Positions 1 to 64,000 of a stretch of DNA of 64,000 nt are shown one piece after another. Position 1 is the first letter of the stretch, and every line of letters begins with the position of its first letter. A program made the translations under genes and the position numbers. The notes beneath the pieces are model-generated. The model was not told where the DNA came from and did not search any database. It saw nothing but the letters and a program-made list of their open reading frames with translations. The stretch lies in the NCBI RefSeq assembly GCF_001941975.2, contig NZ_CP146991.1, positions 1,908,524-1,972,523 of the forward strand, written 5' to 3'. The stretch comes from Sporomusa sphaeroides DSM 2875 (GTDB lineage: Bacteria; Bacillota; Negativicutes; Sporomusales; Sporomusaceae).

Positions 1-422
1 AACTGACCCCTTTGCCGATATGGGTTATTGCTGCACCGTATAATATTAAGAAATTTCAACAACGGGCTTTCGTACGTGTTGATGTAGCGCTGCCTGTACA
101 GATTATGAATATGGAAGGTGACCAGGTAGTCGAGACACCTGTCATCCAGGCGATAACCAAGGATATCAGCGGCGGTGGCGCGCAGATAGCCACCAGTCAT
201 AAATGGGCGCTTGGAACTAAATTAATGGTAACAATTGACTACCCGGAAATCGGACCGCTGACATTAAAAACTGAAGTGGTCAGGCTAGAGCAGCCTCAAC
301 CTGACCGCACATTGTTTTGGGTGGGGATTAAGTTTCTTGAAATTACCGAAAAAGACCGCAGCAATATTATTAGATTTATCTTCAAGAAGCAATTGGAACA
401 ACGCCGCAAAGGTTTGGAATAA
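1..422 (+). CDS. Flagellar brake / PilZ-domain c-di-GMP receptor (5' end cut by window)
   Basis: The reading frame is open to the window edge (codons in phase with base 3), so this is the C-terminal part of a longer protein. The visible part is one PilZ domain: a QRAFVRVDV segment carries the RxxxR c-di-GMP-binding motif and DISGGGAQI supplies the D/NxSxxG motif. YcgR/YpfA-type proteins bind cyclic di-GMP and slow the flagellar motor; the missing N-terminus would be the YcgR domain. The TTG at 12 is internal, with no Shine-Dalgarno sequence. cheB follows 24 bases later, so both probably share a transcript. The PilZ call is firm; the brake role is inferred from family and location. Confidence 0.85.
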   Translation, partial: LTPLPIWVIAAPYNIKKFQQRAFVRVDVALPVQIMNMEGDQVVETPVIQAITKDISGGGAQIATSHKWALGTKLMVTIDYPEIGPLTLKTEVVRLEQPQPDRTLFWVGIKFLEITEKDRSNIIRFIFKKQLEQRRKGLE

Positions 423-446
423 ATACAGGATATTGGTGGTGAGTTT

Positions 447-1493
447 ATGATAAAGGTATTGGTTGTTGATGATTCTGTATTTATGCGTAAGCTTTTAACA
501 GATTTATTTGCGGGTGAAACTGATTTTACGGTTGTTGATACTGCCCGTAATGGCAAAGATGCCATCGATAAAGTAAAACGTTTCAAACCTGATTTAATTA
601 CCATGGACGTTGAAATGCCGGTTATGGACGGTATTAAAGCGTTGGAACTGATCATGAAAGAAGCTCCTACACCGGTTGTCATGATCAGCAGTTTAACGCA
701 GGCAGGTGCTGTAGCTACTTTGCGGGCACTGGAAATTGGTGCTGTCGATTTTGTTGCTAAGACTGCAGGCCCGATATCCAATATTACAGCCATTCGTACC
801 GAAATACTTACCAAATGCCGGGCCGCAGTCAGAGCCAATGTCTTGCAGCTAGCGACAGGCAGAGCTACCGCCGGGGCTTTGCCGGCAATGCCCAAAATGC
901 ATTCACCGCCTGGGCTGGCACTTGATGAACGCATTGTTGCCATTGGCACTTCTACCGGTGGTCCGCGAGCTTTACAGGAAATTATTACTAAAATTCCCGG
1001 TAATATACCCTGCGGTATTGTAATTGTACAGCACATGCCGCCGGGATTTACTAAATCATTGGCAGAACGGTTGGATTCATTGTCTTCTGTTACTGTAAAA
1101 GAAGCAGAGCATAATGATGTTATCCGTCCTGGATATGTGTTTATTGCGCCGGGAGATTATCATATGCTTATCGAACGCGAAGGTGGAAAAACCGTTATAA
1201 AACTCAATCAAAATCCTCCCATTGGCGGACATAGACCTGCGGTAGATCCGCTAATGGAATCGGTGGCACGTACTTATGGCAGCAAGGCAATAGGCGTTAT
1301 TTTAACCGGTATGGGGCGTGACGGTGCAAAAGGTATCGAGGCTATTAAGCGGCAGAACGGTTATACTATCGCCGAAGATCAGTCAACGGCAGTTGTGTAC
1401 GGAATGCCTAAAGCAGCTATTGAGTTGGGAGTAGTTGATAAGATAGTACCCATTACCGGTGTAACCGCTGAAATACTTAAAGTTTTATCCTGA
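447..1493 (+). CDS. cheB: Chemotaxis response regulator protein-glutamate methylesterase CheB
   Basis: 348 aa, the usual CheB length. CheB removes methyl groups from (and deamidates) chemoreceptor glutamates, resetting receptor sensitivity after phosphorylation by CheA. The receiver domain (about 1-120) has the acidic pair D8/D9, phospho-acceptor D54 in ITMDVEMP, and K105. The esterase domain (about 160-348) has the catalytic triad S169 (GTSTGG), H196 (QHMPPG) and D292 (GMGRDG). ATG start after a GGTGG-type ribosome site. The last codons and the TGA stop lie inside structured repeat A1 (1485-1630), so the very C-terminus is encoded by the repeat. First gene of cheB-cheA-cheW-cheC-cheD. Confidence 0.97.
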   Translation: MIKVLVVDDSVFMRKLLTDLFAGETDFTVVDTARNGKDAIDKVKRFKPDLITMDVEMPVMDGIKALELIMKEAPTPVVMISSLTQAGAVATLRALEIGAVDFVAKTAGPISNITAIRTEILTKCRAAVRANVLQLATGRATAGALPAMPKMHSPPGLALDERIVAIGTSTGGPRALQEIITKIPGNIPCGIVIVQHMPPGFTKSLAERLDSLSSVTVKEAEHNDVIRPGYVFIAPGDYHMLIEREGGKTVIKLNQNPPIGGHRPAVDPLMESVARTYGSKAIGVILTGMGRDGAKGIEAIKRQNGYTIAEDQSTAVVYGMPKAAIELGVVDKIVPITGVTAEILKVLS

Positions 1494-1630
1494 GACTAAC
1501 CCACTCTAAGACTCCATCTTCTACAAGGGGAGTTATGCCCCTACGGGCACAGGCGAGCGGCTAAGTCTTAGGATAAGGGCGACTAACCTTCAGTTGGGGT
1601 TTAACCCCAATGAAGCTAAGTCTACTTTAT
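1485..1630 (+). repeat. Family A structured repeat, copy A1 (cheB-cheA)
   Basis: Two-domain inverted-repeat element. Domain 1 is closed by a 13-bp stem with one G.U pair (1485-1497 with 1564-1576) and contains smaller hairpins, including a GCCC/GGGC one near 1537-1547. Domain 2 (about 1573-1630) is a second long hairpin with GACT/AGTC, CTTCA/TGAAG and TGGGG/CCCCA helices. Related copies are at 26415, 38470 (inverted) and 42527. It starts within the last codons of cheB and ends about 40 bases before cheA. No ORF is inside. Function unknown. Confidence 0.85.
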
Positions 1631-1671
1631 CGAAGTAACAAGCTTGGGACGTAATATGGGGGTGTAAACGA

Positions 1672-3741
1672 ATGGATATTAATCAGTATATGGGGATGTT
1701 TTTGGAAGAATCGCGTGAGCATCTGCAGACGTTAAATAATTGCTTGCTTGATCTTGAAAACGATCCCGGCAGTCTAACTGTACTTGACGAGATATTTCGC
1801 AGTGCTCATACCATAAAAGGTATGTCCGCTACCATGGGCTTTACCACGATTGCTGAACTTACACATGAAATGGAAAATGTTCTTGACCTCTTGCGTAAAG
1901 GGACGCTGCATGCCGATGATGATATTACTGATATTTTATTTAAGTGTATTGACACCTTGGAACAGCTGGTAGAAAATGTGGCTTCAAATTCAGATGCGAC
2001 GATTGAAATTAAACCATTAATTATTAAACTCACAGCCATTGCCAGAGGTGAATTTTCTCCAGCGCCTGCTGAAAAGCTGCCGCCGGCGGCAGTCCAGCAG
2101 GAAGCTCCGGCAAGGTCGGTGGAAGCTGTCAATTTGGATGAAACAGAGCTTACTGTTGTCAAAGCCGCAAGAAAACAAGGCCTTGAATGCTATGAAGTTC
2201 ATGTTACCTTACGGACAGGATGCCTGCTAAAATCAGCCAGAGCTTATATGGTAATGAACGTCTTAGAAGAAATTGGTGAAGTTATCAAGAGTATTCCTGC
2301 TGTTGAAGAGTTGGAAAGAGAAAATTTTGATTATACGTTCCAGGCACTTGTTTTAACGGCTGCCGATGCTGAAAAGCTTGAATATGCAGTCAGCAGTATC
2401 TCGGAAGTCGAAGAAGTAGTTGTTGTTTCGTCCGACCTTCAGGACACGGCTAAAGAAACGGTTGAAACTCCGGCGGTTCAAGCAGAGAGCGTTACGTTAA
2501 GCAACATGGATAAGAAAGCTGCCGTGGCTGAAAAGTCTGAAAAGCCGCCTGCTAATGATCATAATCCTGCTGTTGATAAAAAACTTAAAAGCGGACAATC
2601 GGTCAGGGTTGATATTGATAAATTAGACAGTTTATTAAATCTGGTCGGAGAACTTGTTATAAACAAAACCCGGCTGGAGCAAATCGGCTTAACGCATCGG
2701 CTTACCGAACTTGTTGAGACAATTGAGCAGATGGACCGGGTAACTACCGATTTACAGGCTGTTGTTATGAAAGTCCGTATGGTGCCGGTAGGCCAGGTGT
2801 TTAATCGCTTTCCCCGGATGGTTAGAGATTTGTCACGCGAATTGAATAAAGAGGTTAACCTTATTATTCAGGGGGAAGAAACAGAACTTGACCGTACTGT
2901 CATTGATGAAATTGGCGATCCTCTGGTGCATTTGCTAAGAAACTCTATTGACCATGGTATTGAGCACCCGGCAGAACGGCAAGCTAAAGGCAAAAATCCT
3001 GTCGGCGAAATTCGCCTTATTGCCCGGCATGAGGGCAATAATGTTATTATCATGGTTGAAGATGACGGCAAAGGCATGAATGCCGATGTTATTAAACAAA
3101 AGGCAGTGGATAAAGGACTTATTACGCAAGCCGAGGCTGACAGACTTGAACCGGCTGAGGCTATCAGACTGGTATTTTTACCGGGATTTTCCACAGTTGA
3201 GACAGTTACTGATGTTTCAGGGCGCGGCGTAGGCACAGATGCTGTTAAGACTAAGATTGAATCCCTGGGTGGCATGGTTGATGTTGAGACTAAGATCAAT
3301 GGCGGCAGTAAGTTTAAAATCCGGCTGCCACTGACACTGGCAATTATTCAGGCACTGCTCGTAAAGGTGTGTGAAGAGATTTATGCCATACCGCTTGGCT
3401 CCATTGACAGCACGATTAATATTACGCCACGGGATATTAAAACCATTCAGAATCAGGAAGTTATTTTACTTAGAGGGCAAATTATTCCCATTGTGCGATT
3501 AGGAAATGTACTTAACGTTCCTGATACTTGTATCCATAATCAGGATGAATTATTTGTAGTTATTGTTCATATGGGTGAAAATCGTGCCGGAATTATTGTT
3601 GATACACTTATCGGGCAGCAAGAAATAGTCATTAAGTCTATGGGCAAGCTGTTGGCTGGTATTAAGGTTATTGCTGGCGCTACTATCCTGGGTAATGGTG
3701 AAGTAGCGCTCATCCTGGATGTTAGCGCATTAAAGCAATAG
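1672..3741 (+). CDS. cheA: Chemotaxis histidine kinase CheA
   Basis: 689 aa, full length. Autophosphorylating kinase that relays receptor signals to CheY and CheB. Domains in order: HPt (1-110) with the phosphorylated His46 in SAHTIKG; a P2-like response-regulator docking region with flexible Ala/Pro/Glu linkers (about 135-310); dimerisation helices from about 315; HATPase with the N-box H420/N424 and the DDGKGM and GRGVGTD nucleotide motifs; and a C-terminal CheW-like domain binding CheW and receptors. ATG start behind GGGGGTG. Separated from cheB by the 146-nt repeat A1, unusually large for this operon; cheW follows after 16 bases. Confidence 0.97.
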   Translation: MDINQYMGMFLEESREHLQTLNNCLLDLENDPGSLTVLDEIFRSAHTIKGMSATMGFTTIAELTHEMENVLDLLRKGTLHADDDITDILFKCIDTLEQLVENVASNSDATIEIKPLIIKLTAIARGEFSPAPAEKLPPAAVQQEAPARSVEAVNLDETELTVVKAARKQGLECYEVHVTLRTGCLLKSARAYMVMNVLEEIGEVIKSIPAVEELERENFDYTFQALVLTAADAEKLEYAVSSISEVEEVVVVSSDLQDTAKETVETPAVQAESVTLSNMDKKAAVAEKSEKPPANDHNPAVDKKLKSGQSVRVDIDKLDSLLNLVGELVINKTRLEQIGLTHRLTELVETIEQMDRVTTDLQAVVMKVRMVPVGQVFNRFPRMVRDLSRELNKEVNLIIQGEETELDRTVIDEIGDPLVHLLRNSIDHGIEHPAERQAKGKNPVGEIRLIARHEGNNVIIMVEDDGKGMNADVIKQKAVDKGLITQAEADRLEPAEAIRLVFLPGFSTVETVTDVSGRGVGTDAVKTKIESLGGMVDVETKINGGSKFKIRLPLTLAIIQALLVKVCEEIYAIPLGSIDSTINITPRDIKTIQNQEVILLRGQIIPIVRLGNVLNVPDTCIHNQDELFVVIVHMGENRAGIIVDTLIGQQEIVIKSMGKLLAGIKVIAGATILGNGEVALILDVSALKQ

Positions 3742-3757
3742 GCAGGGAGGGAAAAGC

Positions 3758-4222
3758 ATGTCTGAAGTAACATATTCCGGAAATGAAGTTCAACTGGTTG
3801 TATTTAAGCTGGGGCGCGAAGAATATGGTGTCAGCATTCTGCAGGTTCAAGAGATAAAGCGAAACACGGAGATTACCCGTGTGCCTCATTCTCCGGATTA
3901 TATTAAAGGTGTTATGAATTTGCGCGGCAGTGTGCTGCCGGTAATTGACCTAAAGAAACGGCTTAACTTGCCGCCGCAGGATCACACCGACGATACCCGG
4001 ATTATTATTATCAAAGTAGAAGACATACATGTCGGAATGATTGTTGACGCTGTATCAGAAGTAACGGCTATCGACCAAAATAGTATTGAGCCGCCACAGG
4101 CTGTGGTAGGCGGTATTGCAGCTGATTACCTGAGCGGAGTAGGAAAAGTGGATGACAGATTGTTGATCTTATTGAATACTGATGCAATTATTGGCATAGG
4201 CCAGGAAGTTAAGGCAGGATAA
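3758..4222 (+). CDS. cheW: Chemotaxis coupling protein CheW
   Basis: 154 aa single CheW domain, which bridges chemoreceptors and CheA in the polar signalling array. Typical landmarks are the QLVVFKLG opening strand, the VQEIKR segment, the NLRGSVLPVIDL core and the IGMIVDAVSEV region. ATG start with GGGAGGG 8-14 bases upstream. Lies 16 bases after cheA and 33 before cheC, so co-transcription is very likely. Confidence 0.96.
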   Translation: MSEVTYSGNEVQLVVFKLGREEYGVSILQVQEIKRNTEITRVPHSPDYIKGVMNLRGSVLPVIDLKKRLNLPPQDHTDDTRIIIIKVEDIHVGMIVDAVSEVTAIDQNSIEPPQAVVGGIAADYLSGVGKVDDRLLILLNTDAIIGIGQEVKAG

Positions 4223-4255
4223 TTATTATGTATAGATATCAAAGGGGGGGCGAGG

Positions 4256-4876
4256 TTGTCTGAGGATATATTAAACTTATCACCATTGCAGTTAGACGCA
4301 TTGAGGGAAATTGGCAATGTGGGTGCCGGCAATGCGGCAACAGCACTATCTCAAATTATCAATAACAAAATTGATATGACGGTTCCCGAGGTATCCATTC
4401 TTCCTCTGGGGGAGGTACCTGAAGTAGTTGGCGGCCCTGATGCAATGGTTGCAGGTGTTTATCTGAGAGTGTTTGGTCCGGCGCCTGGCAGTATCTTATT
4501 TCTTCTTCCCCGTGAGAGTGCCTTTTATCTGGTTGATATGCTTATGGGCCGTACTCAGGGGGAAACTCAGCTGCTTAACTCTATGGATGAATCGGCATTG
4601 ATGGAGATTGGTAATATTTTGGCAGGGGCATACTTGAATGCTTTGTCCTATTTTACTAAATTAACCTTACTCCCGTCGATTCCGGCCTTGGCTATTGATA
4701 TGGCCGGTGCTATCTTAAGTGTTATTTTGATCCAACTGGGACAAATGGGTGACCATGCTCTGGTTATAGAGACAGAGTTTACCACTGAAAACGACGGTGT
4801 TAAAGGGCATTTCTTCCTTATTCCTGATCCCGGCTCCCTTAATACAATCTTGGCGGCAATCGGGGTGAAGGAATAA
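4256..4876 (+). CDS. cheC: CheY-P phosphatase CheC
   Basis: 206 aa with both CheC active-site repeats: EIGNVGAGNAA near residues 18-28 and EIGNILAGAYLNAL further on. CheC dephosphorylates CheY-P at the switch and sequesters the deamidase CheD, forming a feedback loop in Bacillus-type chemotaxis. TTG start at 4256 within reach of the strong GGGGGGG/GAGG site. Overlaps the first base of cheD, indicating translational coupling of the two partners. Confidence 0.95.
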   Translation: MSEDILNLSPLQLDALREIGNVGAGNAATALSQIINNKIDMTVPEVSILPLGEVPEVVGGPDAMVAGVYLRVFGPAPGSILFLLPRESAFYLVDMLMGRTQGETQLLNSMDESALMEIGNILAGAYLNALSYFTKLTLLPSIPALAIDMAGAILSVILIQLGQMGDHALVIETEFTTENDGVKGHFFLIPDPGSLNTILAAIGVKE

Positions 4877-5361
4877 TGGCAGAACTAATAAAAGTAGGAA
4901 TGGCTGATTACAAAATTGGACGTAATCCGGCCAGCTTAATTAGTTATGGGCTAGGATCTTGTGTAGGTATTGCCTTATTTGATACAGTGGCTAAGGTAGG
5001 TGGTTTAGCACACATTATGCTGCCTGATAGTACGCAGGCACGCGCTACCGACAATCCGGCTAAATTTGCCGATACTGCTTTGCCGCTAATGTTAAGTGAG
5101 ATTATTAAACTTGGGGCCGTTAAATCACGAATTACCGCCAAAATTGCCGGTGGTGCGCAAATGTTTACCTTTACCAATACTACTGATATTATGCGGGTGG
5201 GGGAACGCAATGCCGAGGCAGTACGTTTAGTTTTGAAAAAACTGGAGATAAGGCTTATTGCTGAAGATACCGGGGGCAATTATGGGCGAACAGTTGAATT
5301 AAAGCTGGATACCGGCGTATTTCGGGTAAAAACGATTGATAAAGGCGAAAAAGAACTATAA
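4876..5361 (+). CDS. cheD: Chemoreceptor glutamine deamidase CheD
   Basis: 161 aa. CheD deamidates receptor glutamines and is controlled by CheC. Cys29 in YGLGSCVGI and His46 in GGLAHIMLP are the catalytic pair of this papain-like fold; a conserved GGAQMF segment follows. ATG start one base inside the cheC stop. Ends 14 bases before a small membrane-protein gene. Confidence 0.95.
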   Translation: MAELIKVGMADYKIGRNPASLISYGLGSCVGIALFDTVAKVGGLAHIMLPDSTQARATDNPAKFADTALPLMLSEIIKLGAVKSRITAKIAGGAQMFTFTNTTDIMRVGERNAEAVRLVLKKLEIRLIAEDTGGNYGRTVELKLDTGVFRVKTIDKGEKEL

Positions 5362-5375
5362 TTGGAGGACGGGCT

Positions 5376-5708
5376 ATGGCACTAAAGTTACGGGTTAGTT
5401 TATATATGGCATTTGCCGCCAGCATCTTGACTGTACTGGTTGGTGCTTTTAACACGATTGCACTGACTGCCATTTTATACCGTACATTAGTCTCGCTAGT
5501 CCTTTTTGCCGTGTTAGGATATGCATGTGGTCAATTTGCTGAGCGTTTTTTGCAAGAGAAACAAGAAACCCTGGAAGAAGCTGACCTTAAAGGTACAAAT
5601 GTTGATATTGTCAGCAGTGATGAGCCTGAGGCAGAAGAGTTGCCGATTCCGGAATTTACACCCTTGAATCCTGAAAATTTTGATAATATAACAATAACGC
5701 AAAAGTAA
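5376..5708 (+). CDS. Small membrane protein of unknown function in chemotaxis operon
   Basis: 110 aa. I do not recognise a named family. Residues 1-50 form two hydrophobic segments (around MAFAASILTVLVGAF and TLVSLVLFAVLGYACG); the C-terminal half is acidic, soluble and rich in Glu and Pro. GGAGG stands 9 bases before the ATG. Packed 14 bases after cheD and 20 before the sigma-28 gene, so it belongs to the motility operon. Its role could be accessory to motility, but that rests on position only. Confidence 0.75.
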   Translation: MALKLRVSLYMAFAASILTVLVGAFNTIALTAILYRTLVSLVLFAVLGYACGQFAERFLQEKQETLEEADLKGTNVDIVSSDEPEAEELPIPEFTPLNPENFDNITITQK

Positions 5709-5728
5709 GGATGGGAGGGTAAGCGCCA

Positions 5729-6493
5729 ATGGCAGGTAATAATGCTGAACAGAAGGCTGCTAACACACTCAAGCTTTGGCAGGACTATCATAGCAGTAAC
5801 AGAAGTCCGGAAATACGCGAGAAAATTATTGAACACTATCTGTCGCTGGTGAAATTAGTAGCAGGGCGTATTGCAGTCAGTCTTCCTCAGCATGTGGATA
5901 AAGATGACTTAATCAGTAATGGTTTTTTTGGCCTTATGGAATCAATTGAACGTTTTGATCCTGACCGGGGGGTTAAATTCGAGACTTATGCGGTAGTTCG
6001 AATCAGGGGAGCTATTCTTGATTCACTTAGAGCCCAGGATTGGATTCCGGCTACCATTAGACAAAAAGCACGTCAATATGAACAAACAGTTGCTAAATTA
6101 GAACATGCGTTAGGCCGCTCGGTAAAAGATGAAGAGATTGCTATGGCAATGAAAATTCCACTAAATGAACTTTATACGCTTATTAATCATCTAAATGCCA
6201 GCACTCTTATTCCCTTGGAAGAGTTCGCCAGAACTGAGACCGCTTCGCAGCATACGCCAAATCCTTCCCAACATATTGAAGAACAAGAAGTAAAAGAGAT
6301 GTTGGCAAAAAGTATTGATAAGTTACCGGAAAAAGAACGTCTGGTAGTCAGTCTTTACTATTACGAAGGATTGACGTTAAAAGAGATTAGCCTAATACTG
6401 AAGTTATCGGAGGCACGTATTTCCCAGCTTCATACTAAAGCTATTTTCCGACTGCGTGGCGCTCTGTCAAGAGTTAAGTCGAGTTTTGTATAG
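5729..6493 (+). CDS. fliA: RNA polymerase sigma factor FliA (sigma-28 / SigD family)
   Basis: 254 aa, the usual length. Directs RNA polymerase to late flagellar, chemotaxis and autolysin promoters. Region 2 has the NGFFGLMESIERFDP and FETYAVVRIRGAILD core-binding/-10 segments; region 3 follows; region 4 has the helix-turn-helix LTLKEISLILKLSEARISQLH. ATG start with GGGAGGG about 10 bases before it. A small perfect palindrome (TATCATA-TAG-TATGATA, 6499-6515) lies just downstream and could be a binding site or a weak hairpin. Confidence 0.96.
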   Translation: MAGNNAEQKAANTLKLWQDYHSSNRSPEIREKIIEHYLSLVKLVAGRIAVSLPQHVDKDDLISNGFFGLMESIERFDPDRGVKFETYAVVRIRGAILDSLRAQDWIPATIRQKARQYEQTVAKLEHALGRSVKDEEIAMAMKIPLNELYTLINHLNASTLIPLEEFARTETASQHTPNPSQHIEEQEVKEMLAKSIDKLPEKERLVVSLYYYEGLTLKEISLILKLSEARISQLHTKAIFRLRGALSRVKSSFV

Positions 6494-6545
6494 ATATTTA
6501 TCATATAGTATGATAGTTTGAGTGCTATTGATGGGGGATAATCGT

Positions 6546-8168
6546 ATGGAGGACAACAATCGTTTTTTAGAGCATACTGAGGAGAAACTTAGTTCACTTG
6601 ACGGATATTTCAATATTGCGGCAGAAGAAGATGGTTTTTTTCTAACTGTTTATCCTCAACAAGGGACAGGCGAGCCTGTAAAAGGACCGAAAATAATTGA
6701 AGCTTTGGCAGAGCTTGGTATCGATAAGGTCGACAATGCTCTGCTTACCCGTGTTGTAAGAGAGGCATTAGGTACTCCTGTTAAAGTTGCAGAGAAACCG
6801 GTAGAAGCAGAGCCGGACATACAGATTCAAATCTCTCGTGATAAAATGGAAGCTACACTACAGGTGATTAAGCCGCAAGGCTGTCGGCCGGTTAGCATCG
6901 AAGAGGTCATGGACCGGATTAAAAATGCCGGTATTACTTACGGCGTTGATCTTACGGCAGTGGAAACAGCGTTTGCCAAGCCTGGTACTATAGTAGTTTG
7001 TGCCAACGGCTTGCGTCCGGTTGATGGAATTAATGCAAGTATTACATATCTTGTTGATTTAGAGAATAAAGGACGCCCGGCAGAGTTGGAAGACGGACGG
7101 GTTGATTTTAAAAATCTTAACATGTTTACTGTTGTCCACGCAGATGAATTACTGGCAGAAAAGGTACCGGCAACACCGGGCACAGCCGGTATGGATATTC
7201 TGGGTAATGAAGTTTTTCCTAAGCCGGGCAGGGATGTAGTATTACCGAAAGGCAAAAATGTTTATGTGGACGAAGGCCTGAAGGTGTATGCCGCTCAGGC
7301 AGGTCAGCTGGTTATGCTCAATAACAAGCTGAATGTCATACCTATGATTGAAATCAAAGCCGATGTTGATCTGTCTACAGGCAATATTGAGTTTGTTGGC
7401 AGTGTAATCGTTAAAGGATCAGTGCAAACCGGTTTTACGGTTAAAGCAGAAGGCAATGTAGAAATTGCCGGCAGTGTCAGCGGTGGTATTGTTGAAGGGA
7501 AAAATGTAGTTGTCCGTATGGGCATTCAAGGCATGAACCGGGGGTATATAAAGGCCGCCGAGAATGTAGTTTCCAAGTATATTGAAAATGCGACAGTTTA
7601 TGCCGGGAAAGACGTTATTGTCAGTGATGTTGTGCTGCATAGCAAAGTAAGTGCCGCAAAACGGGTAATTGTTGAGGAACGGCGTGGTTTAATTGTCGGC
7701 GGGCAGATATCGGCCGGCGAAGAAATCAGGGCAAAGGTTATTGGAACTAATTCAGCCACCAATACCGATATCGAAGTTGGTGTAAATCCTCAGCTGCGGG
7801 AAGAATACCAGGAATTGAGAAAAGAAGTCAAAAAGATTGAACTTAACCTGGAACAAACGAAGAAAGCCCTTACTGTACTGAAAGCTATGAATCAAAATAC
7901 TCTGCCGCCCGATAAGCACGAAATGCTGCTTAAATTGACAAAAGCGCAATTTCATTTAATTGGCCAGATTGAAACCATGCGTAACCGTTTGGCAGAAATC
8001 GAAATATCTTTAGAAGAAATGCGGTATGGACATGTTAAGGTGGCGGATACTGCCTATCCGGGAGTTAAATTGGTTATCGGAACATTAGTAAAACCCTTAC
8101 GGGATGCCGCTAAGTTTGTTAAATTTTATGCTGAAGACGGGGAAATAAAAACAAGTTCTTATAAATAG
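6546..8168 (+). CDS. FapA (DUF342) family protein
   Basis: 540 aa. Member of the flagellar assembly protein A / DUF342 family: an N-terminal mixed domain, a central right-handed beta-helix-like stretch rich in Gly/Val repeats (KADVDLSTGNIEFVGSVIVK, EGNVEIAGSVSGGIVEG), and a C-terminal coiled coil (about residues 415-510). The family is common beside chemotaxis genes; its mechanism is poorly defined. Upstream in-frame starts exist at 6522 (GTG) and 6531 (ATG), but the ATG at 6546 has the best-placed GGGGG site. A flagellar or surface role is inference from family and location. Confidence 0.85.
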   Translation: MEDNNRFLEHTEEKLSSLDGYFNIAAEEDGFFLTVYPQQGTGEPVKGPKIIEALAELGIDKVDNALLTRVVREALGTPVKVAEKPVEAEPDIQIQISRDKMEATLQVIKPQGCRPVSIEEVMDRIKNAGITYGVDLTAVETAFAKPGTIVVCANGLRPVDGINASITYLVDLENKGRPAELEDGRVDFKNLNMFTVVHADELLAEKVPATPGTAGMDILGNEVFPKPGRDVVLPKGKNVYVDEGLKVYAAQAGQLVMLNNKLNVIPMIEIKADVDLSTGNIEFVGSVIVKGSVQTGFTVKAEGNVEIAGSVSGGIVEGKNVVVRMGIQGMNRGYIKAAENVVSKYIENATVYAGKDVIVSDVVLHSKVSAAKRVIVEERRGLIVGGQISAGEEIRAKVIGTNSATNTDIEVGVNPQLREEYQELRKEVKKIELNLEQTKKALTVLKAMNQNTLPPDKHEMLLKLTKAQFHLIGQIETMRNRLAEIEISLEEMRYGHVKVADTAYPGVKLVIGTLVKPLRDAAKFVKFYAEDGEIKTSSYK

Positions 8169-8214
8169 TAATAAATGACCAATCTGCTTATATTATGATT
8201 GGGTGGGTGATATA

Positions 8215-8547
8215 ATGAGCATCAGACCAATTGATATGCAGGTGCTTATTCCCAAAGCGACAGAAGTCGGAAAACAGCAAAATAATTTGAACCAACAAAG
8301 TACGCTGCAGCAGCAGCAATTTGCGGAAGAACTGAAAAAGACAGTACAGGTGCGCCAGCAGCAAGTGCAAGGCATGGACAAGAGTCAAGGTGGTAAAGTT
8401 GAACGGGATGAGAACCAAAAGCATAAAAAACATCCGCGTGAGTTTGCTCGCAATCATGATCAGCCAAAAGAAGCGTCTGAGCAAGAAGATCCGGAAGGTG
8501 TGGGACAGGACCCGCTGCGTGGACATATTATTGACATTAAAACCTGA
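8215..8547 (+). CDS. Conserved hypothetical hydrophilic protein
   Basis: 110 aa, strongly charged and rich in Gln and Lys, with no membrane segment. The N-terminus, RPIDMQVLIPKATEVGK, looks like a short conserved motif; the middle is a Gln-rich probable coiled coil and the tail is disordered (KHKKHPREF, EDPEGVGQDP). Chosen start is the ATG at 8215 behind GGGTGGGTGA; the GTG at 8203 lies inside that ribosome site. Sits 46 bases after the FapA-like gene and 18 before the next, so part of the motility transcript. No function assigned. Confidence 0.75.
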   Translation: MSIRPIDMQVLIPKATEVGKQQNNLNQQSTLQQQQFAEELKKTVQVRQQQVQGMDKSQGGKVERDENQKHKKHPREFARNHDQPKEASEQEDPEGVGQDPLRGHIIDIKT

Positions 8548-8565
8548 TATATTGGGGTGGTATAC

Positions 8566-9126
8566 TTGCTTACAGGCGTGATTGTTTCTTTAGTAGCTGT
8601 ATTACTGTTAGTTTTTTTACTGGTATATAAGAAAGAAATGATTATCAAAATGTTTATGTTGAATGTATCTGCTCCGGCAAATGAATTTTCTCAGCAGCTT
8701 GAGCAAACGGCCGATTCGATTATCAGGCGGCTGGAGGATGAATCAGCACAGCTTGAGTTACTGCTGGAAGAAGCAGAAGCGAAGATTGGCATACTTAGCC
8801 AGCAGGTGGAGTATGCCAATAAAATTATTGGACAACTGATAGAACTGGAAAATCGCCCCAATAGCGATAATTACAGGCAGGAGAGCCGGACAGAGTCTGT
8901 GAGTCATGTACCGGAGCCGACCCCGGCAATGGAGTTAGCTCCGCCTGCTGATGATATAGCTGAATTGCTTGATGATAATAAACTTGATAAAGAGCCGGTT
9001 AATATAGAAAAACACCGGCTTATTATTGCTATGGCTGATCAAGGCTATACGATTACGGAAATCGCTAAAGCCACCGGTGTGGGTAAGGGTGAGATAACCT
9101 TACTGCTGCAATTGAATAAAAAATGA
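8566..9126 (+). CDS. Single-pass membrane coiled-coil protein with C-terminal helix-turn-helix-like segment
   Basis: 186 aa. An N-terminal transmembrane helix (residues 1-25), then a coiled coil (about 45-100), a Pro/Glu/Asp-rich linker, and a C-terminal segment (MADQGYTITEIAKATGVGKG) that reads as a helix-turn-helix. This resembles DUF6115-like proteins found at the end of motility operons. Start taken at TTG 8566, since GGGGTGG ends 5 bases before it; the GTG at 8557 is in the ribosome site. Last gene before the rpsB promoter. Function unknown; a membrane-bound regulator or tether is possible. Confidence 0.75.
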   Translation: MLTGVIVSLVAVLLLVFLLVYKKEMIIKMFMLNVSAPANEFSQQLEQTADSIIRRLEDESAQLELLLEEAEAKIGILSQQVEYANKIIGQLIELENRPNSDNYRQESRTESVSHVPEPTPAMELAPPADDIAELLDDNKLDKEPVNIEKHRLIIAMADQGYTITEIAKATGVGKGEITLLLQLNKK

Positions 9127-9188
9127 ACCGTTTGGTATAATAAAAACAAAAAAATGATAAAAAGTAAAAAAATATAAGGAATTTTTAC

Positions 9189-9217
9189 TTGTTACCGGTA
9201 AGAACTTATGCTATACT
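9189..9217 (+). promoter_or_regulatory. Probable sigma-A promoter of rpsB
   Basis: TTGTTA, 17 bases, then TATACT, in an AT-rich region after the motility operon. Placed to give an approximately 100-nt rpsB leader. Confidence 0.7.
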
Positions 9218-9227
9218 ATTTTTCGGT

Positions 9228-9305
9228 GTTATCACACACGCAATCTAATTTTGCCACTGTGCCAAAGAATGGTGACGGCAAAAAATGCGGATTGCGGCGG
9301 TAAAT
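9228..9305 (+). promoter_or_regulatory. Structured leader of rpsB (candidate S2 autoregulatory element)
   Basis: The leader can fold with GCAATC near 9240 pairing with GATTGC near 9291, enclosing a TTTTGCC/GGCAAAA helix around a GTGCCA/TGGTGAC loop region. Ribosomal-protein leaders often bind the encoded protein. This is only a fold seen by eye. Confidence 0.4.
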
Positions 9306-9323
9306 TAACAGGAGGTGTATCTT

Positions 9324-10022
9324 ATGTCAGTTATTTCCATGAAACAGCTTTTGGAAGCTGGTGTGCATTTCGGCCATCAGACCAGAAGATGGAACCCCAA
9401 AATGGCCCCGTACATATTTACGGAGCGTAACGGTATCTATATTATTGACCTGCAAAAAACAGTTAAAAAGGTGGAAGAAGCGTATAATTTTGTACGTGAC
9501 CTGGCTGCCCAAGGACAAACTATGTTATTTGTGGGTACGAAGAAACAAGCTCAGGAAGCTGTAAAAGAAGAAGCTATCAGATGCGACATGTTTTATGTTA
9601 ATGAAAGATGGCTTGGCGGTATGCTGACCAACTTCCAAACTATTCAAAAACGTATTAACAGACTGCGTGAATTGGAAGGTATGGAAGAAAAAGGCATGTT
9701 CGAAGTATTGCCTAAGAAGGAAGTTATTACTTTACGCCACGAAATGGAACGTCTGCAAAAATTCCTTGGTGGCATTAAAAATATGCACAAACTTCCAGGT
9801 GCGCTGTTCATTATTGATCCGCGTAAAGAACGTATTGCTGTGGCTGAAGCTCGCAATCTGGGTATTCCCATTGTTGGTATTGTTGACACCAACTGCGATC
9901 CTGATGAAATTGATTATATTATTCCTGGCAACGACGATGCTATTCGTGCTGTCAAGTTGCTTACTGCAAAAGTTGCCGATGCTGTTCTGGAAGGCCGTCA
10001 AGGCGAACAGATGGCAGAGTAA
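9324..10022 (+). CDS. rpsB: 30S ribosomal protein S2
   Basis: 232 aa. Assembles late on the 30S head/body junction. Family landmarks: [22 protein letters not shown] at the start, [10 protein letters not shown], the [10 protein letters not shown] signature and the PDALFIIDP-like segment. Start at ATG 9324, six bases after GGAGGTG; an upstream in-frame GTG (9315) lies inside that site. Followed by a hairpin and then tsf, the near-universal rpsB-tsf pair. Confidence 0.98.
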
Positions 10023-10039
10023 ACTATTATTTGCAAAAT

Positions 10040-10072
10040 AAAGGTAAGGGGCTTTTTTGCCCTCTTACCTTT
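10040..10072 (+). terminator. rpsB-tsf intergenic hairpin (attenuator-like)
   Basis: AAAGGTAAG...CTTACCTTT inverted repeat with an inner GGGC/GCCC step and T-rich loop. No downstream T-run, so more likely a partial attenuator or processing site setting the S2/EF-Ts ratio than a full terminator. Confidence 0.6.
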
Positions 10073-10095
10073 AATAATAGTTAGGGGGATTAGAC

Positions 10096-10743
10096 ATGAT
10101 AACGGCTGGAATGGTTAAAGAGTTGAGAGAACGTACTGGTGCCGGTATGATGGATTGTAAAAAGGCGCTGGGTGAGACTAATGGTGATATGGAAAAGGCT
10201 GTTGATTATTTGCGGGAAAAAGGCTTGGCTGCCGCCGCAAAAAAAGCTAGCCGGATAGCTTCGGAAGGACTTGTTGAAGCTTACATACATGGGGCAGGAC
10301 GCATTGGTGTTCTTCTCGAAGTTAACTGTGAGACTGACTTTGTTGCCAAAACCGATGGGTTCAAAAGTTTGGTGCGTGACATAGCAATGCAAATAGCTGC
10401 TGCTAACCCTAGCTATGTTGCCCGTGAAGAAGTGCCGGAAGAAATACTGAATCATGAAAGAGAAATTCTTCGGGCTCAGGCGCTGAACGAAGGCAAACCT
10501 GCCAACATTATCGAGAAAATGATTGGCGGCCGGTTGGAGAAATTCTATAAAGAAGCCTGCTTATTGGAACAGCCTTTCATTAAGGACCCGGATAAAACAA
10601 TTAAGCAGCTTATCACAGAAAGTGTGGCTAAAATTGGCGAAAACATATCGGTTCGTCGTTTTACCAGGTACCATTTAGGTGAAGGTCTTGAGAAAAAGGC
10701 CAATGATTTTGCGGCAGAAGTAATGGCTGCTGTTAACAAATAG
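10096..10743 (+). CDS. tsf: Translation elongation factor Ts
   Basis: 215 aa, the short Thermus-like form rather than the 283-aa E. coli form. Exchanges GDP on EF-Tu. N-terminal UBA-like domain with [13 protein letters not shown], then the core motif [11 protein letters not shown] contacting EF-Tu; the second core subdomain is reduced. ATG start with GGGGG upstream. Ends directly at a strong terminator. Confidence 0.97.
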
Positions 10744-10769
10744 GAGAACACTTCGTGTTCTCTTTTTTC
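10744..10769 (+). terminator. Rho-independent terminator after tsf
   Basis: 8-bp stem GAGAACAC/GTGTTCTC with a 3-nt loop followed by a T-run, directly after the tsf stop. Confidence 0.85.
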
Positions 10770-10773
10770 TCAA

Positions 10774-10806
10774 GCTCTAACAGAAAGTATAACTTTCTGT
10801 TAGAGC
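10774..10806 (+). repeat. Family C hairpin repeat, copy C1
   Basis: Perfect 15-bp inverted repeat GCTCTAACAGAAAGT / ACTTTCTGTTAGAGC with a 3-nt ATA loop. Related copies at 19542-19573 and 36246-36280. No T-run and already 5 bases past a working terminator, so not simply a terminator. Confidence 0.75.
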
Positions 10807-10854
10807 AGAACAAAAAATGTTGTGACAAATAAAGGATTTAAAGACTATTTGTAG

Positions 10855-12167
<1,313 letters not shown>

Positions 12168-12171
12168 CAGC

Positions 12172-12372
12172 TTGGATACAGTCGCGCAGCCGTTGTCTGA
12201 AGTTATTAATAAGTTGGAACAAAATGATAGCAAATATACTGTTACCATTACTAAACCTTCGCGCAATATGTTTCAGCTTGATGATACATTGTATGTTATT
12301 AGGCAGCAAGTGGATGCTGATGGAATTTATCATTTAATTGCTGCTGCTAAAATGGGAAAGGAGGTGTTTTAA
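12172..12372 (+). CDS. Small hypothetical protein between frr and ferredoxin
   Basis: 66 aa from a TTG start. Reads as a small alpha/beta protein with no transmembrane segment or metal motif; I do not recognise it. Spacing of five bases after frr and three before the ferredoxin start supports a real co-translated gene. GAAGTG at the frr end could serve as a weak ribosome site. Confidence 0.6.
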   Translation: MDTVAQPLSEVINKLEQNDSKYTVTITKPSRNMFQLDDTLYVIRQQVDADGIYHLIAAAKMGKEVF

Positions 12373-12375
12373 TTA

Positions 12376-12546
12376 ATGGCTTACAAAATTACAGATGAGT
12401 GTGTTGCCTGTGGTTCCTGTGCGGCTACCTGCCCGGTTGGCGCTATTCAAGAAGGTGAACCCATCTACAGCATCAACGAAGAATGTGTTGACTGTGGTTC
12501 TTGTGCAGAGGTTTGCCCAACTGGTGCAATTGTAGCTCCGGAATAA
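12376..12546 (+). CDS. 2[4Fe-4S] clostridial-type ferredoxin
   Basis: 56 aa, the classic bacterial ferredoxin length. Two CxxCxxCxxxCP clusters are visible, ACGSCAATCPVGAI and DCGSCAEVCPTGAI, each supplying ligands for a [4Fe-4S] cluster; the protein is a low-potential electron carrier. ATG 12376 lies about 8 bases after AGGAGGTG. The location between frr and uppS suggests it may feed the Fe-S enzyme IspG encoded nearby, but that is inference. Confidence 0.97.
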   Translation: MAYKITDECVACGSCAATCPVGAIQEGEPIYSINEECVDCGSCAEVCPTGAIVAPE

Positions 12547-12579
12547 TTTAAATCCCCCTCGCAAGAGGGGGTTTAAATT
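12547..12579 (+). terminator. Terminator after ferredoxin
   Basis: TTTAAATCCCCCTC / GAGGGGGTTTAAA hairpin with a GCAA loop immediately after the stop codon, trailing into T/A-rich sequence. Symmetric enough to work in either direction. Confidence 0.8.
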
Positions 12580-12602
12580 TGATATCTGTTGGCTAATTTT
12601 AC

Positions 12603-12672
12603 TAGTAGTCTGCCAAGTCTAAAGCCACAGGATGGATAAAAACACTGTGGATTTTGGCTTGGCGGACTACTA
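12603..12672 (+). repeat. Family D hairpin repeat, copy D1 (before uppS)
   Basis: 15-bp outer stem TAGTAGTCTGCCAAG / CTTGGCGGACTACTA (one G.U pair) and a 6-bp inner stem CCACAG/CTGTGG. The shorter copy at 56465-56514 shares both outer arms and the ACACTG-GGATTT-GGCTT part but lacks about 22 internal bases. Confidence 0.75.
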
Positions 12673-12728
12673 TATTCTGGAGATAATTTGGTCATAACTA
12701 TAGCTAAAGCTTAGCGGAGGATTATAGT

Positions 12729-13511
12729 GTGTGGATGAAGTGGTTTAGCAAAAAGCATACTCTTAAACAAAACGATTATAATGATATTGATCCCACAAGA
12801 CTCCCGCGTCATGTGGCTATAATCATGGATGGCAATGGACGCTGGGCGCAGAAAAAAGGGTTGCCGCGGACCCTTGGTCATCGGGCCGGGGCGGAAACCC
12901 TGCGGGAAATTGTAAAGACCGCTTCCGAAATAGGTATACAAGTCCTTACTGCATATGCCTTTTCTACGGAGAACTGGCGGCGGCCGGCTGATGAAGTCAG
13001 TTTGTTAATGAGTCTGCTGTCTGATTATCTTGATAATGAGCTTGCCGAATTAGATGAAAATAATGTGCAAGTAAGATTTATCGGTCATACAGGGGATTTG
13101 GCCCTCAATTTGCAAAAAAAAGTTGAAAAAGCTCAGACGCTTACAGCTCATAACACAGGATTGATTTTAAATCTGGCCGTAAACTACGGGGGCCGGGCTG
13201 AGTTGACGCGCGCTGTTAAGATAATTAGTGAAAAAGTGTTACGGCGGGAGTTAGACCCGGAAGATATCAATGAAACAATTATTGAAGAACATTTATATAC
13301 TGCCAATTTGCCGGCTCCGGATTTATTGATCAGGCCGAGCGGAGATTTTCGCATTAGCAATTTTTTGTTATGGCAAATGGCATATACTGAGTTTTGGTTT
13401 ACGGAAATTCACTGGCCGGATTTCAAATCAGAAGATCTGCTGCAGGCTGTTCGCGATTATCAGCAACGGGATCGAAGATTTGGTGGTATAAAAAATACGA
13501 ATAAACGGTAG
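12729..13511 (+). CDS. uppS: Isoprenyl transferase (undecaprenyl diphosphate synthase)
   Basis: 260 aa. Condenses isopentenyl units onto farnesyl diphosphate to make the C55 carrier lipid for wall synthesis. The signature HVAIIMDGNGRWAQKKG holds the catalytic Asp and phosphate-binding residues; RPSGDFRISNFLLWQ and AYTEFWF are the C-terminal substrate motifs. GTG start at 12729, eight bases after GCGGAGG; an in-frame ATG at 12735 is the alternative. Starts the uppS-cdsA-dxr-rseP-ispG-proS cluster. Confidence 0.96.
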   Translation: MWMKWFSKKHTLKQNDYNDIDPTRLPRHVAIIMDGNGRWAQKKGLPRTLGHRAGAETLREIVKTASEIGIQVLTAYAFSTENWRRPADEVSLLMSLLSDYLDNELAELDENNVQVRFIGHTGDLALNLQKKVEKAQTLTAHNTGLILNLAVNYGGRAELTRAVKIISEKVLRRELDPEDINETIIEEHLYTANLPAPDLLIRPSGDFRISNFLLWQMAYTEFWFTEIHWPDFKSEDLLQAVRDYQQRDRRFGGIKNTNKR

Positions 13512-13520
13512 GTGCCTATA

Positions 13521-14348
13521 TTGCTTGGAATGCGTATTTTGACAGCAGCTATTGGAATACCGATAGCCATATACATTATTAATTATGGTGCATGGCTGTT
13601 TGCTGCCGCGGTAATACTGCTGGCACTCTTGGCCTGGCATGAGTTTTATAAAATGATGCAGGCAAAGGATATCCAGGTTCACTGCGGGATTGGTCTTATG
13701 GGGGTCATATTAGTTTTGGGCTGTGCGTGGTTGGGTAATGCGCAGGAACTGGTTATGGTTATATTGCTGGTTGTGTTGGCGACTATCGCCAAATCAGTGG
13801 TTTCCCATGCGAAATTTGGCATGACGGATGCCGCCTTTACTGTGTTGGGAACACTATATATCAGTTTGCCGTTTGCGCATTTGCTGCTGCTGCGCTTTGC
13901 CAGCCCCCATGAATATATACAAACCGCATTGGGCGCCTTATCGGTCGGTGCAGCTTATCTTTGGCTGGCTTTCATCGGTACCTGGGCTAGTGACACGCTG
14001 GCTTATTTTGTTGGTTCCACGCTGGGGCGGCATAAATTGTGTCCGGCTATCAGCCCTGGTAAAACCTATGAGGGAGCAATAGGCGGTTTAATCGGCAGTA
14101 TTGCCGGTGTCAGTATTATGGGATGGGTGAGTGGATTGCCGCTGGTCCATACCCTGCTCTTAGGTCTTTTGGTAGGTCTTGCAGCTCCGCTCGGTGATCT
14201 GGCAGAATCGGCGCTTAAAAGATTTTCCGGAGTAAAAGACTCCGGCAATGTTTTGCCAGGACATGGCGGCGTACTTGACCGCTTTGATGCCATTATGTTT
14301 ACCGTTCCGGTGGTCTACTATTACATAAGAACATTTGTCGGCTATTAG
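13521..14348 (+). CDS. cdsA: Phosphatidate cytidylyltransferase
   Basis: About 275 aa. Makes CDP-diacylglycerol from phosphatidate and CTP, the branch point of phospholipid synthesis. Many hydrophobic segments; the C-terminal signature SALKRFSGVKDSGNVLPGHGGVLDR (14209-14283) with the catalytic Asp residues and the SPGKTYEGAIGG segment are intact. TTG 13521 is chosen because TAGGTG ends seven bases before it; a GTG at 13512 directly abuts the uppS stop. Confidence 0.95.
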   Translation: MLGMRILTAAIGIPIAIYIINYGAWLFAAAVILLALLAWHEFYKMMQAKDIQVHCGIGLMGVILVLGCAWLGNAQELVMVILLVVLATIAKSVVSHAKFGMTDAAFTVLGTLYISLPFAHLLLLRFASPHEYIQTALGALSVGAAYLWLAFIGTWASDTLAYFVGSTLGRHKLCPAISPGKTYEGAIGGLIGSIAGVSIMGWVSGLPLVHTLLLGLLVGLAAPLGDLAESALKRFSGVKDSGNVLPGHGGVLDRFDAIMFTVPVVYYYIRTFVGY

Positions 14349-14371
14349 AAATTTAGACAGGAGTTCCACAG

Positions 14372-15535
14372 ATGAAGCATATTGCAATTTTAGGAAGTAC
14401 CGGCTCCATTGGTACTCAGGCTTTGGACGTAATTGCTGCTAACCCTGATAAATATAATGTAACAGTGTTGGCTGCCTATCATAATGAACAGCTGCTACAA
14501 GAGCAGATAGAATATTTCAAACCCCAATTAGCGGTGCTAATTGATAAACAAGCAGCTGACCGTCTGGCTGCTTCCTATCGCGGGCCAACCCAAATCGTAA
14601 CCGGTGAAGAGGGGCTCTTAGAAGCTGCTGTTTTTCACCAGACAGATACCGTTTTGACCTCACTGGTTGGCTTCGCCGGTCTTAAGCCAACGATTGCTGC
14701 CATCAAAGCTAAAAAAAACATTGCTCTGGCTAACAAAGAAACGCTGGTAGCCGCCGGTCAGTTAGTTATGGCTTTGGCGAAAGACTATAATGTCAGCGTT
14801 TATCCGGTTGACAGCGAACATAGCGCGATTTTTCAGTGTTTGCAGGGCGAAAACAATAAACACATTGGCCGGATTATTTTAACGGCGTCAGGCGGCCCGT
14901 TCCGGGGGCGTACCGCCAAGGAACTAGCTCATGTTACCGTCGAGGATTGCCTGAAACATCCTAATTGGTCTATGGGACGTAAAATCACAATTGATTCAGC
15001 AACTTTGGCTAATAAAGGGTTGGAAGTGATTGAAGCCAAATGGCTCTTTGGTGTGGCTTATGATCAAATTGATGTTTGTGTTCATCCTCAGAGTATTATT
15101 CATTCTATGGTGGAATTTATTGATGGCAGTGTCATGGCCCAATTGGGAATGCCGGATATGCGTCTGCCAATTCAGTATGCGTTGTCTTATCCTGAACGCA
15201 TACCCTCCAAATTTCCACGGCTTGATTTGACTGCTTTGTCGGCGTTGACCTTCACTGAACCTGATACAGGCAATTTTCCGGCATTAAAGCTGGCTTATAC
15301 TGCGGGGAACAAGGGCGGAACCATGCCTTGTGTCTTCAATGCTGCCAATGAAGTGGCTGTGTATGCATTTTTACAGGGCAAAATTGGTTTTCTTGATATT
15401 GCACAGATTATAAGTTATACTATGGAAATACATTCACTTGTTACCACTCCAGATTTGGAGCAAATATATGCAGCAGATACATGGGCGCGCCAATGTGCGG
15501 TCCAGGCAGTGAGTGACCTTGGCAGGAAGGCCTAA
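14372..15535 (+). CDS. dxr: 1-deoxy-D-xylulose 5-phosphate reductoisomerase
   Basis: 387 aa. Second step of the MEP isoprenoid pathway, DXP to MEP, using NADPH and a divalent metal. NADPH loop LGSTGSIGTQALDV at the N-terminus; metal and substrate site PVDSEHSAIFQCL; flexible SASGGPFRG-type loop (TASGGPFRG); C-terminal GNKGGTMPCVFNAANE. ATG with AGGAG upstream. Together with ispG downstream it shows that the MEP route is used. Confidence 0.97.
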   Translation: MKHIAILGSTGSIGTQALDVIAANPDKYNVTVLAAYHNEQLLQEQIEYFKPQLAVLIDKQAADRLAASYRGPTQIVTGEEGLLEAAVFHQTDTVLTSLVGFAGLKPTIAAIKAKKNIALANKETLVAAGQLVMALAKDYNVSVYPVDSEHSAIFQCLQGENNKHIGRIILTASGGPFRGRTAKELAHVTVEDCLKHPNWSMGRKITIDSATLANKGLEVIEAKWLFGVAYDQIDVCVHPQSIIHSMVEFIDGSVMAQLGMPDMRLPIQYALSYPERIPSKFPRLDLTALSALTFTEPDTGNFPALKLAYTAGNKGGTMPCVFNAANEVAVYAFLQGKIGFLDIAQIISYTMEIHSLVTTPDLEQIYAADTWARQCAVQAVSDLGRKA

Positions 15536-15562
15536 CCAAATACATGAAGGGGTGGTAAAGAT

Positions 15563-16594
15563 TTGTCTACCGTTATTGCAACCATATTTGTTTTCGGTTT
15601 ATTAATCCTAGTCCATGAGCTTGGTCATTTTATTACTGCGAAGAGCGTGGGAATGAGGGTGGATGAATTTGCTATCGGCTTCGGACCAAAGCTAATAAGC
15701 AAAAAAATTGGAGAAACCATATACTCTCTTCGCATCATACCACTAGGCGGCTATAATAAAATTGCCGGTATGGATCCTGATGAAGAACAGGATGAACGTT
15801 CTTTCAGCGCGAAGCCTATCTGGGCCAGAATGCTGGTTATTGTGGCCGGTTCTGCCATGAATCTGGTTTTGCCGGTTGTTTTGCTGTTCATCGTATTTGT
15901 CAGTGCCGGCATCGACACTCCTTCCAATCAGCCAATCATCGGCAAGATTTTTCCGGATAAGCCGGCCGCTATGGCTGGTTTGCTGCCGGGGGATAAAGTA
16001 TCGGCGGTAAATGGCACCCCGATTGAATCCTGGCGTGACTTTGTCAGTGTAATCCAATCACATGCGGGAGCGAATCTCACGATAACCTATGCCCGAGGTT
16101 CTGAACAAGACAAAACAGCGATATTGACGCCTGAATATGATGAAAGTACTAAGCGGGGGATTATTGGTGTCATGCCGCTAATTAATAAGTATCAGCCAGG
16201 AGTGGTTGAGGCTATTGGTCTGGCGGGCAAACAAACCTTGTTTGTCGCGCAAAGTATGGTAGTTGGCATTGCCGAGATGATTACCGGTAAAGCGGCTGCC
16301 GATGTCGCCGGACCCATTGGTGTAGCACAGATGGCAGGAGAAGTGGCCCAGCTTGGCATCATTCCGTTACTGCAATTTGCTGCTTTTTTAAGTATTAATT
16401 TAGGCCTGATTAATCTGCTGCCGGTGCCGGTACTGGATGGAGGGCATGTTGTCACCCTGGCGGTGGAAGGTCTCAGAGGCAAACCGCTAAATAGAAACCA
16501 AATGCAATTTATCCAGATGATTGGGTTTGCATTACTCATGCTCCTGTTTGTGGTGGCAACCTTCAAAGATATATCGCGATTAAAATTGTTTTAA
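15563..16594 (+). CDS. rseP: RIP metalloprotease RseP (site-2 protease family)
   Basis: 343 aa. Intramembrane zinc protease that cuts membrane-bound regulators such as anti-sigma factors. The HELGH zinc motif is at residues 18-22 in the first membrane helix; one PDZ domain (about 115-190, with AGLLPGDKV); the second metal motif LLPVPVLDGGHV lies in the penultimate helix. TTG start behind GGGGTGG. Bacillus calls it RasP. Sits in the conserved dxr-rseP-ispG-proS order. Confidence 0.95.
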   Translation: MSTVIATIFVFGLLILVHELGHFITAKSVGMRVDEFAIGFGPKLISKKIGETIYSLRIIPLGGYNKIAGMDPDEEQDERSFSAKPIWARMLVIVAGSAMNLVLPVVLLFIVFVSAGIDTPSNQPIIGKIFPDKPAAMAGLLPGDKVSAVNGTPIESWRDFVSVIQSHAGANLTITYARGSEQDKTAILTPEYDESTKRGIIGVMPLINKYQPGVVEAIGLAGKQTLFVAQSMVVGIAEMITGKAAADVAGPIGVAQMAGEVAQLGIIPLLQFAAFLSINLGLINLLPVPVLDGGHVVTLAVEGLRGKPLNRNQMQFIQMIGFALLMLLFVVATFKDISRLKLF

Positions 16595-16608
16595 GCTGGT
16601 GATGAAGT

Positions 16609-17679
16609 ATGCAGCGCAAGCAAACGCGGCCAATCCAAATTGACAAAATTACGGTAGGTGGCGGTGCGCCTATCTCAATACAATCAATGACAAATACCCG
16701 TACCGACAATGTTCCGGAAACGGTAGCACAAATTAAGCGGCTGCTTGACGCCGGGTGTGATATTGTTCGCATTGCCGTGCCTGACATGAATGCCGCCCAG
16801 GCGATAGCAGCAATCAAAGCGGCGGTCGAGGTACCACTGATTGCCGATATTCATTTTGACTACCGTCTGGCTCTCGCTGCCATCGAGCACGGTGTTAACG
16901 GCCTGCGCCTGAATCCCGGAAATATCGGCGACGCTGACCAGGTAGCCGCTGTTGTTAAAGCCGCTAAAAAGCGGCGAACTCCCATTCGTATCGGGGTTAA
17001 CGCCGGCTCACTAAGTAAGGAGATGCTTGCCAGACATGGCGGGAGTCCGACAGCAGAAGCTATGGTGGAAAGCGCGCTAAAGCATATCCGTATATTAGAG
17101 AAGCATAATTTTAATGACATTAAAATATCGCTGAAGGCCCATGATGTACCGCTAACGATCCGCGCCTATCAGCTGATGTCGGAAGCGGTGGATTACCCTT
17201 TGCATCTTGGCATAACCGAGGCTGGAACAGTGCGGTCAGGTGTCATTAAATCGGCAGTAGGAATCGGAGCGCTATTGGCCCAGGGGATTGGTGATACCCT
17301 CAGAGTATCGTTAACCGGCGACCCTGTAGAAGAAATTCATGTGGCCAATGAAATTCTTAAGTCACTTGGACTGCGGCAATATGGCCCCACGCTGGTATCT
17401 TGTCCCACCTGCGGCCGCTGCCAGATTAATTTGGTAGATATTGCCGAAATGGTGGAAGATAAGCTGAAACTGTTTAAAAAGCCCATTACTGTAGCCGTAA
17501 TGGGGTGTGTGGTAAATGGACCAGGTGAAGCAAAAGAAGCTGATGTTGGTATTGCCGGGGGCAAAGGCGAGGGCCTGTTGTTCAGTAAAGGCAAGATTAT
17601 CCGTAAAGTGCCGGAAGACGAACTCATAAGTGCATTATTTGCTGAAATTGACAAACTTAATAAGGAGGCTAACAACTAA
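16609..17679 (+). CDS. ispG: 4-hydroxy-3-methylbut-2-enyl diphosphate synthase (flavodoxin/ferredoxin)
   Basis: 356 aa. Converts MEcPP to HMBPP in the MEP pathway with a [4Fe-4S] cluster. TIM-barrel N-terminus ([33 protein letters not shown]); cluster ligands C265 and C268 in SCPTCGR and C300 in [11 protein letters not shown]. Two-domain form, without the extra domain of plant and Chlamydia enzymes. ATG start 14 bases after rseP. Confidence 0.97.
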
Positions 17680-17680
17680 C

Positions 17681-19396
17681 ATGCGTGTTTCCCAATTATT
17701 TGCACCAACGTTAAGAGAAACTCCGGCTGAAGCCGAAGTAATAAGCCATCAATTAATGCTCAGGGCTGGCTTTATTCGTAAAGCTGCCGGTGGAATTTAT
17801 TCGTACCTGCCATTGGCGTGGCGTGTCTTAAAAAAAATTGAAGCCATTGTGCGCGAAGAGATGGCTGCAAAAGGCGGTCAGGAACTGGCAATGCCAATTA
17901 TCCAGCCGGCCGAAATGTGGCAGGAAACTGGCCGGTGGAGTGTTTATGGTGATGAAATGTTTCGTCTCAAAGACCGTCACAACCGCAATTTCTGCTTAGG
18001 CCCTACCCATGAAGAACTGATTACCACCCTTGTTCGTGGTGACGTACGCTCCTATCGTCAACTGCCACTCCTGCTTTATCAGATTCAGAATAAATACCGC
18101 GATGAAATCAGACCCCGGTTTGGCCTTATGCGGGGACGGGAATTTATCATGAAGGATCTGTATTCATTTGACCGTGATGAGGCAGGCCTTGATGAAAGCT
18201 ATAACAAAATGTATGATGCTTATTCCCGGATATTTACCCGCTGCGGGCTGAGCTTCCGTGCGGTAGAAGCCGATTCAGGCGCTATCGGCGGCAGTGGTTC
18301 ACACGAGTTTATGGTAATTGCCGATTCCGGGGAAGCAGGCATTGTGTACTGCGGCGGCTGTGAATATGCCGCTAATGTTGAAAAAGCTGAACTGCATCCC
18401 ATCAGTGCGGCAGCCGAGGAAAGCATGCCGTTGACGGAAAAAGATACGCCGGATACGAAAACCATTGCCGCACTCAGCCAGTTCCTGGGGGTAAGCCCGG
18501 AAAAGACAATTAAGACACTGGCTTATAGCACCGATAAAGGTGAGATTGTCCTGGCACTGGTACGCGGTGACCATGAAGTAAACGAAATTAAACTGCTAAA
18601 TAAAGTTGGCTGCCTGCACCTTGAAATGGCTAACGAAGAAGCTATTGCCAGTGTTGTTGGCAGTAAAGCCGGATATATTGGTCCTGTTGGCCTGGCGGAC
18701 AAAAAGGATATTATTATTGTAGCCGATGCTACTGTTATGAATATGCATAATGCCGTGTGCGGTGCCAATAAGCCTGATGCACATTATATCAATGTTAATC
18801 CCGGCCGTGACTTTAAGGCGTCGATTGTTACCGATATCCGCTTGATTCAGGAAAGTGATCCGTGCCCCCGCTGCGGCGCTCCGATTAAAACGGCACGGGG
18901 GATTGAGGTTGGTCAGGTATTTAAGCTATTCACTAAATACAGTACAGCTTTGCAGACTACCTTTATTGATGACGATGGTAAAGAGAAGCCCATGGTAATG
19001 GGTTGTTACGGGATAGGGGTCAGCCGTACCATGGCGGCAGCCATTGAACAAAATTACGATCAAAACGGTATTATCTGGCCTGTACCTATTGCACCGTTCC
19101 ATGCCGTAGTTGTTCCCGTCAGCACCAAAGATCAACTGCAAATGGCTTTGGCTGAGAAAATATACGGTGAGTTAAACGCCAGCGGCGTAGAAGCCGTACT
19201 GGATGACCGCAATGAGCGTCCTGGTGTTAAATTTAAGGATGCCGATCTTATTGGCTATCCGGTAAAAGTCACAGTTGGTCCCAAAGCCATCAGTGACAAT
19301 CTAATTGAAGTTAAAGTGCGGCGTACCGGCGAGACACTCTATTTTGGACCTGAAGAATATGTAGCAGGTATCAAAACATTGCTGGCTAAACTGTAA
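17681..19396 (+). CDS. proS: Prolyl-tRNA synthetase (bacterial type)
   Basis: 571 aa. Charges tRNA-Pro. Class II motifs are present: the [18 protein letters not shown] motif 1 region, motif 2 around [19 protein letters not shown], motif 3 [11 protein letters not shown]. The YbaK-like INS editing domain (about residues 230-390) is present between motifs 2 and 3, as in other bacterial-type enzymes. ATG at 17681 follows AAGGAGG; an earlier in-frame start overlaps ispG and lacks a ribosome site. Confidence 0.97.
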
Positions 19397-19492
19397 TTAT
19401 ATATTCCACAATGCTGCGCCGGCGTTTGACTTGTCTTTTGCCGGCACACCATCTGTTTGTAAAAAAAATTTAACGCGGTATATATTATATAG
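19396..19492 (-). repeat. Family B repeat, decayed copy B1
   Basis: Matches the family B element in inverted orientation: the TTATATATTCC end, the GGCGTTTGACTT core, CCGGCACACCATC and the TTTAACGCG-TATAT other end are recognisable, but one hairpin arm (about 40 bases of the Gly-rich-coding-like GC stretch) is deleted. It starts at the proS stop. Confidence 0.6.
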
Positions 19493-19509
19493 AAGCAGCT
19501 TTTTCATAA

Positions 19510-19541
19510 AAAAGCGTGATACCGGTGATCACGCTTTTTTT
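19510..19541 (+). terminator. Terminator of the uppS-proS cluster
   Basis: 9-bp stem AAGCGTGAT/ATCACGCTT, 7-nt loop, then eight T residues. Lies about 115 bases after proS, beyond the decayed repeat B1. Confidence 0.85.
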
Positions 19542-19573
19542 CCTAACGGAAAGTATAACTTTTTTAAGAGCAG
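19542..19573 (+). repeat. Family C hairpin repeat, copy C2
   Basis: CTAACGGAAAGTATAACTTT, then TTTAAGAGCAG: the left arm and ATA loop of copy C1 are kept, while the right arm has drifted so the hairpin is weaker. Directly follows a terminator, as does C1. Confidence 0.55.
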
Positions 19574-19654
19574 CATCGGCTTTCATCGTCGCCAGGCCCG
19601 GCGCAAGCCGTGTTTTCTTTATTAGCGGCTGCAAGTAATGGGAGGTGGGAGAGA

Positions 19655-20326
19655 GTGGCTCCAATCAGTGAAATAGATATTGTTTTACGGTTGGTTATCT
19701 CATGTCTGCTTGGCGGCTTGATTGGATTTGAACGCGAAAGCCTGGATAGGCCGGCCGGTTTGCGTACCCATATTTTGGTGTGTGTGGGTTCGACATTAAT
19801 GATGCTGGTATCTATTTACGGTTTCACCGGCATTGAGACGGTCAATAAGGACCCTGGACGAATCGCTGCGCAAGTGATTAGTGGGATTGGCTTCTTAGGT
19901 GCAGGTACTATTCTGAGAGAAGGCTTGACTGTTACAGGCCTTACTACGGCAGCCAGTCTATGGGTGGTAGCAGGGATTGGTCTGGCAATTGGAGCAGGTC
20001 TCTTTTTTACCGGTATTGCCGGTACGGCCTTGGTATTTTTGACCTTAGTATTTTTTGGGCAAGTGGAACGCCGCCACTGGACCAGTAAATCACGGGATAA
20101 AATTAAGTTGATTATCCGTGATCAGCCTGGACAGCTTGGGCAGGTAGGTATGTTTTTTGGACAACATGGTATTGGTATCCACAATATAACCATGCACCAT
20201 ATACATGAACAAAAAGTGATAAAATTAGAGTTTGCCTTAACAATTCCGCCAGATGCCGATATGGTACGGATTTTCTCGGAACTTACAGAAATTGATGGTG
20301 TGATTTCTATTGAAAAACCGTGGTAA
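19655..20326 (+). CDS. MgtC/SapB family membrane protein with C-terminal ACT-like domain
   Basis: 223 aa. N-terminal MgtC domain of four or five membrane helices with the family signature LLGGLIGFERESLDRPAGLRTH (19707-19772) and the GIGFLGAGTIL loop; the C-terminal part (about residues 150-223) reads as an ACT-like regulatory domain starting LIIRDQPGQLGQVG. MgtC proteins act in magnesium homeostasis and membrane physiology; the transported substrate, if any, is uncertain. Start at GTG 19655 after GGAGGTGG; earlier in-frame starts have no ribosome site. Confidence 0.88.
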   Translation: MAPISEIDIVLRLVISCLLGGLIGFERESLDRPAGLRTHILVCVGSTLMMLVSIYGFTGIETVNKDPGRIAAQVISGIGFLGAGTILREGLTVTGLTTAASLWVVAGIGLAIGAGLFFTGIAGTALVFLTLVFFGQVERRHWTSKSRDKIKLIIRDQPGQLGQVGMFFGQHGIGIHNITMHHIHEQKVIKLEFALTIPPDADMVRIFSELTEIDGVISIEKPW

Positions 20327-20371
20327 AATATATAGAATATCTGTGACCTGTTATTGATGGGGAGAGGTTAA

Positions 20372-23300
20372 ATGCCTAGTTATTGTGTTATACCTGAAAA
20401 TTGCCAAAGCTTTTTTCAATTTGTGGAGCGGCTACCGCTGGATTCGGCTAGTCAGCAACTATTAAAAACAGCTCAAGTTAAAAAAGTGGAAGTAAATCCC
20501 AGTGCAAAGACCTGGGCAATACATATAACTACAGCCAAACTTGTTGCCGGGCAGGCGCTTGATACGCTGGCGGCACAGCTGTGTCAGCAGTGCGGTTTAG
20601 CTAACGTTATTTTTAGCCAGCAGGTCAGGGATGTAAAACAGTATCTGACTGAGAATTGGTCCCAATTTGTTGAACAGGTTGCACGGGGACATTATGGTAC
20701 AAAACATTTACTATTAAGTGCCTCCGACTCCTGGTCTTATGACGAAGAAACCCTTACCATTGAAACTATGGGCGGTTTGTCAACGGCTATTTTGGCTGAG
20801 CGTGGGGTGGAACAGGCGATTAAGTCCTTTATCCTGCAAGAGTTTGGCCGTAGCTCTGAGGTCAGGTTTATCCATTCAATTATTGAAGAAACAGTTGAAT
20901 GTGATGATGCGCTGTTAACGCCTGAATACCGGGAAGCTCTCACAGAAGCAGCGTCGCCGCAGGATAAACCTAAAGCAAGTGATAGTCCTATTATATTTGG
21001 CCGCAACATTCGGGGCGCTGCCGGTGCTGGGCAACCGATAAATGCCATCCAGGAAGAAGCACGCAACGTAATACTTACCGGGCAAATCATTAATCATGAA
21101 TTGAAGGAGTTAAAGTCGGGGCGTTTTCTGCTGACATTTGACCTTGTTGATTCGACTGATGGTATTAGCGGCAAAGTATTTTTTGATAATAAAGAGCAAT
21201 TCGATAAGACTAGCGGGCTGATTAAGAAGGGGATGCTGGTGACCGTTAAGGGCACTGTGCAATATGATAAATTTGCCAATGAACTAACATTGTTTGCCGA
21301 CAGCATGTGCCGGGCGGAAAAAGCCCCTGAACGCCAGGACAATGAACCTGTTCGCCGGGTTGAACTGCATGCCCATACCCGCATGAGTGCGCTGGATGCT
21401 GTTGTATCTGCCAAAAGCCTGATAAAAACAGCGGCAAAATGGGGGCATCCGGCCATTGCCATTACCGACCATGGGGTGGTCCAAGCCTTTCCCGAGGCAT
21501 ATGAAGAGGCTGTTAGTGCCGGCATTAAAGTGATTTATGGTATGGAAGGCTATCTCTTTGAGGATGATATTAACCAAGCCCGCCATATTATTATTTTAGC
21601 GAAAAACAATATCGGACTTCGTAACTTATATCGACTGGTTTCGATATCCCATTTGCGGTATTTGCACCGTACACCGCGTATTCCCCGGGCTATACTGGAT
21701 GAACACCGGGAAGGACTATTATTAGGTTCAGCGTGTGAAGCCGGTGAATTAATTCATGCTATGGTTCAAGGTGCCAGTGAAGAAGAATTAATTAAGATTG
21801 CCAACTATTATGATTATCTTGAGATTCAGCCTACAGGTAATAATGAATTTTTACTGCGAAAAGGAAAAATTGCCGATGAAGAAGGGCTGCGCGACATCAA
21901 CAGGCAGGTCTGCACCATTGGTGCCAAACTGGGAAAATTAGTAGTTGCCACCTGTGACGTGCATTTTTTAAATCCGGAAGATGAAATATACCGCCGCATC
22001 CTCATGGCCGGACAGGGGTATGATGACGCTGATAAGCAGCCGCCGCTTTTTTTCCGGACAACGGCCGAGATGCTGGCAGAGTTTAATTACCTCGGAACCG
22101 ATAAAGCCTATGAAGTAGTGGTAGAAGCTCCGCTTAAGATTAATGGGCTTATCGAATCGGTCAAACCCATTCCCGAGGAATTATATTCACCGCAGATTCC
22201 CGGTGCTGAGGAAGAAATCAAGCTCATGTCCTATCAAAAGGCCGAATCGCTCTATGGAACTCCGCTTCCCGAACTTGTGGCCAAACGCCTTGAATATGAG
22301 CTTAACTCGATAATCAATAATGGTTTTGCCGTATTATATCTGATTGCGCATAAGCTTGTGAAAAAATCAATGGATGACGGTTATCTTGTAGGCTCAAGGG
22401 GCTCTGTCGGCTCATCCTTTGTAGCTACCATGACAGGGATAACCGAAGTAAATCCCCTGCCGCCGCATTGGCGCTGCTCACACTGTCAATACAGTGAATT
22501 CATAACCGACGGCAGTTATGGCGGTGGTTTTGATCTGCCGGATAAAGAATGTCCACACTGTCAAATCAGGATGGAGAAAAACGGGCATGATATTCCCTTT
22601 GCGGTGTTTATGGGCTTTCATGGCGACAAAGTTCCCGATATTGATCTTAACTTTTCCGGTGATTACCAACCGGTGGCGCATAAATACACAGAAGAGTTGT
22701 TTGGTCGTGATAATGTATTTAGAGCAGGCACCATTGCCACAATCGCTGAAAAAACAGCATACGGCTTTGTTAAAAATTACTTAAATGAAAAAGGCCAAGT
22801 GGCTCGTAATGCCCACATAAACCGTTTGCTTGACGGTTGTACCGGTGTAAAAAGAACCACAGGACAACATCCGGGCGGAATTATGGTTGTGCCGCGGGAT
22901 ATGGATGTGCATCATTTTACGCCGATTCAATATCCGGCAGATGACAAAAACTCTTCGACAATTACCACCCATTTTGATTATCATTCGATCAGCAGCCGGT
23001 TGGTCAAGCTTGATATTCTGGGCCATGACGATCCGACAGTAATAAAAATGCTGGAAGACTTAACCGGTATTGATGCAAAAACCATCCCGTTTGATGATCA
23101 GACAACAATGAGCCTGTTTTCCTCAACAGAGGCTGTAGGGCTTACCCCTGCACAACTGGGCAGTACGGTTGCTACTTTCGGCATACCGGAATTTGGCACT
23201 AAGTTTGTGCGGCAAATGCTGGAAGATACCAAGCCTAAGACCTTTAGTGAATTGGTGCGGATAAGCGGTTTTTCCCATGGTACTGACGTGTGGCTCAATA

Positions 23301-24058
23301 ACGCGCAAGACCTTATCAGAAATGGCACGGCAAAATTGTCAGAAGCCATTTCTGCACGGGATGACATTATGGTTTATCTCATCCATAAAGGCGTTGATCC
23401 GCAGGTGGCTTTCAAAATTATGGAAGGCGTACGTAAAGGAAAAGGCGTAAAACCTGATGATGTTGAGAAAATGCGGGCCAAAGACGTTCCTGAGTGGTAC
23501 ATAGAGTCCTGTCAAAAAATAAAATATATGTTTCCCAAAGCGCATGCTGTGGCTTATGTTATGATGGCCTTCCGGATAGCCTATTGTAAGATACATCATC
23601 CTTTGGCCTTTTACGCCTCGTATTTTACGGTTAGAGCCACTGAATTTGATGCTGATTTAATCGTCAAAGGTGATAAAGCAATTAAGGCTGAGCTTACGGC
23701 GCTGGAAGAAAAGGGCAATGCTTTGTCGGCTAAAGAAAAAAGCACTCATACCATTTTGGAAATGGCATATGAGATGTATTTGCGCGGTTTTGGCTTTCGG
23801 CGGGTTGACCTATACCAATCAGATGCGTCAAAATTTCAGCTGGTGGACAATGGTCTTTTGCCGCCGCTGGGATCTTTGCAGGGAGTAGGAGTATCAGCTG
23901 CCCAAAACATTGTAGCTGCCAGGCAGGGTAAGCCTTTTTCATCAATTGAAGATCTGCGGTCCCGCAGCCGGGTTTCGAAAACTGTTATTGATATTCTGAA
24001 AACCCATGGATGTTTAGAGGGGCTTGATGACAGTGACCAAACTCAATTGTTTGCCTGA
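20372..24058 (+). CDS. polC: DNA polymerase III alpha subunit, PolC type, lacking the exonuclease domain
   Basis: 1228 aa; Bacillus PolC is about 1437. Replicative polymerase of low-GC Firmicutes. Order: N-terminal domains (1-225), OB fold (from about 236), PHP domain beginning VELHAHTRMS near 331, zinc-binding CSHC...CPHC near 700-725, catalytic DIDLNFSG near 756, C-terminal helix-hairpin-helix/OB region. The DnaQ-like 3'-5' exonuclease normally inserted in PHP is absent: EGYLFEDDINQARH (392-405) joins straight to the second PHP half, and no exonuclease DxE motif is visible anywhere. PHP histidines look intact. ATG start after GGGGAGAGG. The frame is open throughout, so this is a clean domain loss, not a frameshift. 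Confidence 0.96.
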   Translation: MPSYCVIPENCQSFFQFVERLPLDSASQQLLKTAQVKKVEVNPSAKTWAIHITTAKLVAGQALDTLAAQLCQQCGLANVIFSQQVRDVKQYLTENWSQFVEQVARGHYGTKHLLLSASDSWSYDEETLTIETMGGLSTAILAERGVEQAIKSFILQEFGRSSEVRFIHSIIEETVECDDALLTPEYREALTEAASPQDKPKASDSPIIFGRNIRGAAGAGQPINAIQEEARNVILTGQIINHELKELKSGRFLLTFDLVDSTDGISGKVFFDNKEQFDKTSGLIKKGMLVTVKGTVQYDKFANELTLFADSMCRAEKAPERQDNEPVRRVELHAHTRMSALDAVVSAKSLIKTAAKWGHPAIAITDHGVVQAFPEAYEEAVSAGIKVIYGMEGYLFEDDINQARHIIILAKNNIGLRNLYRLVSISHLRYLHRTPRIPRAILDEHREGLLLGSACEAGELIHAMVQGASEEELIKIANYYDYLEIQPTGNNEFLLRKGKIADEEGLRDINRQVCTIGAKLGKLVVATCDVHFLNPEDEIYRRILMAGQGYDDADKQPPLFFRTTAEMLAEFNYLGTDKAYEVVVEAPLKINGLIESVKPIPEELYSPQIPGAEEEIKLMSYQKAESLYGTPLPELVAKRLEYELNSIINNGFAVLYLIAHKLVKKSMDDGYLVGSRGSVGSSFVATMTGITEVNPLPPHWRCSHCQYSEFITDGSYGGGFDLPDKECPHCQIRMEKNGHDIPFAVFMGFHGDKVPDIDLNFSGDYQPVAHKYTEELFGRDNVFRAGTIATIAEKTAYGFVKNYLNEKGQVARNAHINRLLDGCTGVKRTTGQHPGGIMVVPRDMDVHHFTPIQYPADDKNSSTITTHFDYHSISSRLVKLDILGHDDPTVIKMLEDLTGIDAKTIPFDDQTTMSLFSSTEAVGLTPAQLGSTVATFGIPEFGTKFVRQMLEDTKPKTFSELVRISGFSHGTDVWLNNAQDLIRNGTAKLSEAISARDDIMVYLIHKGVDPQVAFKIMEGVRKGKGVKPDDVEKMRAKDVPEWYIESCQKIKYMFPKAHAVAYVMMAFRIAYCKIHHPLAFYASYFTVRATEFDADLIVKGDKAIKAELTALEEKGNALSAKEKSTHTILEMAYEMYLRGFGFRRVDLYQSDASKFQLVDNGLLPPLGSLQGVGVSAAQNIVAARQGKPFSSIEDLRSRSRVSKTVIDILKTHGCLEGLDDSDQTQLFA

Positions 24059-24080
24059 TAATTAAAATTGATTAAGTCGG

Positions 24081-24109
24081 TTGTAAGATTACCATTTTAA
24101 TGGTATAAT
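24081..24109 (+). promoter_or_regulatory. Probable sigma-A promoter of the rimP-nusA-infB operon
   Basis: TTGTAA, 17 bases, TATAAT. Well placed downstream of polC and about 170 bases before rimP. Confidence 0.75.
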
Positions 24110-24140
24110 AATTGCAGTATAAAAGTATTTGACTTTTTAA

Positions 24141-24216
24141 GAGTGGGTACCGGCACCCACTCTTTCATCGTATTTCAGCACTAATCAATCTTAGGGTATG
24201 AGGGGTAAGAGATTAG
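24141..24216 (+). promoter_or_regulatory. Structured leader of rimP-nusA operon (two hairpins)
   Basis: Hairpin 1 is GAGTGGGT/ACCCACTC with a 6-nt loop followed by TTTC (24141-24166), attenuator-like. Hairpin 2 is CTAATC..CTTA / TAAG.GATTAG (24181-24216). The operon encodes NusA, so control by termination/antitermination is plausible; hairpin 1 could also end read-through from polC. Confidence 0.6.
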
Positions 24217-24283
24217 GCAAGAATAAAAAGCAGGAACTGTTGCGGCCGGCTTGAGCCGTTGAAGCGGAGGTGTTATAAAAATC

Positions 24284-24742
24284 ATGTCTAAAGAGAAAAT
24301 AGAATCAGTTGTTGAAAAACTTGTTTCCGACATTATTGCCGATAGTAAGCTTGAATTGGTTGATGTTGAATATGTAAAAGAGCACGACTGGTATCTCAGA
24401 GTCTTCTTGGATAAAGAATCAGGTATTGAGATTGATGATTGTCAATGGGTGAGCGAGCAGCTTGAGGCTAAGCTGGATGAAAGTAATTTGATTAAAGATC
24501 ATTATTATCTTGAAGTATCTTCCCCCGGTCTTGATCGTCCGCTCAAAAAGGAGCGTGATTTTGTCCGTCATGCCGGTGATAAGGTAGAAGTAAAAACCTA
24601 TGAGGCCATTAATGGACAAAAAGTGCTTGTGGGAAACCTGCTTGGTTTAATTGATGGAGAAGTCCGGATTGATATCGCGGGACAAATTGTGAATATTCCG
24701 CGGGAAAAAGCTGCGCAGATCAGATTACATATAGAGTTTTAG
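24284..24742 (+). CDS. rimP: Ribosome maturation factor RimP
   Basis: 152 aa. Needed for 30S assembly. N-terminal domain with LVDVEYVKEHDWYLRVFLD, middle signature LEVSSPGLDRPLKKERDF and a C-terminal SH3-like domain. ATG after GCGGAGGTG. First gene of the rimP-nusA-ylxR-ylxQ-infB-rbfA operon, as across bacteria. Confidence 0.97.
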   Translation: MSKEKIESVVEKLVSDIIADSKLELVDVEYVKEHDWYLRVFLDKESGIEIDDCQWVSEQLEAKLDESNLIKDHYYLEVSSPGLDRPLKKERDFVRHAGDKVEVKTYEAINGQKVLVGNLLGLIDGEVRIDIAGQIVNIPREKAAQIRLHIEF

Positions 24743-24767
24743 CAACAATTGAATAGGGGGGAATTGT

Positions 24768-25847
24768 ATGAACGCTGAATTTATGCAGGCATTTGAACAA
24801 TTGGGGAAAGAAAAAGGCATTGCGCCGGAAGTTTTGTTTGATGCCATAGAAGCCGCTTTGATCTCAGCCTATAAACGTAACTTCGGTTCGGCACAAAATG
24901 TAAGAGTTTCTTTGGATAGAACTACCGGTGAAATACATGTTTATGCCCGGAAGAATGTGGTTGAGGATGTAAGTGATGCACGTCTTGAACTGTCTTTAAA
25001 GGAAGCTAAGGCTATTGATCCGCGCTATGAGCTTGAAGATGTGGTTGAATTAGAAGTTACGCCCAAAAACTTCGGCAGAATTGCAGCACAAACAGCTAAG
25101 CAGGTTGTTGTGCAACGTATTAGGGAAGCCGAGCGGGGTATGATTTATGAGGAATTTTCCAATCGGGAAAGTGATATTGTAACAGGTATTGTTCAGAGAA
25201 TTGAACAAAAAAATGTATTTATTGACTTGGGCAAAGCGGAAGCTGTTTTAGCACCTTCTGAACAAATTCCTGATGAAATATATAAACACGCCGACAGATT
25301 GAAGACCTATATAGTAGAAGTAAAGAAAACCACCAAAGGGCCCCAAATACTTGTATCCCGAACCCATCCAGGATTATTGAAGCGCTTGTTTGAACTGGAA
25401 GTGCCTGAAATTCACGATGGGGTTGTTGAGATAAAATCAGTAGCCAGGGAACCCGGCCTACGATCGAAGATCGCCGTCTACTCCCGTGATGAGACAGTGG
25501 ATCCTGTAGGTTCCTGTGTAGGCCATAAAGGTATGCGGGTACAGACTATTGTTAACGAGTTAAAAGGCGAAAAAATAGATATAGTTAAATGGAATGCTGA
25601 TCCGGCAAAATATATAGCCAATGCCTTGAGTCCTGCCCGAGTACTTTCTGTAGATATTCAGGAAGCGGAAAAAATGTCAAGAGTAGTTGTTCCAGACTAT
25701 CAACTCTCACTGGCTATTGGCAAAGAAGGACAGAACGCACGACTGGCAGCTAAGCTTACTGGTTGGAAAATTGATATTAAGAGTGAATCACAAGCAGCTC
25801 AGGCATCAGTTTCACCATTAAGCTCAGCGCAGGAGGAGTTTGAGTGA
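24768..25847 (+). CDS. nusA: Transcription termination/antitermination factor NusA
   Basis: 359 aa, the Gram-positive length without the C-terminal acidic repeats of E. coli. Binds RNA polymerase and RNA, controlling pausing and termination. N-terminal polymerase-binding domain (1-130), S1 domain (about 135-200, [18 protein letters not shown]), then two KH domains ([18 protein letters not shown] and [20 protein letters not shown]). Ends with a four-base overlap with ylxR. Confidence 0.98.
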
Positions 25848-26107
25848 AAGCCAAAAAGATTCCGTTTAGAATGTGCGTTGGCTGTCAGACCATGAAATCA
25901 AAAAAAGAATTGCTGCGGGTGGTCAGAACTCCGGACGGAGAAGTGATACTTGATCCTACCGGCAAAAAAGCCGGACGGGGTGCGTATATGTGCCCGTGTG
26001 AGCAATGTTTGACAAAAGCTTTTAAGGAAAAACGCCTGGAAAAGGCGCTTAAACATCAGATTGATGAAGCTGTTTATAATGCGCTGAGGGCCGGGGTTAC
26101 CGAATGA
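25844..26107 (+). CDS. ylxR: YlxR family nucleic-acid-binding protein
   Basis: 87 aa. Small basic protein with the family signature RMCVGCQTMKSKKELLRVV and GRGAYMCPCEQC, containing four Cys. Described in the family as RNA-binding, and in Bacillus linked to gene regulation. GTG start at 25844 overlapping the nusA stop; its own stop overlaps the next start (ATGA). Confidence 0.93.
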   Translation: MKAKKIPFRMCVGCQTMKSKKELLRVVRTPDGEVILDPTGKKAGRGAYMCPCEQCLTKAFKEKRLEKALKHQIDEAVYNALRAGVTE

Positions 26108-26409
26108 ACGAAAAGAACCTTATGTCGCTTCTGGGATTGGCGCAGAAGGCCGGCAAGATAGTCTCAGGTGATTTTGCGGTTCAGGGTGCTATCAAATCAG
26201 GCAAGGCCAGAATGCTGATTGTGGCAAACAATGCATCTGATGCTACGAAAAAAGAGTATCAGTATCAAGCAGAATCCAGGGATATCGTTATCTATTATGC
26301 CTTGTCAAAAGAACAACTGGGTGGTGCAATCGGCAAAGCACTACGGGCGGCAGTGGTCATTACCGATAATGGTTTTGTCAAACCGTTAGTCCGGGCGTTA
26401 GAAGAGTAA
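26104..26409 (+). CDS. ylxQ: L7Ae-family ribosomal protein YlxQ
   Basis: 101 aa. L7Ae/L30e/S12e/Gadd45 fold: LGLAQKAGKIVSGDFAVQGAI and LIVANNASDATKKEY are typical. K-turn RNA-binding family; its ribosome role in Firmicutes is not settled. Start overlaps the ylxR stop by four bases. The 164-base gap after it holds repeat A2. Confidence 0.93.
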   Translation: MNEKNLMSLLGLAQKAGKIVSGDFAVQGAIKSGKARMLIVANNASDATKKEYQYQAESRDIVIYYALSKEQLGGAIGKALRAAVVITDNGFVKPLVRALEE

Positions 26410-26414
26410 GCTAT

Positions 26415-26542
26415 ATCTCCGCTGACTGACCTGTTCGAACTTCCAGCTTCTGCAAGTGGGAGGTAAAGCGGGAAGTCCGGGATTGAGGAGATTAACCTTG
26501 TGGCAGGAGTAAAACCTCACTTCAAGGTAAGTCGATTTTATC
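26415..26542 (+). repeat. Family A structured repeat, diverged copy A2 (ylxQ-infB)
   Basis: Same two-domain plan as A1, with sequence largely replaced but pairing kept: closing stem ATCTCC (26415-26420) with GGAGAT (26487-26492), GACT (26424-26427) with AGTC (26474-26477), second domain CCTTG (26496-26500) with CAAGG (26523-26527). Lies inside the nusA-infB operon, just before infB. Confidence 0.7.
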
Positions 26543-26573
26543 CGTGGGGGAGAAAGAAAATGGGGGTGGATCA

Positions 26574-29255
26574 ATGTCCAAATACAGAGTATATGAATTA
26601 GCCAAAGAATATAATACTACCAGTAAAGTTATTATAGATATTTTAGGTCGCCATAATATTACTGCCAAGAATCATATGAGCAGTGTTGATGAGGATGCAA
26701 AGGTCGCAATTGATAGAACGTTTGCCCGTAAAACAGGAGAGCCTAATCCGGGTACGCCTGTCCGCACTGCGCAGTCATCCCAGCCTGCCGCACCGGCTGA
26801 ACAACGGGTATCGCAGCCTGCAGCCGCTAATGCCGTACCGGCTGCTCATTCTCACCAGCCGTCAAACAGGCCGAATCAGAGTGGGCAGCAACAGAACAGA
26901 CCGGTCCGCAGCAATCAGTCGCAGAGCAGACCGGGTGTCAATAGCCAGCAGCCGCAGAATCGACCGGGTACCAATAGCCAGCAGCCGCAGAATCGACCGG
27001 GTACCAATAGCCAACAGCAACAGAACAGACCGGGTTATAATAACCAACAGCAACAGAACAGACCGGGTTATAATAACCAGCAGCAACAAAACAGACCGGG
27101 CTTCAATAATCAGCAACAACAGAACAGGCCGGGCTTTAGTAATCAGCAGCAGCAAAATAGACCGGGCTATAATAATCAGCAACAGCAGAACAGACCGGGT
27201 ACCAATAACCAGCAGCAACAGAACAGACCCGGCTTTAATAACCAGCAGCAGCGTCCACCGCAAAGGCCACAGACTCCTATGCAACAGTCTGGGCAGCAGC
27301 GCCAGCAGCCGAATCCGGCTTCTGGGGCGGATAACAGGCCACAGGGACAGCAAAATTCACAGTTTCAAAATAATAATCGCCGTTCGACCAATAATAATTC
27401 GCGCCGTGGCCCCGGGCAGGGGAATAGGAATTCGCAGCAACGTTCCGGCCAGCACAGAAACCAGGCCGGCAGGAATCAGTTTACTCCGCCGAAAGCTGAG
27501 ATGCCAAAACCTAAGAGCATCAAAATTGGCGAATCAATTACGGTAAAAGACCTGGCCGGCAAAATGGGCCGGGAAGCAGGCGAAGTAATTAAAAAGCTGA
27601 TGATGCTGGGAACCATGGTCAGTATTAATCAGGAAGTCGATTTCGATACAGCCACTATCTTAGGCGGTGAATTTGGCGTCACTGTTGAAGCTATTCCGCC
27701 GGAAGAAGATCCGACAGAAATTCCGGAGATTGAAGATGATGAAAAAGATTTGGTTCATCGTCCACCGGTTGTTACGGTTATGGGGCATGTTGACCATGGC
27801 AAAACCTCACTGTTAGACTCTATTCGGCAAACCCATGTGACATCGCAGGAAGCTGGCGGGATTACCCAGCATATTGGTGCTTATCAGGTAATGTGTCAGG
27901 GCAAAAAGATTGTCTTTTTGGATACTCCGGGCCATGAAGCGTTTACTTCCATGCGCGCGCGCGGCGCTCAGGTAACTGATATAGCCATTTTGGTTGTTGC
28001 CGCTGATGACGGTGTTATGCCTCAAACGATAGAAGCTATCAATCACGCCAAATCGGCAAAAGTTCCGATTATTGTTGCCATTAACAAAATAGATCGTCCG
28101 GGTGCAAACCCAGACCGGGTCAAGCAGCAATTGGCAGAACATCAGTTAATACCTGAGGACTGGGGCGGCGACACTATTATGGTTCCGGTCTCAGCCCATC
28201 AAAAGACAGGTATCAGCGACATTCTGGAAATGATTTTATTAGTGGCGGAAATGCTTGATCTTAAGGCAAATCCCAATCGTCTTGCTTATGGAACCATTAT
28301 TGAGGCCAAACTTGATAAAGGGCGGGGACCGGTATCAACCGTACTTGTGCAAAAAGGTACGCTTAGAATCGGTGATACCATCATTGCCGGTACCGCTTAT
28401 GGTAAAGTGCGGGCAATGACCAATGACCGTGGCGAAAAAATTAAGAAGGCTGAACCCTCTACACCGGTAGAAGTATTGGGATTGGCCGATGTTCCCCAGG
28501 CGGGTGATATTTTAGTGGCAGTTGACGAGCGAACTGCCAGGGCTGTGGCTGAAAAACGTGTGGCCAAAAAACGTACAGAAGATATCAAGCAGTCGCAGAA
28601 GGTCTCACTGGATGATTTATTTAAGCAAATCCAGGAAGGAAGCTTAAAAGATCTTAACATTGTAGTGAAAGCCGATGTTCAGGGATCGATTGAGGCTCTG
28701 CGTCAATCACTGGTAAATATCAAGAACAATGAAGTGAGAGTAAATATCGTTCATGCCGGTGTCGGCGCCATTAATGAATCGGACGTTATGTTAGCAGCCG
28801 CTTCTAACGCCCTGATCATTGGTTTTAATGTCCGACCTGACGGTAATGCCCGCAAAGCGGCAGACACTGAAAAAATCGACGTTAGAACCTACCGGGTTAT
28901 CTATGAAGCCATTAATGATGTAGAGGCTGCCATCACCGGTATGCTGGCTCCTGAGTTTAAAGAAGTCGTTTTGGGACATGTAGAAGTACGCCAGGTAATT
29001 TCTATCCCTAAAGCAGTGGTTGCCGGCTCCTATGTAACGGAAGGAAAAATCACCAGTACCAGCCAAGTGCGGATCTTGAGAAACGGCATTGTTATTCATG
29101 AAGGAAAACTCGAATCATTGCGGCGTTTTAAAGATGATGTCAAAGAAGTCGCACAAGGGTATGAATGTGGCATAACTGTTGAAAAGTTCCGCGATATTAA
29201 AGAAGGCGATATCATTGAAGCCTTCACCATGGAAGAAGTCGCACCGCGCGCTTAA
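26574..29255 (+). CDS. infB: Translation initiation factor IF-2
   Basis: 893 aa. GTPase that brings fMet-tRNA to the 30S subunit. N-terminal IF2-N helix domain ([11 protein letters not shown]), then a long disordered Gln/Asn/Arg/Pro region (about 60-305) with nine tandem 11-residue repeats of type [11 protein letters not shown] at residues 123-221, a second IF2-N domain, the G domain with [19 protein letters not shown] and [10 protein letters not shown], and C-terminal domains II-IV. ATG 26574 matches the conserved N-terminus; an earlier ATG-like start at 26544 lies in the ribosome-site region. Preceded by repeat A2. Confidence 0.98.
26940..27236 (+). repeat. In-frame 33-bp tandem repeat in infB
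   Basis: Nine consecutive 33-bp units, each encoding [15 protein letters not shown]-(Y/F/T). Silent and conservative differences between units show they are not all recent. Unit number could vary between strains. Confidence 0.9.
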
Positions 29256-29283
29256 TGATGTTGTAGATAGCGGAGGAATTATT

Positions 29284-29640
29284 ATGGGACAACTGCGGGT
29301 AGAAAAGGTGCAGGAATTTATCAAACAGGAAATTAGCAAGATAATCCTGACAGATCTCAAAGATCCCCGGATAGGCTTTGTAACAGTTACCAGGGTGGAA
29401 GCCACCGGTGACCTTCGTAGTGCTAAAATATATCTCAGCCTTATGGGCAGTGATGAACAAAAGGCTGAAACCTGGGCTGGATTAACTAAAGCCTTAGGCT
29501 ATATGCGTGCCGAAATCGGCAAACGCATCCGGATGAGATGTACGCCGGAATTATCACTACACCTTGATGAAACCTTAGAATATAGTGCGCGAATTCAGGA
29601 GCTCATCTTGAAAATTAAGCAGGAAGAAGGCAACCAGTAA
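29284..29640 (+). CDS. rbfA: Ribosome-binding factor A
   Basis: 118 aa. KH-like 30S assembly factor acting on the 16S 5' region. Motifs: QLRVEKVQEFIKQEISKII, LKDPRIGFVTVTRVE and the LGYMRAEIGKRIRMRCTPEL helix. ATG 29284 follows GCGGAGG; the longer frame upstream only runs back into infB. Sixth gene of the rimP-infB operon. Confidence 0.97.
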   Translation: MGQLRVEKVQEFIKQEISKIILTDLKDPRIGFVTVTRVEATGDLRSAKIYLSLMGSDEQKAETWAGLTKALGYMRAEIGKRIRMRCTPELSLHLDETLEYSARIQELILKIKQEEGNQ

Positions 29641-29645
29641 CACCG

Positions 29646-30614
29646 ATGGAAGTGTCGATTGCAGACAGCGCTACGCTGTTAAATAAAGCCAACAACATCA
29701 TATTGACTGCTCATGTTCATCCGGACGGTGATGCGTTAGGGTCGCTGTTTGCCCTCTACAGCTTTCTGTCAGCGCAGGGCAAACAGGTAAGAATCCTGCT
29801 TGATGATGAAGTTCCTCGGGCTTTCTACTTTCTCCACGGCTGGGAGAAGGTAGAAAAGCCTGAAGGTATTGTCCATACCGCCGATTTACTGGTAGTGCTT
29901 GATGCCAGTGATCTGGAGCGAATTGGGAAGGTAAGTGAGGTTATAAAAGCCCCTATACTGAACCTGGATCATCACATATCCAACGTCAAGTTTGCCGATT
30001 ATTGGTATATTGATAGTCAGGCGGCCGCTACCGGCGAAATTATTTTCAAGATATTTAAAGAAGTAAATGCCAATATCACGCCAAGTATGGCTGAAGCATT
30101 GTTTACGGCCATAGCCACTGACTGCGGTTTTTTTCGCTATGCCAATACTTCAGCTCAAACCCTCAAAATTGCGGCGGAATTGGTGGAACTGGGTGCTCAG
30201 CCCCATGTTATCTCCGAACGTCTTGAAACCAAACCAAGGGCTGTTATTGAAATGCTGCCCAAAGTGCTTGAGACGCTTGAGATCATCGATTGCGGCGATG
30301 CCGGGAACATAGCTACAATCGTGTTAAACTATGATGCAATAACCAAACTTAAGGATGACACAGAAGGCTTTATTAATTATCCGCGTAACATTGACGGGGT
30401 TGAAATAGCCATTATGTTTAAGGAAGCAGATGATAATAGTGTGCGGGTAAGTCTGCGTTCAAAGACAGCAGATGTAAGCAAGCTGGCCCTTTCTTTTGGC
30501 GGTGGAGGGCATGCGCGGGCGGCGGGGTGTACGGTAGCTGAGCCGCTTGACCGTGCTAAAACATTGGTTGTCGAGGCAGCAAGAAAACAATTAGCTGCAG
30601 GTTTTATTGCATGA
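29646..30614 (+). CDS. nrnA: DHH-family phosphoesterase NrnA (oligoribonuclease / pAp phosphatase)
   Basis: 322 aa. Degrades 2-5-mer RNA, and in Bacillus also dephosphorylates 3'-phosphoadenosine 5'-phosphate. DHH domain with HVHPDGDALGS, the DASD metal motif and DHHISN; C-terminal DHHA1 domain with SFGGGGHARAAGCT. Starts five bases after rbfA and overlaps truB by four bases (ATGA), the usual rbfA-nrnA-truB order. Confidence 0.95.
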   Translation: MEVSIADSATLLNKANNIILTAHVHPDGDALGSLFALYSFLSAQGKQVRILLDDEVPRAFYFLHGWEKVEKPEGIVHTADLLVVLDASDLERIGKVSEVIKAPILNLDHHISNVKFADYWYIDSQAAATGEIIFKIFKEVNANITPSMAEALFTAIATDCGFFRYANTSAQTLKIAAELVELGAQPHVISERLETKPRAVIEMLPKVLETLEIIDCGDAGNIATIVLNYDAITKLKDDTEGFINYPRNIDGVEIAIMFKEADDNSVRVSLRSKTADVSKLALSFGGGGHARAAGCTVAEPLDRAKTLVVEAARKQLAAGFIA

Positions 30615-31495
30615 TGCACAGTGGTGTGATTAATGTACTTAAACCGCCAGGGATGACATCTCATGACGTGGTGTCGTTTATTCGCCGCTTATATGGTATA
30701 AAACGTGTCGGTCATGCCGGTACGCTGGACCCGGCGGCAGCTGGCGTTTTACCAATCTTTTTAGGTAATGCAACCAGACTTGTTGAGTATCTGTCAGACG
30801 CAGACAAGCATTACCGTGCTGAACTTACCTTCGGGTTTGAAACAGATACCGGTGACGATACAGGTCAAATTATTGCCAGCAGTCCGTACACAAGGCCGTC
30901 GTCAATACAAATAAGGGAAACGCTGGCAGCGTTTATCGGAGTTAACGAACAGATTCCCCCCATGTATTCAGCGGTGAAAATTGGCGGTAAAAAGTTGTAT
31001 GAGCTGGCTCGTGCCGGTCAGGTAGTTGAGCGGAAACCTCGAACCATTATGATCCATGCTATTGCATTGGTGGCAGAGCATGAAGCAGGCCTTGTGTTTG
31101 ATGTAACCTGTTCTAAAGGAACCTACATTCGGACATTATGTGCTGATATTGGCCGTAAATTGAATTGTTTGGCAGTCATGAGTTTTTTGGTAAGAACCCG
31201 TGTCGGTAATTTTTGTCTGGAACAGTCTTTAACCCTTGAAGAAATTGCTTTACTCAAGGAAAAAGCCGTCCAAAAGCCTGATAGTGTTCTTACTCATTTT
31301 CCCGCTGTGATATTATCTGAACAAGATTCTAATGCTGTAAAAAATGGACGCAGTATCTGCTGTCAGGCAAATGCCCTGGATTTGGTTACAATCTACGACT
31401 GGCAGAAAACTTTCATTGGCATTGGACGGAAAATAAGCGGGGCCGAAGGTCAGTCGCTACTAACGCCAGTTAAAATATTAAGTCCGGACCGGTAG
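30611..31495 (+). CDS. truB: tRNA pseudouridine-55 synthase TruB
   Basis: 294 aa. Makes pseudouridine at position 55 of the T-loop. Catalytic Asp in HAGTLDPAAAGVLP; substrate motifs NVLKPPGMTSHDVV, YSAVKIGGKKLYELAR and CSKGTYIRTLCADIG. Either of two adjacent ATGs may be used; the first overlaps the nrnA stop. A hairpin AGTCCGGA/TCCGGACT (31481-31506) spans its stop codon. Confidence 0.97.
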   Translation: MMHSGVINVLKPPGMTSHDVVSFIRRLYGIKRVGHAGTLDPAAAGVLPIFLGNATRLVEYLSDADKHYRAELTFGFETDTGDDTGQIIASSPYTRPSSIQIRETLAAFIGVNEQIPPMYSAVKIGGKKLYELARAGQVVERKPRTIMIHAIALVAEHEAGLVFDVTCSKGTYIRTLCADIGRKLNCLAVMSFLVRTRVGNFCLEQSLTLEEIALLKEKAVQKPDSVLTHFPAVILSEQDSNAVKNGRSICCQANALDLVTIYDWQKTFIGIGRKISGAEGQSLLTPVKILSPDR

Positions 31496-31675
31496 CGTTC
31501 CGGACTATTGGCTTGCCTAACAGAATTTATAAATTTTGCGCGCCACTCCAGCGATTTTTCTTAGCAAAAGTCACCCCTTATAATTTTTGCCCTGATAGGA
31601 AGGCTATAGCTAGCGCTTGCCAGGTATTGCGCTCAAGCCTTCTGTAAGGCGGTAACGAGGAGAAACAGAGAAACT
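31496..31675 (+). other. truB-ribF intergenic region with imperfect hairpins
   Basis: 180 bases with no gene. It contains a TAACAGAATTTATAAATTTTG stretch (31518-31538) that may be a drifted family C hairpin, and a nested hairpin at about 31598-31643 with GGAAGGCT/AAGCCTTC outer and AGCGC/GCGCT inner arms. No FMN riboswitch signature is present despite ribF following. Confidence 0.45.
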
Positions 31676-32596
31676 ATGGAAGTATTTACACAGATAAAAG
31701 ACATACATCAATATCCGGGCATTTATATGGCGTTAGGAACTTTTGATGGTGTTCATGTTGGACATCAGGCAATCATTTCACGTACTGTCGAGCTGGCGAA
31801 AAACGAAAACTGCTTGAGCTCTGTGTTTACTTTTAGCAATCATCCTCTAAATGTTATTAATCCAGAACATTGTCCACCGCTCATTATAACCAACCCGGAA
31901 AAGGTTAATTTAATTGCAGCCCTGGGAGTTGATATTTTATTTAATATCCCCTTTACAAGTCAGCTTTTACAACTGACGCCTGAGAGTTTCGTTGCAATGC
32001 TGGTCAACAACCTTAAGCTGAAACATGTGATAGTCGGAGAAAACTTTACCTATGGGTATCGGGGGGCAGGGACGTCGGACATGTTGAAAAAGGCTGGCGT
32101 TCTTCACGGGTTCAGCGTCGATGTGGTACATATGGTTGATATCGAAGGTACTGTTGTGAGCAGTACTGTTATCCGGCAATTAATTAAAGAGGGTGAAGTC
32201 AAACAGGCGGCTGTTTTGCTTGGCCGCTTCGTAACCATCACCGGGGAAGTTATCAAAGGCGACCAGCGGGGTAATAAATTAGGCTTTCCTACCGCTAATT
32301 TGGCTATTCCCCAAGGCTTGCTGGTTCCCGCTGACGGAGTTTATGCCGTGTATGCCATAGATAAGTCCGGCCAAAAATTTAATGCAGTAGCCAATATTGG
32401 CAATAATCCTACCTTCACGCGGCAATCCCGCCGGATTGAAATCCATATTTTGGATTTTGACCGTTTGATTTATGGAGAACATCTTCAGGTACAATTTCTT
32501 GACCGAATTCGCGGTGAGATTGCTTTTAATTCCATCGAGCAACTAAAACAGCAAATGGCTAATGATATCAATTTTGCGCGAAAAAATTACTTTTAA
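31676..32596 (+). CDS. ribF: Bifunctional riboflavin kinase / FAD synthetase
   Basis: 306 aa. Makes FMN from riboflavin and then FAD. N-terminal FMN adenylyltransferase with GTFDGVHVGHQAII and SSTVIRQLIKEGEVKQA; C-terminal flavokinase with VIKGDQRGNKLGFPTANL and the ADGVYAVYA region. ATG after AACGAGGAG. Conserved truB-ribF-rpsO-pnp order; its own promoter is possible in the 180-base gap. Confidence 0.97.
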   Translation: MEVFTQIKDIHQYPGIYMALGTFDGVHVGHQAIISRTVELAKNENCLSSVFTFSNHPLNVINPEHCPPLIITNPEKVNLIAALGVDILFNIPFTSQLLQLTPESFVAMLVNNLKLKHVIVGENFTYGYRGAGTSDMLKKAGVLHGFSVDVVHMVDIEGTVVSSTVIRQLIKEGEVKQAAVLLGRFVTITGEVIKGDQRGNKLGFPTANLAIPQGLLVPADGVYAVYAIDKSGQKFNAVANIGNNPTFTRQSRRIEIHILDFDRLIYGEHLQVQFLDRIRGEIAFNSIEQLKQQMANDINFARKNYF

Positions 32597-32608
32597 AGCG
32601 CTATAAAG

Positions 32609-32637
32609 GTTTACATGTGTTAATCTTTATGTTAGTA
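32609..32637 (+). promoter_or_regulatory. Probable promoter of rpsO-pnp
   Basis: TTTACA, 17 bases, TAGTAT. It would give an approximately 100-nt rpsO leader. Confidence 0.6.
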
Positions 32638-32644
32638 TATATTT

Positions 32645-32735
32645 TAGTGATTAAATCACATATAACCATAGCGAGGATAGTCGAGTCTCCGGCGATGTCT
32701 TGGCTAATGGGGGTAAAGCTACGTAAAAGGAGGTG
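32645..32735 (+). promoter_or_regulatory. rpsO leader, candidate S15-binding region
   Basis: GC-richer than its surroundings, with TAGC near 32671 able to pair with GCTA near 32719 around a G-rich interior just before the AAAGGAGGTGA ribosome site. S15 represses its own mRNA in several bacteria; here this is inference from position and sequence style. Confidence 0.4.
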
Positions 32736-32742
32736 AACCATC

Positions 32743-33009
32743 GTGTTGACACCTGAAAACAAACAGAAACTTATTGAAAAATATCGTGTACACTTGAATG
32801 ATACCGGATCACCGGAAGTTCAGATTGCGATTCTTACCGAGCGCATTAATTATTTGACAGAACATTTAAGAGAACACAAAAAAGACCACCATTCCCGTCG
32901 CGGTCTATTAAAAATGGTTGGTCAGCGCAGAGGTCTCTTAAACTATCTGCGTGAAAATGATATTGAACGCTACCGTTCAATCTTGGAAAAACTCAACTTG
33001 CGGAAATAG
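32743..33009 (+). CDS. rpsO: 30S ribosomal protein S15
   Basis: 88 aa, exact family length. Binds 16S rRNA early in assembly. Motifs: [23 protein letters not shown] (32800-32868), [19 protein letters not shown] and [22 protein letters not shown] start seven bases after AAAGGAGGTGA; an adjacent TTG is the alternative. Ends two bases before a strong terminator. Confidence 0.97.
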
Positions 33010-33010
33010 A

Positions 33011-33035
33011 AAAAGCGGATTTTCCGCTTTTTTTT
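33011..33035 (+). terminator. Terminator after rpsO
   Basis: AAAGCGGA/TCCGCTTT 8-bp stem, 3-nt loop, T-run. Separates rpsO from pnp. Confidence 0.85.
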
Positions 33036-33143
33036 ATTTATTTTCCAGGTTAAAGAAAAATAAAAAAGGGAATAATAAGAAAAATGTCGAACAGTTAATC
33101 TTTGCTAAAAGAAAAGGGGTTTAACAGAGGAGGAAAACAAAAT

Positions 33144-35255
33144 ATGGAGAAATTCCAGATGGAATTAGGTGGCCGTACCCTGGTCATTGAATCAGGTAAA
33201 ATGGCTAAACAAGCCAGCGGTGCCGTTTTGGTACGTTACGGTGACACGGCTGTGCTTGTGGCTGCGACTCAGTCGGCCGAGCCGCGGCCGGGCATTGATT
33301 TTTTCCCATTGACTGTTGATTATGAAGAACGCTTATATTCGGTTGGCAAAATTCCCGGTGGCTTTATCAAACGGGAAGGGCGTCCAAGCGAAGCCGCCAT
33401 TTTAGCCGGACGCTTAATCGACCGGCCGCTTCGACCGTTATTTGCCGATGGGCTGAGAAACGATGTTCACGTTGTGGCTACTGTCATGTCGGTAGATCAG
33501 AACAACCCGCCGGATATCCCGGCAATGATTGGTGCATCCTGCGCTTTAGGCGTATCTGATATTGGTTTTAACGGGCCAATTGGCGGTGTGCGTGTAGGGC
33601 TGCTTGACGGCAAGCTTATTTTGAATCCCACGGTGGAAGAGCAGGAAAAAAGTGAGCTTAATTTAGTCGTAGCAGGTACCAAAGATGCCATTTTAATGGT
33701 TGAGGCAGGGGCCAATGAACTGCTGGAAGAAACCATGCTTGAAGCAATTTTATTTGGTCACGAAGCCATCAAAGAAATAGTTGCTTTCCAGGAAGATATT
33801 ATTGCGAAAATCGGTAAACCGAAAAAGGAAAAACCGTTATATGAAGTCCCTGCCGATATTGATGCAGCTATGCGGCAGTTTGCAACAGAACAGTTAAAGG
33901 TAGCTGTAGTTAATTCGGATAAGCATACGCGTGAGGAAAATATCAAACAGATTAAAAATGAAGTTGTGGCACATTTCCTTTCGCTATATCCTGATAATGA
34001 AAAAGACATTAATTACATGTTCCAAAAAATTCTCAAAGAAATTGTACGGAAAATGATTACCGTTGATAAAATCCGTCCAGATGGCCGCCAGATTGAAGAA
34101 GTACGGCCTATTACTTGTGAAGTAGGCCTTTTGGCACGTACTCATGGGTCAGGCTTGTTTACTCGCGGACAGACGCAAGTCTTCACGATAACCACCCTGG
34201 GAGCCATCGGGGATGAACAGATTCTTGACGGGCTTGGTGTCGAGGAATCCAAACGCTATATGCATCATTATAATTTCCCTTCCTTCAGCGTAGGTGAGAC
34301 TCGTCCTTCACGCGGTCCGGGCCGTCGCGAGATTGGTCATGGCGCACTGGCTGAGAGAGCCTTGCTGCCTGTAATTCCCTCAGAAACTGATTTTCCTTAT
34401 ACCATCCGGTTAGTGTCAGAAGTGCTGGAATCCAATGGCTCAAGCTCTATGGGCAGCGTATGCGGCAGTACATTATCATTAATGGATGCCGGTGTGCCGA
34501 TTAAAGCTCCCGTATCCGGTGTAGCCATGGGTCTGGTTAAAGAAGGGGATCATTATACGATCCTGACAGATATTCAAGGCATGGAAGATGCACTGGGTGA
34601 TATGGACTTTAAAGTAGCCGGTACGGCAAAAGGTGTAACAGCTATGCAGATGGATATGAAAATATCCGGCATTACGAAGGAAATTTTTGAAGATGCGCTG
34701 GCTCAGGCCAGGCGGGGACGCATGCATATAATGGGCAGAATGCTTGAAGCTATTGCTGAACCGAGAAAAGAACTTTCGCCGTTTGCACCGCGCATTATTA
34801 CGATGGAAATTGATCCTGACAAAATTCGCGATGTCATTGGACCAGGCGGTAAGATTATTAAAAAGATTATTGAGGAAACAGGCGTGACCATCGACATTGA
34901 GGATGATGGCAAAGTATTTATTGCCGCCGTTGATGTTGAGGCCGGTCAAAAAGCAGTGAGTATAATTGAAAGCCTGGTACGCAGCGTGGAAGTTGGTACC
35001 ACCTATACGGGTAAAGTCACCCGCATCATGAACTTTGGTGCATTTGTCGAGATTCTGCCTGGGAAAGAAGGCCTTGTCCATATTTCACAGCTTGCGCGCG
35101 AACGGGTAGCCAAAGTAGAAGATGTTGTTAAGATTGGCGATGAAATTATGGTTAAAGTTACAGAAATTGACCGCCAAGGCCGTATTAATCTGTCGCGTAA
35201 AGAGTTGTTAAAAGCAGAACCGCCAAAGGAAAACCGCCCTGAAGTCGGCGAATAA
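33144..35255 (+). CDS. pnp: Polyribonucleotide nucleotidyltransferase (PNPase)
   Basis: 703 aa. Phosphorolytic 3'-5' exoribonuclease of mRNA decay. Two RNase PH-like domains (about 1-220 and 310-545) joined by a helical domain, then KH ([20 protein letters not shown]) and S1 ([20 protein letters not shown]) domains. The second RNase PH domain keeps [19 protein letters not shown] and [15 protein letters not shown] 33144 follows AGAGGAGG; the longer upstream frame adds 14 unconserved residues. Confidence 0.98.
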
Positions 35256-35280
35256 TACCATATCGGTCAAACAATTTAGG

Positions 35281-35310
35281 GACTTGGCAGCAGCCAAGTC
35301 TTTTAATTTT
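35281..35310 (+). terminator. Terminator after pnp
   Basis: GACTTGGC-AGCA-GCCAAGTC followed by TTTTAATTTT. Confidence 0.88.
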
Positions 35311-35364
35311 GCTCATAAATGACTGGCACCATTAATACACTGTACTATATGTGAGCGAGTAGAT

Positions 35365-35404
35365 AGTACCTTGCGTCACCTCACTATTTAAGTGATGCGG
35401 GGTA
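35365..35404 (+). repeat. Family E short copy E1
   Basis: AGTACCTTGCGTCAC arm facing GTGATGCGGGGTA: 13 positions from 35367 pair fully if G.U pairs are allowed. The left arm matches the terminal inverted repeat of the 161-bp element at 58914-59074 at 14 of 15 bases, with the middle missing. Confidence 0.55.
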
Positions 35405-35424
35405 TTAGGCAGGAGTTGATTGTT

Positions 35425-36150
35425 ATGCAGTGTAAAATGATAATGGTAGGAAAAATTCGCCAGTGGTATGTGTATTTTTCTATTGGTGTCTTTTTGACAA
35501 TAGCTATGTTATCAGGCCTGCTCCAGCCGCTGCTGGCTACTACCCAACTGACGACTGTACCGCCGCCCATTTTTCAGGGAAATCAGTCGCGGCCGCAAGT
35601 GGCATTTGCTTGCAATGTATTCTGGGGCGAAGAATACCTCCCCGATATGCTTAAGACATTGGATAAAAATAATATTCACATCACTTTTTTTATTGGCGGC
35701 AGCTGGGCTAATAAATATCCTGAAATACTGAAGGATTTAGCCAATAGAGGACATGAACTGGGTAACCATACCTATAGCCACCCGCACCCTAACAACCTAA
35801 GCAAAGAGAAAAACAAAGAGCAAATCATAAAAACAGAAGAATTAGTGAACAATCTTACCGGCATAAAAACAAACCTGTACGCGCCACCTTATGGTGAGTA
35901 TAACAATACAGTATTGCTGGCTGCGCAGGAATTACAGTACACTACGATCATGTGGAGCATTGATACGGTCGATTGGAAGCGGCCGCCGCCGGAAATACTT
36001 AAGGAGCGGGTATTGAAAAAGCTTCATAACGGCGCCATTATTTTGATGCATCCAACCGCGCCTACCGCCCAGGCTCTTCCCAGTCTTATTGAGGAAATAC
36101 AAAAACGCGGATATACAATAACTACGGTATCTGATATACTAAAACCGTAA
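35425..36150 (+). CDS. ylxY: Polysaccharide deacetylase (YlxY/PdaB-like), secreted or membrane-anchored
   Basis: 241 aa. NodB-homology deacetylase of carbohydrate esterase family 4. One N-terminal membrane segment (about residues 14-35), then the NodB domain: metal His pair in HTYSHPHPNN, substrate groove APPYGEYN, and C-terminal ILMHPTAPT. The usual first-motif aspartates are replaced (VAFACNVFWGEEY), as in YlxY-like members, so activity is uncertain. ATG 35425 is chosen for AGGAG nine bases upstream; the GTG at 35392 lies inside repeat E1. Position after pnp matches Bacillus ylxY. Confidence 0.85.
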   Translation: MQCKMIMVGKIRQWYVYFSIGVFLTIAMLSGLLQPLLATTQLTTVPPPIFQGNQSRPQVAFACNVFWGEEYLPDMLKTLDKNNIHITFFIGGSWANKYPEILKDLANRGHELGNHTYSHPHPNNLSKEKNKEQIIKTEELVNNLTGIKTNLYAPPYGEYNNTVLLAAQELQYTTIMWSIDTVDWKRPPPEILKERVLKKLHNGAIILMHPTAPTAQALPSLIEEIQKRGYTITTVSDILKP

Positions 36151-36154
36151 AAAC

Positions 36155-36178
36155 AGGCAGGCGAAAGCCTGCTTTTTT
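36155..36178 (+). terminator. Terminator after the deacetylase gene
   Basis: GCAGGC-GAAA-GCCTGC stem-loop followed by six T residues. Confidence 0.88.
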
Positions 36179-36179
36179 A

Positions 36180-36208
36180 TTGACCAAATGCAATAAATGT
36201 GATACTAT
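36180..36208 (+). promoter_or_regulatory. Possible promoter of the GH18-amidase pair
   Basis: TTGACC, 17 bases, TACTAT, right after the terminator and before the family C hairpin C3. Confidence 0.55.
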
Positions 36209-36245
36209 GTGTTTACATAAAAAAGTAACATGTAGTTATTATGCT

Positions 36246-36280
36246 TGCTTTAACAGAAAGCATGGCTTTCTAAAAGCAGG
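36246..36280 (+). repeat. Family C hairpin repeat, copy C3
   Basis: GCTTTAACAGAAAGC and GCTTTCTAAAAGC arms around CATG; the change of the inner base pair relative to C1 (AGT/ACT to AGC/GCT) is compensatory. It would lie in the leader of the GH18 gene. Confidence 0.6.
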
Positions 36281-36315
36281 ATAAGACAACTTATCTGCTG
36301 GGATGGAGGTAGCTG

Positions 36316-37545
36316 ATGAAAAAGTATAAGCAGGCAACGGCTTGGTTAGTCATGATGACTGTTATGGCGACTTTTATGCTGCCGGTTATGCCGGCACATG
36401 CTTTTTCCGTATCTGATATATTAGGACAGGCTGCCGGGACTGCTGAGTCCGGCGGGACGAGTGGCGTGAGTGCAGGCAAGGGGGTAGTTGATATTATCCT
36501 TGGTCTGTTCCTGGGTAAAGTCCTGGGAAATGCTGCCAGCCCAGATGCAGCTGTTCAAGACAATAGTTCCGATAATGGCTTAAAGACCAACTTAGCGAAA
36601 GAGTTTGTCGGGTTTTATGCTGAATGGTGGGGGGAAGATACTTCCTCGTATAACTCTATGGTTCAAAATGCTGATGTAATTAAGACCATTGCGCCTTTTT
36701 GGGCTACCATGCAGGCCGATGGCACACTAACCGACCGGGGTGGCAATGACCATATAGCTGTGGTTAACACTGCTCATCAGAAAGATGTGGCAGTATTGCT
36801 GTTGGTGAATAACGCTAAACAGGATAACGCGCCACCGGTGCATACTGTTCTGGCAAACCCTGCTCTTAGAACCAAAGCGATTGATAATTTTGAAGCCTAT
36901 ATTAAAAAGTACAATCTGGATGGTATCAATGTTGATTTTGAAATGGTGCCGGCAAAAGACCGTGATCTTTTAACGGCCTTTATGCGTGAGCTTTATGGCC
37001 GCCTCAAACCGCAGGGATATATTGTTTCCATTGATGTTTTTCCTAAACAGGATGAGAACAATGATGTGGCGGCTGCCTATGACTACGCCGAGTTAGCCAA
37101 ATATGCTGATAAAATTATGATCATGACTTACGATAATCACGGTGCCTGGAGTGGCCCGGGGCCGATTGCTGATATCCGCTGGGTGGAAAACAACTTAAAA
37201 TATGCGTTGAAATCTATTCCTAAAGATAAACTCTATCTTGGCATTGCTGCTTATGGTTATGACTGGTCGGCACAAGGAGTCCAGTCATTAGAGTTTGACG
37301 CTATTATGGATTTAGCTCAGCGTTATGGTAAAACCGTGCAGTGGGATGACACAGCTAAATCTCCTCATTTTAGCTATACCGCAACAGACGGTACAGCGCA
37401 TACGGTTTGGTTTGAAAATAGCGAAAGCTTGAAACACAAGCTGGCACTTATTACCAAGTATGATATTGCCGGTGCCGCCATGTGGAAACTTGGCGAAGAA
37501 GACCCGGCAGTGTGGCCGGTATTGAGGGACAAGTTCCGCAAATAA
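36316..37545 (+). CDS. Secreted glycoside hydrolase family 18 protein
   Basis: 409 aa. Signal peptide residues 1-28 ending PAHA. A Ser/Gly-rich stretch and an amphipathic VVDIILGLFLGKVLG helix precede the GH18 barrel, whose active site DGINVDFE places the DxxDxDxE-type residues at D202, D207 and E209. Later SIDVFP, IMTYDNHGAWSGPG and AAMWKLGEEDP are typical of spore/wall GH18 enzymes such as YaaH/SleL, which cut N-acetylglucosamine links in peptidoglycan. No LysM repeats. Followed 30 bases later by an amidase, suggesting joint wall turnover or cortex lysis. Confidence 0.88.
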   Translation: MKKYKQATAWLVMMTVMATFMLPVMPAHAFSVSDILGQAAGTAESGGTSGVSAGKGVVDIILGLFLGKVLGNAASPDAAVQDNSSDNGLKTNLAKEFVGFYAEWWGEDTSSYNSMVQNADVIKTIAPFWATMQADGTLTDRGGNDHIAVVNTAHQKDVAVLLLVNNAKQDNAPPVHTVLANPALRTKAIDNFEAYIKKYNLDGINVDFEMVPAKDRDLLTAFMRELYGRLKPQGYIVSIDVFPKQDENNDVAAAYDYAELAKYADKIMIMTYDNHGAWSGPGPIADIRWVENNLKYALKSIPKDKLYLGIAAYGYDWSAQGVQSLEFDAIMDLAQRYGKTVQWDDTAKSPHFSYTATDGTAHTVWFENSESLKHKLALITKYDIAGAAMWKLGEEDPAVWPVLRDKFRK

Positions 37546-37575
37546 CCAACTAATAAACGACACAGGAGGTTTGTT

Positions 37576-38466
37576 GTGTATAAAGAAAAAATAATGATTA
37601 TAGCTATGCTTCTCGTTTTAGTATTTAATGTCGTGGCACCTGTACAAGTTAGCCATGCGGCATCTTTAAATAGTGTTGTCAGCACTCTGGGGGCTTCGAC
37701 TGTTCCCGGAACAGATGGCGGCGGCAGCTCTGGCGGATCTAATATCTTTGAAAAGCTTTTTAGTTTTTTATTTGATAAAATTCTTGGCCCAATACTGAAT
37801 ATTTTTGATGGCGGCAAGGCGGCAACAACTTCGCCGGATAGTCCGGTAAAAGTGACACCGCTTCCGTCCGGAGACGGCAGTTCTGTTACCGGCAGCAGCG
37901 GTGTATTGCGTGGCAAAGTCATTGTTGTCGACCCAGGCCATGGCGGCAGCAACCCTGGGGCGGTAGCCAACAATACCCGGGAATCGGATAATAACTTAGC
38001 TGTCAGCAAAAAATTGCGGGACAAGCTGACAAGCGCCGGCGCCAAAGTAGTTATGACCAGAGAAACTGACCGCACCGTAGCTGCCGAGGGCAGCTCGCTT
38101 GGACAGGAATTAGCCGCAAGGGTAAATATTGCCGAAGCTAACAAGGCTGATATATTTGTTAGTGTCCATTCCAATTCTAATCCCAATCCTGCCATTTACG
38201 GAGCAATGACCTTTTATCCCAGCGGCAAGTCTTCCCAGCTTGCACTTAAAGTGCAAAACGGTATTGTCAAAGCGACAGGTGCTGTAGATAAAGGTACATC
38301 GCCGGCAACCTTCCACGTTCTCCGCAACACCAGCATGCCTAGTATTTTAGTTGAGATGGGATTTGTGACAAACGCCGGCGAAGCGCGTAAACTGCAGGAA
38401 GACAGTTACCGCAATAAAATGGCTCAGGGTATTTTCGATGGGATAGTAAGCTACTTTGCTAACTAA
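37576..38466 (+). CDS. Secreted N-acetylmuramoyl-L-alanine amidase (Amidase_3)
   Basis: 296 aa. Signal peptide to about residue 29 (VSHA). A Gly/Ser-rich linker and the hydrophobic segment FEKLFSFLFDKILGPIL resemble the one in the preceding GH18 protein. The catalytic domain (about 115-296) has the zinc site of CwlB/CwlD-type enzymes: DPGHGGSNPGAV, RESDNNLAVS, the SVHSNSNPN His and the EMGFVTNAGEA Glu. Cleaves the lactyl-peptide bond of peptidoglycan. GGAGG before a GTG start. Likely co-transcribed with the GH18 gene. Confidence 0.92.
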   Translation: MYKEKIMIIAMLLVLVFNVVAPVQVSHAASLNSVVSTLGASTVPGTDGGGSSGGSNIFEKLFSFLFDKILGPILNIFDGGKAATTSPDSPVKVTPLPSGDGSSVTGSSGVLRGKVIVVDPGHGGSNPGAVANNTRESDNNLAVSKKLRDKLTSAGAKVVMTRETDRTVAAEGSSLGQELAARVNIAEANKADIFVSVHSNSNPNPAIYGAMTFYPSGKSSQLALKVQNGIVKATGAVDKGTSPATFHVLRNTSMPSILVEMGFVTNAGEARKLQEDSYRNKMAQGIFDGIVSYFAN

Positions 38467-38469
38467 TTC

Positions 38470-38615
38470 TATAAATGGAGACTTGATTCAAATGGGGTTT
38501 TAACCCCATTTGAATCTTAGTCGGAATTATCCAGGGACTTAGCCGCTCGCCTGTGCCCATAGGGGTCTCCCGCTTGTGAAGCGGAGTCTTAGAGCGGGTT
38601 AGTCATCGGATAAAT
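38470..38615 (-). repeat. Family A structured repeat, inverted copy A3
   Basis: The reverse complement reads like A1 over most of its length: GACTAACCCGCTCTAAGACTCC, ATGGGCACAGGCGAGCGGC, then GGGGTT/AACCCC. Closing stem TTATCC/GGATAA and GACT/AGTC are kept; the apical hairpin is a perfect 15-bp stem (38485-38499 with 38502-38516). This copy is antisense to the flanking genes. Confidence 0.85.
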
Positions 38616-38626
38616 TAGTTTCTGTA

Positions 38627-38702
38627 AACAGAGATAAAGCAGGCTAAACTTCAATTGATTTTGGTCAATCTGAAGTTTAGCCGGTTATCTCTGTTTTTTT
38701 CT
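38627..38702 (+). terminator. Large terminator after amidase
   Basis: AACAGAGATAA/TTATCTCTGTT outer stem, GGCTAAACTTCA/TGAAGTTTAGCC middle stem and ATTGA/TCAAT tip, then a run of seven T residues. About 30 pairs in all, much longer than the other terminators here. Confidence 0.85.
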
Positions 38703-38837
38703 TTATTGAATTTAGGTATAATAAGGAATATGCTTATTTTGATAAATTGCATTATAATAGGTATGTGAAATGATAAAGATTTTCTCCCAGGCATACTGGT
38801 GGAAGCTTTAACTTTGGCTTGAGGAAAAGGAGACTGT

Positions 38838-40091
38838 ATGTACCGAAAATCAGTGTTACCTAATGGGGTTCGTGTTGTTTCGGAGACTATTCCGTATGTT
38901 AAATCAGTCACCATGGGAGTATGGATGGCTACCGGATCACGGTTTGAAAACGAAGAAAATCATGGTGTTTCTCACTTTATTGAACATTTGATGTTTAAAG
39001 GTACCGCCCGGCGGTCGGCCAAGGATATTGCTGAGACGGTGGATGCTGTAGGTGGTCAGCTTAATGCATTTACCGCCAAAGAGTGCACTTGTTATTATCT
39101 AAAAGTGTTAGACTCGCATGCCGAGCTGGCGATGGATATTTTAAGCGATATGCTGCTACGGTCCAAATTTGCCGAAGATGACATTGAGCGGGAACGTCAG
39201 GTAGTACTTGAAGAAGTACATATGTATGAGGATACACCTGATGAATTGGTTCATGATATTCATTTAGATACTATCTGGCCGGCTCATCCGCTTGGCCGGA
39301 ATATTTTAGGCACACTTGCTTCGATAGAATGCTTTGACCAGGCGTTAGTGAAAAAATATTATCAGGATTTCTATACACCGGATAATTTGGTTATTGCTGC
39401 AGCTGGCAATATAAGCCATGATGCTTTGGTACAGTTGGCAGCAAATTATTTTGGTCAAATGCAAGGCCAAAGCCGAAATCTGGCAATCACTGCTCCGGCG
39501 TTTGCTCCGGCGAAAACCATTGTCAGCAAAGACATAGAGCAGGTACATGTGTGTTTAGGTACAGCAAGTGTGCCACAAGACAGCCCGGAAATATATCCTG
39601 TTCATATTCTGAATAATATTTTAGGCGGCGGGATAAGCTCCAGGCTGTTTCAATCTATCCGGGAAGAGCGGGGACTGGCCTATTCCATTTATTCCTATCA
39701 AACTAATTACCGGGATGCCGGCTTATTCACTATCTATGCCGGAACCCGGCCAGGCAATGTAAATCAGGTTTTAGATCTGATTCTGGAAAACCTAAGAGAA
39801 TTCAAAGAAAAAGGAATCAGTGAACAAGAGTTAACTAAGTCCAAAGAGCAAATAAAGGGAAATTTGCTGCTGGGACTGGAAAGTTCAAGCAGCAGGATGT
39901 CCCGTATTGGCAAACTGGAAATTACTTTAGGCAAATTTGTGTCCTTAGACGAAGTTGTCGGTAAAATTGACAGGGTAACGTTAACCGATGTCAATCAGAT
40001 GATTGAGCAGATGCTTACTGCCAAGCAATTGTGCTTTACTGCCCTGGGGCCTGTTGATTCTGCAAAAATTAATACGAACTTTAGGATTTAA
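38838..40091 (+). CDS. mlpA: M16 family zinc peptidase (MlpA/YmxG-like)
   Basis: 417 aa. Pitrilysin/processing-peptidase family. The inverted zinc motif HFIEH is at residues 46-50, with the downstream metal Glu in the ERERQVVLEEVHMYED helix; the C-terminal half holds the GGGISSRLFQSIREERGLAYS motif of the second lobe. ATG after AAAAGGAG. Bacillus mlpA lies at the same place between ylxY and ymxH; there it is linked to protease regulation. The native substrate is unknown. Confidence 0.93.
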   Translation: MYRKSVLPNGVRVVSETIPYVKSVTMGVWMATGSRFENEENHGVSHFIEHLMFKGTARRSAKDIAETVDAVGGQLNAFTAKECTCYYLKVLDSHAELAMDILSDMLLRSKFAEDDIERERQVVLEEVHMYEDTPDELVHDIHLDTIWPAHPLGRNILGTLASIECFDQALVKKYYQDFYTPDNLVIAAAGNISHDALVQLAANYFGQMQGQSRNLAITAPAFAPAKTIVSKDIEQVHVCLGTASVPQDSPEIYPVHILNNILGGGISSRLFQSIREERGLAYSIYSYQTNYRDAGLFTIYAGTRPGNVNQVLDLILENLREFKEKGISEQELTKSKEQIKGNLLLGLESSSSRMSRIGKLEITLGKFVSLDEVVGKIDRVTLTDVNQMIEQMLTAKQLCFTALGPVDSAKINTNFRI

Positions 40092-40103
40092 AAGGGGAAT
40101 AGT

Positions 40104-40547
40104 ATGACAAGAGGGTTTGAGGTAATTACCCAATATAAGGACTGTAATGTAATTTTGCCTGTACGCAAGACCGGATTAAGTGCCGGCTATGATATTGCCG
40201 CCGCTCAAGAAACTACTTTATATCCCGGAAAGGTGGCCTTGATTCCGACAGGCCTCAAAGCTTATATGCAGGAGGATGAATATTTAGGTATTCACATCCG
40301 TTCCGGTTTATCCATTAAACATAGTTTGAGCTTAATCAATGGGCAAGGAATTATTGATGCCGATTATTATAATAATCCGGACAATGAGGGACATATTCTG
40401 GTTGGCATATTTAATCATGGTACCGAGCCTTTGACAATCAGAGCAGGGACTAGAATAGCTCAGGGAATTTTTTATAAGTATTTAAAGACAGATAATGATT
40501 GTGCTGCCGCTGTCCGGTCAGGTGGCTTAGGCAGTACCGGCGAGTGA
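40104..40547 (+). CDS. dut: dUTP diphosphatase
   Basis: 147 aa trimeric dUTPase, which hydrolyses dUTP to dUMP and keeps uracil out of DNA. Five motifs are recognisable: AGYDIAAA (1), RSGLSIKHSL (2), GQGIIDADYYNN with the catalytic Asp (3), RAGTRIAQGIF (4) and RSGGLGSTGE (5). A short insertion (NNPDNEGH) sits after motif 3. Thirteen bases after mlpA. Confidence 0.95.
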   Translation: MTRGFEVITQYKDCNVILPVRKTGLSAGYDIAAAQETTLYPGKVALIPTGLKAYMQEDEYLGIHIRSGLSIKHSLSLINGQGIIDADYYNNPDNEGHILVGIFNHGTEPLTIRAGTRIAQGIFYKYLKTDNDCAAAVRSGGLGSTGE

Positions 40548-40623
40548 AGCCGGGCTGATTTTTCGTTCATATTTTAGTCTAAAGCGCCATATACATTGGT
40601 AGAAGCCGGTTAGGGGGGATACG

Positions 40624-40941
40624 ATGTATACATGGGCGGCGTTGGTACTCATTATTCTTCTCCTTATGGGATCGGTTTGGCTGCGTGTCTGTCGCTCTCG
40701 TACCTTATTGGACAGCGCACCTTTGCTGGAACCCAAGCCATCACCTTTTTCCACCGCTGTACAGGATTTAGTAGCTACTGCCGGCGGGGTATATCTTTCG
40801 ATGGTAATGGTGGTTTCCTTCCTGAAACTTGAGTTGCCTGAGAAAATAACGGTCGGGATACTTTCGTTTGATCCGTTGGCTATGACGTCGATTGCTATGG
40901 CGGTTATCCAGCCGCTTTTTAGTAGACTATTTGGTAATTAA
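40624..40941 (+). CDS. Small hypothetical membrane protein
   Basis: 105 aa, not recognised. A first membrane helix (residues 4-20, ALVLIILLLMGSVWL), a short basic/Pro-rich loop, then two further hydrophobic stretches (about 47-65 and 80-100). ATG behind GGGGGGAT. Flanked by dut and ymxH, with which it probably shares a transcript. Confidence 0.65.
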   Translation: MYTWAALVLIILLLMGSVWLRVCRSRTLLDSAPLLEPKPSPFSTAVQDLVATAGGVYLSMVMVVSFLKLELPEKITVGILSFDPLAMTSIAMAVIQPLFSRLFGN

Positions 40942-40953
40942 GTGGGTGAGGAT

Positions 40954-41226
40954 ATGCGGATAAGTGAAATGGCCGGAAAAGAAGTTATTAATTTGGGTGA
41001 TGGAGCCCGGTTGGGCATAATCGGTGAATGTGAAATTACTTTTGACAGTCGGACAGGGGTTATTGGCGGCTTGGTATTACCCAAACGAAGATCCCTCTTT
41101 AACTTTTTAGGGGATGGTCAGATAACCACAATACCCTGGCAGGCCATCAAACGGATTGGTGACGAGGTTGTTATTGTTGATTTGAATAATGCTTATGAAC
41201 GAATGTATTCTACGTTTAGGGAATAA
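40954..41226 (+). CDS. ymxH: PRC-barrel domain protein, YlmC/YmxH family
   Basis: 90 aa. Single PRC-barrel: RISEMAGKEVINLGDGARLG and the TIPWQAIKRIGDEVVIVD ending are typical of the YlmC/YmxH family seen in spore formers. Biochemical role unknown. The ATG at 40954 matches the family N-terminus; GTGAGG sits close before it, and GTG 40942 is the alternative. In Bacillus ymxH follows mlpA; here dut and one small gene intervene. Confidence 0.85.
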   Translation: MRISEMAGKEVINLGDGARLGIIGECEITFDSRTGVIGGLVLPKRRSLFNFLGDGQITTIPWQAIKRIGDEVVIVDLNNAYERMYSTFRE

Positions 41227-41291
41227 AAAACTTATACATGGTCAACCTAACATTAGATTGTATATCACACTAATGTTAGGAGGCTTTATTG

Positions 41292-41981
41292 ATGGAGACA
41301 ACAAACAGTAACAATGGTGGCAATCAAATAGCAGGTAATGTTAATAATCAGGCGATGAACCAAACTACAGGACAGGCAGGCAATGCCATGTTCAATGCCA
41401 ATACAGGTGCCCAGCCGGCGGCCACTTCCAATCAAATGACGGCAGGCACCATGCAGGGAAATCAGGTAACTCAGTCAGCTCAGGGAAATACTCAGGGGGT
41501 TAAAAGTGTAATCGGCGTGTTTGATGGCCGGAATAATGCGGAGCAAGCGGTTAATTCCCTCAGGGCGCAAGGCTTTACAACAGAAGAAATCAACATTGTT
41601 TCTAAGAACAAAAACACAAAAAACACCCAAGGTGATGGATCTTTTGAAGATGACATTACCGATGGTACTCTTACAGGTGGCACCTTAGGCGGAATTGGCG
41701 GTTTGCTGCTGGGAGCGGGTGCTTTAGCCATTCCCGGAGTAGGGCCAATTGTTGCTGCCGGTCCGATTGCAGCTGCTTTAAGCGGGGTTGTGGCCGGTGG
41801 TATTGCCGGTGGTTTGATTGACTGGGGCATTCCCGCTGAGGTGGGAAAACGCTATGAGCAGCATGTAGTGCAAGGGGGAATTTTGACTATTATCCGCGCC
41901 GATGCAGCTAAGGCTAACCAAGCGGCTCAGATCCTTCGCCAAAATGGTGCCAAGGATGTCGAAACTCACGCATTAAGCTAA
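41292..41981 (+). CDS. General stress protein 17M-like (YflT-type) glycine-rich protein
   Basis: 229 aa. The first 70 residues are Asn/Gln/Thr-rich and probably disordered; then a ferredoxin-like GSP17M unit (SVIGVFDGRNNAEQAVNSL), a Gly/Ala-rich hydrophobic hairpin (about 115-180, GGIGGLLLGAGALAIPG) that may insert in membrane, and a final conserved piece GGILTIIRAD. Proteins of this kind are stress-associated, with no known activity. ATG eight bases after TAGGAGG. Followed immediately by a strong terminator. Confidence 0.8.
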   Translation: METTNSNNGGNQIAGNVNNQAMNQTTGQAGNAMFNANTGAQPAATSNQMTAGTMQGNQVTQSAQGNTQGVKSVIGVFDGRNNAEQAVNSLRAQGFTTEEINIVSKNKNTKNTQGDGSFEDDITDGTLTGGTLGGIGGLLLGAGALAIPGVGPIVAAGPIAAALSGVVAGGIAGGLIDWGIPAEVGKRYEQHVVQGGILTIIRADAAKANQAAQILRQNGAKDVETHALS

Positions 41982-41983
41982 AA

Positions 41984-42010
41984 AAAACCGGGGGAATCCC
42001 CCGGTTTTTA
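41984..42010 (+). terminator. Terminator after the GSP17M-like gene
   Basis: AAACCGGGGG-AAT-CCCCCGGTTTTT. Confidence 0.92.
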
Positions 42011-42017
42011 CTCAGTT

Positions 42018-42080
42018 TATACAACACAGCGCCGCCGGCGTTTAACTCCGCTTATATATAACGGCCGCCCGCGCCTCAGT
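42018..42080 (-). repeat. Family B repeat, decayed copy B2
   Basis: ACAAC...GCCGGCGTTTAACTCCGCTTAT...CGGCCGCCCGCGCC aligns with the central part of B3 (59230-59287) in the same orientation. One arm is missing, so no long hairpin can form. Confidence 0.45.
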
Positions 42081-42156
42081 AATATGATGGTTATAAGAAA
42101 CTTGTCGGTGGTTTTTCCTGCTTAGACCGTAAAATACACTATTTTATAATATTTAT

Positions 42157-42184
42157 TTGACAACGTTGGAACCTTTGGTATAGA
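42157..42184 (+). promoter_or_regulatory. Promoter of the lysine-riboswitch dap operon
   Basis: Consensus TTGACA, 16 bases, TATAGA (or TAGAAT at 42181 with 18), about 40 bases before the riboswitch. Confidence 0.75.
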
Positions 42185-42219
42185 ATGTGTATAAAATGAA
42201 TAAGCAACATCCTATACAG

Positions 42220-42390
42220 GATGAAGTAGAGGTGCGGGAGTTAACAGTACTTTCAGGGAGAGCGGCGTCGATGAGCTGGAAGGAAAGGGACAACCGCCGA
42301 AGTAAAAGCAGGACTGCCAGTCTCTTTTACTGGTCTTATATCAAACAGGTTTAAGACTGTCACCATTACTTGGTGGAGTGCTATCTCATC
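42220..42390 (+). promoter_or_regulatory. Lysine riboswitch (L box) aptamer
   Basis: The conserved opening GAAGTAGAGGTGCGGGAG, the GCCGAAG block and the closing GGTGGAGTGCTATCTC are the hallmarks of the lysine aptamer; GATGA..TAG at the start pairs with CTA..TCATC at the end to form P1. Lysine binding should favour the downstream terminator (42448-42485), so this would switch off dapB-asd-dapG-dapA when lysine is plentiful. Fits the operon content exactly. Confidence 0.93.
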
Positions 42391-42447
42391 TGATCAGAGG
42401 AATATACGTTTGTATTTTCCTAAGGTTAGACCAATGCTGTCTTTAGG

Positions 42448-42485
42448 GCAGCCGGCGAGAAATGCACTCACCGGCTGCTTTATGT
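42448..42485 (+). terminator. Riboswitch expression-platform terminator
   Basis: GCAGCCGGCGAG and CTCACCGGCTGC form a 12-position stem with one mismatch, followed by a T-rich tract. Located 58 bases after the lysine aptamer. Confidence 0.8.
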
Positions 42486-42526
42486 TTATGCCTTTGACTT
42501 TTCTAAGGATTTGGCAAAAGCGAAGG

Positions 42527-42657
42527 TTTTTCCCTGAGATTAACCCGCTCTAGGACTCCCTTTTTCAAAAGGGAGTTAAGAGCAGCTAAATCCCAGGATA
42601 AGGGCGACTAACCTTCAGATGGGGTTAAAACCCCACCTGAAGCTAAGTCTGCTTTAT
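42527..42657 (+). repeat. Family A structured repeat, copy A4 (riboswitch-dapB)
   Basis: Domain 2 is nearly identical to A1 (AGGATAAGGGCGACTAACC, CTTCAG.TGGGGT). In domain 1 the GACT/AGTC pair of A1 is GATT/AATC, a compensatory change, and the optional GCCC/GGGC side hairpin is absent; GACTCCC/GGGAGTT remains. Lies between the riboswitch terminator and dapB. Confidence 0.85.
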
Positions 42658-42679
42658 CTTAATAGGAGGTGGACAGCGT

Positions 42680-43474
42680 TTGATAAGAGTAATGGTATGT
42701 GGAGCTTATGGCAAAATGGGGCGGGAAGTACTGCGCGCAGTTCATGAGGACCAGCAGTTAAGTATAGTTGGTGCGATGGATATTAACTCAGATTTTGCCG
42801 ATGTAGGGGATATTATCGGTGCAGGCAAAACAGGAGTAACTGTAGGCAATGATCTGGTTACGGTTATCAATGAGACAAAACCACAAGTTATGGTTGATTT
42901 CACTAATCCTGAAGCAGTTATGAATAATACTCAACTGGCAATTAAAAACGGTGTGTGCCCGGTAGTTGGAACTACCGGCTTAGCGGAAGCCGATATTAAT
43001 GAGCTCCGTAAATTATGTACAGCTTCTAAAGTTAATGCAATTATTTCTCCTAATTTTTCCATAGGTGCAATTCTCATGATGAAACTGGCGCAAGAAGCTG
43101 CTAAGTATTTACCGCATGTCGAAATTATCGAAATGCATCATGATCAAAAACTTGACGCACCTTCCGGCACCGGCCTGAGGACGGCGGAGATGATTGCCAG
43201 TGTGCGAGGTGAAATGCGTCAGGGTCATCCCCGGGAGACTGAGAAACTGCCTGGTGCGCGTGGGGGCGAATTAGCGGGAATTAGGCTGCATAGTGTTCGC
43301 TTGCCAGGCTATGTTGCCCATCAGGAAGTAATTTTTGGTGGTTTAGGACAAACGCTTAGCATTCGCCATGATTCAATATCCCGCGAATCCTTTATGCCGG
43401 GAGTTGTACTGGCTTGTAAAAAGGTACTGACTGTGGATGGGCTAATAGTTGGCCTTGAACATATAATGGACTAA
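42680..43474 (+). CDS. dapB: 4-hydroxy-tetrahydrodipicolinate reductase
   Basis: 264 aa. NAD(P)H-dependent step after DapA in lysine/diaminopimelate synthesis. Nucleotide loop VCGAYGKMGREV; VGTTGL; active-site segment EIIEMHHDQKLDAPSGTG with the catalytic His and Lys. TTG start eight bases after AGGAGGTGG. First gene of the lysine-riboswitch operon, occupying the slot held by spoVFA/spoVFB in Bacillus. Confidence 0.97.
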   Translation: MIRVMVCGAYGKMGREVLRAVHEDQQLSIVGAMDINSDFADVGDIIGAGKTGVTVGNDLVTVINETKPQVMVDFTNPEAVMNNTQLAIKNGVCPVVGTTGLAEADINELRKLCTASKVNAIISPNFSIGAILMMKLAQEAAKYLPHVEIIEMHHDQKLDAPSGTGLRTAEMIASVRGEMRQGHPRETEKLPGARGGELAGIRLHSVRLPGYVAHQEVIFGGLGQTLSIRHDSISRESFMPGVVLACKKVLTVDGLIVGLEHIMD

Positions 43475-43526
43475 AGTCTTGTATAGTAGTACAAAATAAT
43501 GTGAAAAGCTTGGGGGAGTGGCTTAC

Positions 43527-44558
43527 ATGAAAAAGTATAATGTAGCAATTGTAGGTGCAACTGGAGCAGTTGGGCAGGAATTTTTAAGACTTATTGAAGA
43601 ACGCAAATTTCCGTTTAATGAATTAAAATTGTTGGCATCTGAACGATCAGCCGGAAAATCCATAGAATTTATGGGAAAAAGTTACATAGTTGAAGAAGCA
43701 ACACCAGAGGCTTTTAACAACGTGCAGTTTGCTTTGTTTGCCGGCGGTTCGATCAGTAAAACACTGGCACCTGAAGCTGCTAAACGGGGAGCTGTTGTTA
43801 TTGATAACTCCAGTGCCTTTCGCATGGACCCGGAAGTGCCTTTGGTAGTGCCGGAAGTTAATCCTGAGGCCATAAAAAAGCACAAAGGAATTATTGCCAA
43901 CCCTAACTGTTCAACTATTATTATGGTTATGGCTTTGAAGCCTATTTATGACGCTGCCAAAATAAAGCGGATTGTTGTATCAACCTATCAGGCAGTCTCT
44001 GGCGCCGGCAAGGAGGCTATTGACGAACTGACAGATCAGGTTAAGGCCATTATGGAAAACCGTCCGGTAGAAGCTAATATATTGCCAAGTGCCAGTCTGC
44101 CCAAACATTATCAGATAGCCTTTAATCTGTTGCCACATATTGATGTCTTTGTTGAGGACGATTACACTAAAGAAGAAATGAAAATGGTACATGAAACTCA
44201 TAAGATATTGAATGATTATTCTATCGGAATCACTGCGACCACCGTAAGAGTACCGGTATATCGCAGTCACTCTGAATCAATAAACATAGAAATGGACGGT
44301 CCGCTGTCCCCGCAAGAGGCAAAACAGCTATTGGCTGAATTCCCAGGCATTATTGTACAAGACGATCCGGCAGAAATGCTGTATCCTATGCCTTTATATA
44401 CTTCTGACCGCAATGAGGTATTCGTTGGTCGTATCCGCCCGGATAAAACGGTTCCTTATGGGCTGAATATGTGGGTAGTAGGCGATCAGATTCGAAAAGG
44501 TGCAGCTCTTAATGCCGTGCAAATTGCCGAGTATATGATTGAGCATAACTTAATTTGA
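43527..44558 (+). CDS. asd: Aspartate-semialdehyde dehydrogenase
   Basis: 343 aa. Reduces aspartyl phosphate to aspartate semialdehyde. NADP loop VAIVGATGAVGQEF; catalytic Cys in ANPNCSTIIM; substrate motif STYQAVSGAGKEA. ATG 43527 is chosen over GTG 43518, which sits inside the GGGGGAG ribosome site. Ten bases before dapG. Confidence 0.96.
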   Translation: MKKYNVAIVGATGAVGQEFLRLIEERKFPFNELKLLASERSAGKSIEFMGKSYIVEEATPEAFNNVQFALFAGGSISKTLAPEAAKRGAVVIDNSSAFRMDPEVPLVVPEVNPEAIKKHKGIIANPNCSTIIMVMALKPIYDAAKIKRIVVSTYQAVSGAGKEAIDELTDQVKAIMENRPVEANILPSASLPKHYQIAFNLLPHIDVFVEDDYTKEEMKMVHETHKILNDYSIGITATTVRVPVYRSHSESINIEMDGPLSPQEAKQLLAEFPGIIVQDDPAEMLYPMPLYTSDRNEVFVGRIRPDKTVPYGLNMWVVGDQIRKGAALNAVQIAEYMIEHNLI

Positions 44559-44568
44559 GGTGTACAAA

Positions 44569-45789
44569 ATGCGAATACTTGTCCAGAAGTTCGGGGGCAC
44601 ATCTGTAGCGTCACCCGAAGTGAGGGAACTGGTTCTGCGTAAAATTGAGAAGGCGCGGGAACAGGGCTTCAATCCGGTAATTGTGGTATCGGCAATGGGG
44701 CGCCAGGGAGCTCCTTATGCCACCGATACGCTGCTTAGCGTCGCACGTTCGGTGTATAAAGGGATTGCGGCCCGGGAACTGGATCAGATTATGTACTGCG
44801 GTGAAATGATTTCAGCTGTAGTTATGGCCGGTACTTTGCAGGCTGCCGGTATGGCTTCTGTTATGTTAACAGGCGGGCAGGCAGGCATTACCACAGATGA
44901 TAACTTTACTGACGCCCGTATCTTAAAATGTGATCCAACACGGATACTTAGCCTGTTAAAACAAGGAAAAGTCCCTGTTGTCTGTGGTTTCCAAGGTATG
45001 ACTGATGAAGGTGAGTTTACTACCTTGGGACGTGGCGGCAGTGATACAACTGCCTCGGCGTTAGGTGCAGCGCTCAATGCGGAAATGATAGAAATCTATA
45101 CCGATGTTGACGGCATCATGACCGCTGATCCAAGAATTGTAGAGAATGCTAAAATCCTTGATTGCATAAGCTATGGTGAAGTGTGTCAACTGGCGCATCA
45201 AGGGGCTAAGGTTATTCATCCCCGGGCAGTGGAAATTGCCATGCAAAAAAATATTCCACTGGTAGTAAAATCCACCTTTAGTGATGCTCCCGGCACACTT
45301 ATCACCAATATTGCCCAAGAGGATACCAGTGAAGCTGCGGTAGTTGACAGAGTGGCTACAGGGGTAACTTACCTGACCAATATTGCCCAGTTTAAAGTTC
45401 ATCTTGACGATACCATGGGAAGTGACAGCAGCTTTAACGTGTTTAGAACTATGGCTGAAAGTGATATTAGTGTTGATTTAATTAATGTCCATCCGGGACA
45501 AATTATGTTCACCATTACTGCTGAGCACGTAGAGCAGGCTTCAACCAAACTCAAGCAGCAAGGCTATCATATCGAAATCTTGGAAAACTGTGCGAAAGTG
45601 TCGGTAGTTGGTGGCGGAATGCGTGAAGTTCCCGGAGTTATGGCAAACTTTATCGAAGCTCTATCACGTAATAAGATTGCTATTTTGCAAACCGTAGACT
45701 CGCATACCTCCATTTCAGCGCTTGTACCCCAAAGTGACGTTGGAGCCGCTGTTAAGTCGCTTCATGAAAAATTTGGTTTATCAAATTAA
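44569..45789 (+). CDS. dapG: Aspartate kinase
   Basis: 406 aa. First step of the aspartate-family pathway. Kinase domain with VQKFGGTSVASPE at the start and TLGRGGSDTTASALGAAL; two C-terminal ACT domains that sense an end product. Being inside the dap operon it corresponds to Bacillus dapG; which effector it senses cannot be read here. ATG 44569 follows TGAGGTG; GTG 44560 is in that site. Confidence 0.95.
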   Translation: MRILVQKFGGTSVASPEVRELVLRKIEKAREQGFNPVIVVSAMGRQGAPYATDTLLSVARSVYKGIAARELDQIMYCGEMISAVVMAGTLQAAGMASVMLTGGQAGITTDDNFTDARILKCDPTRILSLLKQGKVPVVCGFQGMTDEGEFTTLGRGGSDTTASALGAALNAEMIEIYTDVDGIMTADPRIVENAKILDCISYGEVCQLAHQGAKVIHPRAVEIAMQKNIPLVVKSTFSDAPGTLITNIAQEDTSEAAVVDRVATGVTYLTNIAQFKVHLDDTMGSDSSFNVFRTMAESDISVDLINVHPGQIMFTITAEHVEQASTKLKQQGYHIEILENCAKVSVVGGGMREVPGVMANFIEALSRNKIAILQTVDSHTSISALVPQSDVGAAVKSLHEKFGLSN

Positions 45790-45804
45790 TAAGGGGAGAG
45801 TATC

Positions 45805-46689
45805 ATGAGGAATTTCGGACGAGTCTTAACCGCGATGGTAACCCCGTTTAATGTTGACTACAGCGTAAATTACAATGAAGCAGCGAAACTGGCGAAATAC
45901 CTTGTAGCTAATGGTTCTGACGGCATTGTTGTGGCCGGCAGTACCGGGGAAGCGGCTACTCTTTCAAAGGATGAGAAGCTGGAATTATTCAGGACGGTAT
46001 TGGATGCAGTGGGGGACAGTGCTACCGTCATTGCGGGAACCGGTTCAAATGATACCAGAGCATCGATTGATATGACGCAGGCAGCCGAAAAAATTGGTGT
46101 ACATGGAGCTATGCTTGTAGGTCCTTATTATAATAAACCGCCGCAAGAAGGATTTTATCAGCATTTTAAAGCTATTGCCGACTCAACGGGGTTGCCGCTT
46201 ATTGTATATAACGTTCCCGGTCGTACTGCTTCTAATATTTTACCGGCAACGATTGCCCGGCTGGCGGAAATTAACAATATTGTAGCAGTCAAGGAAGCCA
46301 GTGGCAGCTTAGATCAAATTTCTGAAATTATCCGGATAACGCCGAACGACTTTTTAGTGTATAGTGGTGATGATGGATTGACACTACCGCTTTTAGGCGT
46401 AGGCGGCAATGGGGTAATTAGTGTTGCTGCACATATTGTCGGCAAGCGTATGCAAGAGATGATAACCGCTTTTTTTGCCGGAGATATAGCCAAAGCACAA
46501 GCAATACATCTTGAACTTATGCCTTTCTTCAAAGCCATTTTTATTACAACTAATCCGATACCGATTAAAGAATGTGTAAATATTATCGGCATTAACGCAG
46601 GTCCCCTGCGGCTGCCGTTAATATCACCCACTGCGGGTGAGACGCAGCAGCTTAAGCAGGTAATGCAATCAATCGGTGTTTTACAGTAA
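45805..46689 (+). CDS. dapA: 4-hydroxy-tetrahydrodipicolinate synthase
   Basis: 294 aa. Condenses pyruvate with aspartate semialdehyde. TIM barrel with GSTGEAATLSKDEKL (substrate loop), VGPYYNKPPQEG, the YNVPGRTASN tyrosine motif and the Schiff-base Lys in AVKEASGS. ATG after GGGGAG. Last gene of the dap operon, followed by a terminator. Its product also feeds dipicolinate synthesis in spore formers. Confidence 0.97.
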   Translation: MRNFGRVLTAMVTPFNVDYSVNYNEAAKLAKYLVANGSDGIVVAGSTGEAATLSKDEKLELFRTVLDAVGDSATVIAGTGSNDTRASIDMTQAAEKIGVHGAMLVGPYYNKPPQEGFYQHFKAIADSTGLPLIVYNVPGRTASNILPATIARLAEINNIVAVKEASGSLDQISEIIRITPNDFLVYSGDDGLTLPLLGVGGNGVISVAAHIVGKRMQEMITAFFAGDIAKAQAIHLELMPFFKAIFITTNPIPIKECVNIIGINAGPLRLPLISPTAGETQQLKQVMQSIGVLQ

Positions 46690-46695
46690 ATTTGG

Positions 46696-46721
46696 ACCGG
46701 CAGCGAATGCTGCCGGTTTTT
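46696..46721 (+). terminator. Terminator of dap operon
   Basis: ACCGGCAGC-GAAT-GCTGCCGGT followed by TTTT. Confidence 0.9.
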
Positions 46722-46912
46722 GCATGTGTCGCCAGAATTTGCATATAATATTCTGAGCGAGCAGTACCACTTGTTGTCATAGGCAGGTAAATCGGTTATA
46801 ATTATTCACAAGTGGGCAGGACGGCCGGTTTTTTAGTTTATGGTTAATGAACGGGCGCTTACAACTTAATGATTCGTATGGTTACTTTATTTATTTGGAG
46901 GTGTATGTTTTT

Positions 46913-48577
46913 TTGTCACGACAACCAAACAAAGTACAGATAATTCCCTTGGGCGGTATGGGGGAGATCGGTAAAAACATGACGGTCATACGCTATGGTG
47001 ACGAAATCATAGTAATTGACTCAGGTTTAATGTTCCCTGAAGACGACATGCTGGGGATTGATTTGGTTATTCCTGATATTACCTATCTGTTGGACAACCG
47101 CGATTTAGTGAAGGCGGTTGTTTTAACGCATGGGCATGAGGACCATATCGGTGCCCTGCCTTATGTATTAAAACAGCTGAATGTCCCTGTATATGGCACT
47201 CGTTTGACTCTTGGCATTCTGGAAGGCCGTTTGAAAGAAAACAACGTTCCTGCGACTAATCTGAATGCCGTTAAACCAGGCGACCGAATTCAGATTGGCA
47301 ATTTTAAAATCGGTTTTATCCGGGTAAGTCACAGTATCGCCGACTCAGTAGCTTTATCCATAAAAACACCGGTTGGTGTGATTGTCCATACCGGCGACTT
47401 TAAACTTGATCAGACTCCGGTTGACGGTAAAGTTACTGATTTTCACCGCTTTGCCGAGTTAGGTGATCAAGGGGTTCTGGTACTTTTGGCTGATAGTACC
47501 AATGCGGAACGACCTGGTTACACGCAAAGTGAAAAGTCGGTGGGAGTCACCTTTGACGAGACTTTTCGTAGCGCGCGGGAGCGTATTATTATTGCTTCCT
47601 TTTCTTCTAATATTCACCGGATTCAGCAAGCCATTGATACTGCTTGCAAATACCGGCGCAAGGTAGCTATTCTTGGACGCAGCATGGTTAATGTTGCCAA
47701 TATCGCTCTGGAGCTAGGCTATTTAAATGTGCCTGAAGGGATACTTATTGATATTGATGAAATTAATAATTATCCGTCTTCAGCAGTTGTTATTCTGACA
47801 ACAGGCAGTCAGGGGGAACCGATGTCGGCTTTAACGAGAATGGCGATGTCGGAACACAAAAAGGTTGAAATTGTTCCGGGAGATACGGTAATCATTTCAG
47901 CCACACCAATCCCCGGCAACGAGAAACTGGTTTCACGCACAATTGACTATCTTTTTCGGCAAGGTGCCGAAGTGGTATATGAAGCGGCCTCCGGCATTCA
48001 TGTTTCCGGCCATGCAAGCCAGGAGGAGCTCAAATTAATCCAAAACCTGATCCGGCCGAAATTCTTTATCCCGGTTCACGGAGAATACCGTCACCTGGTA
48101 AAGCATGCTCAACTGGCGCAATCCATGGGGCTGCCTAAGGAGAACGTTTTTGTTGCAGAAAATGGCCAGGTATTGGAGTTTACCGCCGACAAGGGGCTGG
48201 TAGCCGGCAAGGTAACTTCCGGCAATGTCTTAGTAGATGGCCTTGGGGTTGGTGATGTGGGCAATATTGTACTTCGCGACCGCCGGCAGCTTTCACAGGA
48301 CGGAATATTAATCATTGTGGTCACGATGGACAAACAAGGCGGGCAAGTGGCCGCAGGCCCGGATATTGTATCCCGTGGTTTTGTCTATGTACGCGAGTCT
48401 GAACAGCTTATGGAAGATGCCAAAGAGCGTGTCAGGCAGGCGTTGGAAAAGTGTGAAAATAACGGTATTACGGAATGGGCCGCCATTAAATCCAATGTTC
48501 GTGATACGCTGGGCAAATATTTATATGAACGTACCCGCCGCCGTCCTATGATTTTACCGATAATCATGGAAGTATAA
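46913..48577 (+). CDS. rnjA: Ribonuclease J
   Basis: 554 aa, matching Bacillus RNase J1 (555). Endo- and 5'-3' exoribonuclease central to Firmicute RNA decay. Metallo-beta-lactamase core with THGHEDHIGALPY and VHTGDFKLDQTP, beta-CASP domain (STNAERPGYT, TGSQGEPMSAL), and VHGEYRHLVKHA. TTG at 46913 nine bases after GGAGGTG gives the family N-terminus SRQPNKVQIIPLGGMGEIG; longer frames upstream add non-conserved residues. By position it equals Bacillus rnjB (ymfA), so J1/J2 assignment is open. Confidence 0.95.
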   Translation: MSRQPNKVQIIPLGGMGEIGKNMTVIRYGDEIIVIDSGLMFPEDDMLGIDLVIPDITYLLDNRDLVKAVVLTHGHEDHIGALPYVLKQLNVPVYGTRLTLGILEGRLKENNVPATNLNAVKPGDRIQIGNFKIGFIRVSHSIADSVALSIKTPVGVIVHTGDFKLDQTPVDGKVTDFHRFAELGDQGVLVLLADSTNAERPGYTQSEKSVGVTFDETFRSARERIIIASFSSNIHRIQQAIDTACKYRRKVAILGRSMVNVANIALELGYLNVPEGILIDIDEINNYPSSAVVILTTGSQGEPMSALTRMAMSEHKKVEIVPGDTVIISATPIPGNEKLVSRTIDYLFRQGAEVVYEAASGIHVSGHASQEELKLIQNLIRPKFFIPVHGEYRHLVKHAQLAQSMGLPKENVFVAENGQVLEFTADKGLVAGKVTSGNVLVDGLGVGDVGNIVLRDRRQLSQDGILIIVVTMDKQGGQVAAGPDIVSRGFVYVRESEQLMEDAKERVRQALEKCENNGITEWAAIKSNVRDTLGKYLYERTRRRPMILPIIMEV

Positions 48578-48582
48578 TAATG

Positions 48583-48630
48583 AAGCCTTGAGTGTTCCTG
48601 CTGAAAAACCAGGCACCTCAAGGCTTATTT
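48583..48630 (+). terminator. Terminator after RNase J gene
   Basis: AAGCCTTGAG/CTCAAGGCTT stem with an inner CCTG/CAGG step, then ATTTATTT. Confidence 0.75.
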
Positions 48631-48727
48631 ATTTGTTTTGCCGGCAAGGCCTGTATGAAATCTCAATCAGCGCCAATACTATATATGGATAAAAAATAAC
48701 TAGCTTATTGGCTGGAGGGATATGTAA

Positions 48728-49519
48728 ATGATAGTTAATGATAATCCGGTAGTTGCTCCTCCGGGTACTAATCCTGAAGCACCTCAAATAAATCCGTCGC
48801 CGGCAGAAAGTCCGAAAAAAAGCAGACAAGCCAGGAAAACAGCAGCAGCCGAAAATATCCAGGAGTTAGGGACACCCGAAGTACCAATAGCGAAGACCAA
48901 TATTCATGTAATGACTATAATTGGGCAAATTGAAGGCCATATGGTTTTACCGCCTCAGAACAAAACTACCAAATATGAGCATGTAATGCCACAGATTGTC
49001 GCGATTGAACAGTCAAATGAAATCGACGGTTTGCTGCTGGTACTCAATACTGTAGGCGGCGATGTTGAAGCAGGGCTGGCCATCGCTGAAATGGTTGCCA
49101 GTATGTCAAAACCCACTGTTTCCATAGTATTGGGGGGCGGGCATAGTATTGGCGTACCGATTGCCGTTTCGGCGACATATTCGTTTATTGTGGAGAGCGC
49201 TACCATGACAATTCACCCTATCAGGCTTACCGGTTTGGTCATAGGCGCGCCAAGCTCCTTTGATTATCTCGAAAAGATGCAAGAGCGTGTTAATAAATTT
49301 GTGGTAAGCCATTCCAATGTAACTGAAAAGAAATGGAGAGAATTTCTCTTCAAAACAGGTGAATTGTCCCGGGACATCGGAACTTCGGTAGCTGGCAAAG
49401 ATGCTGTTAAATATGGTTTAATTAATGAAATAGGCGGCGTATCGCAAGCCTTGAAAAAACTAGAGGAACTCATTGAACTGCAAAAAGACCATAAAGAAGG
49501 TAAGGGGCTGAAACAGTAA
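48728..49519 (+). CDS. tepA: ClpP-family protease TepA
   Basis: 263 aa. Translocation-enhancing protein of the ClpP/crotonase-like fold; in Bacillus it helps degrade signal peptides and has a sporulation link. The first 55 residues are Pro/Ala/Lys-rich. [14 protein letters not shown] and the nucleophile elbow [13 protein letters not shown] carry the presumed catalytic Ser; the [10 protein letters not shown] segment supplies His. Overlaps ylzJ by one base, the same pair as in Bacillus upstream of spoIIIE. Confidence 0.92.
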
Positions 49520-49752
49520 TGATTCTTTGGACAATTGTTCCGGAAGAAGTAGTGTACGGCGACCAAAATCAGCCGCAGCCAGCTTATGAAGAAATTGAAT
49601 ATGCAGGACAAAAGGTAATGGCGCAAAAAATATCGCATAATGAATTTCGTGTTGTTCGCTTATTGACCACCGATCCTCTCGACTACCTTCGCAATGAATT
49701 GCAGCCGGGAACAATTATCACTTATAAACCGGTTATTCAGGCGCTCTCATAA
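49519..49752 (+). CDS. ylzJ: YlzJ-like protein
   Basis: 77 aa. Small family restricted mainly to spore-forming Firmicutes, starting ILWTIVPEEVVYG and ending in a RLLTTDPLDYL segment. Function unknown. Its ATG uses the last base of the tepA stop, so translation is coupled. The terminator after it begins inside its last codons. Confidence 0.88.
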   Translation: MILWTIVPEEVVYGDQNQPQPAYEEIEYAGQKVMAQKISHNEFRVVRLLTTDPLDYLRNELQPGTIITYKPVIQALS

Positions 49753-49769
49753 AAGAGGGCGTTTTTCTT
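49740..49769 (+). terminator. Terminator overlapping the ylzJ stop
   Basis: GCGCTCTC/GAGGGCGT eight pairs (two G.U) with a loop holding the stop codon, then TTTTTCTTTT. Confidence 0.75.
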
Positions 49770-49843
49770 TTGCCTTAAAAATACTAAAAATAAAGGAATT
49801 TTTCTCATAATGTAGAACCCTGTACTAGTAGAGGTGGTATGTT

Positions 49844-52009
49844 TTGCCTAAATGGTTAGACCATTTGACTCCGGAATTGCGACATGAATTATTGGGTATA
49901 ACAATGTTTACCGGCGGACTGCTGGCGTTAATTAGCCTGCTGGGTTTGAATGTTGGTCCGTTAGGGGTATTTATTGCTAAAATACTTACATATACTTTTG
50001 GAATTGGCGCGGCAGTTGTACCTTTAGTGTTGTTAATCGTTGGACTAAAGTACATTGTAGCGAAAAGCCCAATTATTTATTCAGTCAAGTTTTGGGGCTT
50101 ATTGCTTTTTTATCTTATGGTTTTAGCAATTTATCATCATGTTAAGATTCCGGTTGGTCAGGAAATAATGCCTGATAGCTTGGTGACAGGCGGCGGCTTT
50201 ACCGGCGGTGTGCTGCTTTTTTCTTTGCGTAAATTGTTAGGAGTGCATGGTTCCATCATCGTACTTTCCGCCATGTTGCTTTGTTCAATACTAATGATTA
50301 CGACCTGGTCACTGGCGGCAGCATTGCTGACAGCTAAAGTCAAGGCGGTAGACAGCCTGACTTCAGCCAAGGAAGCTATCGCCGCGTCTGCAGAAAATAT
50401 TTTCTCAGAACAAGAGGAGCCACCAAGCCGGCCTGCTTTTTATGACCAGCAGTGTGATGACAAGCCGGAATTTATTGTCAAGACGCCCAAAAAAGAAAAT
50501 AGTATGCCTAAAGAGGGGATCGCCACAGCAGAACACTCTGAACCGGAGTCTTTCGTGCCAGTCAGGCCTGAAGCGGCTGAGGCGACTGCAACATATGGGT
50601 TGCCGCCGGTATCTATCTTAAAAAAACCAAACCGTCCACGCTTAACCAAGCTGCCGAAAGAAGTTACCGACAACGCCCGTATACTGGAACAGACGTTAGA
50701 CAGTTTCGGCGTCAGTGCCAGAGTGATAAATACTTGTCAGGGACCGACAGTTACGCGGTACGAACTTGAACCCGCTCCTGGTGTAAAAGTAAGCAAAATA
50801 GTGAATTTATCAGATGACCTGGCGCTGAAACTTGCATCGTCAGGGGTTCGTATTGAAGCTCCTATTCCCGGTAAAGCAGCTATTGGCATTGAAGTGCCCA
50901 ATAAGGAATTATCCGGTGTTGCTTTAAGAGAGGTTTTGGAAACTGACGAATTTGTACGTTCTTCCTCCGGTTTGACAGTAGCGTTAGGCAAAGACATTGC
51001 AGGACAGCCAATTATTGCAGACCTGGCTAAGATGCCGCATTTGCTGGTTGCGGGGGCTACCGGTTCAGGCAAAAGCGTTTGCATTAATACGTTGATAACC
51101 AGCGTGCTCTTTAAAGCGCGTCCTGATGAAGTAAAATTAGTATTAATTGACCCTAAAATGGTGGAACTATCCAACTATAATGGTATACCGCATTTGCTGA
51201 CACCTGTAGTGACAGACGCCAAGAAAGCGGCATCGGCCTTAAACTGGGCTGTACAGGAGATGGAGCGCCGTTATGAAGTTTTTGCTACCGCGGGAGTCCG
51301 TGATATTGCACGGTATAATGAGCTTCATGCCGATAACCACCTGCCCTTAGTGCTGATTATCATCGACGAGCTGGCTGATTTGATGATGGTAGCCCCTGTC
51401 GATGTTGAGGATGCCATTTGCCGCCTGGCACAAAAAGCCCGGGCTGCCGGTTTGCACCTGGTACTGGCCACACAGCGTCCTTCGGTTGACGTTATTACCG
51501 GTACAATTAAGGCCAATGTACCTTCCCGCATTTCTTTTGCTGTCTCGTCACAAGTCGACTCACGGACAATTTTAGACAGTGCCGGGGCCGAAAAACTGTT
51601 AGGCAAAGGGGATATGTTATTTTACCCGGTCGGGGCTTCAAAACCGCTCAGGGTGCAGGGAGCCTTCATTGCCGATAGCGAAGTGGAAGCCCTGGTAAAC
51701 TATATTAAGGAACAGGCTGAGCCGGAATATAATGATGGTATAACGACTGTGGAGAGTGGGAATGCCGGTAAAGATGAGCAAACTCATTTTGAAGATGAAC
51801 TTTTGGAAGATGCCGTGAATATGGTGCTGGAAACCGGACAAGCTTCTGTATCCATGCTGCAACGCAAATTTCGTATTGGCTATACGCGCGCGGCCAGGTT
51901 AATTGATACTATGGAAGAGATGAAAATTGTCGGACCCAATATAGGTAGTAAAGCACGGGATATTATTATGACTTCTGAACAAGTTAACGTAAGATATTTC
52001 AAGAAATAA
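49844..52009 (+). CDS. ftsK: DNA translocase FtsK/SpoIIIE
   Basis: 721 aa. Membrane-anchored motor that pumps DNA at division or into the forespore. Four membrane helices in residues 15-165, a variable acidic linker (about 170-265), the alpha/beta motor with [14 protein letters not shown] (Walker A), [11 protein letters not shown] (Walker B) and [13 protein letters not shown], and a C-terminal winged-helix gamma domain ([19 protein letters not shown]) that reads orienting DNA sequences. TTG start with AGAGGTGG upstream. Context with tepA-ylzJ matches spoIIIE. Confidence 0.95.
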
Positions 52010-52065
52010 CTCTCTTTTATGCTTAGCGCATTTATGACAGGGTAGAATAATAGTGGTGATTTATA

Positions 52066-53115
52066 TTGCATAGTATTATTAGTGTAGAAGAAGCTGTCGC
52101 TATAGACAGTCCGGTTTTTATTGATGTGCGTTCACCGGCAGAATATGAAACCGGGCATATCCCTGGAGCCGTAAACATTCCCTTATTCAGTGATGATGAA
52201 CGTGTTCAGGTGGGAACGACCTACAGACAGGTAGGTGTCGAAGAAGCCAAGCTGCAGGGACTGGTTTTGGCCTCAGCCAAGCTGCCGGATATCGTCGGAC
52301 GGGTTCAACAACTTCGTGAATCAGGACGAAAAGTGGTAGTATACTGTTGGCGGGGGGGCATGCGCTCCAAAGCGGTAGTAACTGTGCTGGAATTAATGGG
52401 AATCTTGTCTTCTCAGCTTTCCGGGGGCTACAAAGCCTATCGTCAATTTGTCTTGAACAGGTTGAGAACTTTCGAGGTTAAACCCATAATCATTGTGCTC
52501 TGCGGCTCAACCGGCACAGGGAAAACTTTAATTCTAAACCAACTGGCTAATGCAAACATTCCGGTAATCAATTTGGAACAATTAGCAAATCACCGGGGGT
52601 CGGTTTTTGGACAAATTGGTTTAGGCAGACCGGCAACAGCTCAAATTTTTGATACGAATTTACTGCTGGCGCTTGACCAATTAAATACACAGCCATATAT
52701 AGTCGTTGAATGTGAAAGCAAGCGTATTGGCAATGTATACTTGCCCGACTGTCTGTTTGACGCTATGAGGCGGGGCAAAAAGATTTTGGTGTCAGCAGAT
52801 ATTGAGGTACGGGTAGACCGGTTAATCAAGGAGTACATACATTTATATAAAGATAAAGACAATGATGAAGCAATAGTTGCTGGCCTTGAATCATTGCGCA
52901 GACGTCTCGGCAACAAGAAAACAGAATACTTATTGGCTGATTTTAGAGCAGGTAAGGTTCGGGACGTCGTGAAGGTACTGCTTGTGGACTATTACGATCT
53001 TATGTATGGCTATGGGCAATCAGATACAGCTATATATGATGTAGAAGTAAATGCAGATGATATAGAGCAGGCAACGGAAGTAATAATCCAATACTTACAA
53101 CAGTTTGGGAGGTAG
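52066..53115 (+). CDS. selU: tRNA 2-selenouridine synthase (MnmH/SelU/YbbB)
   Basis: 349 aa. Converts 2-thiouridine at tRNA wobble position 34 to 2-selenouridine with selenophosphate. N-terminal rhodanese domain (VFIDVRSPAEYETGHIPGA) with the catalytic Cys in YCWRGGMRSKAV, and a C-terminal P-loop domain with GSTGTGKTLIL for the geranylated intermediate. TTG start after GTGGTGAT. Implies a selenophosphate synthase elsewhere in the genome. Not part of the usual ftsK neighbourhood. Confidence 0.93.
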   Translation: MHSIISVEEAVAIDSPVFIDVRSPAEYETGHIPGAVNIPLFSDDERVQVGTTYRQVGVEEAKLQGLVLASAKLPDIVGRVQQLRESGRKVVVYCWRGGMRSKAVVTVLELMGILSSQLSGGYKAYRQFVLNRLRTFEVKPIIIVLCGSTGTGKTLILNQLANANIPVINLEQLANHRGSVFGQIGLGRPATAQIFDTNLLLALDQLNTQPYIVVECESKRIGNVYLPDCLFDAMRRGKKILVSADIEVRVDRLIKEYIHLYKDKDNDEAIVAGLESLRRRLGNKKTEYLLADFRAGKVRDVVKVLLVDYYDLMYGYGQSDTAIYDVEVNADDIEQATEVIIQYLQQFGR

Positions 53116-53120
53116 TTGTT

Positions 53121-53894
53121 TTGCAAACAGTAGGGGAACTTTTACGCGCTGAACGTTTAAAGAAAGATCTGTCGATCAAAGATGTTGAAAGTGCTATCAG
53201 CATTAGGGCGCTGTATCTTAACGCTATTGAAGAAGGTAACTATGGTGTTATTCCCGGAGAGGTATATGTAAAAGGGTTTATCCGCAATTATGCAACTTTT
53301 TTGGGGCTTGATCCTCAGCAGGTTATGGAGATATATCGTCAAAATAAAGGGCAGGTTACCGAGAGTGTTCCGGAAAGCAGCCAGCAAGAGGAAGATCCTG
53401 TAAGCCGGCCGCCTCAAAGCGGTAATGCGTGGTTCAAATGGCTGGGGATAGCTGTTGTTGCAGCAGGGATTGTTGCCGGAGTGACCTGGTGGTCATCAGG
53501 CAGTCAAAAACCTGTTCCAACTCCGCCACCGCAATCCGCGGCCCCTAAACAGCCGGAACAGGCAATGCAGCAACCGGCAGCGCAGCAGCCGGCTTCAAAT
53601 CCAACGCCGTCAACCCAGTCTGCTCTGCCGGTCCAGCCGGCTGCCAAAGTCATTGTAAATGTTAAATACAATTCCCAGTGTTGGACACAAGTCATGGCAG
53701 ACGGCAAGGAAATCTACGAAGGTATTCCAAAGCGCGGTGAATCGTTGACCTGGGAAGCCGTCAATACTCTGACAGCCAAGTTTGGCAACGCCGGTGCCGT
53801 TGAGGTAGTATATAACGGGAATGCAGTGGGGAAAATTGGTGGGAATGGTGAAGTCATTGTTAAAACATTTACATTGACGGGAATTACACAATAG
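53121..53894 (+). CDS. RodZ-like helix-turn-helix / DUF4115 membrane protein
   Basis: 257 aa. N-terminal HTH_25 domain (VGELLRAERLKKDLSIKDVE, YVKGFIRNYATFLGLD), a membrane helix (about 110-128, WLGIAVVAAGIVAGVTWW), a Pro/Gln/Ala-rich linker and a C-terminal DUF4115 beta domain (SQCWTQVMADGKEIYEG). RodZ links MreB to the cell wall and shape; Bacillus YmfM, at the same general locus, is the homologue. TTG start after TGGGAGG. Confidence 0.88.
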   Translation: MQTVGELLRAERLKKDLSIKDVESAISIRALYLNAIEEGNYGVIPGEVYVKGFIRNYATFLGLDPQQVMEIYRQNKGQVTESVPESSQQEEDPVSRPPQSGNAWFKWLGIAVVAAGIVAGVTWWSSGSQKPVPTPPPQSAAPKQPEQAMQQPAAQQPASNPTPSTQSALPVQPAAKVIVNVKYNSQCWTQVMADGKEIYEGIPKRGESLTWEAVNTLTAKFGNAGAVEVVYNGNAVGKIGGNGEVIVKTFTLTGITQ

Positions 53895-53915
53895 GAATGA
53901 GGTAAATTTACCGAT

Positions 53916-55817
53916 ATGACGAATTTCTTGCCCATGACCAGAGAAGATATGGCTGAAAGAGGCTGGGAACAACTGGATTTCCTGTTTATAAGCGGGGATG
54001 CGTATGTTGACCATCCCAGTTTTGGACCGGCCATTATCTCCAGACTTTTAGAAAAGTATGGTTACAAGGTGGGAATCATTGCTCAGCCTGACTGGCGTAC
54101 CACGAATGACTTTAAACGTTTAGGCAAACCCCGGCTGGGTATATTGGTCAGCGCAGGCAATCTTGACTCTATGCTTAATAAATATACGGCAGCCAAGAAA
54201 TATCGCAGTACTGATAACTATTCGCCCGGAGGCCAGGCTGGACTTAGGCCGGAACGGGCGACAATTGTTTATTGCAACCGGCTAAGAGAGATATGGAAAA
54301 AGACACCGTTGATTATTGGCGGGATCGAAGCCAGTTTGCGGCGGTTTGCCCATTATGATTATTGGTCAGATAGTATACGGCGGTCGGTTTTAATTGATAG
54401 TAGAGCCGATCTGCTGATCTATGGTATGGGTGAAAAGCAGATAAAAGACTTAGCCGCACAATTAGCTGCCGGTATTGGTATTGAAAATATCCGGGATATA
54501 CCGGGAACCTGTTATCGCACCGAGACGCTAGAGCATCTCTGGGATTATGCTGAGATACCTGGTTATCAGGAGGTCGTCAATAGTAAGGCTGATTTTGCCC
54601 AAGCCTTCAAAATTCAGTATTTGGAGCAGGACCCGATCAGGGGAAAAAACATTGTTCAGGGATATGGTGAACAATATGTGGTGCAAAATCCACCGGCTAT
54701 GCCGCTGTCGACGCAAGAGATGGACGAAATATATGATTTGCCATATCAGCGCACCTATCATCCTTCCTATACCGCAGCAGGCGGGATTCCGGCTATTCAG
54801 GAGGTAAAGTTCAGCATAGTCAGTCATCGCGGCTGTTATGGAAGCTGCTCGTTTTGTGCGTTATACGCGCATCAGGGCAGGATAATCCAAAGCCGCAGCA
54901 AGGAATCCATACTGCGGGAAGCCGGTGAAATTGTCAGAATGCCGGACTTTAAGGGGTATATCCATGATGTGGGCGGACCTACCGCGAATTTTCGCCAGCC
55001 TGCCTGTGAGCAGCAAGCAGACCGGGGGGCCTGTCGCGGTAAGCAATGCTTGTTTCCCAATGCTTGCAAAAGTTTGAACACCGATCATACCGAGTATTTA
55101 GAATTGCTTAGGGCAATCAGAAAAATTCCCGGCATAAAAAAAGTCTTTGTGCGCTCCGGGCTGCGGTATGATTATTTGCTGGCAGCCAATGATATGCAGT
55201 TTTTGCGGGAATTGTGCGAGCATCATGTCAGCGGTCAGTTAAAAGTAGCACCAGAGCATATTTCGGCCAAAGTAACACAACTAATGGGCAAAGCAGGTAA
55301 AGATACGTATTTAAAATTTAAAAAGGCATATGAAAAAGTCAATAAGGAATTAGGTAAGGAACAATACCTTGTACCTTATTTTATGTCCAGCCATCCGGGC
55401 GCCGGCCTTAAAGAAGCGGTTGAATTGGCCGAATTTCTGCGTGATACCGGTTATAATCCGGAGCAGGTGCAGGACTTCATTCCTACTCCGGGAAGCATAT
55501 CAACCTGTATGTATTATACCGGGATCAATCCGCTGACAGGGGAAAAGGTCTATGTTGCCAAAAAGCCGGAGGATAAAAGGCTGCAGCGAGCGTTATTGCA
55601 GTACCGGAATCCGAAAAACTACGAGTTGGTGTATGAAGCACTCACTAAGGCCAATCGCCGGGACTTAATCGGCTATGAGCCAAAATGCCTGATACGGCCG
55701 CCGCGAAATAAACCGCAGGCTGCCGTCTCACAAGCCGGTAAATCTAACAAAACCCGTCGGGTTGCTCCTGCCAGGGACAAGCGGGGTAAAGAAAAGAGAC
55801 TAGATAGAAAAATCTAG
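53916..55817 (+). CDS. YgiQ family radical SAM protein
   Basis: 633 aa. UPF0313/YgiQ family. N-terminal cobalamin-binding-like domain ([20 protein letters not shown]), a radical SAM core with the CxxxCxxC cluster motif in [18 protein letters not shown], and additional Cys further on ([18 protein letters not shown]). The reaction is unknown. A basic C-terminal tail of about 40 residues is low-complexity. The stop codon overlaps that of the convergent membrane-protein gene and sits in a shared hairpin. Confidence 0.93.
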
Positions 55818-55825
55818 TCTCTTTT
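55792..55825. terminator. Bidirectional terminator spanning two convergent stop codons
   Basis: Perfect 14-bp inverted repeat AAAAGAGACTAGAT / ATCTAGTCTCTTTT around a 6-nt loop, A-run on one side and T-run on the other. The CTAG in the right arm provides both TAG stops (YgiQ gene on plus, the next gene on minus). Confidence 0.9.
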
Positions 55826-56206
55826 GGCTAGCAGGCCGAATGCACGGCGGCAGTCATCTGATAACAGGTACATGGCAATTAGTCCATGGGGGACAATAGT
55901 TATAATCCCCATCGTCATACTGTAACCGAACATGACGATAAATCCGATGATTACAAACACAATCGATAAGACTAATTCCACCATCCTGGCCCAGCGTTTG
56001 AGTTTTAACAAGCCAAAGGCGGGAATGGCGTATAAGAGTAGTGCGGCAAACGAATTCAGGGCAGCTGTCGTATCATTATGTACAAGCCCGTCGTAGATGC
56101 CAAATGCGTAACCCACTGCTATTAACAGTAAAAAAATTATGACAATAAGCAGACGTGCGGTCAAATCCGGATGAAGCATAGACCACAAGGAGGGTTTATC
56201 TATCAT
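55814..56206 (-). CDS. Small integral membrane protein, unknown function
   Basis: 130 aa; the only minus-strand gene in the window. Three or four hydrophobic segments (about 18-37, 48-65, 75-98 and 100-115), with a charged [13 protein letters not shown] loop and a cytosolic tail. ATG at 56206 has AAGGAG upstream on the minus strand. I do not recognise a family; the layout resembles small DUF membrane proteins with a KxxRWA motif. Converges with and overlaps the YgiQ gene by four bases. Confidence 0.75.
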
Positions 56207-56462
56207 GGTAACAACTCCTTTCCGATAATTTACCTGATACCACACTAATACGCCCTGCTTTAATAACCGGGAGTTTAGCGGGTTTCCCCGGAAGCTTGGT
56301 CTCCTCTATTCTACCACAATATGTTATTTTTTAGAATAATGGAGTTAATTTGGTTACAATATAATGATTTATGTTTCAGGAAATTAAAGGAATTTAGACT
56401 TGCATAAAGAAGAAATAAAAGGTATAGTATATATGTTTGCCTTTCCTGTAATTCTAACTATA
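56207..56462. other. Divergent intergenic region
   Basis: No gene seen. On the minus strand, upstream of the small membrane protein, the sequence CCGGGGAAACCCGCTAAACTCCCGG (56258-56300 area) can form alternative hairpins (CGGG/CCCG or CCGGG/CCCGG). The rest is AT-rich and leads to the promoter at 56400. Confidence 0.4.
56400..56428 (+). promoter_or_regulatory. Probable promoter of the solute-binding protein gene
   Basis: TTGCAT, 17 bases, TATAGT, followed by the family D hairpin in the leader. Confidence 0.65.
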
Positions 56463-56464
56463 GC

Positions 56465-56514
56465 TAGTAGTCTGCGACAAGAACACTGCGGATTTGGGCT
56501 TAGCGGACTACAAT
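56465..56514 (+). repeat. Family D hairpin repeat, copy D2
   Basis: TAGTAGTCTGC facing GCGGACTACAA, with ACACTGCGGATTTGGGCTTA inside, aligning with D1 (12603-12672). Like D1 it is soon followed by an AGCGGAGG ribosome site. Confidence 0.7.
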
Positions 56515-56530
56515 AGAGCGGAGGTAGTTT

Positions 56531-57565
56531 ATGCGACGTTATCTACCACTGTTATTAATATCTTTCTTTTTGCTTATTTTATTGGTTACAGGCACTACCT
56601 ATCTTGCAGGCTATGCAGGCAGCAAGGGGAACAAAAGCGGTTTGGAGACTGTTACTGTTTATACAACATTACCGCTGGAACAGGTAGCCATAATAGCCCA
56701 GGAATACGAGAAAACCGCTAATGTTAGAGTGAATATTACTCCCCTTACCGACAGGGAACTGATTAACCGGTTAATAGCAGAGTCACTGCAGCCGCAGGCC
56801 GACCTCATCCTGACTCATCGCAAGACGCTGAAACAAGCCCGGAGCAGTGCGCTCCTGGTACCATACCAATCAGAATATACTGATATCATACCAAGCAAGT
56901 TTCAAGATACTGACGGTTATTGGGTAGGTCTATGGTATGACCCCATTGTTTTTGCGGTCAATCAGGATTACTATCAAGCCACAACGCAACAGACGGCCAA
57001 TTGGTCAGACTTGCTGCTGGACGATAAAGTAAGAGTAGGCATGACGGATTTTCTTGCAGCCGATGCTGCTGCCAATCTTTTATACACCTTGGTTGCCGCC
57101 AATGGTGAGGAACAAACATTAAACCTGTTCAAAAAACTTCATCCGCATATTGTACAATATGCTAAATTTCTGGCCACACCGGCGCGAATGGCCAGCATGG
57201 GTGAGGTGGATATCGGTATTGCTGTGCATAGTGAGACTATGCGTTATGCCAAGGACGGCTTTCCTGTACAAATCGTTTACCCTGAAGGCGGTTCATCGTA
57301 TTTGCTGACAGGCGCGGGCCTGGTCAGAGGAGCCAAGCAGGCCGAGCAGGCAAAACATTTTATTGACTGGCTTACTCAGGATGCACCGCAAATGGTTATG
57401 ACACAACATAAATTTTATTTTCTCCCCACTAATCCGGAAACAAAACTGTACCGGGAATATGCGAAAAAACCCATGAAACTGCTTGACCATCATGATATGT
57501 ACTCCCCTGAGCAGCAGCGGCGATTACTGGATAAATGGGTTCAAGCCCGCTTGGGAATAAAGTAG
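56531..57565 (+). CDS. Extracellular solute-binding protein (ABC-type, iron/thiamine-like class)
   Basis: 344 aa. One N-terminal hydrophobic segment (residues 5-27) with no lipobox Cys, so either cleaved or a signal anchor. The rest is a two-lobed periplasmic-binding fold of the AfuA/FbpA-like group (VTVYTTLPLEQVAIIAQEYE, ADLILTHRKTL, GYWVGLWYDPIVFAVN, GAGLVRGAKQAEQAKHFIDWL). No permease or ATPase gene is adjacent, so its partner or ligand cannot be told. ATG after GCGGAGG; rimO follows 15 bases later. Confidence 0.85.
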   Translation: MRRYLPLLLISFFLLILLVTGTTYLAGYAGSKGNKSGLETVTVYTTLPLEQVAIIAQEYEKTANVRVNITPLTDRELINRLIAESLQPQADLILTHRKTLKQARSSALLVPYQSEYTDIIPSKFQDTDGYWVGLWYDPIVFAVNQDYYQATTQQTANWSDLLLDDKVRVGMTDFLAADAAANLLYTLVAANGEEQTLNLFKKLHPHIVQYAKFLATPARMASMGEVDIGIAVHSETMRYAKDGFPVQIVYPEGGSSYLLTGAGLVRGAKQAEQAKHFIDWLTQDAPQMVMTQHKFYFLPTNPETKLYREYAKKPMKLLDHHDMYSPEQQRRLLDKWVQARLGIK

Positions 57566-57580
57566 GAGGCCTACGCACCA

Positions 57581-58915
57581 ATGCTTAAAGCAGGATTTGT
57601 TAGTTTAGGATGTGCCAAAAACCTGGTAGATACGGAAGTAATGCTGGGGATTTTGGCTGATAACAATATAACTATTACCGATGACCCACATGCCGCCGAT
57701 ATCCTGATAGTCAACACCTGTGGATTTATAGACTCTGCCAAAGAAGAGTCTATTTCCACCATTATTCAGATGGCTGATTTTAAACGGGAAGGTAAATGCC
57801 GGGGACTTATTGTTGCCGGCTGTCTGGGGCAGCGTTATCAGCAGGAATTATTAGATGAATTGCCGGAAGTATCGGCCATTGTCGGTACCGGCGCCTGGCA
57901 CCGGATTATGGAGGCAGTACAGGCTGTTCTGGCCGGTGAGCGTCTTTTGCTTATTGGTGAGACAGATACCATTTATGATGAAAATATGAGACGTATTACC
58001 ACTACCCCTTCTTATAGTGCTTATGTAAAAATTGCCGAAGGCTGTAGTAATTGCTGTTCCTATTGTGTGATTCCGCTGGTACGGGGAAAATATCGCAGCC
58101 GTACAGTAGAATCCATTGTCAGTGAGGTAAAAAATCTCACCGCGCAAGGTGTAAAAGAAATAAATTTGATTGCCCAGGACACTACCAGTTATGGGCGTGA
58201 CCGTTATCATACGCCGCAGTTAACAGCCTTGCTTAAAGAATTGGTAAAAATCGACGGACTGCTTTGGATTCGGCTGCTTTATTGCTATCCCAAATATTTT
58301 AATGATGAACTTATTGAAACAATTGCCAACGAACCTAAGATTTGCAAATATATTGACATGCCGCTGCAACATGCTGACGATGAAATATTAGCGGCCATGA
58401 ACCGCCGCGATACACGGGCGGATATTGAAACATTACTAACTAAAATTCGAACTTCCATCCCTGGCGTAGTTGTTCGTACTTCATTCATTGTCGGGTTCCC
58501 GGGTGAATCAGACGCGCACTTTGAAACCTTAAAGCAATTTATGCTGGCGCAAAAGTTTGAACGGGTAGGTGTTTTTTCCTACTCCCAGGAAGAAGGCACA
58601 CCAGCCGGGGCTTTGGCGCAGCAGGTGCCTGACGCGGTTAAAGAAGAACGCTATCACGAACTGATGGCCTTGCAATGCCAGATTTCTGGAGAACTGAATC
58701 GCCAGATGGAAGGAAAAGAGCTTACGGTACTGATTGAAGGCCATAATAGCGAACAGCCTGATGTGGCTTTCGGCAGGTCATACCGGGAAGCGCCTGAGGT
58801 GGATGGACGGATTTTTGTGGAGAACGCTGGCGGGCTGGTCCCCGGGACGGTAGTACAGGCAGAGGTTGTACAAGGATTTACGTACGATCTGTTAGCTGAG
58901 AAAAAGCCGGACTAG
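57581..58915 (+). CDS. rimO: Ribosomal protein S12 methylthiotransferase RimO
   Basis: 444 aa. Adds a methylthio group to Asp88/89 of ribosomal protein S12. Methylthiotransferase domain with VSLGCAKNLVDTEVM and VNTCGFIDSAKEES, radical SAM cluster motif CSNCCSYCVIP, QPD-like FVVGFPGE segment (FIVGFPGESD) and a C-terminal TRAM domain. ATG after TAGGAGG. The stop codon TAG shares its last two bases with the terminal inverted repeat of element E2. Confidence 0.96.
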   Translation: MLKAGFVSLGCAKNLVDTEVMLGILADNNITITDDPHAADILIVNTCGFIDSAKEESISTIIQMADFKREGKCRGLIVAGCLGQRYQQELLDELPEVSAIVGTGAWHRIMEAVQAVLAGERLLLIGETDTIYDENMRRITTTPSYSAYVKIAEGCSNCCSYCVIPLVRGKYRSRTVESIVSEVKNLTAQGVKEINLIAQDTTSYGRDRYHTPQLTALLKELVKIDGLLWIRLLYCYPKYFNDELIETIANEPKICKYIDMPLQHADDEILAAMNRRDTRADIETLLTKIRTSIPGVVVRTSFIVGFPGESDAHFETLKQFMLAQKFERVGVFSYSQEEGTPAGALAQQVPDAVKEERYHELMALQCQISGELNRQMEGKELTVLIEGHNSEQPDVAFGRSYREAPEVDGRIFVENAGGLVPGTVVQAEVVQGFTYDLLAEKKPD

Positions 58916-59074
58916 TACCTTGTGTCACTTAAAATTTGCGATTAGATAGCAAGGATTTTTTCGTCCTGCTAGGCGGAGGAGCCGCGCATATCGGACATAT
59001 GTAAGGCGACGACAACAACGCAGGACGGAAAAAGACTGCTATATAATCCAAATAATTAGGTGACACAAGGTACT
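58914..59074 (+). repeat. Family E element, full copy E2 (MITE-like)
   Basis: 161 bp with perfect 15-bp terminal inverted repeats AGTACCTTGTGTCAC / GTGACACAAGGTACT. Inside, TTTTTCGTCCTGC and GCAGGACGGAAAAA, and TAGCA/TGCTA, pair as well, making a long nested hairpin with a GC-rich centre. No ORF. The form suggests a miniature inverted-repeat element; no clear target duplication is visible. Confidence 0.8.
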
Positions 59075-59136
59075 GCATCTTAAACCTCATATCCGATTTC
59101 GCCAAGGCACCAGCCATAATACTATAATGCAAGCTC

Positions 59137-59172
59137 AAAATAGTAGAGGCGTCATGCTCTGCTATTTTTTAT
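59137..59172 (+). terminator. Terminator after rimO / element E2
   Basis: AAAATAGTAGAG and CTCTGCTATTTT pair over 12 positions (one G.U) with an 8-nt loop, then T residues. Confidence 0.7.
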
Positions 59173-59180
59173 CCTGAAAG

Positions 59181-59314
59181 CTATATATTCCGTGTTCATG
59201 AAGTTTGCGGGCGCAGGCGGGCGGTGTATTGACAACGCTCCACCACTGGCGTTTGACTTCCGCTTATGCCAACACACCACCCGCCTGCAAAAGTTTTTAA
59301 CACATTGTATATAG
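59181..59314 (-). repeat. Family B repeat, full copy B3 (before cinA)
   Basis: The reverse complement aligns with B4 in the recA leader along its whole length. Long hairpin: GCAGGCGGGCGGTGT (59213-59227) pairs with ACACCACCCGCCTGC (59274-59288), flanked by TTGAC/GCCAA and AAGTTT/AAGTTTTT steps, with CTATATATTC and TGTATATAG at the ends. It lies where pgsA is usually found. Confidence 0.8.
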
Positions 59315-59443
59315 AGTAATCCGGTTATAAACAAGCCATAGCAATAATGCGGTTATTAACGATAATTTTTGCGGTAAAATATCAATTAAGTAAAGGATTT
59401 GCTAATTTATAACGCGAATGCATTAGAGTTAGGGGGGAAAGTA

Positions 59444-60691
59444 ATGATTGTAGAGTTAGTCAGTACAGGAACTGAACTGCTTTTGGGACAGATAATAAAT
59501 ACCAATGCGCCATTTTTAGCTACCCGCTTAAACGAGCTGGGGTTTAGCGTGATATATCAAACAACAGTCGGTGATAACCGGGACAGAATGAAGCTGGTTT
59601 TAAAAACCGCATTAGAACGGGCCGACCTTGTTATAACAACCGGTGGACTGGGACCAACGCAAGGTGATATCACCAAAGAAGTAACCGCATCGCTGCTAGG
59701 TAAAACGCTGTATCTGGATGAGGCAAGTGCCAAGCAAATTGAGCAGTATTTTGCCACACGCCGTACCTGTATGCCAAGTAATAATTTGCGTCAGGCCATG
59801 ATGCCCGAAGGAGCACGGATTGTTGAAAATACTTGCGGCACAGCGCCAGGTGTTATTATTGAAGACGAGGCGACAGGTAAAATTATTATCAATCTGCCGG
59901 GACCGCCGCATGAATGTTCAGCCATGTTTGAAACCTCGATTGTTTCGTATCTTAGCGAACGCTTTGGTTTTCAGGGGGCGATAGTATCAAGAGTCCTCCG
60001 TACCTATGGGCTGGGAGAGTCGGCGTTAGAAGAGCGAATTAAGCACTATATTTTATCTCAGTCCAATCCGACGATTGCCTTGCTAGCCCGCAGTGGTGAA
60101 ATTCACGTGCGCATTACTGCTCAGGCGGCAAGCGAACCAAAAGCTTTGCAAATGATTCACGATCTCGAAAGCCAAATCCGCCCGTTGTTAGGTGAACATG
60201 TTTTTGGAATTGATGAAGACACTATCGAGATGAGTGTGGGCAAATTATTACTGGAAAAAAAATTGTCGGCAGCGCTTGCAGAATCTTGTACCGGCGGCCT
60301 TGTTACCAGCCGTATTACCGATGTTCCCGGCAGTTCGCGGTACCTGACAGGTTCCATAGTGTGCTACAGCAATACTGTCAAAGTGGAACAAGTTGGCGTT
60401 GCCGAAGAAATACTTGCCGAAAAAGGGGCCGTAAGCCGTGAGACAGCTCAAAGCATGGCTCAGGGTATTAGAGAAAAATTTTGTGCCGGTGTAGGTATCG
60501 GCATTACCGGTATTGCCGGTCCTGACGGCGCCACTGCCGATAAGCCGGTAGGACTTGTTTACATTGCCATTGACGGTCCGGCAGGAACCAACTGTTACGA
60601 GCATTATTTTACAGGAGCACGTACTGATATAAAAAACCGGACGGCTCTAGCCGCCCTTAGTCATTTGCGGCATTATCTGCTTACTATTTAG
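59444..60691 (+). CDS. cinA: CinA: competence/damage-inducible protein, nicotinamide mononucleotide deamidase
   Basis: 415 aa. N-terminal MoCF-like domain (VELVSTGTELLLGQIINTN, TTGGLGPTQGDITKE; COG1058 type) and C-terminal PncC amidase domain (LAESCTGGLVTSRITDVPGSS, GITGIAGPDGA). Recycles NMN from DNA ligase; in naturally competent bacteria it is induced with recA. ATG 59444 with AGGGGGGAAA upstream; in-frame codons from 59399 lack a ribosome site. Conserved cinA-recA neighbourhood, here with a helicase gene between. Confidence 0.95.
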   Translation: MIVELVSTGTELLLGQIINTNAPFLATRLNELGFSVIYQTTVGDNRDRMKLVLKTALERADLVITTGGLGPTQGDITKEVTASLLGKTLYLDEASAKQIEQYFATRRTCMPSNNLRQAMMPEGARIVENTCGTAPGVIIEDEATGKIIINLPGPPHECSAMFETSIVSYLSERFGFQGAIVSRVLRTYGLGESALEERIKHYILSQSNPTIALLARSGEIHVRITAQAASEPKALQMIHDLESQIRPLLGEHVFGIDEDTIEMSVGKLLLEKKLSAALAESCTGGLVTSRITDVPGSSRYLTGSIVCYSNTVKVEQVGVAEEILAEKGAVSRETAQSMAQGIREKFCAGVGIGITGIAGPDGATADKPVGLVYIAIDGPAGTNCYEHYFTGARTDIKNRTALAALSHLRHYLLTI

Positions 60692-60703
60692 GAGGTTGTT
60701 ATA

Positions 60704-62278
60704 TTGAAAGACACAGTAACTTTATTTGGTGAGATAGCTTTAAGTAAAAAAACAGCGGCAGCTATTACGGCGATGGGGTTTGAAGAACCTTCCCCCATTC
60801 AGAGCCAGACTATCCCGCTGGTATTAACAGGCAAGGATGTTTTAGGTCAGGCACAGACCGGGACAGGTAAGACTGCCGCCTTTGGTATACCGATCATGGA
60901 GCGGATAACCGAGGCCAGACAAATACAAGCCCTGGTGCTTACCCCAACGCGCGAACTGGCCATCCAGGTTTCTGAAGAATTGGCTAAAATCGGGAAATTC
61001 AAGCGGATTAAAACCTTGCCCATCTATGGAGGACAGGCCATAGAAAGACAGATTAGAACGCTCAAATTAGGTGTACAGGTCGTCATCGGCACTCCTGGCC
61101 GACTGCTTGACCATATTCGCAGAAACACGATCAAGCTGGACCATGTAAAAATGCTGGTACTTGATGAAGCTGATGAAATGCTGGATATGGGCTTTATCGA
61201 CGATATTGAAAGTATCCTTGCGCATGTTCCCACTGAGCGCCAAACCCTGCTATTCTCAGCTACTATGCCGGCTGAAATAATGAGATTAGCCAATAGGTAT
61301 ATGAAAGACAGAGTAACGGTAACTATTAGTAAAGAGCAACTGACAGTGCCGCTGATTGACCAAATCTATTACGAAACCCGTGATAAGCTTGACGGTTTGT
61401 GCCGGGTACTCGATTCCGAGACGGTTGACCGGGTTATCATTTTTTGCCGGACAAAGAAAGGTGTCGACGATCTGGTGGCGTCTTTATCGGCGCGCGGCTA
61501 TATTTCAGACGGATTGCATGGAGATTTAAGCCAGACGCAGCGTGACCGGGTTATGAAAAAATTCCGTGACGGCAAGCTGGATATTCTTATTGCCACCGAT
61601 GTTGCTGCGCGGGGGTTGGATATTGACCATATCAGCCATGTTATTAACTATGATATTCCTCAAGACCCTGAATCCTATGTTCACCGCATTGGCCGTACAG
61701 GACGCGCCGGGAAAAAGGGTGTGGCAATTACTTTTATCCAACCCCGTGAGTACAGACAGCTTAAGATTATTGAGAAAGAGGTCAAGACACGCATCCTGCG
61801 GCGCCAATTGCCATCACCTGCCGATATTCTTGAACGTCAGACAGAAGTGATTAAAAACCAGCTCACTCAGACCATTAACCGCGGCGGGTTTGATGCCTAT
61901 AGCAGTATTATTGCTGATTTGGCTGCCGATTACGACCCGATCGAGCTTGCGGCAGCTGCATTAAAACTGTTTCAAGAAGGCTACAAAGAGCAGGTAAGTC
62001 TTGAGAAAACCCAATTTGCCAACACCGGGGCCGAGCCTGGCATGGTAAGGTTATTTATTAATGCCGGACGAGCGCAAAGAATTCAGCCACAGGACATTGT
62101 TCGCACAATTGCCGAAGAAGCTGACATTGAAGGCAGTATTATCGGTGTAATAAATATTTATGATAAATTTACCTTTGTTGAAGTACCGGAAACCGTTGCT
62201 GAACGGGTACTGTCGGTTATGAATAAAAATACCATTAAAGGCTACCGGATTAATATAGAGCCGGCAAAGGGACGCTAA
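60704..62278 (+). CDS. DEAD-box RNA helicase (DeaD/CshA-DbpA type)
   Basis: 524 aa. Two RecA-like domains with Q-motif PSPIQSQTIP, AQTGTGKTAAF (I), PTRELAIQ (Ia), VLDEADEMLDMGF (II), FSATMP (III), ATDVAARGLDI (V) and HRIGRTGRAG (VI). The C-terminal domain from about 440 (MVRLFINAGRAQRIQPQDI) is a DbpA RNA-binding fold, typical of ribosome-assembly or cold-shock helicases. TTG start after TAGGAGG. Lies between cinA and recA, which are usually adjacent. Confidence 0.95.
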   Translation: MKDTVTLFGEIALSKKTAAAITAMGFEEPSPIQSQTIPLVLTGKDVLGQAQTGTGKTAAFGIPIMERITEARQIQALVLTPTRELAIQVSEELAKIGKFKRIKTLPIYGGQAIERQIRTLKLGVQVVIGTPGRLLDHIRRNTIKLDHVKMLVLDEADEMLDMGFIDDIESILAHVPTERQTLLFSATMPAEIMRLANRYMKDRVTVTISKEQLTVPLIDQIYYETRDKLDGLCRVLDSETVDRVIIFCRTKKGVDDLVASLSARGYISDGLHGDLSQTQRDRVMKKFRDGKLDILIATDVAARGLDIDHISHVINYDIPQDPESYVHRIGRTGRAGKKGVAITFIQPREYRQLKIIEKEVKTRILRRQLPSPADILERQTEVIKNQLTQTINRGGFDAYSSIIADLAADYDPIELAAAALKLFQEGYKEQVSLEKTQFANTGAEPGMVRLFINAGRAQRIQPQDIVRTIAEEADIEGSIIGVINIYDKFTFVEVPETVAERVLSVMNKNTIKGYRINIEPAKGR

Positions 62279-62319
62279 AATACAAATACCATATAGGCAA
62301 GCATCACCCGACAAGAGGA

Positions 62320-62348
62320 TTGACAAAACGAACAAACGTTTGTATACT
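62320..62348 (+). promoter_or_regulatory. recA promoter with embedded LexA box
   Basis: TTGACA, exactly 17 bases, TATACT. Between them lies CGAACAAACGTTTG (62329-62342), matching the Gram-positive LexA/DinR consensus CGAACRNRYGTTYC at 13 of 14 positions. Repressor binding there would block polymerase, giving SOS control of recA. Confidence 0.92.
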
Positions 62349-62350
62349 GT

Positions 62351-62483
62351 TAGTATATATACAGCGCGTTAAAGTTTGCAGGCGGGAGGTGTGTTGGCAG
62401 TGAAAGTCAGGCACCAGCGGTGCGGCATTGTCAACATGCCTCCCGCCTGTGCCTGTAAACTTCTTTAATGCTGAATATATAGT
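62351..62483 (+). repeat. Family B repeat, full copy B4 (recA leader)
   Basis: Long hairpin: CAGGCGGGAGG (62379-62389) with CCTCCCGCCTG (62439-62449), continued outward through GTTAAAG/CTTTAA and TATATAT-type ends and inward through GTGTTG/CAACAT. The loop holds CACCAGCGGTG. It starts 3 bases after the recA -10 box, so nearly the whole element would be transcribed. Confidence 0.85.
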
Positions 62484-62507
62484 TAGCGGGGGAGGTTTAT
62501 ATTTATC

Positions 62508-63605
62508 GTGGATAAAGCGAAAGATTTTGAGAAAAACCGGGAAATGGACAAATTCAAAGCACTTGAAAATGCTATGCGGCAGATAGAGAAGGATTTTGGC
62601 AAAGGCGCTATTATGAAGCTTGGCGAAGCGGCTGCCAAAATGAATATTGAAGTTATCCCAACAGGCTCATTACCTCTTGATATTGCGCTCGGCGTCGGTG
62701 GCGTACCGCGAGGACGCGTTATTGAAATATTCGGGCCAGAGTCGTCAGGTAAAACCACAGTTGCGCTGCATATTATAGCCCAGGCACAGAAACTGGACGG
62801 TATAGCGGCATTTATTGACGCCGAGCATGCTCTTGATCCGGTTTACGCCAAAAAACTGGGTGTTGATATTGACAATCTTTTAATTTCCCAGCCTGATAAT
62901 GGTGAACAAGCTCTTGAGATTGCTGAGGCACTGGTGCGCAGTGCGGCTATTGATGTTATTGTCATTGACTCGGTAGCTGCTTTGGTGCCCAAAAACGAAA
63001 TTGAGGGAGATATGGGAGACTCGCATGTCGGTCTTCATGCCCGTTTAATGTCTCAAGCCTTACGTAAACTTACCGGTATTATCAGTAAGTCGCGTACTAC
63101 GGCTATCTTTATCAACCAAATTCGTGAAAAAGTCGGTGTTATGTTTGGCAATCCGGAAACAACCACCGGCGGACGTGCTTTAAAATTCTATTCGTCAGTT
63201 CGTTTGGATGTTCGTAAGGCCGATACTTTGAAACAAGGGAATGATGTTGTCGGTACCCGCACAAAGGTCAAGGTTGTTAAGAATAAAGTAGCTCCTCCGT
63301 TCAAACAGGCTGAATTTGACATAATGTATGGTGAAGGTATTTCGCGTGAAGGCAGTCTGGTGGATATGGGAGTTAGCCTTGATATTATCAATAAAAGCGG
63401 CGCATGGTTTTCTTACAATGGACAACGGCTGGGGCAAGGGCGGGAAAACGTCAAGGAATTTTTCAAAGAAAACCGGGAAATTGCCGATGAAATTGATAAG
63501 AAGATCCGCGAAACCTTACTTACCGGCGATGCCAAGCTTGATAAAACCTTAAGTCAAAGTGATGAGGTTTTTAGCGAGGATAGTGACGAGGCTTTTGAAG
63601 TCTGA
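62508..63605 (+). CDS. recA: Recombinase RecA
   Basis: 365 aa. Strand-exchange ATPase and co-protease for LexA. N-terminal polymerisation helix, Walker [20 protein letters not shown] (Walker B), L1/L2 loops ([39 protein letters not shown]), C-terminal domain and acidic tail. GTG start at 62508 behind GGGGGAGGTTT. SOS-type promoter at 62320 and a 133-nt hairpin repeat in the leader. Its stop overlaps the recX start (TGATG). Confidence 0.98.
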
Positions 63606-64000
63606 TGAATAAGAAGATAGCTGACACTGCTGTTGCGCTGTTAAAGAATAGAACTTATAGTCAGTACGAGCTTGAGCAAAAGCTTGCACAGCAAGGTTAT
63701 GACCAGGATGCAGTACATGCAGCTATTCAATATGTTACTGAGCGCGGCTATCTGAATGATGCCGCGCTTTGTGATAGGCTCCTGGAAAAATATGCTGAGA
63801 TGAATAAATACAGTGTAAAAGAGTCTTATATGAGATTAAGGCGGCGAGGTTTGCCGGCAGCTTTGATTAATGAAAGACTAATGAGTCGGGATGAGGAATT
63901 CGAATATCAGGCAGCCCTGAATTTAGCCCGCAAATACCTGGCCCGTCATGAGGATGCAATGCCGAAGCTAGTGCGCCGTTTAGCGGCAAAAGGATTTAGC
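63605..64000 (+). CDS. recX: Regulatory protein RecX (3' end cut by window)
   Basis: The first 132 residues are visible and the frame is open at the window edge. RecX modulates RecA filaments. Three-helix repeats typical of the family: ALLKNRTYSQYELEQKLAQQG, VTERGYLNDAALCDRLLEKY and SYMRLRRRGLPAALINERL; a further repeat is cut off. The ATG overlaps the recA stop by one base, so translation is coupled to recA. Confidence 0.93.
   Translation, partial: MNKKIADTAVALLKNRTYSQYELEQKLAQQGYDQDAVHAAIQYVTERGYLNDAALCDRLLEKYAEMNKYSVKESYMRLRRRGLPAALINERLMSRDEEFEYQAALNLARKYLARHEDAMPKLVRRLAAKGFS

Follow-up and report, generated by a model that had tools for sequence, protein, structure and literature searches.

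The window, the whole stretch of 64,000 nucleotides of Sporomusa sphaeroides DSM 2875 that was analysed, carries a short palindromic element directly at the 3' end of rimO, upstream of a cinA-family gene. The features of this locus, together with a shorter form found elsewhere in the window, are listed below in window positions.

57581-58915, + strand: rimO, with the left TA of the target duplication inside its TAG stop
58913-58914: left TA of the target duplication, bases 1-2 of the rimO TAG stop
58915-59073, + strand (the strand kept foldable): whole element, GT...AC, 159 bp
58915-58932, + strand: left terminal repeat (outer 18 pairs)
58971-59016, + strand: 46-nt core, exact in several copies of the same genome and recognisable outside the class
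58972-58980, + strand: GGCGGAGGA, 5' strand of a nearly invariant internal loop (single G-C pairs between G.A pairs)
58987-59001, + strand: apical hairpin CATAT-CGGAC-ATATG, the stem of which covaries in relatives
59008-59016, + strand: GACGACAAC, 3' strand of the same internal loop
59056-59073, + strand: right terminal repeat
59074-59075: right flank TG, read as an altered second TA
59137-59170, + strand: inverted repeat and T-run 3' of rimO, kept in element-free relatives and marking the empty locus
59399-60691, + strand: cinA-family gene downstream (open reading frame as listed; its ATG is probably further in)
35366-35405, - strand: 40-nt internal-deletion form after pnp, lacking the core and flanked by TA on both sides

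The original prediction described a 161-bp MITE with perfect 15-bp terminal inverted repeats, a two-base overlap with the rimO stop codon and no open reading frame. The perfect 15-nt inverted repeat is present (AGTACCTTGTGTCAC at 58914-58928 and GTGACACAAGGTACT at 59060-59074), nested in 38-nt arms that are 82% complementary; the TAG at 58913-58915 agrees with the overlap, and the element contains no open reading frame of 100 aa or more. The size, however, needs correction, as comparison with other copies sets the ends at GT (58915) and AC (59073) and thus gives an element proper of 159 bp. Since the left TA lies within the TAG stop, the insertion leaves the RimO protein intact. Several insertions elsewhere also fall exactly in a gene's TAG stop with the stop codon kept, and the distance to the left gene is -1 in eight listed contexts. 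Compared with shuffled sequences, the fold of the rimO copy has a z-score of -11.2 as DNA and, as RNA, of -13.2 for the + strand and -9.6 for the - strand.

A BLAST search of the S. sphaeroides genome with the 161-bp sequence gave 35 matches, comprising eight near-full copies at 87-100% identity, one at 76% and a number of deleted forms. The case of a conserved RNA gene at a single locus, against which the prediction had set its MITE reading, is thereby disposed of. At 18 of the matching places only part of the inner ~76 bp is matched, and these matches sit in elements that have other ends, such as CTAGTAGTCCACC, CTAGTACCTCATC and CTAGTGTTGCATC; GTAGTCCACC is one end type of the element. R1, a covariance model built from the inner part, finds 28 core copies at unrelated loci in this genome. 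The 161-bp form therefore represents just one end type within a far larger group of elements with a common core. Core-less short forms occur in the same genome at 1424257-1424302, 4148784-4148832, 219414-219450 and 409086-409162 and in the window at 35366-35405, and forms of this kind exist in several genomes. The one after pnp, which had been predicted, reads GTACC...GGTAT and lies in the orientation opposite to the rimO copy, and its mismatches are G.U on the + strand of the window, just as proposed. Five copies of the genome (L131-L135; also L019-L021, L024 and L027) carry an insert of ~70 nt that follows ACGATAA in the core loop; these copies measure 224-232 nt, and the insert itself is conserved among the five.

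That the element inserts into TA with duplication of this dinucleotide is evident from sister genomes. The occupied site L214 reads GGTTA[element]TAGAC and its empty counterparts read GGTTAGAC (L258) and GTTTAGAC (L269), an exact TA duplication; the insertions at L216 and L209 have empty orthologues as well, with less clean junctions. The right flank of L209 (query positions 359-400) holds a stretch of ~40 nt beside one Pelosinus-type copy, and this stretch recurs at dozens of places in the genomes of that genus as another repeat family. At the rimO 3' region no element was found in 16 relatives within the 150-260 nt after the stop codon, and in the closer relatives this region runs directly into the conserved inverted repeat and T-run. 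Ends were assigned in 119 of 135 copies, of which 111 with a length of 150-163 nt were used for the analyses of strand fold, end clusters and recent changes. TA flanks both sides in 79 of the 119, a count that leans towards TA because the end-finder, which required GT...AC, gave a bonus for flanking TA. The length is 157-161 nt in 102 of the 119; among the exceptions are six copies of 220-232 nt, five of them carrying the core insert, and the remaining ones mostly have ends that the finder set some bases inward (visibly so in L122, L175, L184 and L190, for example). Distant copies of the CTAG type come to ~158-160 nt after trimming of the flanks. Over all genomes read, the terminal repeats fall into 21 clusters, and one genome (G009) contains three identical copies at different loci. 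The element is thus real, mobile and multi-copy, and in its terminal inverted repeats, small size and lack of a transposase ORF it is MITE-like.

Members of the family are widely distributed. Among relatives, 12 of 41 genomes are matched by the 161-bp query. R1 matches at least 33 of 150 genomes of the class Negativicutes, to which Sporomusa belongs, representing 21 of 70 genera, and at least 9 of 299 genomes of the phylum, six of them outside the class; the class and phylum counts are lower bounds because scans over 40 genomes used stricter filters. The exact core pattern was met in 16 stretches from Sporomusa, Pelosinus, Propionispora, Lucifera and two metagenome bins. Cargo of phages or plasmids was considered and rejected as an explanation, given only one plasmid record (Sporomusa termitida) and the end of one viral contig, which holds GGCGGAGGA/GACGACAAC in closely similar form. 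The core pattern was absent from the phage records, and two other patterns gave no hit.

The element is built round a conserved core. The sequence GGCGGAGGA...GACGACAAC, in which single G-C pairs are split by G.A pairs below an apical hairpin, is nearly invariant in the 111 aligned copies, including those outside the class, and a core helix flips from GCC/GGC to GGC/GCC among copies. In an alignment made without a model (A1), containing 54 of 67 copies after removal of five with the extra core insert and eight that were decayed or partial, 92.5% of the cells pair, and 122 cells show two-sided changes versus 35±5.6 in shuffled alignments. A larger alignment of 107 distinct sequences, including some from outside the class (A3, fitted to a model built from A1), has two-sided changes at 28 of 31 pairs and in 437 cells versus 138±13, a value reached in 0 of 500 shuffles; these shuffle counts do not represent probabilities, since the copies are related. 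Slid controls were far lower for both alignments, so that the covariation exceeds that of shuffled and slid controls alike, as expected of a structured RNA. A known RNA family was rejected because nothing in Rfam 15 matched at gathering score: the sequence around the window copy had no match at E<=1, and the hits at six other loci, all below threshold, were microRNA hairpins and one sRNA model. With regard to copies that stay in place, element and flanks change at about the same rate in six orthologous pairs, only one of which shows several compensatory changes. The structure is accordingly not clearly kept in resident copies.

The two strands of the element differ markedly. In 109 of 111 copies the RNA fold of the core strand is more stable than that of its complement, by a mean of 18.6 kcal/mol, and the core strand is likewise the better folding one in all 17 distant copies with assignable ends. 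For the outer 18 pairs, the consensus sequences of the 21 end clusters contain 329 Watson-Crick pairs, 36 G.T, 3 A.C and 10 others, and recent changes between nearest neighbours led to G.T in 65 cases and to A.C in 22. In the end of a DNA transposon, G.T and A.C would be equally tolerable on either strand, and a single folded strand therefore seems to matter even in the terminal repeats. Imperfect palindromes are subject to template-switch correction during replication. Such correction could produce covariation in the arms, yet neither the strand bias nor the conserved unpaired loop.

In relation to neighbouring genes, which were taken from longest-ORF calls, the orientation of the element is balanced (++ 49 and -- 41 of 131 contexts); it is 12 to 2 in the S. 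sphaeroides genome alone and 37 to 39 in the other genomes. As there is no orientation preference overall, we did not adopt the view that the element regulates its neighbours. A crude hexamer scan found no conserved sigma-70-like promoter inside the element.

As to the enzyme that moves it, sequence comparison points to IS630 as the likely type. IS630 prefers CTAG as target. The S. sphaeroides genome has two IS630-family matches, one of which (L091) has the ends GTACTCCATCAAAC/GTACTCCACCAAGT between CTA and TAG; at L091:875-2091 it is an insertion sequence in CTAG whose transposase lies in two overlapping frames, being either frameshifted or programmed. An IS630 of a second genome (G006) has the ends GTGACTCGCCAAAGTT/GTGACTTGCCAAAGTT, also written GTGACTCGCCAAAG and GTGACTTGCCAAAG. 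In a comparison of IS630 ends with 133 distinct ends of the element, each of these two had a better end that agreed with an element end at 12 of the 14 positions following GT (P 0.001 and 0.0006 by shuffling); the end type matched was not that of the rimO copy. No likeness was seen for a third IS630 group (G009, L222; P 0.26 and 0.36), and a fourth IS630 (L217, G009) was clearly unlike the element ends. The IS630 transposase (PF13358) is present in S. sphaeroides and in 3 of 15 other element-bearing genomes and absent from the remaining 12. The kilobase-sized parent transposon with the ends of the rimO copy, which the MITE reading had led one to look for, did not turn up in the S. sphaeroides genome, nor did an enzyme for this end type; a parent for another end type was likewise absent from G009, G014, G035 and G052, both parent searches covering unpaired single sites only in part.

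Taken together, these data lead us to lean, with some reserve, towards a non-autonomous TA-inserting element that is moved in trans by IS630/Tc1-mariner-type transposases and that carries a structured, predicted RNA. Acting on the terminal repeats, which they recognise, such transposases would insert the element at TA, for the most part inside CTAG, with duplication of the TA. The lineage would have lasted across much of Bacillota by swapping its end sequences at a length fixed at ~159 nt. Its payload would be a folded single strand, most likely RNA, consisting of a long imperfect hairpin with the G.A-rich loop GGCGGAGGA/GACGACAAC and the covarying apical hairpin. Because no promoter of the element's own was found, this RNA would presumably be made by read-through from neighbouring genes, and with its long stem it would be a suitable substrate for RNase III, by which the core could be freed as a small RNA.

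A simpler account holds that the element is an ordinary MITE, an internally deleted IS630 relative, whose fold and covariation are by-products of terminal repeats and palindrome correction and whose core is a leftover. Terminal repeats, TA duplication and IS630-like ends agree with this, as do the core-less short forms in several genomes and the fact that orthologous copies evolve like their flanks; moreover, 62 nearest-neighbour pairs of copies show 16 compensatory changes within the outer 18 base pairs, as palindrome correction would give. However, the unpaired GGCGGAGGA/GACGACAAC loop should be lost under such correction, yet it is nearly invariant in the 111 aligned copies, and palindrome correction predicts no strand bias, whereas G.T exceeds A.C by 36 to 3 and 65 to 22. 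Nor does the account explain why 21 end clusters go with a single length, 157-161 nt for 102 of the 119 copies. We consider it rather unlikely. The MITE reading of the original prediction thus stands in part: the many copies, terminal repeats, TA duplication, internal-deletion forms and two IS630 elements with similar ends all bear it out, but a simple internally deleted transposon derivative leaves the strand-specific covarying core unexplained. The label is right for how the element moves and incomplete otherwise, and the data suggest that this is not just a degraded transposon but a carrier of a small structured RNA.

Alternatively, the folded strand could be an intermediate of transposition, either single-stranded DNA or an RNA copied back, with the core bound by a recombinase or reverse transcriptase and the IS630-like ends arising by convergence. 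It would account for the strand asymmetry extending into the terminal repeats and for a structure that seems better preserved as the lineage spreads than in resident copies, and it sits well with the lack of IS630 in most element-bearing genomes and with insertion without a general orientation preference. On the other hand, the TA duplication, the CTAG target and the two end matches to IS630 are in keeping with a DDE transposase that works on double-stranded ends, no candidate enzyme for such an intermediate was found, and core-less short forms have spread over several genomes; we regard this explanation as improbable. The S. sphaeroides genome also has three RAYT-type Y1 transposase genes (G000:C1:3608156-3608485, 3827161-3827496 and 4047629-4047964; L029-L031), and the element ends GTAG/GTGG resemble REP tetranucleotides, but a REPIN moved by RAYT is very improbable and was rejected, as the RAYT flanks, where repeats were found, are unlike the element ends (inverted repeats of the GGGACAAGG or GGGACGTTCCC type, which form a repeat system of their own, delimit L030 and L031, and no bounding repeat was recognised at L029) and TA duplication is not a known feature of RAYT movement. 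L031 additionally contains a long array of 12-nt CTTTTTTGTTTT units.

Returning to the trans-mobilised element with an RNA payload, we tentatively propose a broader reading, possible rather than probable, in which the family is a mobile non-coding RNA gene found across much of Bacillota. The selected unit would be the fixed-length single-strand fold with its nearly invariant G.A-rich internal loop, the DNA ends being interchangeable vehicles, and the fold would be needed for spread either as a trans-acting RNA released from read-through transcripts or as a movement intermediate. The usual view of bacterial MITEs is that of passive remnants of insertion sequences. In the present family a measurable structure is retained: a single strand, a single length and a single internal loop persist while the ends are replaced, and this recurs in other classes. 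The strand-specific conserved fold is in our opinion the finding worth following. It provides a covariance model able to find the family and a defined loop that may serve as bait for a binding partner, and it raises the question of whether small mobile repeats carry selected RNA.

The literature covered by our search, represented in part by excerpts, contains no description of this ~159-bp element family, but several known repeats resemble it in some respects. The passages available on RUP of Streptococcus pneumoniae describe a 107-bp repeat with a cognate IS630-Spn1 in the same species, and our element is like it in being a non-coding repeat of ~100-160 bp with TA at both ends, IS630-like terminal repeats and a tight hairpin (PMC3049150, PMC2229807). 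It is set apart from RUP by description, being ~159 bp long with 21 end clusters round one core and reaching beyond the class, and IS630 is absent from 12 of 15 genomes that carry the element. ERIC, for which neither an invariant internal loop nor a strand test is known, is likewise set apart by description, as it belongs to another host group and has a different length (127 bp). According to the portions of the literature consulted, ERIC, IRU and RU-1 are, like our element, small TA-inserted palindromes without a known parent, and the ERIC hairpin affects mRNA (PMC2229807, PMC10969869). Correia/NEMIS elements are also TA-inserted with terminal inverted repeats and have two length classes that differ by an internal segment, and their transcripts are cleaved by RNase III; in contrast to our family, the sections of these articles that deal with them describe no end diversification round one conserved core (PMC10969869, PMC2229807). 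Finally, BOX of S. pneumoniae is, in the part of the source that treats it, a mobile repeat with a transcribed form of defined RNA structure, but it is built of boxA, boxB and boxC modules, whereas the present element is one unit of near-constant length (PMC3049150).

Follow-up and report, generated by a model that had tools for sequence, protein, structure and literature searches.

The recA leader of Sporomusa sphaeroides DSM 2875 raises the question of how a long palindrome came to lie between the SOS promoter of this gene and its Shine-Dalgarno sequence (SD), and what it does to recA there. In the window, i.e. the entire 64,000-nt stretch of DNA analyzed here, recA (62508-63605, forward strand) is intact, encodes 365 aa from a GTG start and is the sole recA match in the genome. 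Its promoter on the same strand (62320-62348) has the form TTGACA-17-TATACT, with the -35 element at 62320-62325 and the -10 box at 62343-62348. It is conserved in nine relatives and overlaps a LexA box, CGAACAAACGTTTG (62329-62342, forward strand), which was read in the sequence, is likewise conserved, and agrees with the Bacillota LexA consensus. The SD, GGGGGAGG (62488-62495, forward strand), was recognized both in the sequence and in the fold. Between these signals, just 3' of the predicted recA start site, lies a 122-bp imperfect palindrome (62358-62479, in recA-sense orientation), delineated using folding, BLAST, consensus, covariance model and end comparison, with a TA on either side (62356-62357 and 62480-62481). 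The borders were set by the family consensus and the empty sites in relatives, and the two TA copies were assigned through the empty-site comparison together with the borders of an IS630 element in one relative (G009). The earlier note had described a 133-bp inverted repeat starting 3 bases after the -10 box. The repeat is real and strongly structured, but its extent is now 122 bp, and consensus and empty sites place its start about 9 bases after that box. Promoter spacing puts the recA +1 near 62355, one to three bases upstream of the element, and the recA mRNA can be expected, as had been foreseen, to begin essentially with it.

The predicted leader RNA folds at -75.4 kcal/mol, as against -49.5 +/- 3.9 for shuffled sequences (z -6.6). 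The fold contains an uninterrupted 25-bp stem with arms at 62378-62402 and 62426-62450, which encloses a core (62403-62425) marked as decayed by a count of its changed positions and bearing a small inner hairpin at 62411-62423. The right shoulder of the element carries TAAACTTC (62456-62463), a predicted anti-SD. A promoter scan detected no promoter inside the element, and Rfam returned no match to this stretch at gathering score; at relaxed E-values there were sub-threshold matches only, nearly all of them to microRNA hairpins.

Comparison of this leader with those of nine members of the same family (loci L038-L045 and L066) revealed that LexA box, promoter and SD are shared and that the element is absent from all nine. 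The predicted distance from the transcription start to the SD is 10-11 nt in these relatives versus a leader of about 135 nt here. Deleting the element along with one TA in silico brings the SD to 15 nt from the -10 box, exactly as in three of the relatives (G002, G003 and G011), and the filled and empty sites differ by a TA target-site duplication. Thus, the idea that a dispersed repeat has entered the recA leader is borne out, and since the site lacks the element in nine relatives the insertion is specific to this lineage. An element fixed and unstructured across the genus, the contrary outcome considered in the earlier note, is excluded on both counts, the element having a strong structure and not being fixed. 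The recA copy differs by 16-25% from family copies elsewhere, from which we infer that the insertion is probably not recent.

The element belongs to a sizeable family. BLAST recovered 10 copies in this genome and further ones in relatives, whereas a covariance model gave 32 matches in this genome, 80 in G004, 33 in G001 and 19-23 each in G007, G008 and G002; the four copies previously noticed in the window are present, but the genomic total is thus larger. Most relatives in the genus hold tens of copies, and in G011 the number for its own subfamily alone is at least 119, these copies being nearly identical and hence recent. Outside this group the core is rare: it is present in 11 of 380 genomes of the class, nine of them in the same family. 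On one contig of G011 (C1) three matches with equal scores, at 35927, 61675 and 87423, follow one another at intervals of exactly 25,748 bp, which points to a tandem duplication or an artefact of assembly. A right flank common to two copies (L029 and L020) was considered as a trace of a longer parent element, and this was rejected as the two loci are orthologous.

With respect to mobility, the family consists of short (122-128 bp), multi-copy elements devoid of a transposase gene, and the syntenic regions of G007 and G001 around some copies offer filled/empty pairs, with the element in one genome and absent from the other. A DDE_3 search and a transposase search across the genomes recovered IS630 elements in G011, G009 and G003, intact in the first two, and a decayed relic in G004, with the IS630/DDE_3 transposase sitting between MITE-like ends. 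The G009 element is 1167 bp long, occurs in several near-identical copies and has the ends CTATATA and TATATAG with TA at its borders. The MITE left end agrees with that of the G004 relic at 21 of 24 bases; the corresponding figure for the G011 MITE and the G009 IS630 is 20 of 24, and none of 100000 shuffles did as well. The right end of the relic at L273 matches that of the MITE at only 4 of 24 ungapped positions and becomes alike after a one-base shift, a resemblance that is suggestive at most. The AT-rich flanks fit a TA or a TATA target equally, and other dinucleotides occur at some copies. Given the IS630-like ends, the TA target and the filled/empty pairs, a non-autonomous IS630/Tc1-type MITE is the best-supported identity of the recA element, and a well-supported one as judged from sequence comparisons. 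In the Sporomusa sphaeroides genome itself the DDE_3 and transposase searches found no autonomous partner with matching ends, and its own DDE_3 genes are ruled out by their different ends. An old MITE does not strictly require an autonomous partner in the same genome, and a partner once active here may have been lost. Several near-identical copies in G009 have their IS630 transposase (L290, 1377-2544) divided between two ORFs, of 182 and 176 aa, an arrangement that hints at programmed frameshifting.

The window holds three further copies. A full one, B3, lies on the reverse strand between rimO and cinA (59184-59311), is flanked by TA, and is 76% identical to the recA copy by BLAST (E 5.5e-20), in keeping with its initial description as a full copy in opposite orientation; it is absent from G011, G007 and G001. 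Two decayed copies on the reverse strand, one after proS (19396-19492) and one with arms closer to the G003-type variant (42018-42080), are assigned by eye, the core sequence being recognizable in both, in line with the decayed copies previously proposed. It had also been suggested that the two copies around the cinA-helicase-recA block might matter for rearrangement. They are indeed inverted and about 3.2 kb apart, as inverted repeats flipping this block would be, but they are short and diverged, and the rimO-cinA-helicase-recA order and orientation are the same in G011, G007 and G001, which lack both. Hence, nothing points to rearrangement, and we consider it very unlikely. Other repeats in the window are a distinct inverted repeat, some 161 bp long, adjoining B3 (58914-59074, arms AGTACCTTGTGTCAC...), over which no alignment was obtained in G007, G001 and G011; a third dispersed family in both orientations, 79-88% alike (1484-1611, 38487-38614 and 42538-42641); and an array of 33-bp tandem repeats with at least eight registers (26889-27283). 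The window also contains a lysine riboswitch (42219-42391; RF00168, 108.8 bits).

Representatives of five subfamilies share a common 34-nt core, while their 16-bp arms differ almost throughout and nevertheless pair at 15-16 of 16 positions. In the main subfamily changes on both sides are seen in 16 of 32 pairs, a number reached neither by any of 500 shuffles nor by any slid control; the count was made on an alignment fitted to the model, which biases it towards structure. The both-side changes and the fully pairing arms thus indicate that the structure of the family has been maintained, by selection or by palindrome correction, both of which fit the data. The arms of the recA copy differ from those of an inferred ancestor by 7 changes, none of which breaks a stem pair; the probability of this under random change is 0.0005-0.02, according to the transition rate assumed. 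The core, in contrast, has decayed at 11 of 30 positions, and just one of 73 copies has a core more decayed. That the stem is whole although the core has decayed suggests a structure that was kept rather than tolerated. As unbroken stems occur in 4 of 21 copies of similar arm divergence (three besides the recA copy), this signal is suggestive and not a proof. In the stems G-U changes outnumber A-C changes (103 versus 44), which was considered as a sign of selection on the recA-sense RNA, but the difference disappears once each distinct variant is counted singly (17 versus 19), and RNA-level selection of this kind also fits badly with the orientation bias of the family.

This bias is seen among older copies between co-directional genes (L001-L036 and L298-L337), of which 39 are antisense and 6 parallel (p 5e-7), whereas the recent burst in G011 (L219-L236) is even, with 11 of each; the genes behind these counts are crudely called ORFs, orthologous loci are present among them, and the older and recent sets are different subfamilies. 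In G004 alone the bias has p 0.0002-0.002, the value varying with the ORF cut-off. Most simply, selection would have removed parallel copies lying within transcripts; the recA copy belongs to the small parallel-oriented minority.

An influence on recA regulation, raised as a possibility in the earlier note, emerges from the folding models as a predicted effect on translation. The SD is unpaired in 9-20% of the modelled ensemble with the element, compared to 69% without it and 34-64% in the relatives, and opening it would cost 7.4 kcal/mol rather than 2.6. The corresponding cost in the relatives spans 1.7 to 6.8 kcal/mol, the upper value belonging to G006 (L045), which naturally lacks the element. 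The predicted loss of accessibility comes about because the anti-SD TAAACTTC would pair with GAGGTTTA (62492-62499, forward strand, assigned from the fold). When the SD is forced open in the model, the right end of the element pairs with its left end; since it can pair with either the left end or the SD region, two mutually exclusive folds are predicted. A modelled cut within the long stem leaves the SD hidden, while a 5' end placed at 62462 or 62470 gives an SD that is 49% or 76% unpaired, respectively.

Taken as a whole, the most likely course of events, to which we assign a probability of about 0.7, is that an IS630-family transposase acting in trans inserted a MITE at a TA adjoining the start site of recA transcription, and that the resulting structured leader lowers translation, an effect that is only predicted. 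LexA control of transcription would have been unaltered, and the recA mRNA would have gained a leader of about 135 nt instead of about 11 nt. The right end of this leader would pair either with its own left end, freeing the SD, or with the SD region, hiding it. As the SD-hiding fold is predicted to dominate, initiation of translation would be lowered and would require the leader to refold or to be cleaved. The main competing account, less probable but deserving real weight, takes the same element to be a passive scar without effect on recA, which would be translated from refolded or cleaved leaders, its stem being intact by chance or through palindrome correction at the DNA level. Most MITEs are neutral, recA as an intact sole copy must be translated, the opening cost overlaps that of one natural leader, and three other diverged copies also have unbroken stems. 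Against such passivity stand the modelled drop in SD accessibility, a stem unbroken despite the heavily decayed core, and the rarity of the parallel orientation among older copies.

Beyond the predicted damping of translation, one might envisage that the structured 34-nt core is a functional RNA or a protein-binding motif and that the recA copy was co-opted as a bistable leader adding translational control to the SOS response, an extension that we regard as rather improbable. Its strong structure and two exclusive folds could also be those of a genuine cis-regulatory recA RNA, a riboswitch-like leader that never transposed; this is disfavoured as extremely unlikely, since the same sequence family is found at many unrelated loci, nine relatives have recA without it, and Rfam gave no above-threshold match to the stretch.

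The insertion of an IS630-type MITE, then, has parallels among known hairpin elements. RUP, the repeat unit of pneumococcus, which has been proposed to be mobilized by IS630-Spn1, is likewise a short palindromic intergenic repeat with about 100 copies, a TA target and IS630-like ends (PMC2229807). The present elements differ from it in their length of 122-128 bp and in a 34-nt core common to subfamilies with unrelated arms, and we saw no sequence relation. ERIC resembles them in its size of about 127 bp, TA ends, long RNA stem-loop and the importance of orientation for transcripts (PMC2229807), but is enterobacterial, of other sequence and without a known partner transposase, whereas matching IS630 ends are available here. 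Correia/NEMIS is also a TA-flanked MITE, and one Correia copy, located immediately 3' of the mtrCDE promoter, alters expression, its transcript being cut by RNase III (PMC10969869). By analogy, that copy is the nearest precedent for the position at recA, although Correia copies may carry IHF sites or promoters, and no promoter was detected in the recA MITE. Hence, the element looks and probably works like these TA-flanked hairpin MITEs able to alter transcripts (PMC2229807, PMC10969869, PMC3049150), a resemblance of architecture only that implies no membership. A literature search of incomplete coverage turned up no relevant work on MITEs in Negativicutes or Sporomusa or on such an insertion at recA; the kind of element is known, while the MITE family and its recA site appear to be new.

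These observations connect IS630 transposons with hundreds of palindromic repeats within a single bacterial family, and the contrast between an unbiased recent burst and biased older copies suggests selection on transcribed copies. At recA, a MITE has naturally rewritten the leader of the central SOS gene, with nine empty-site relatives serving as controls, and its effect on RecA output is directly testable.
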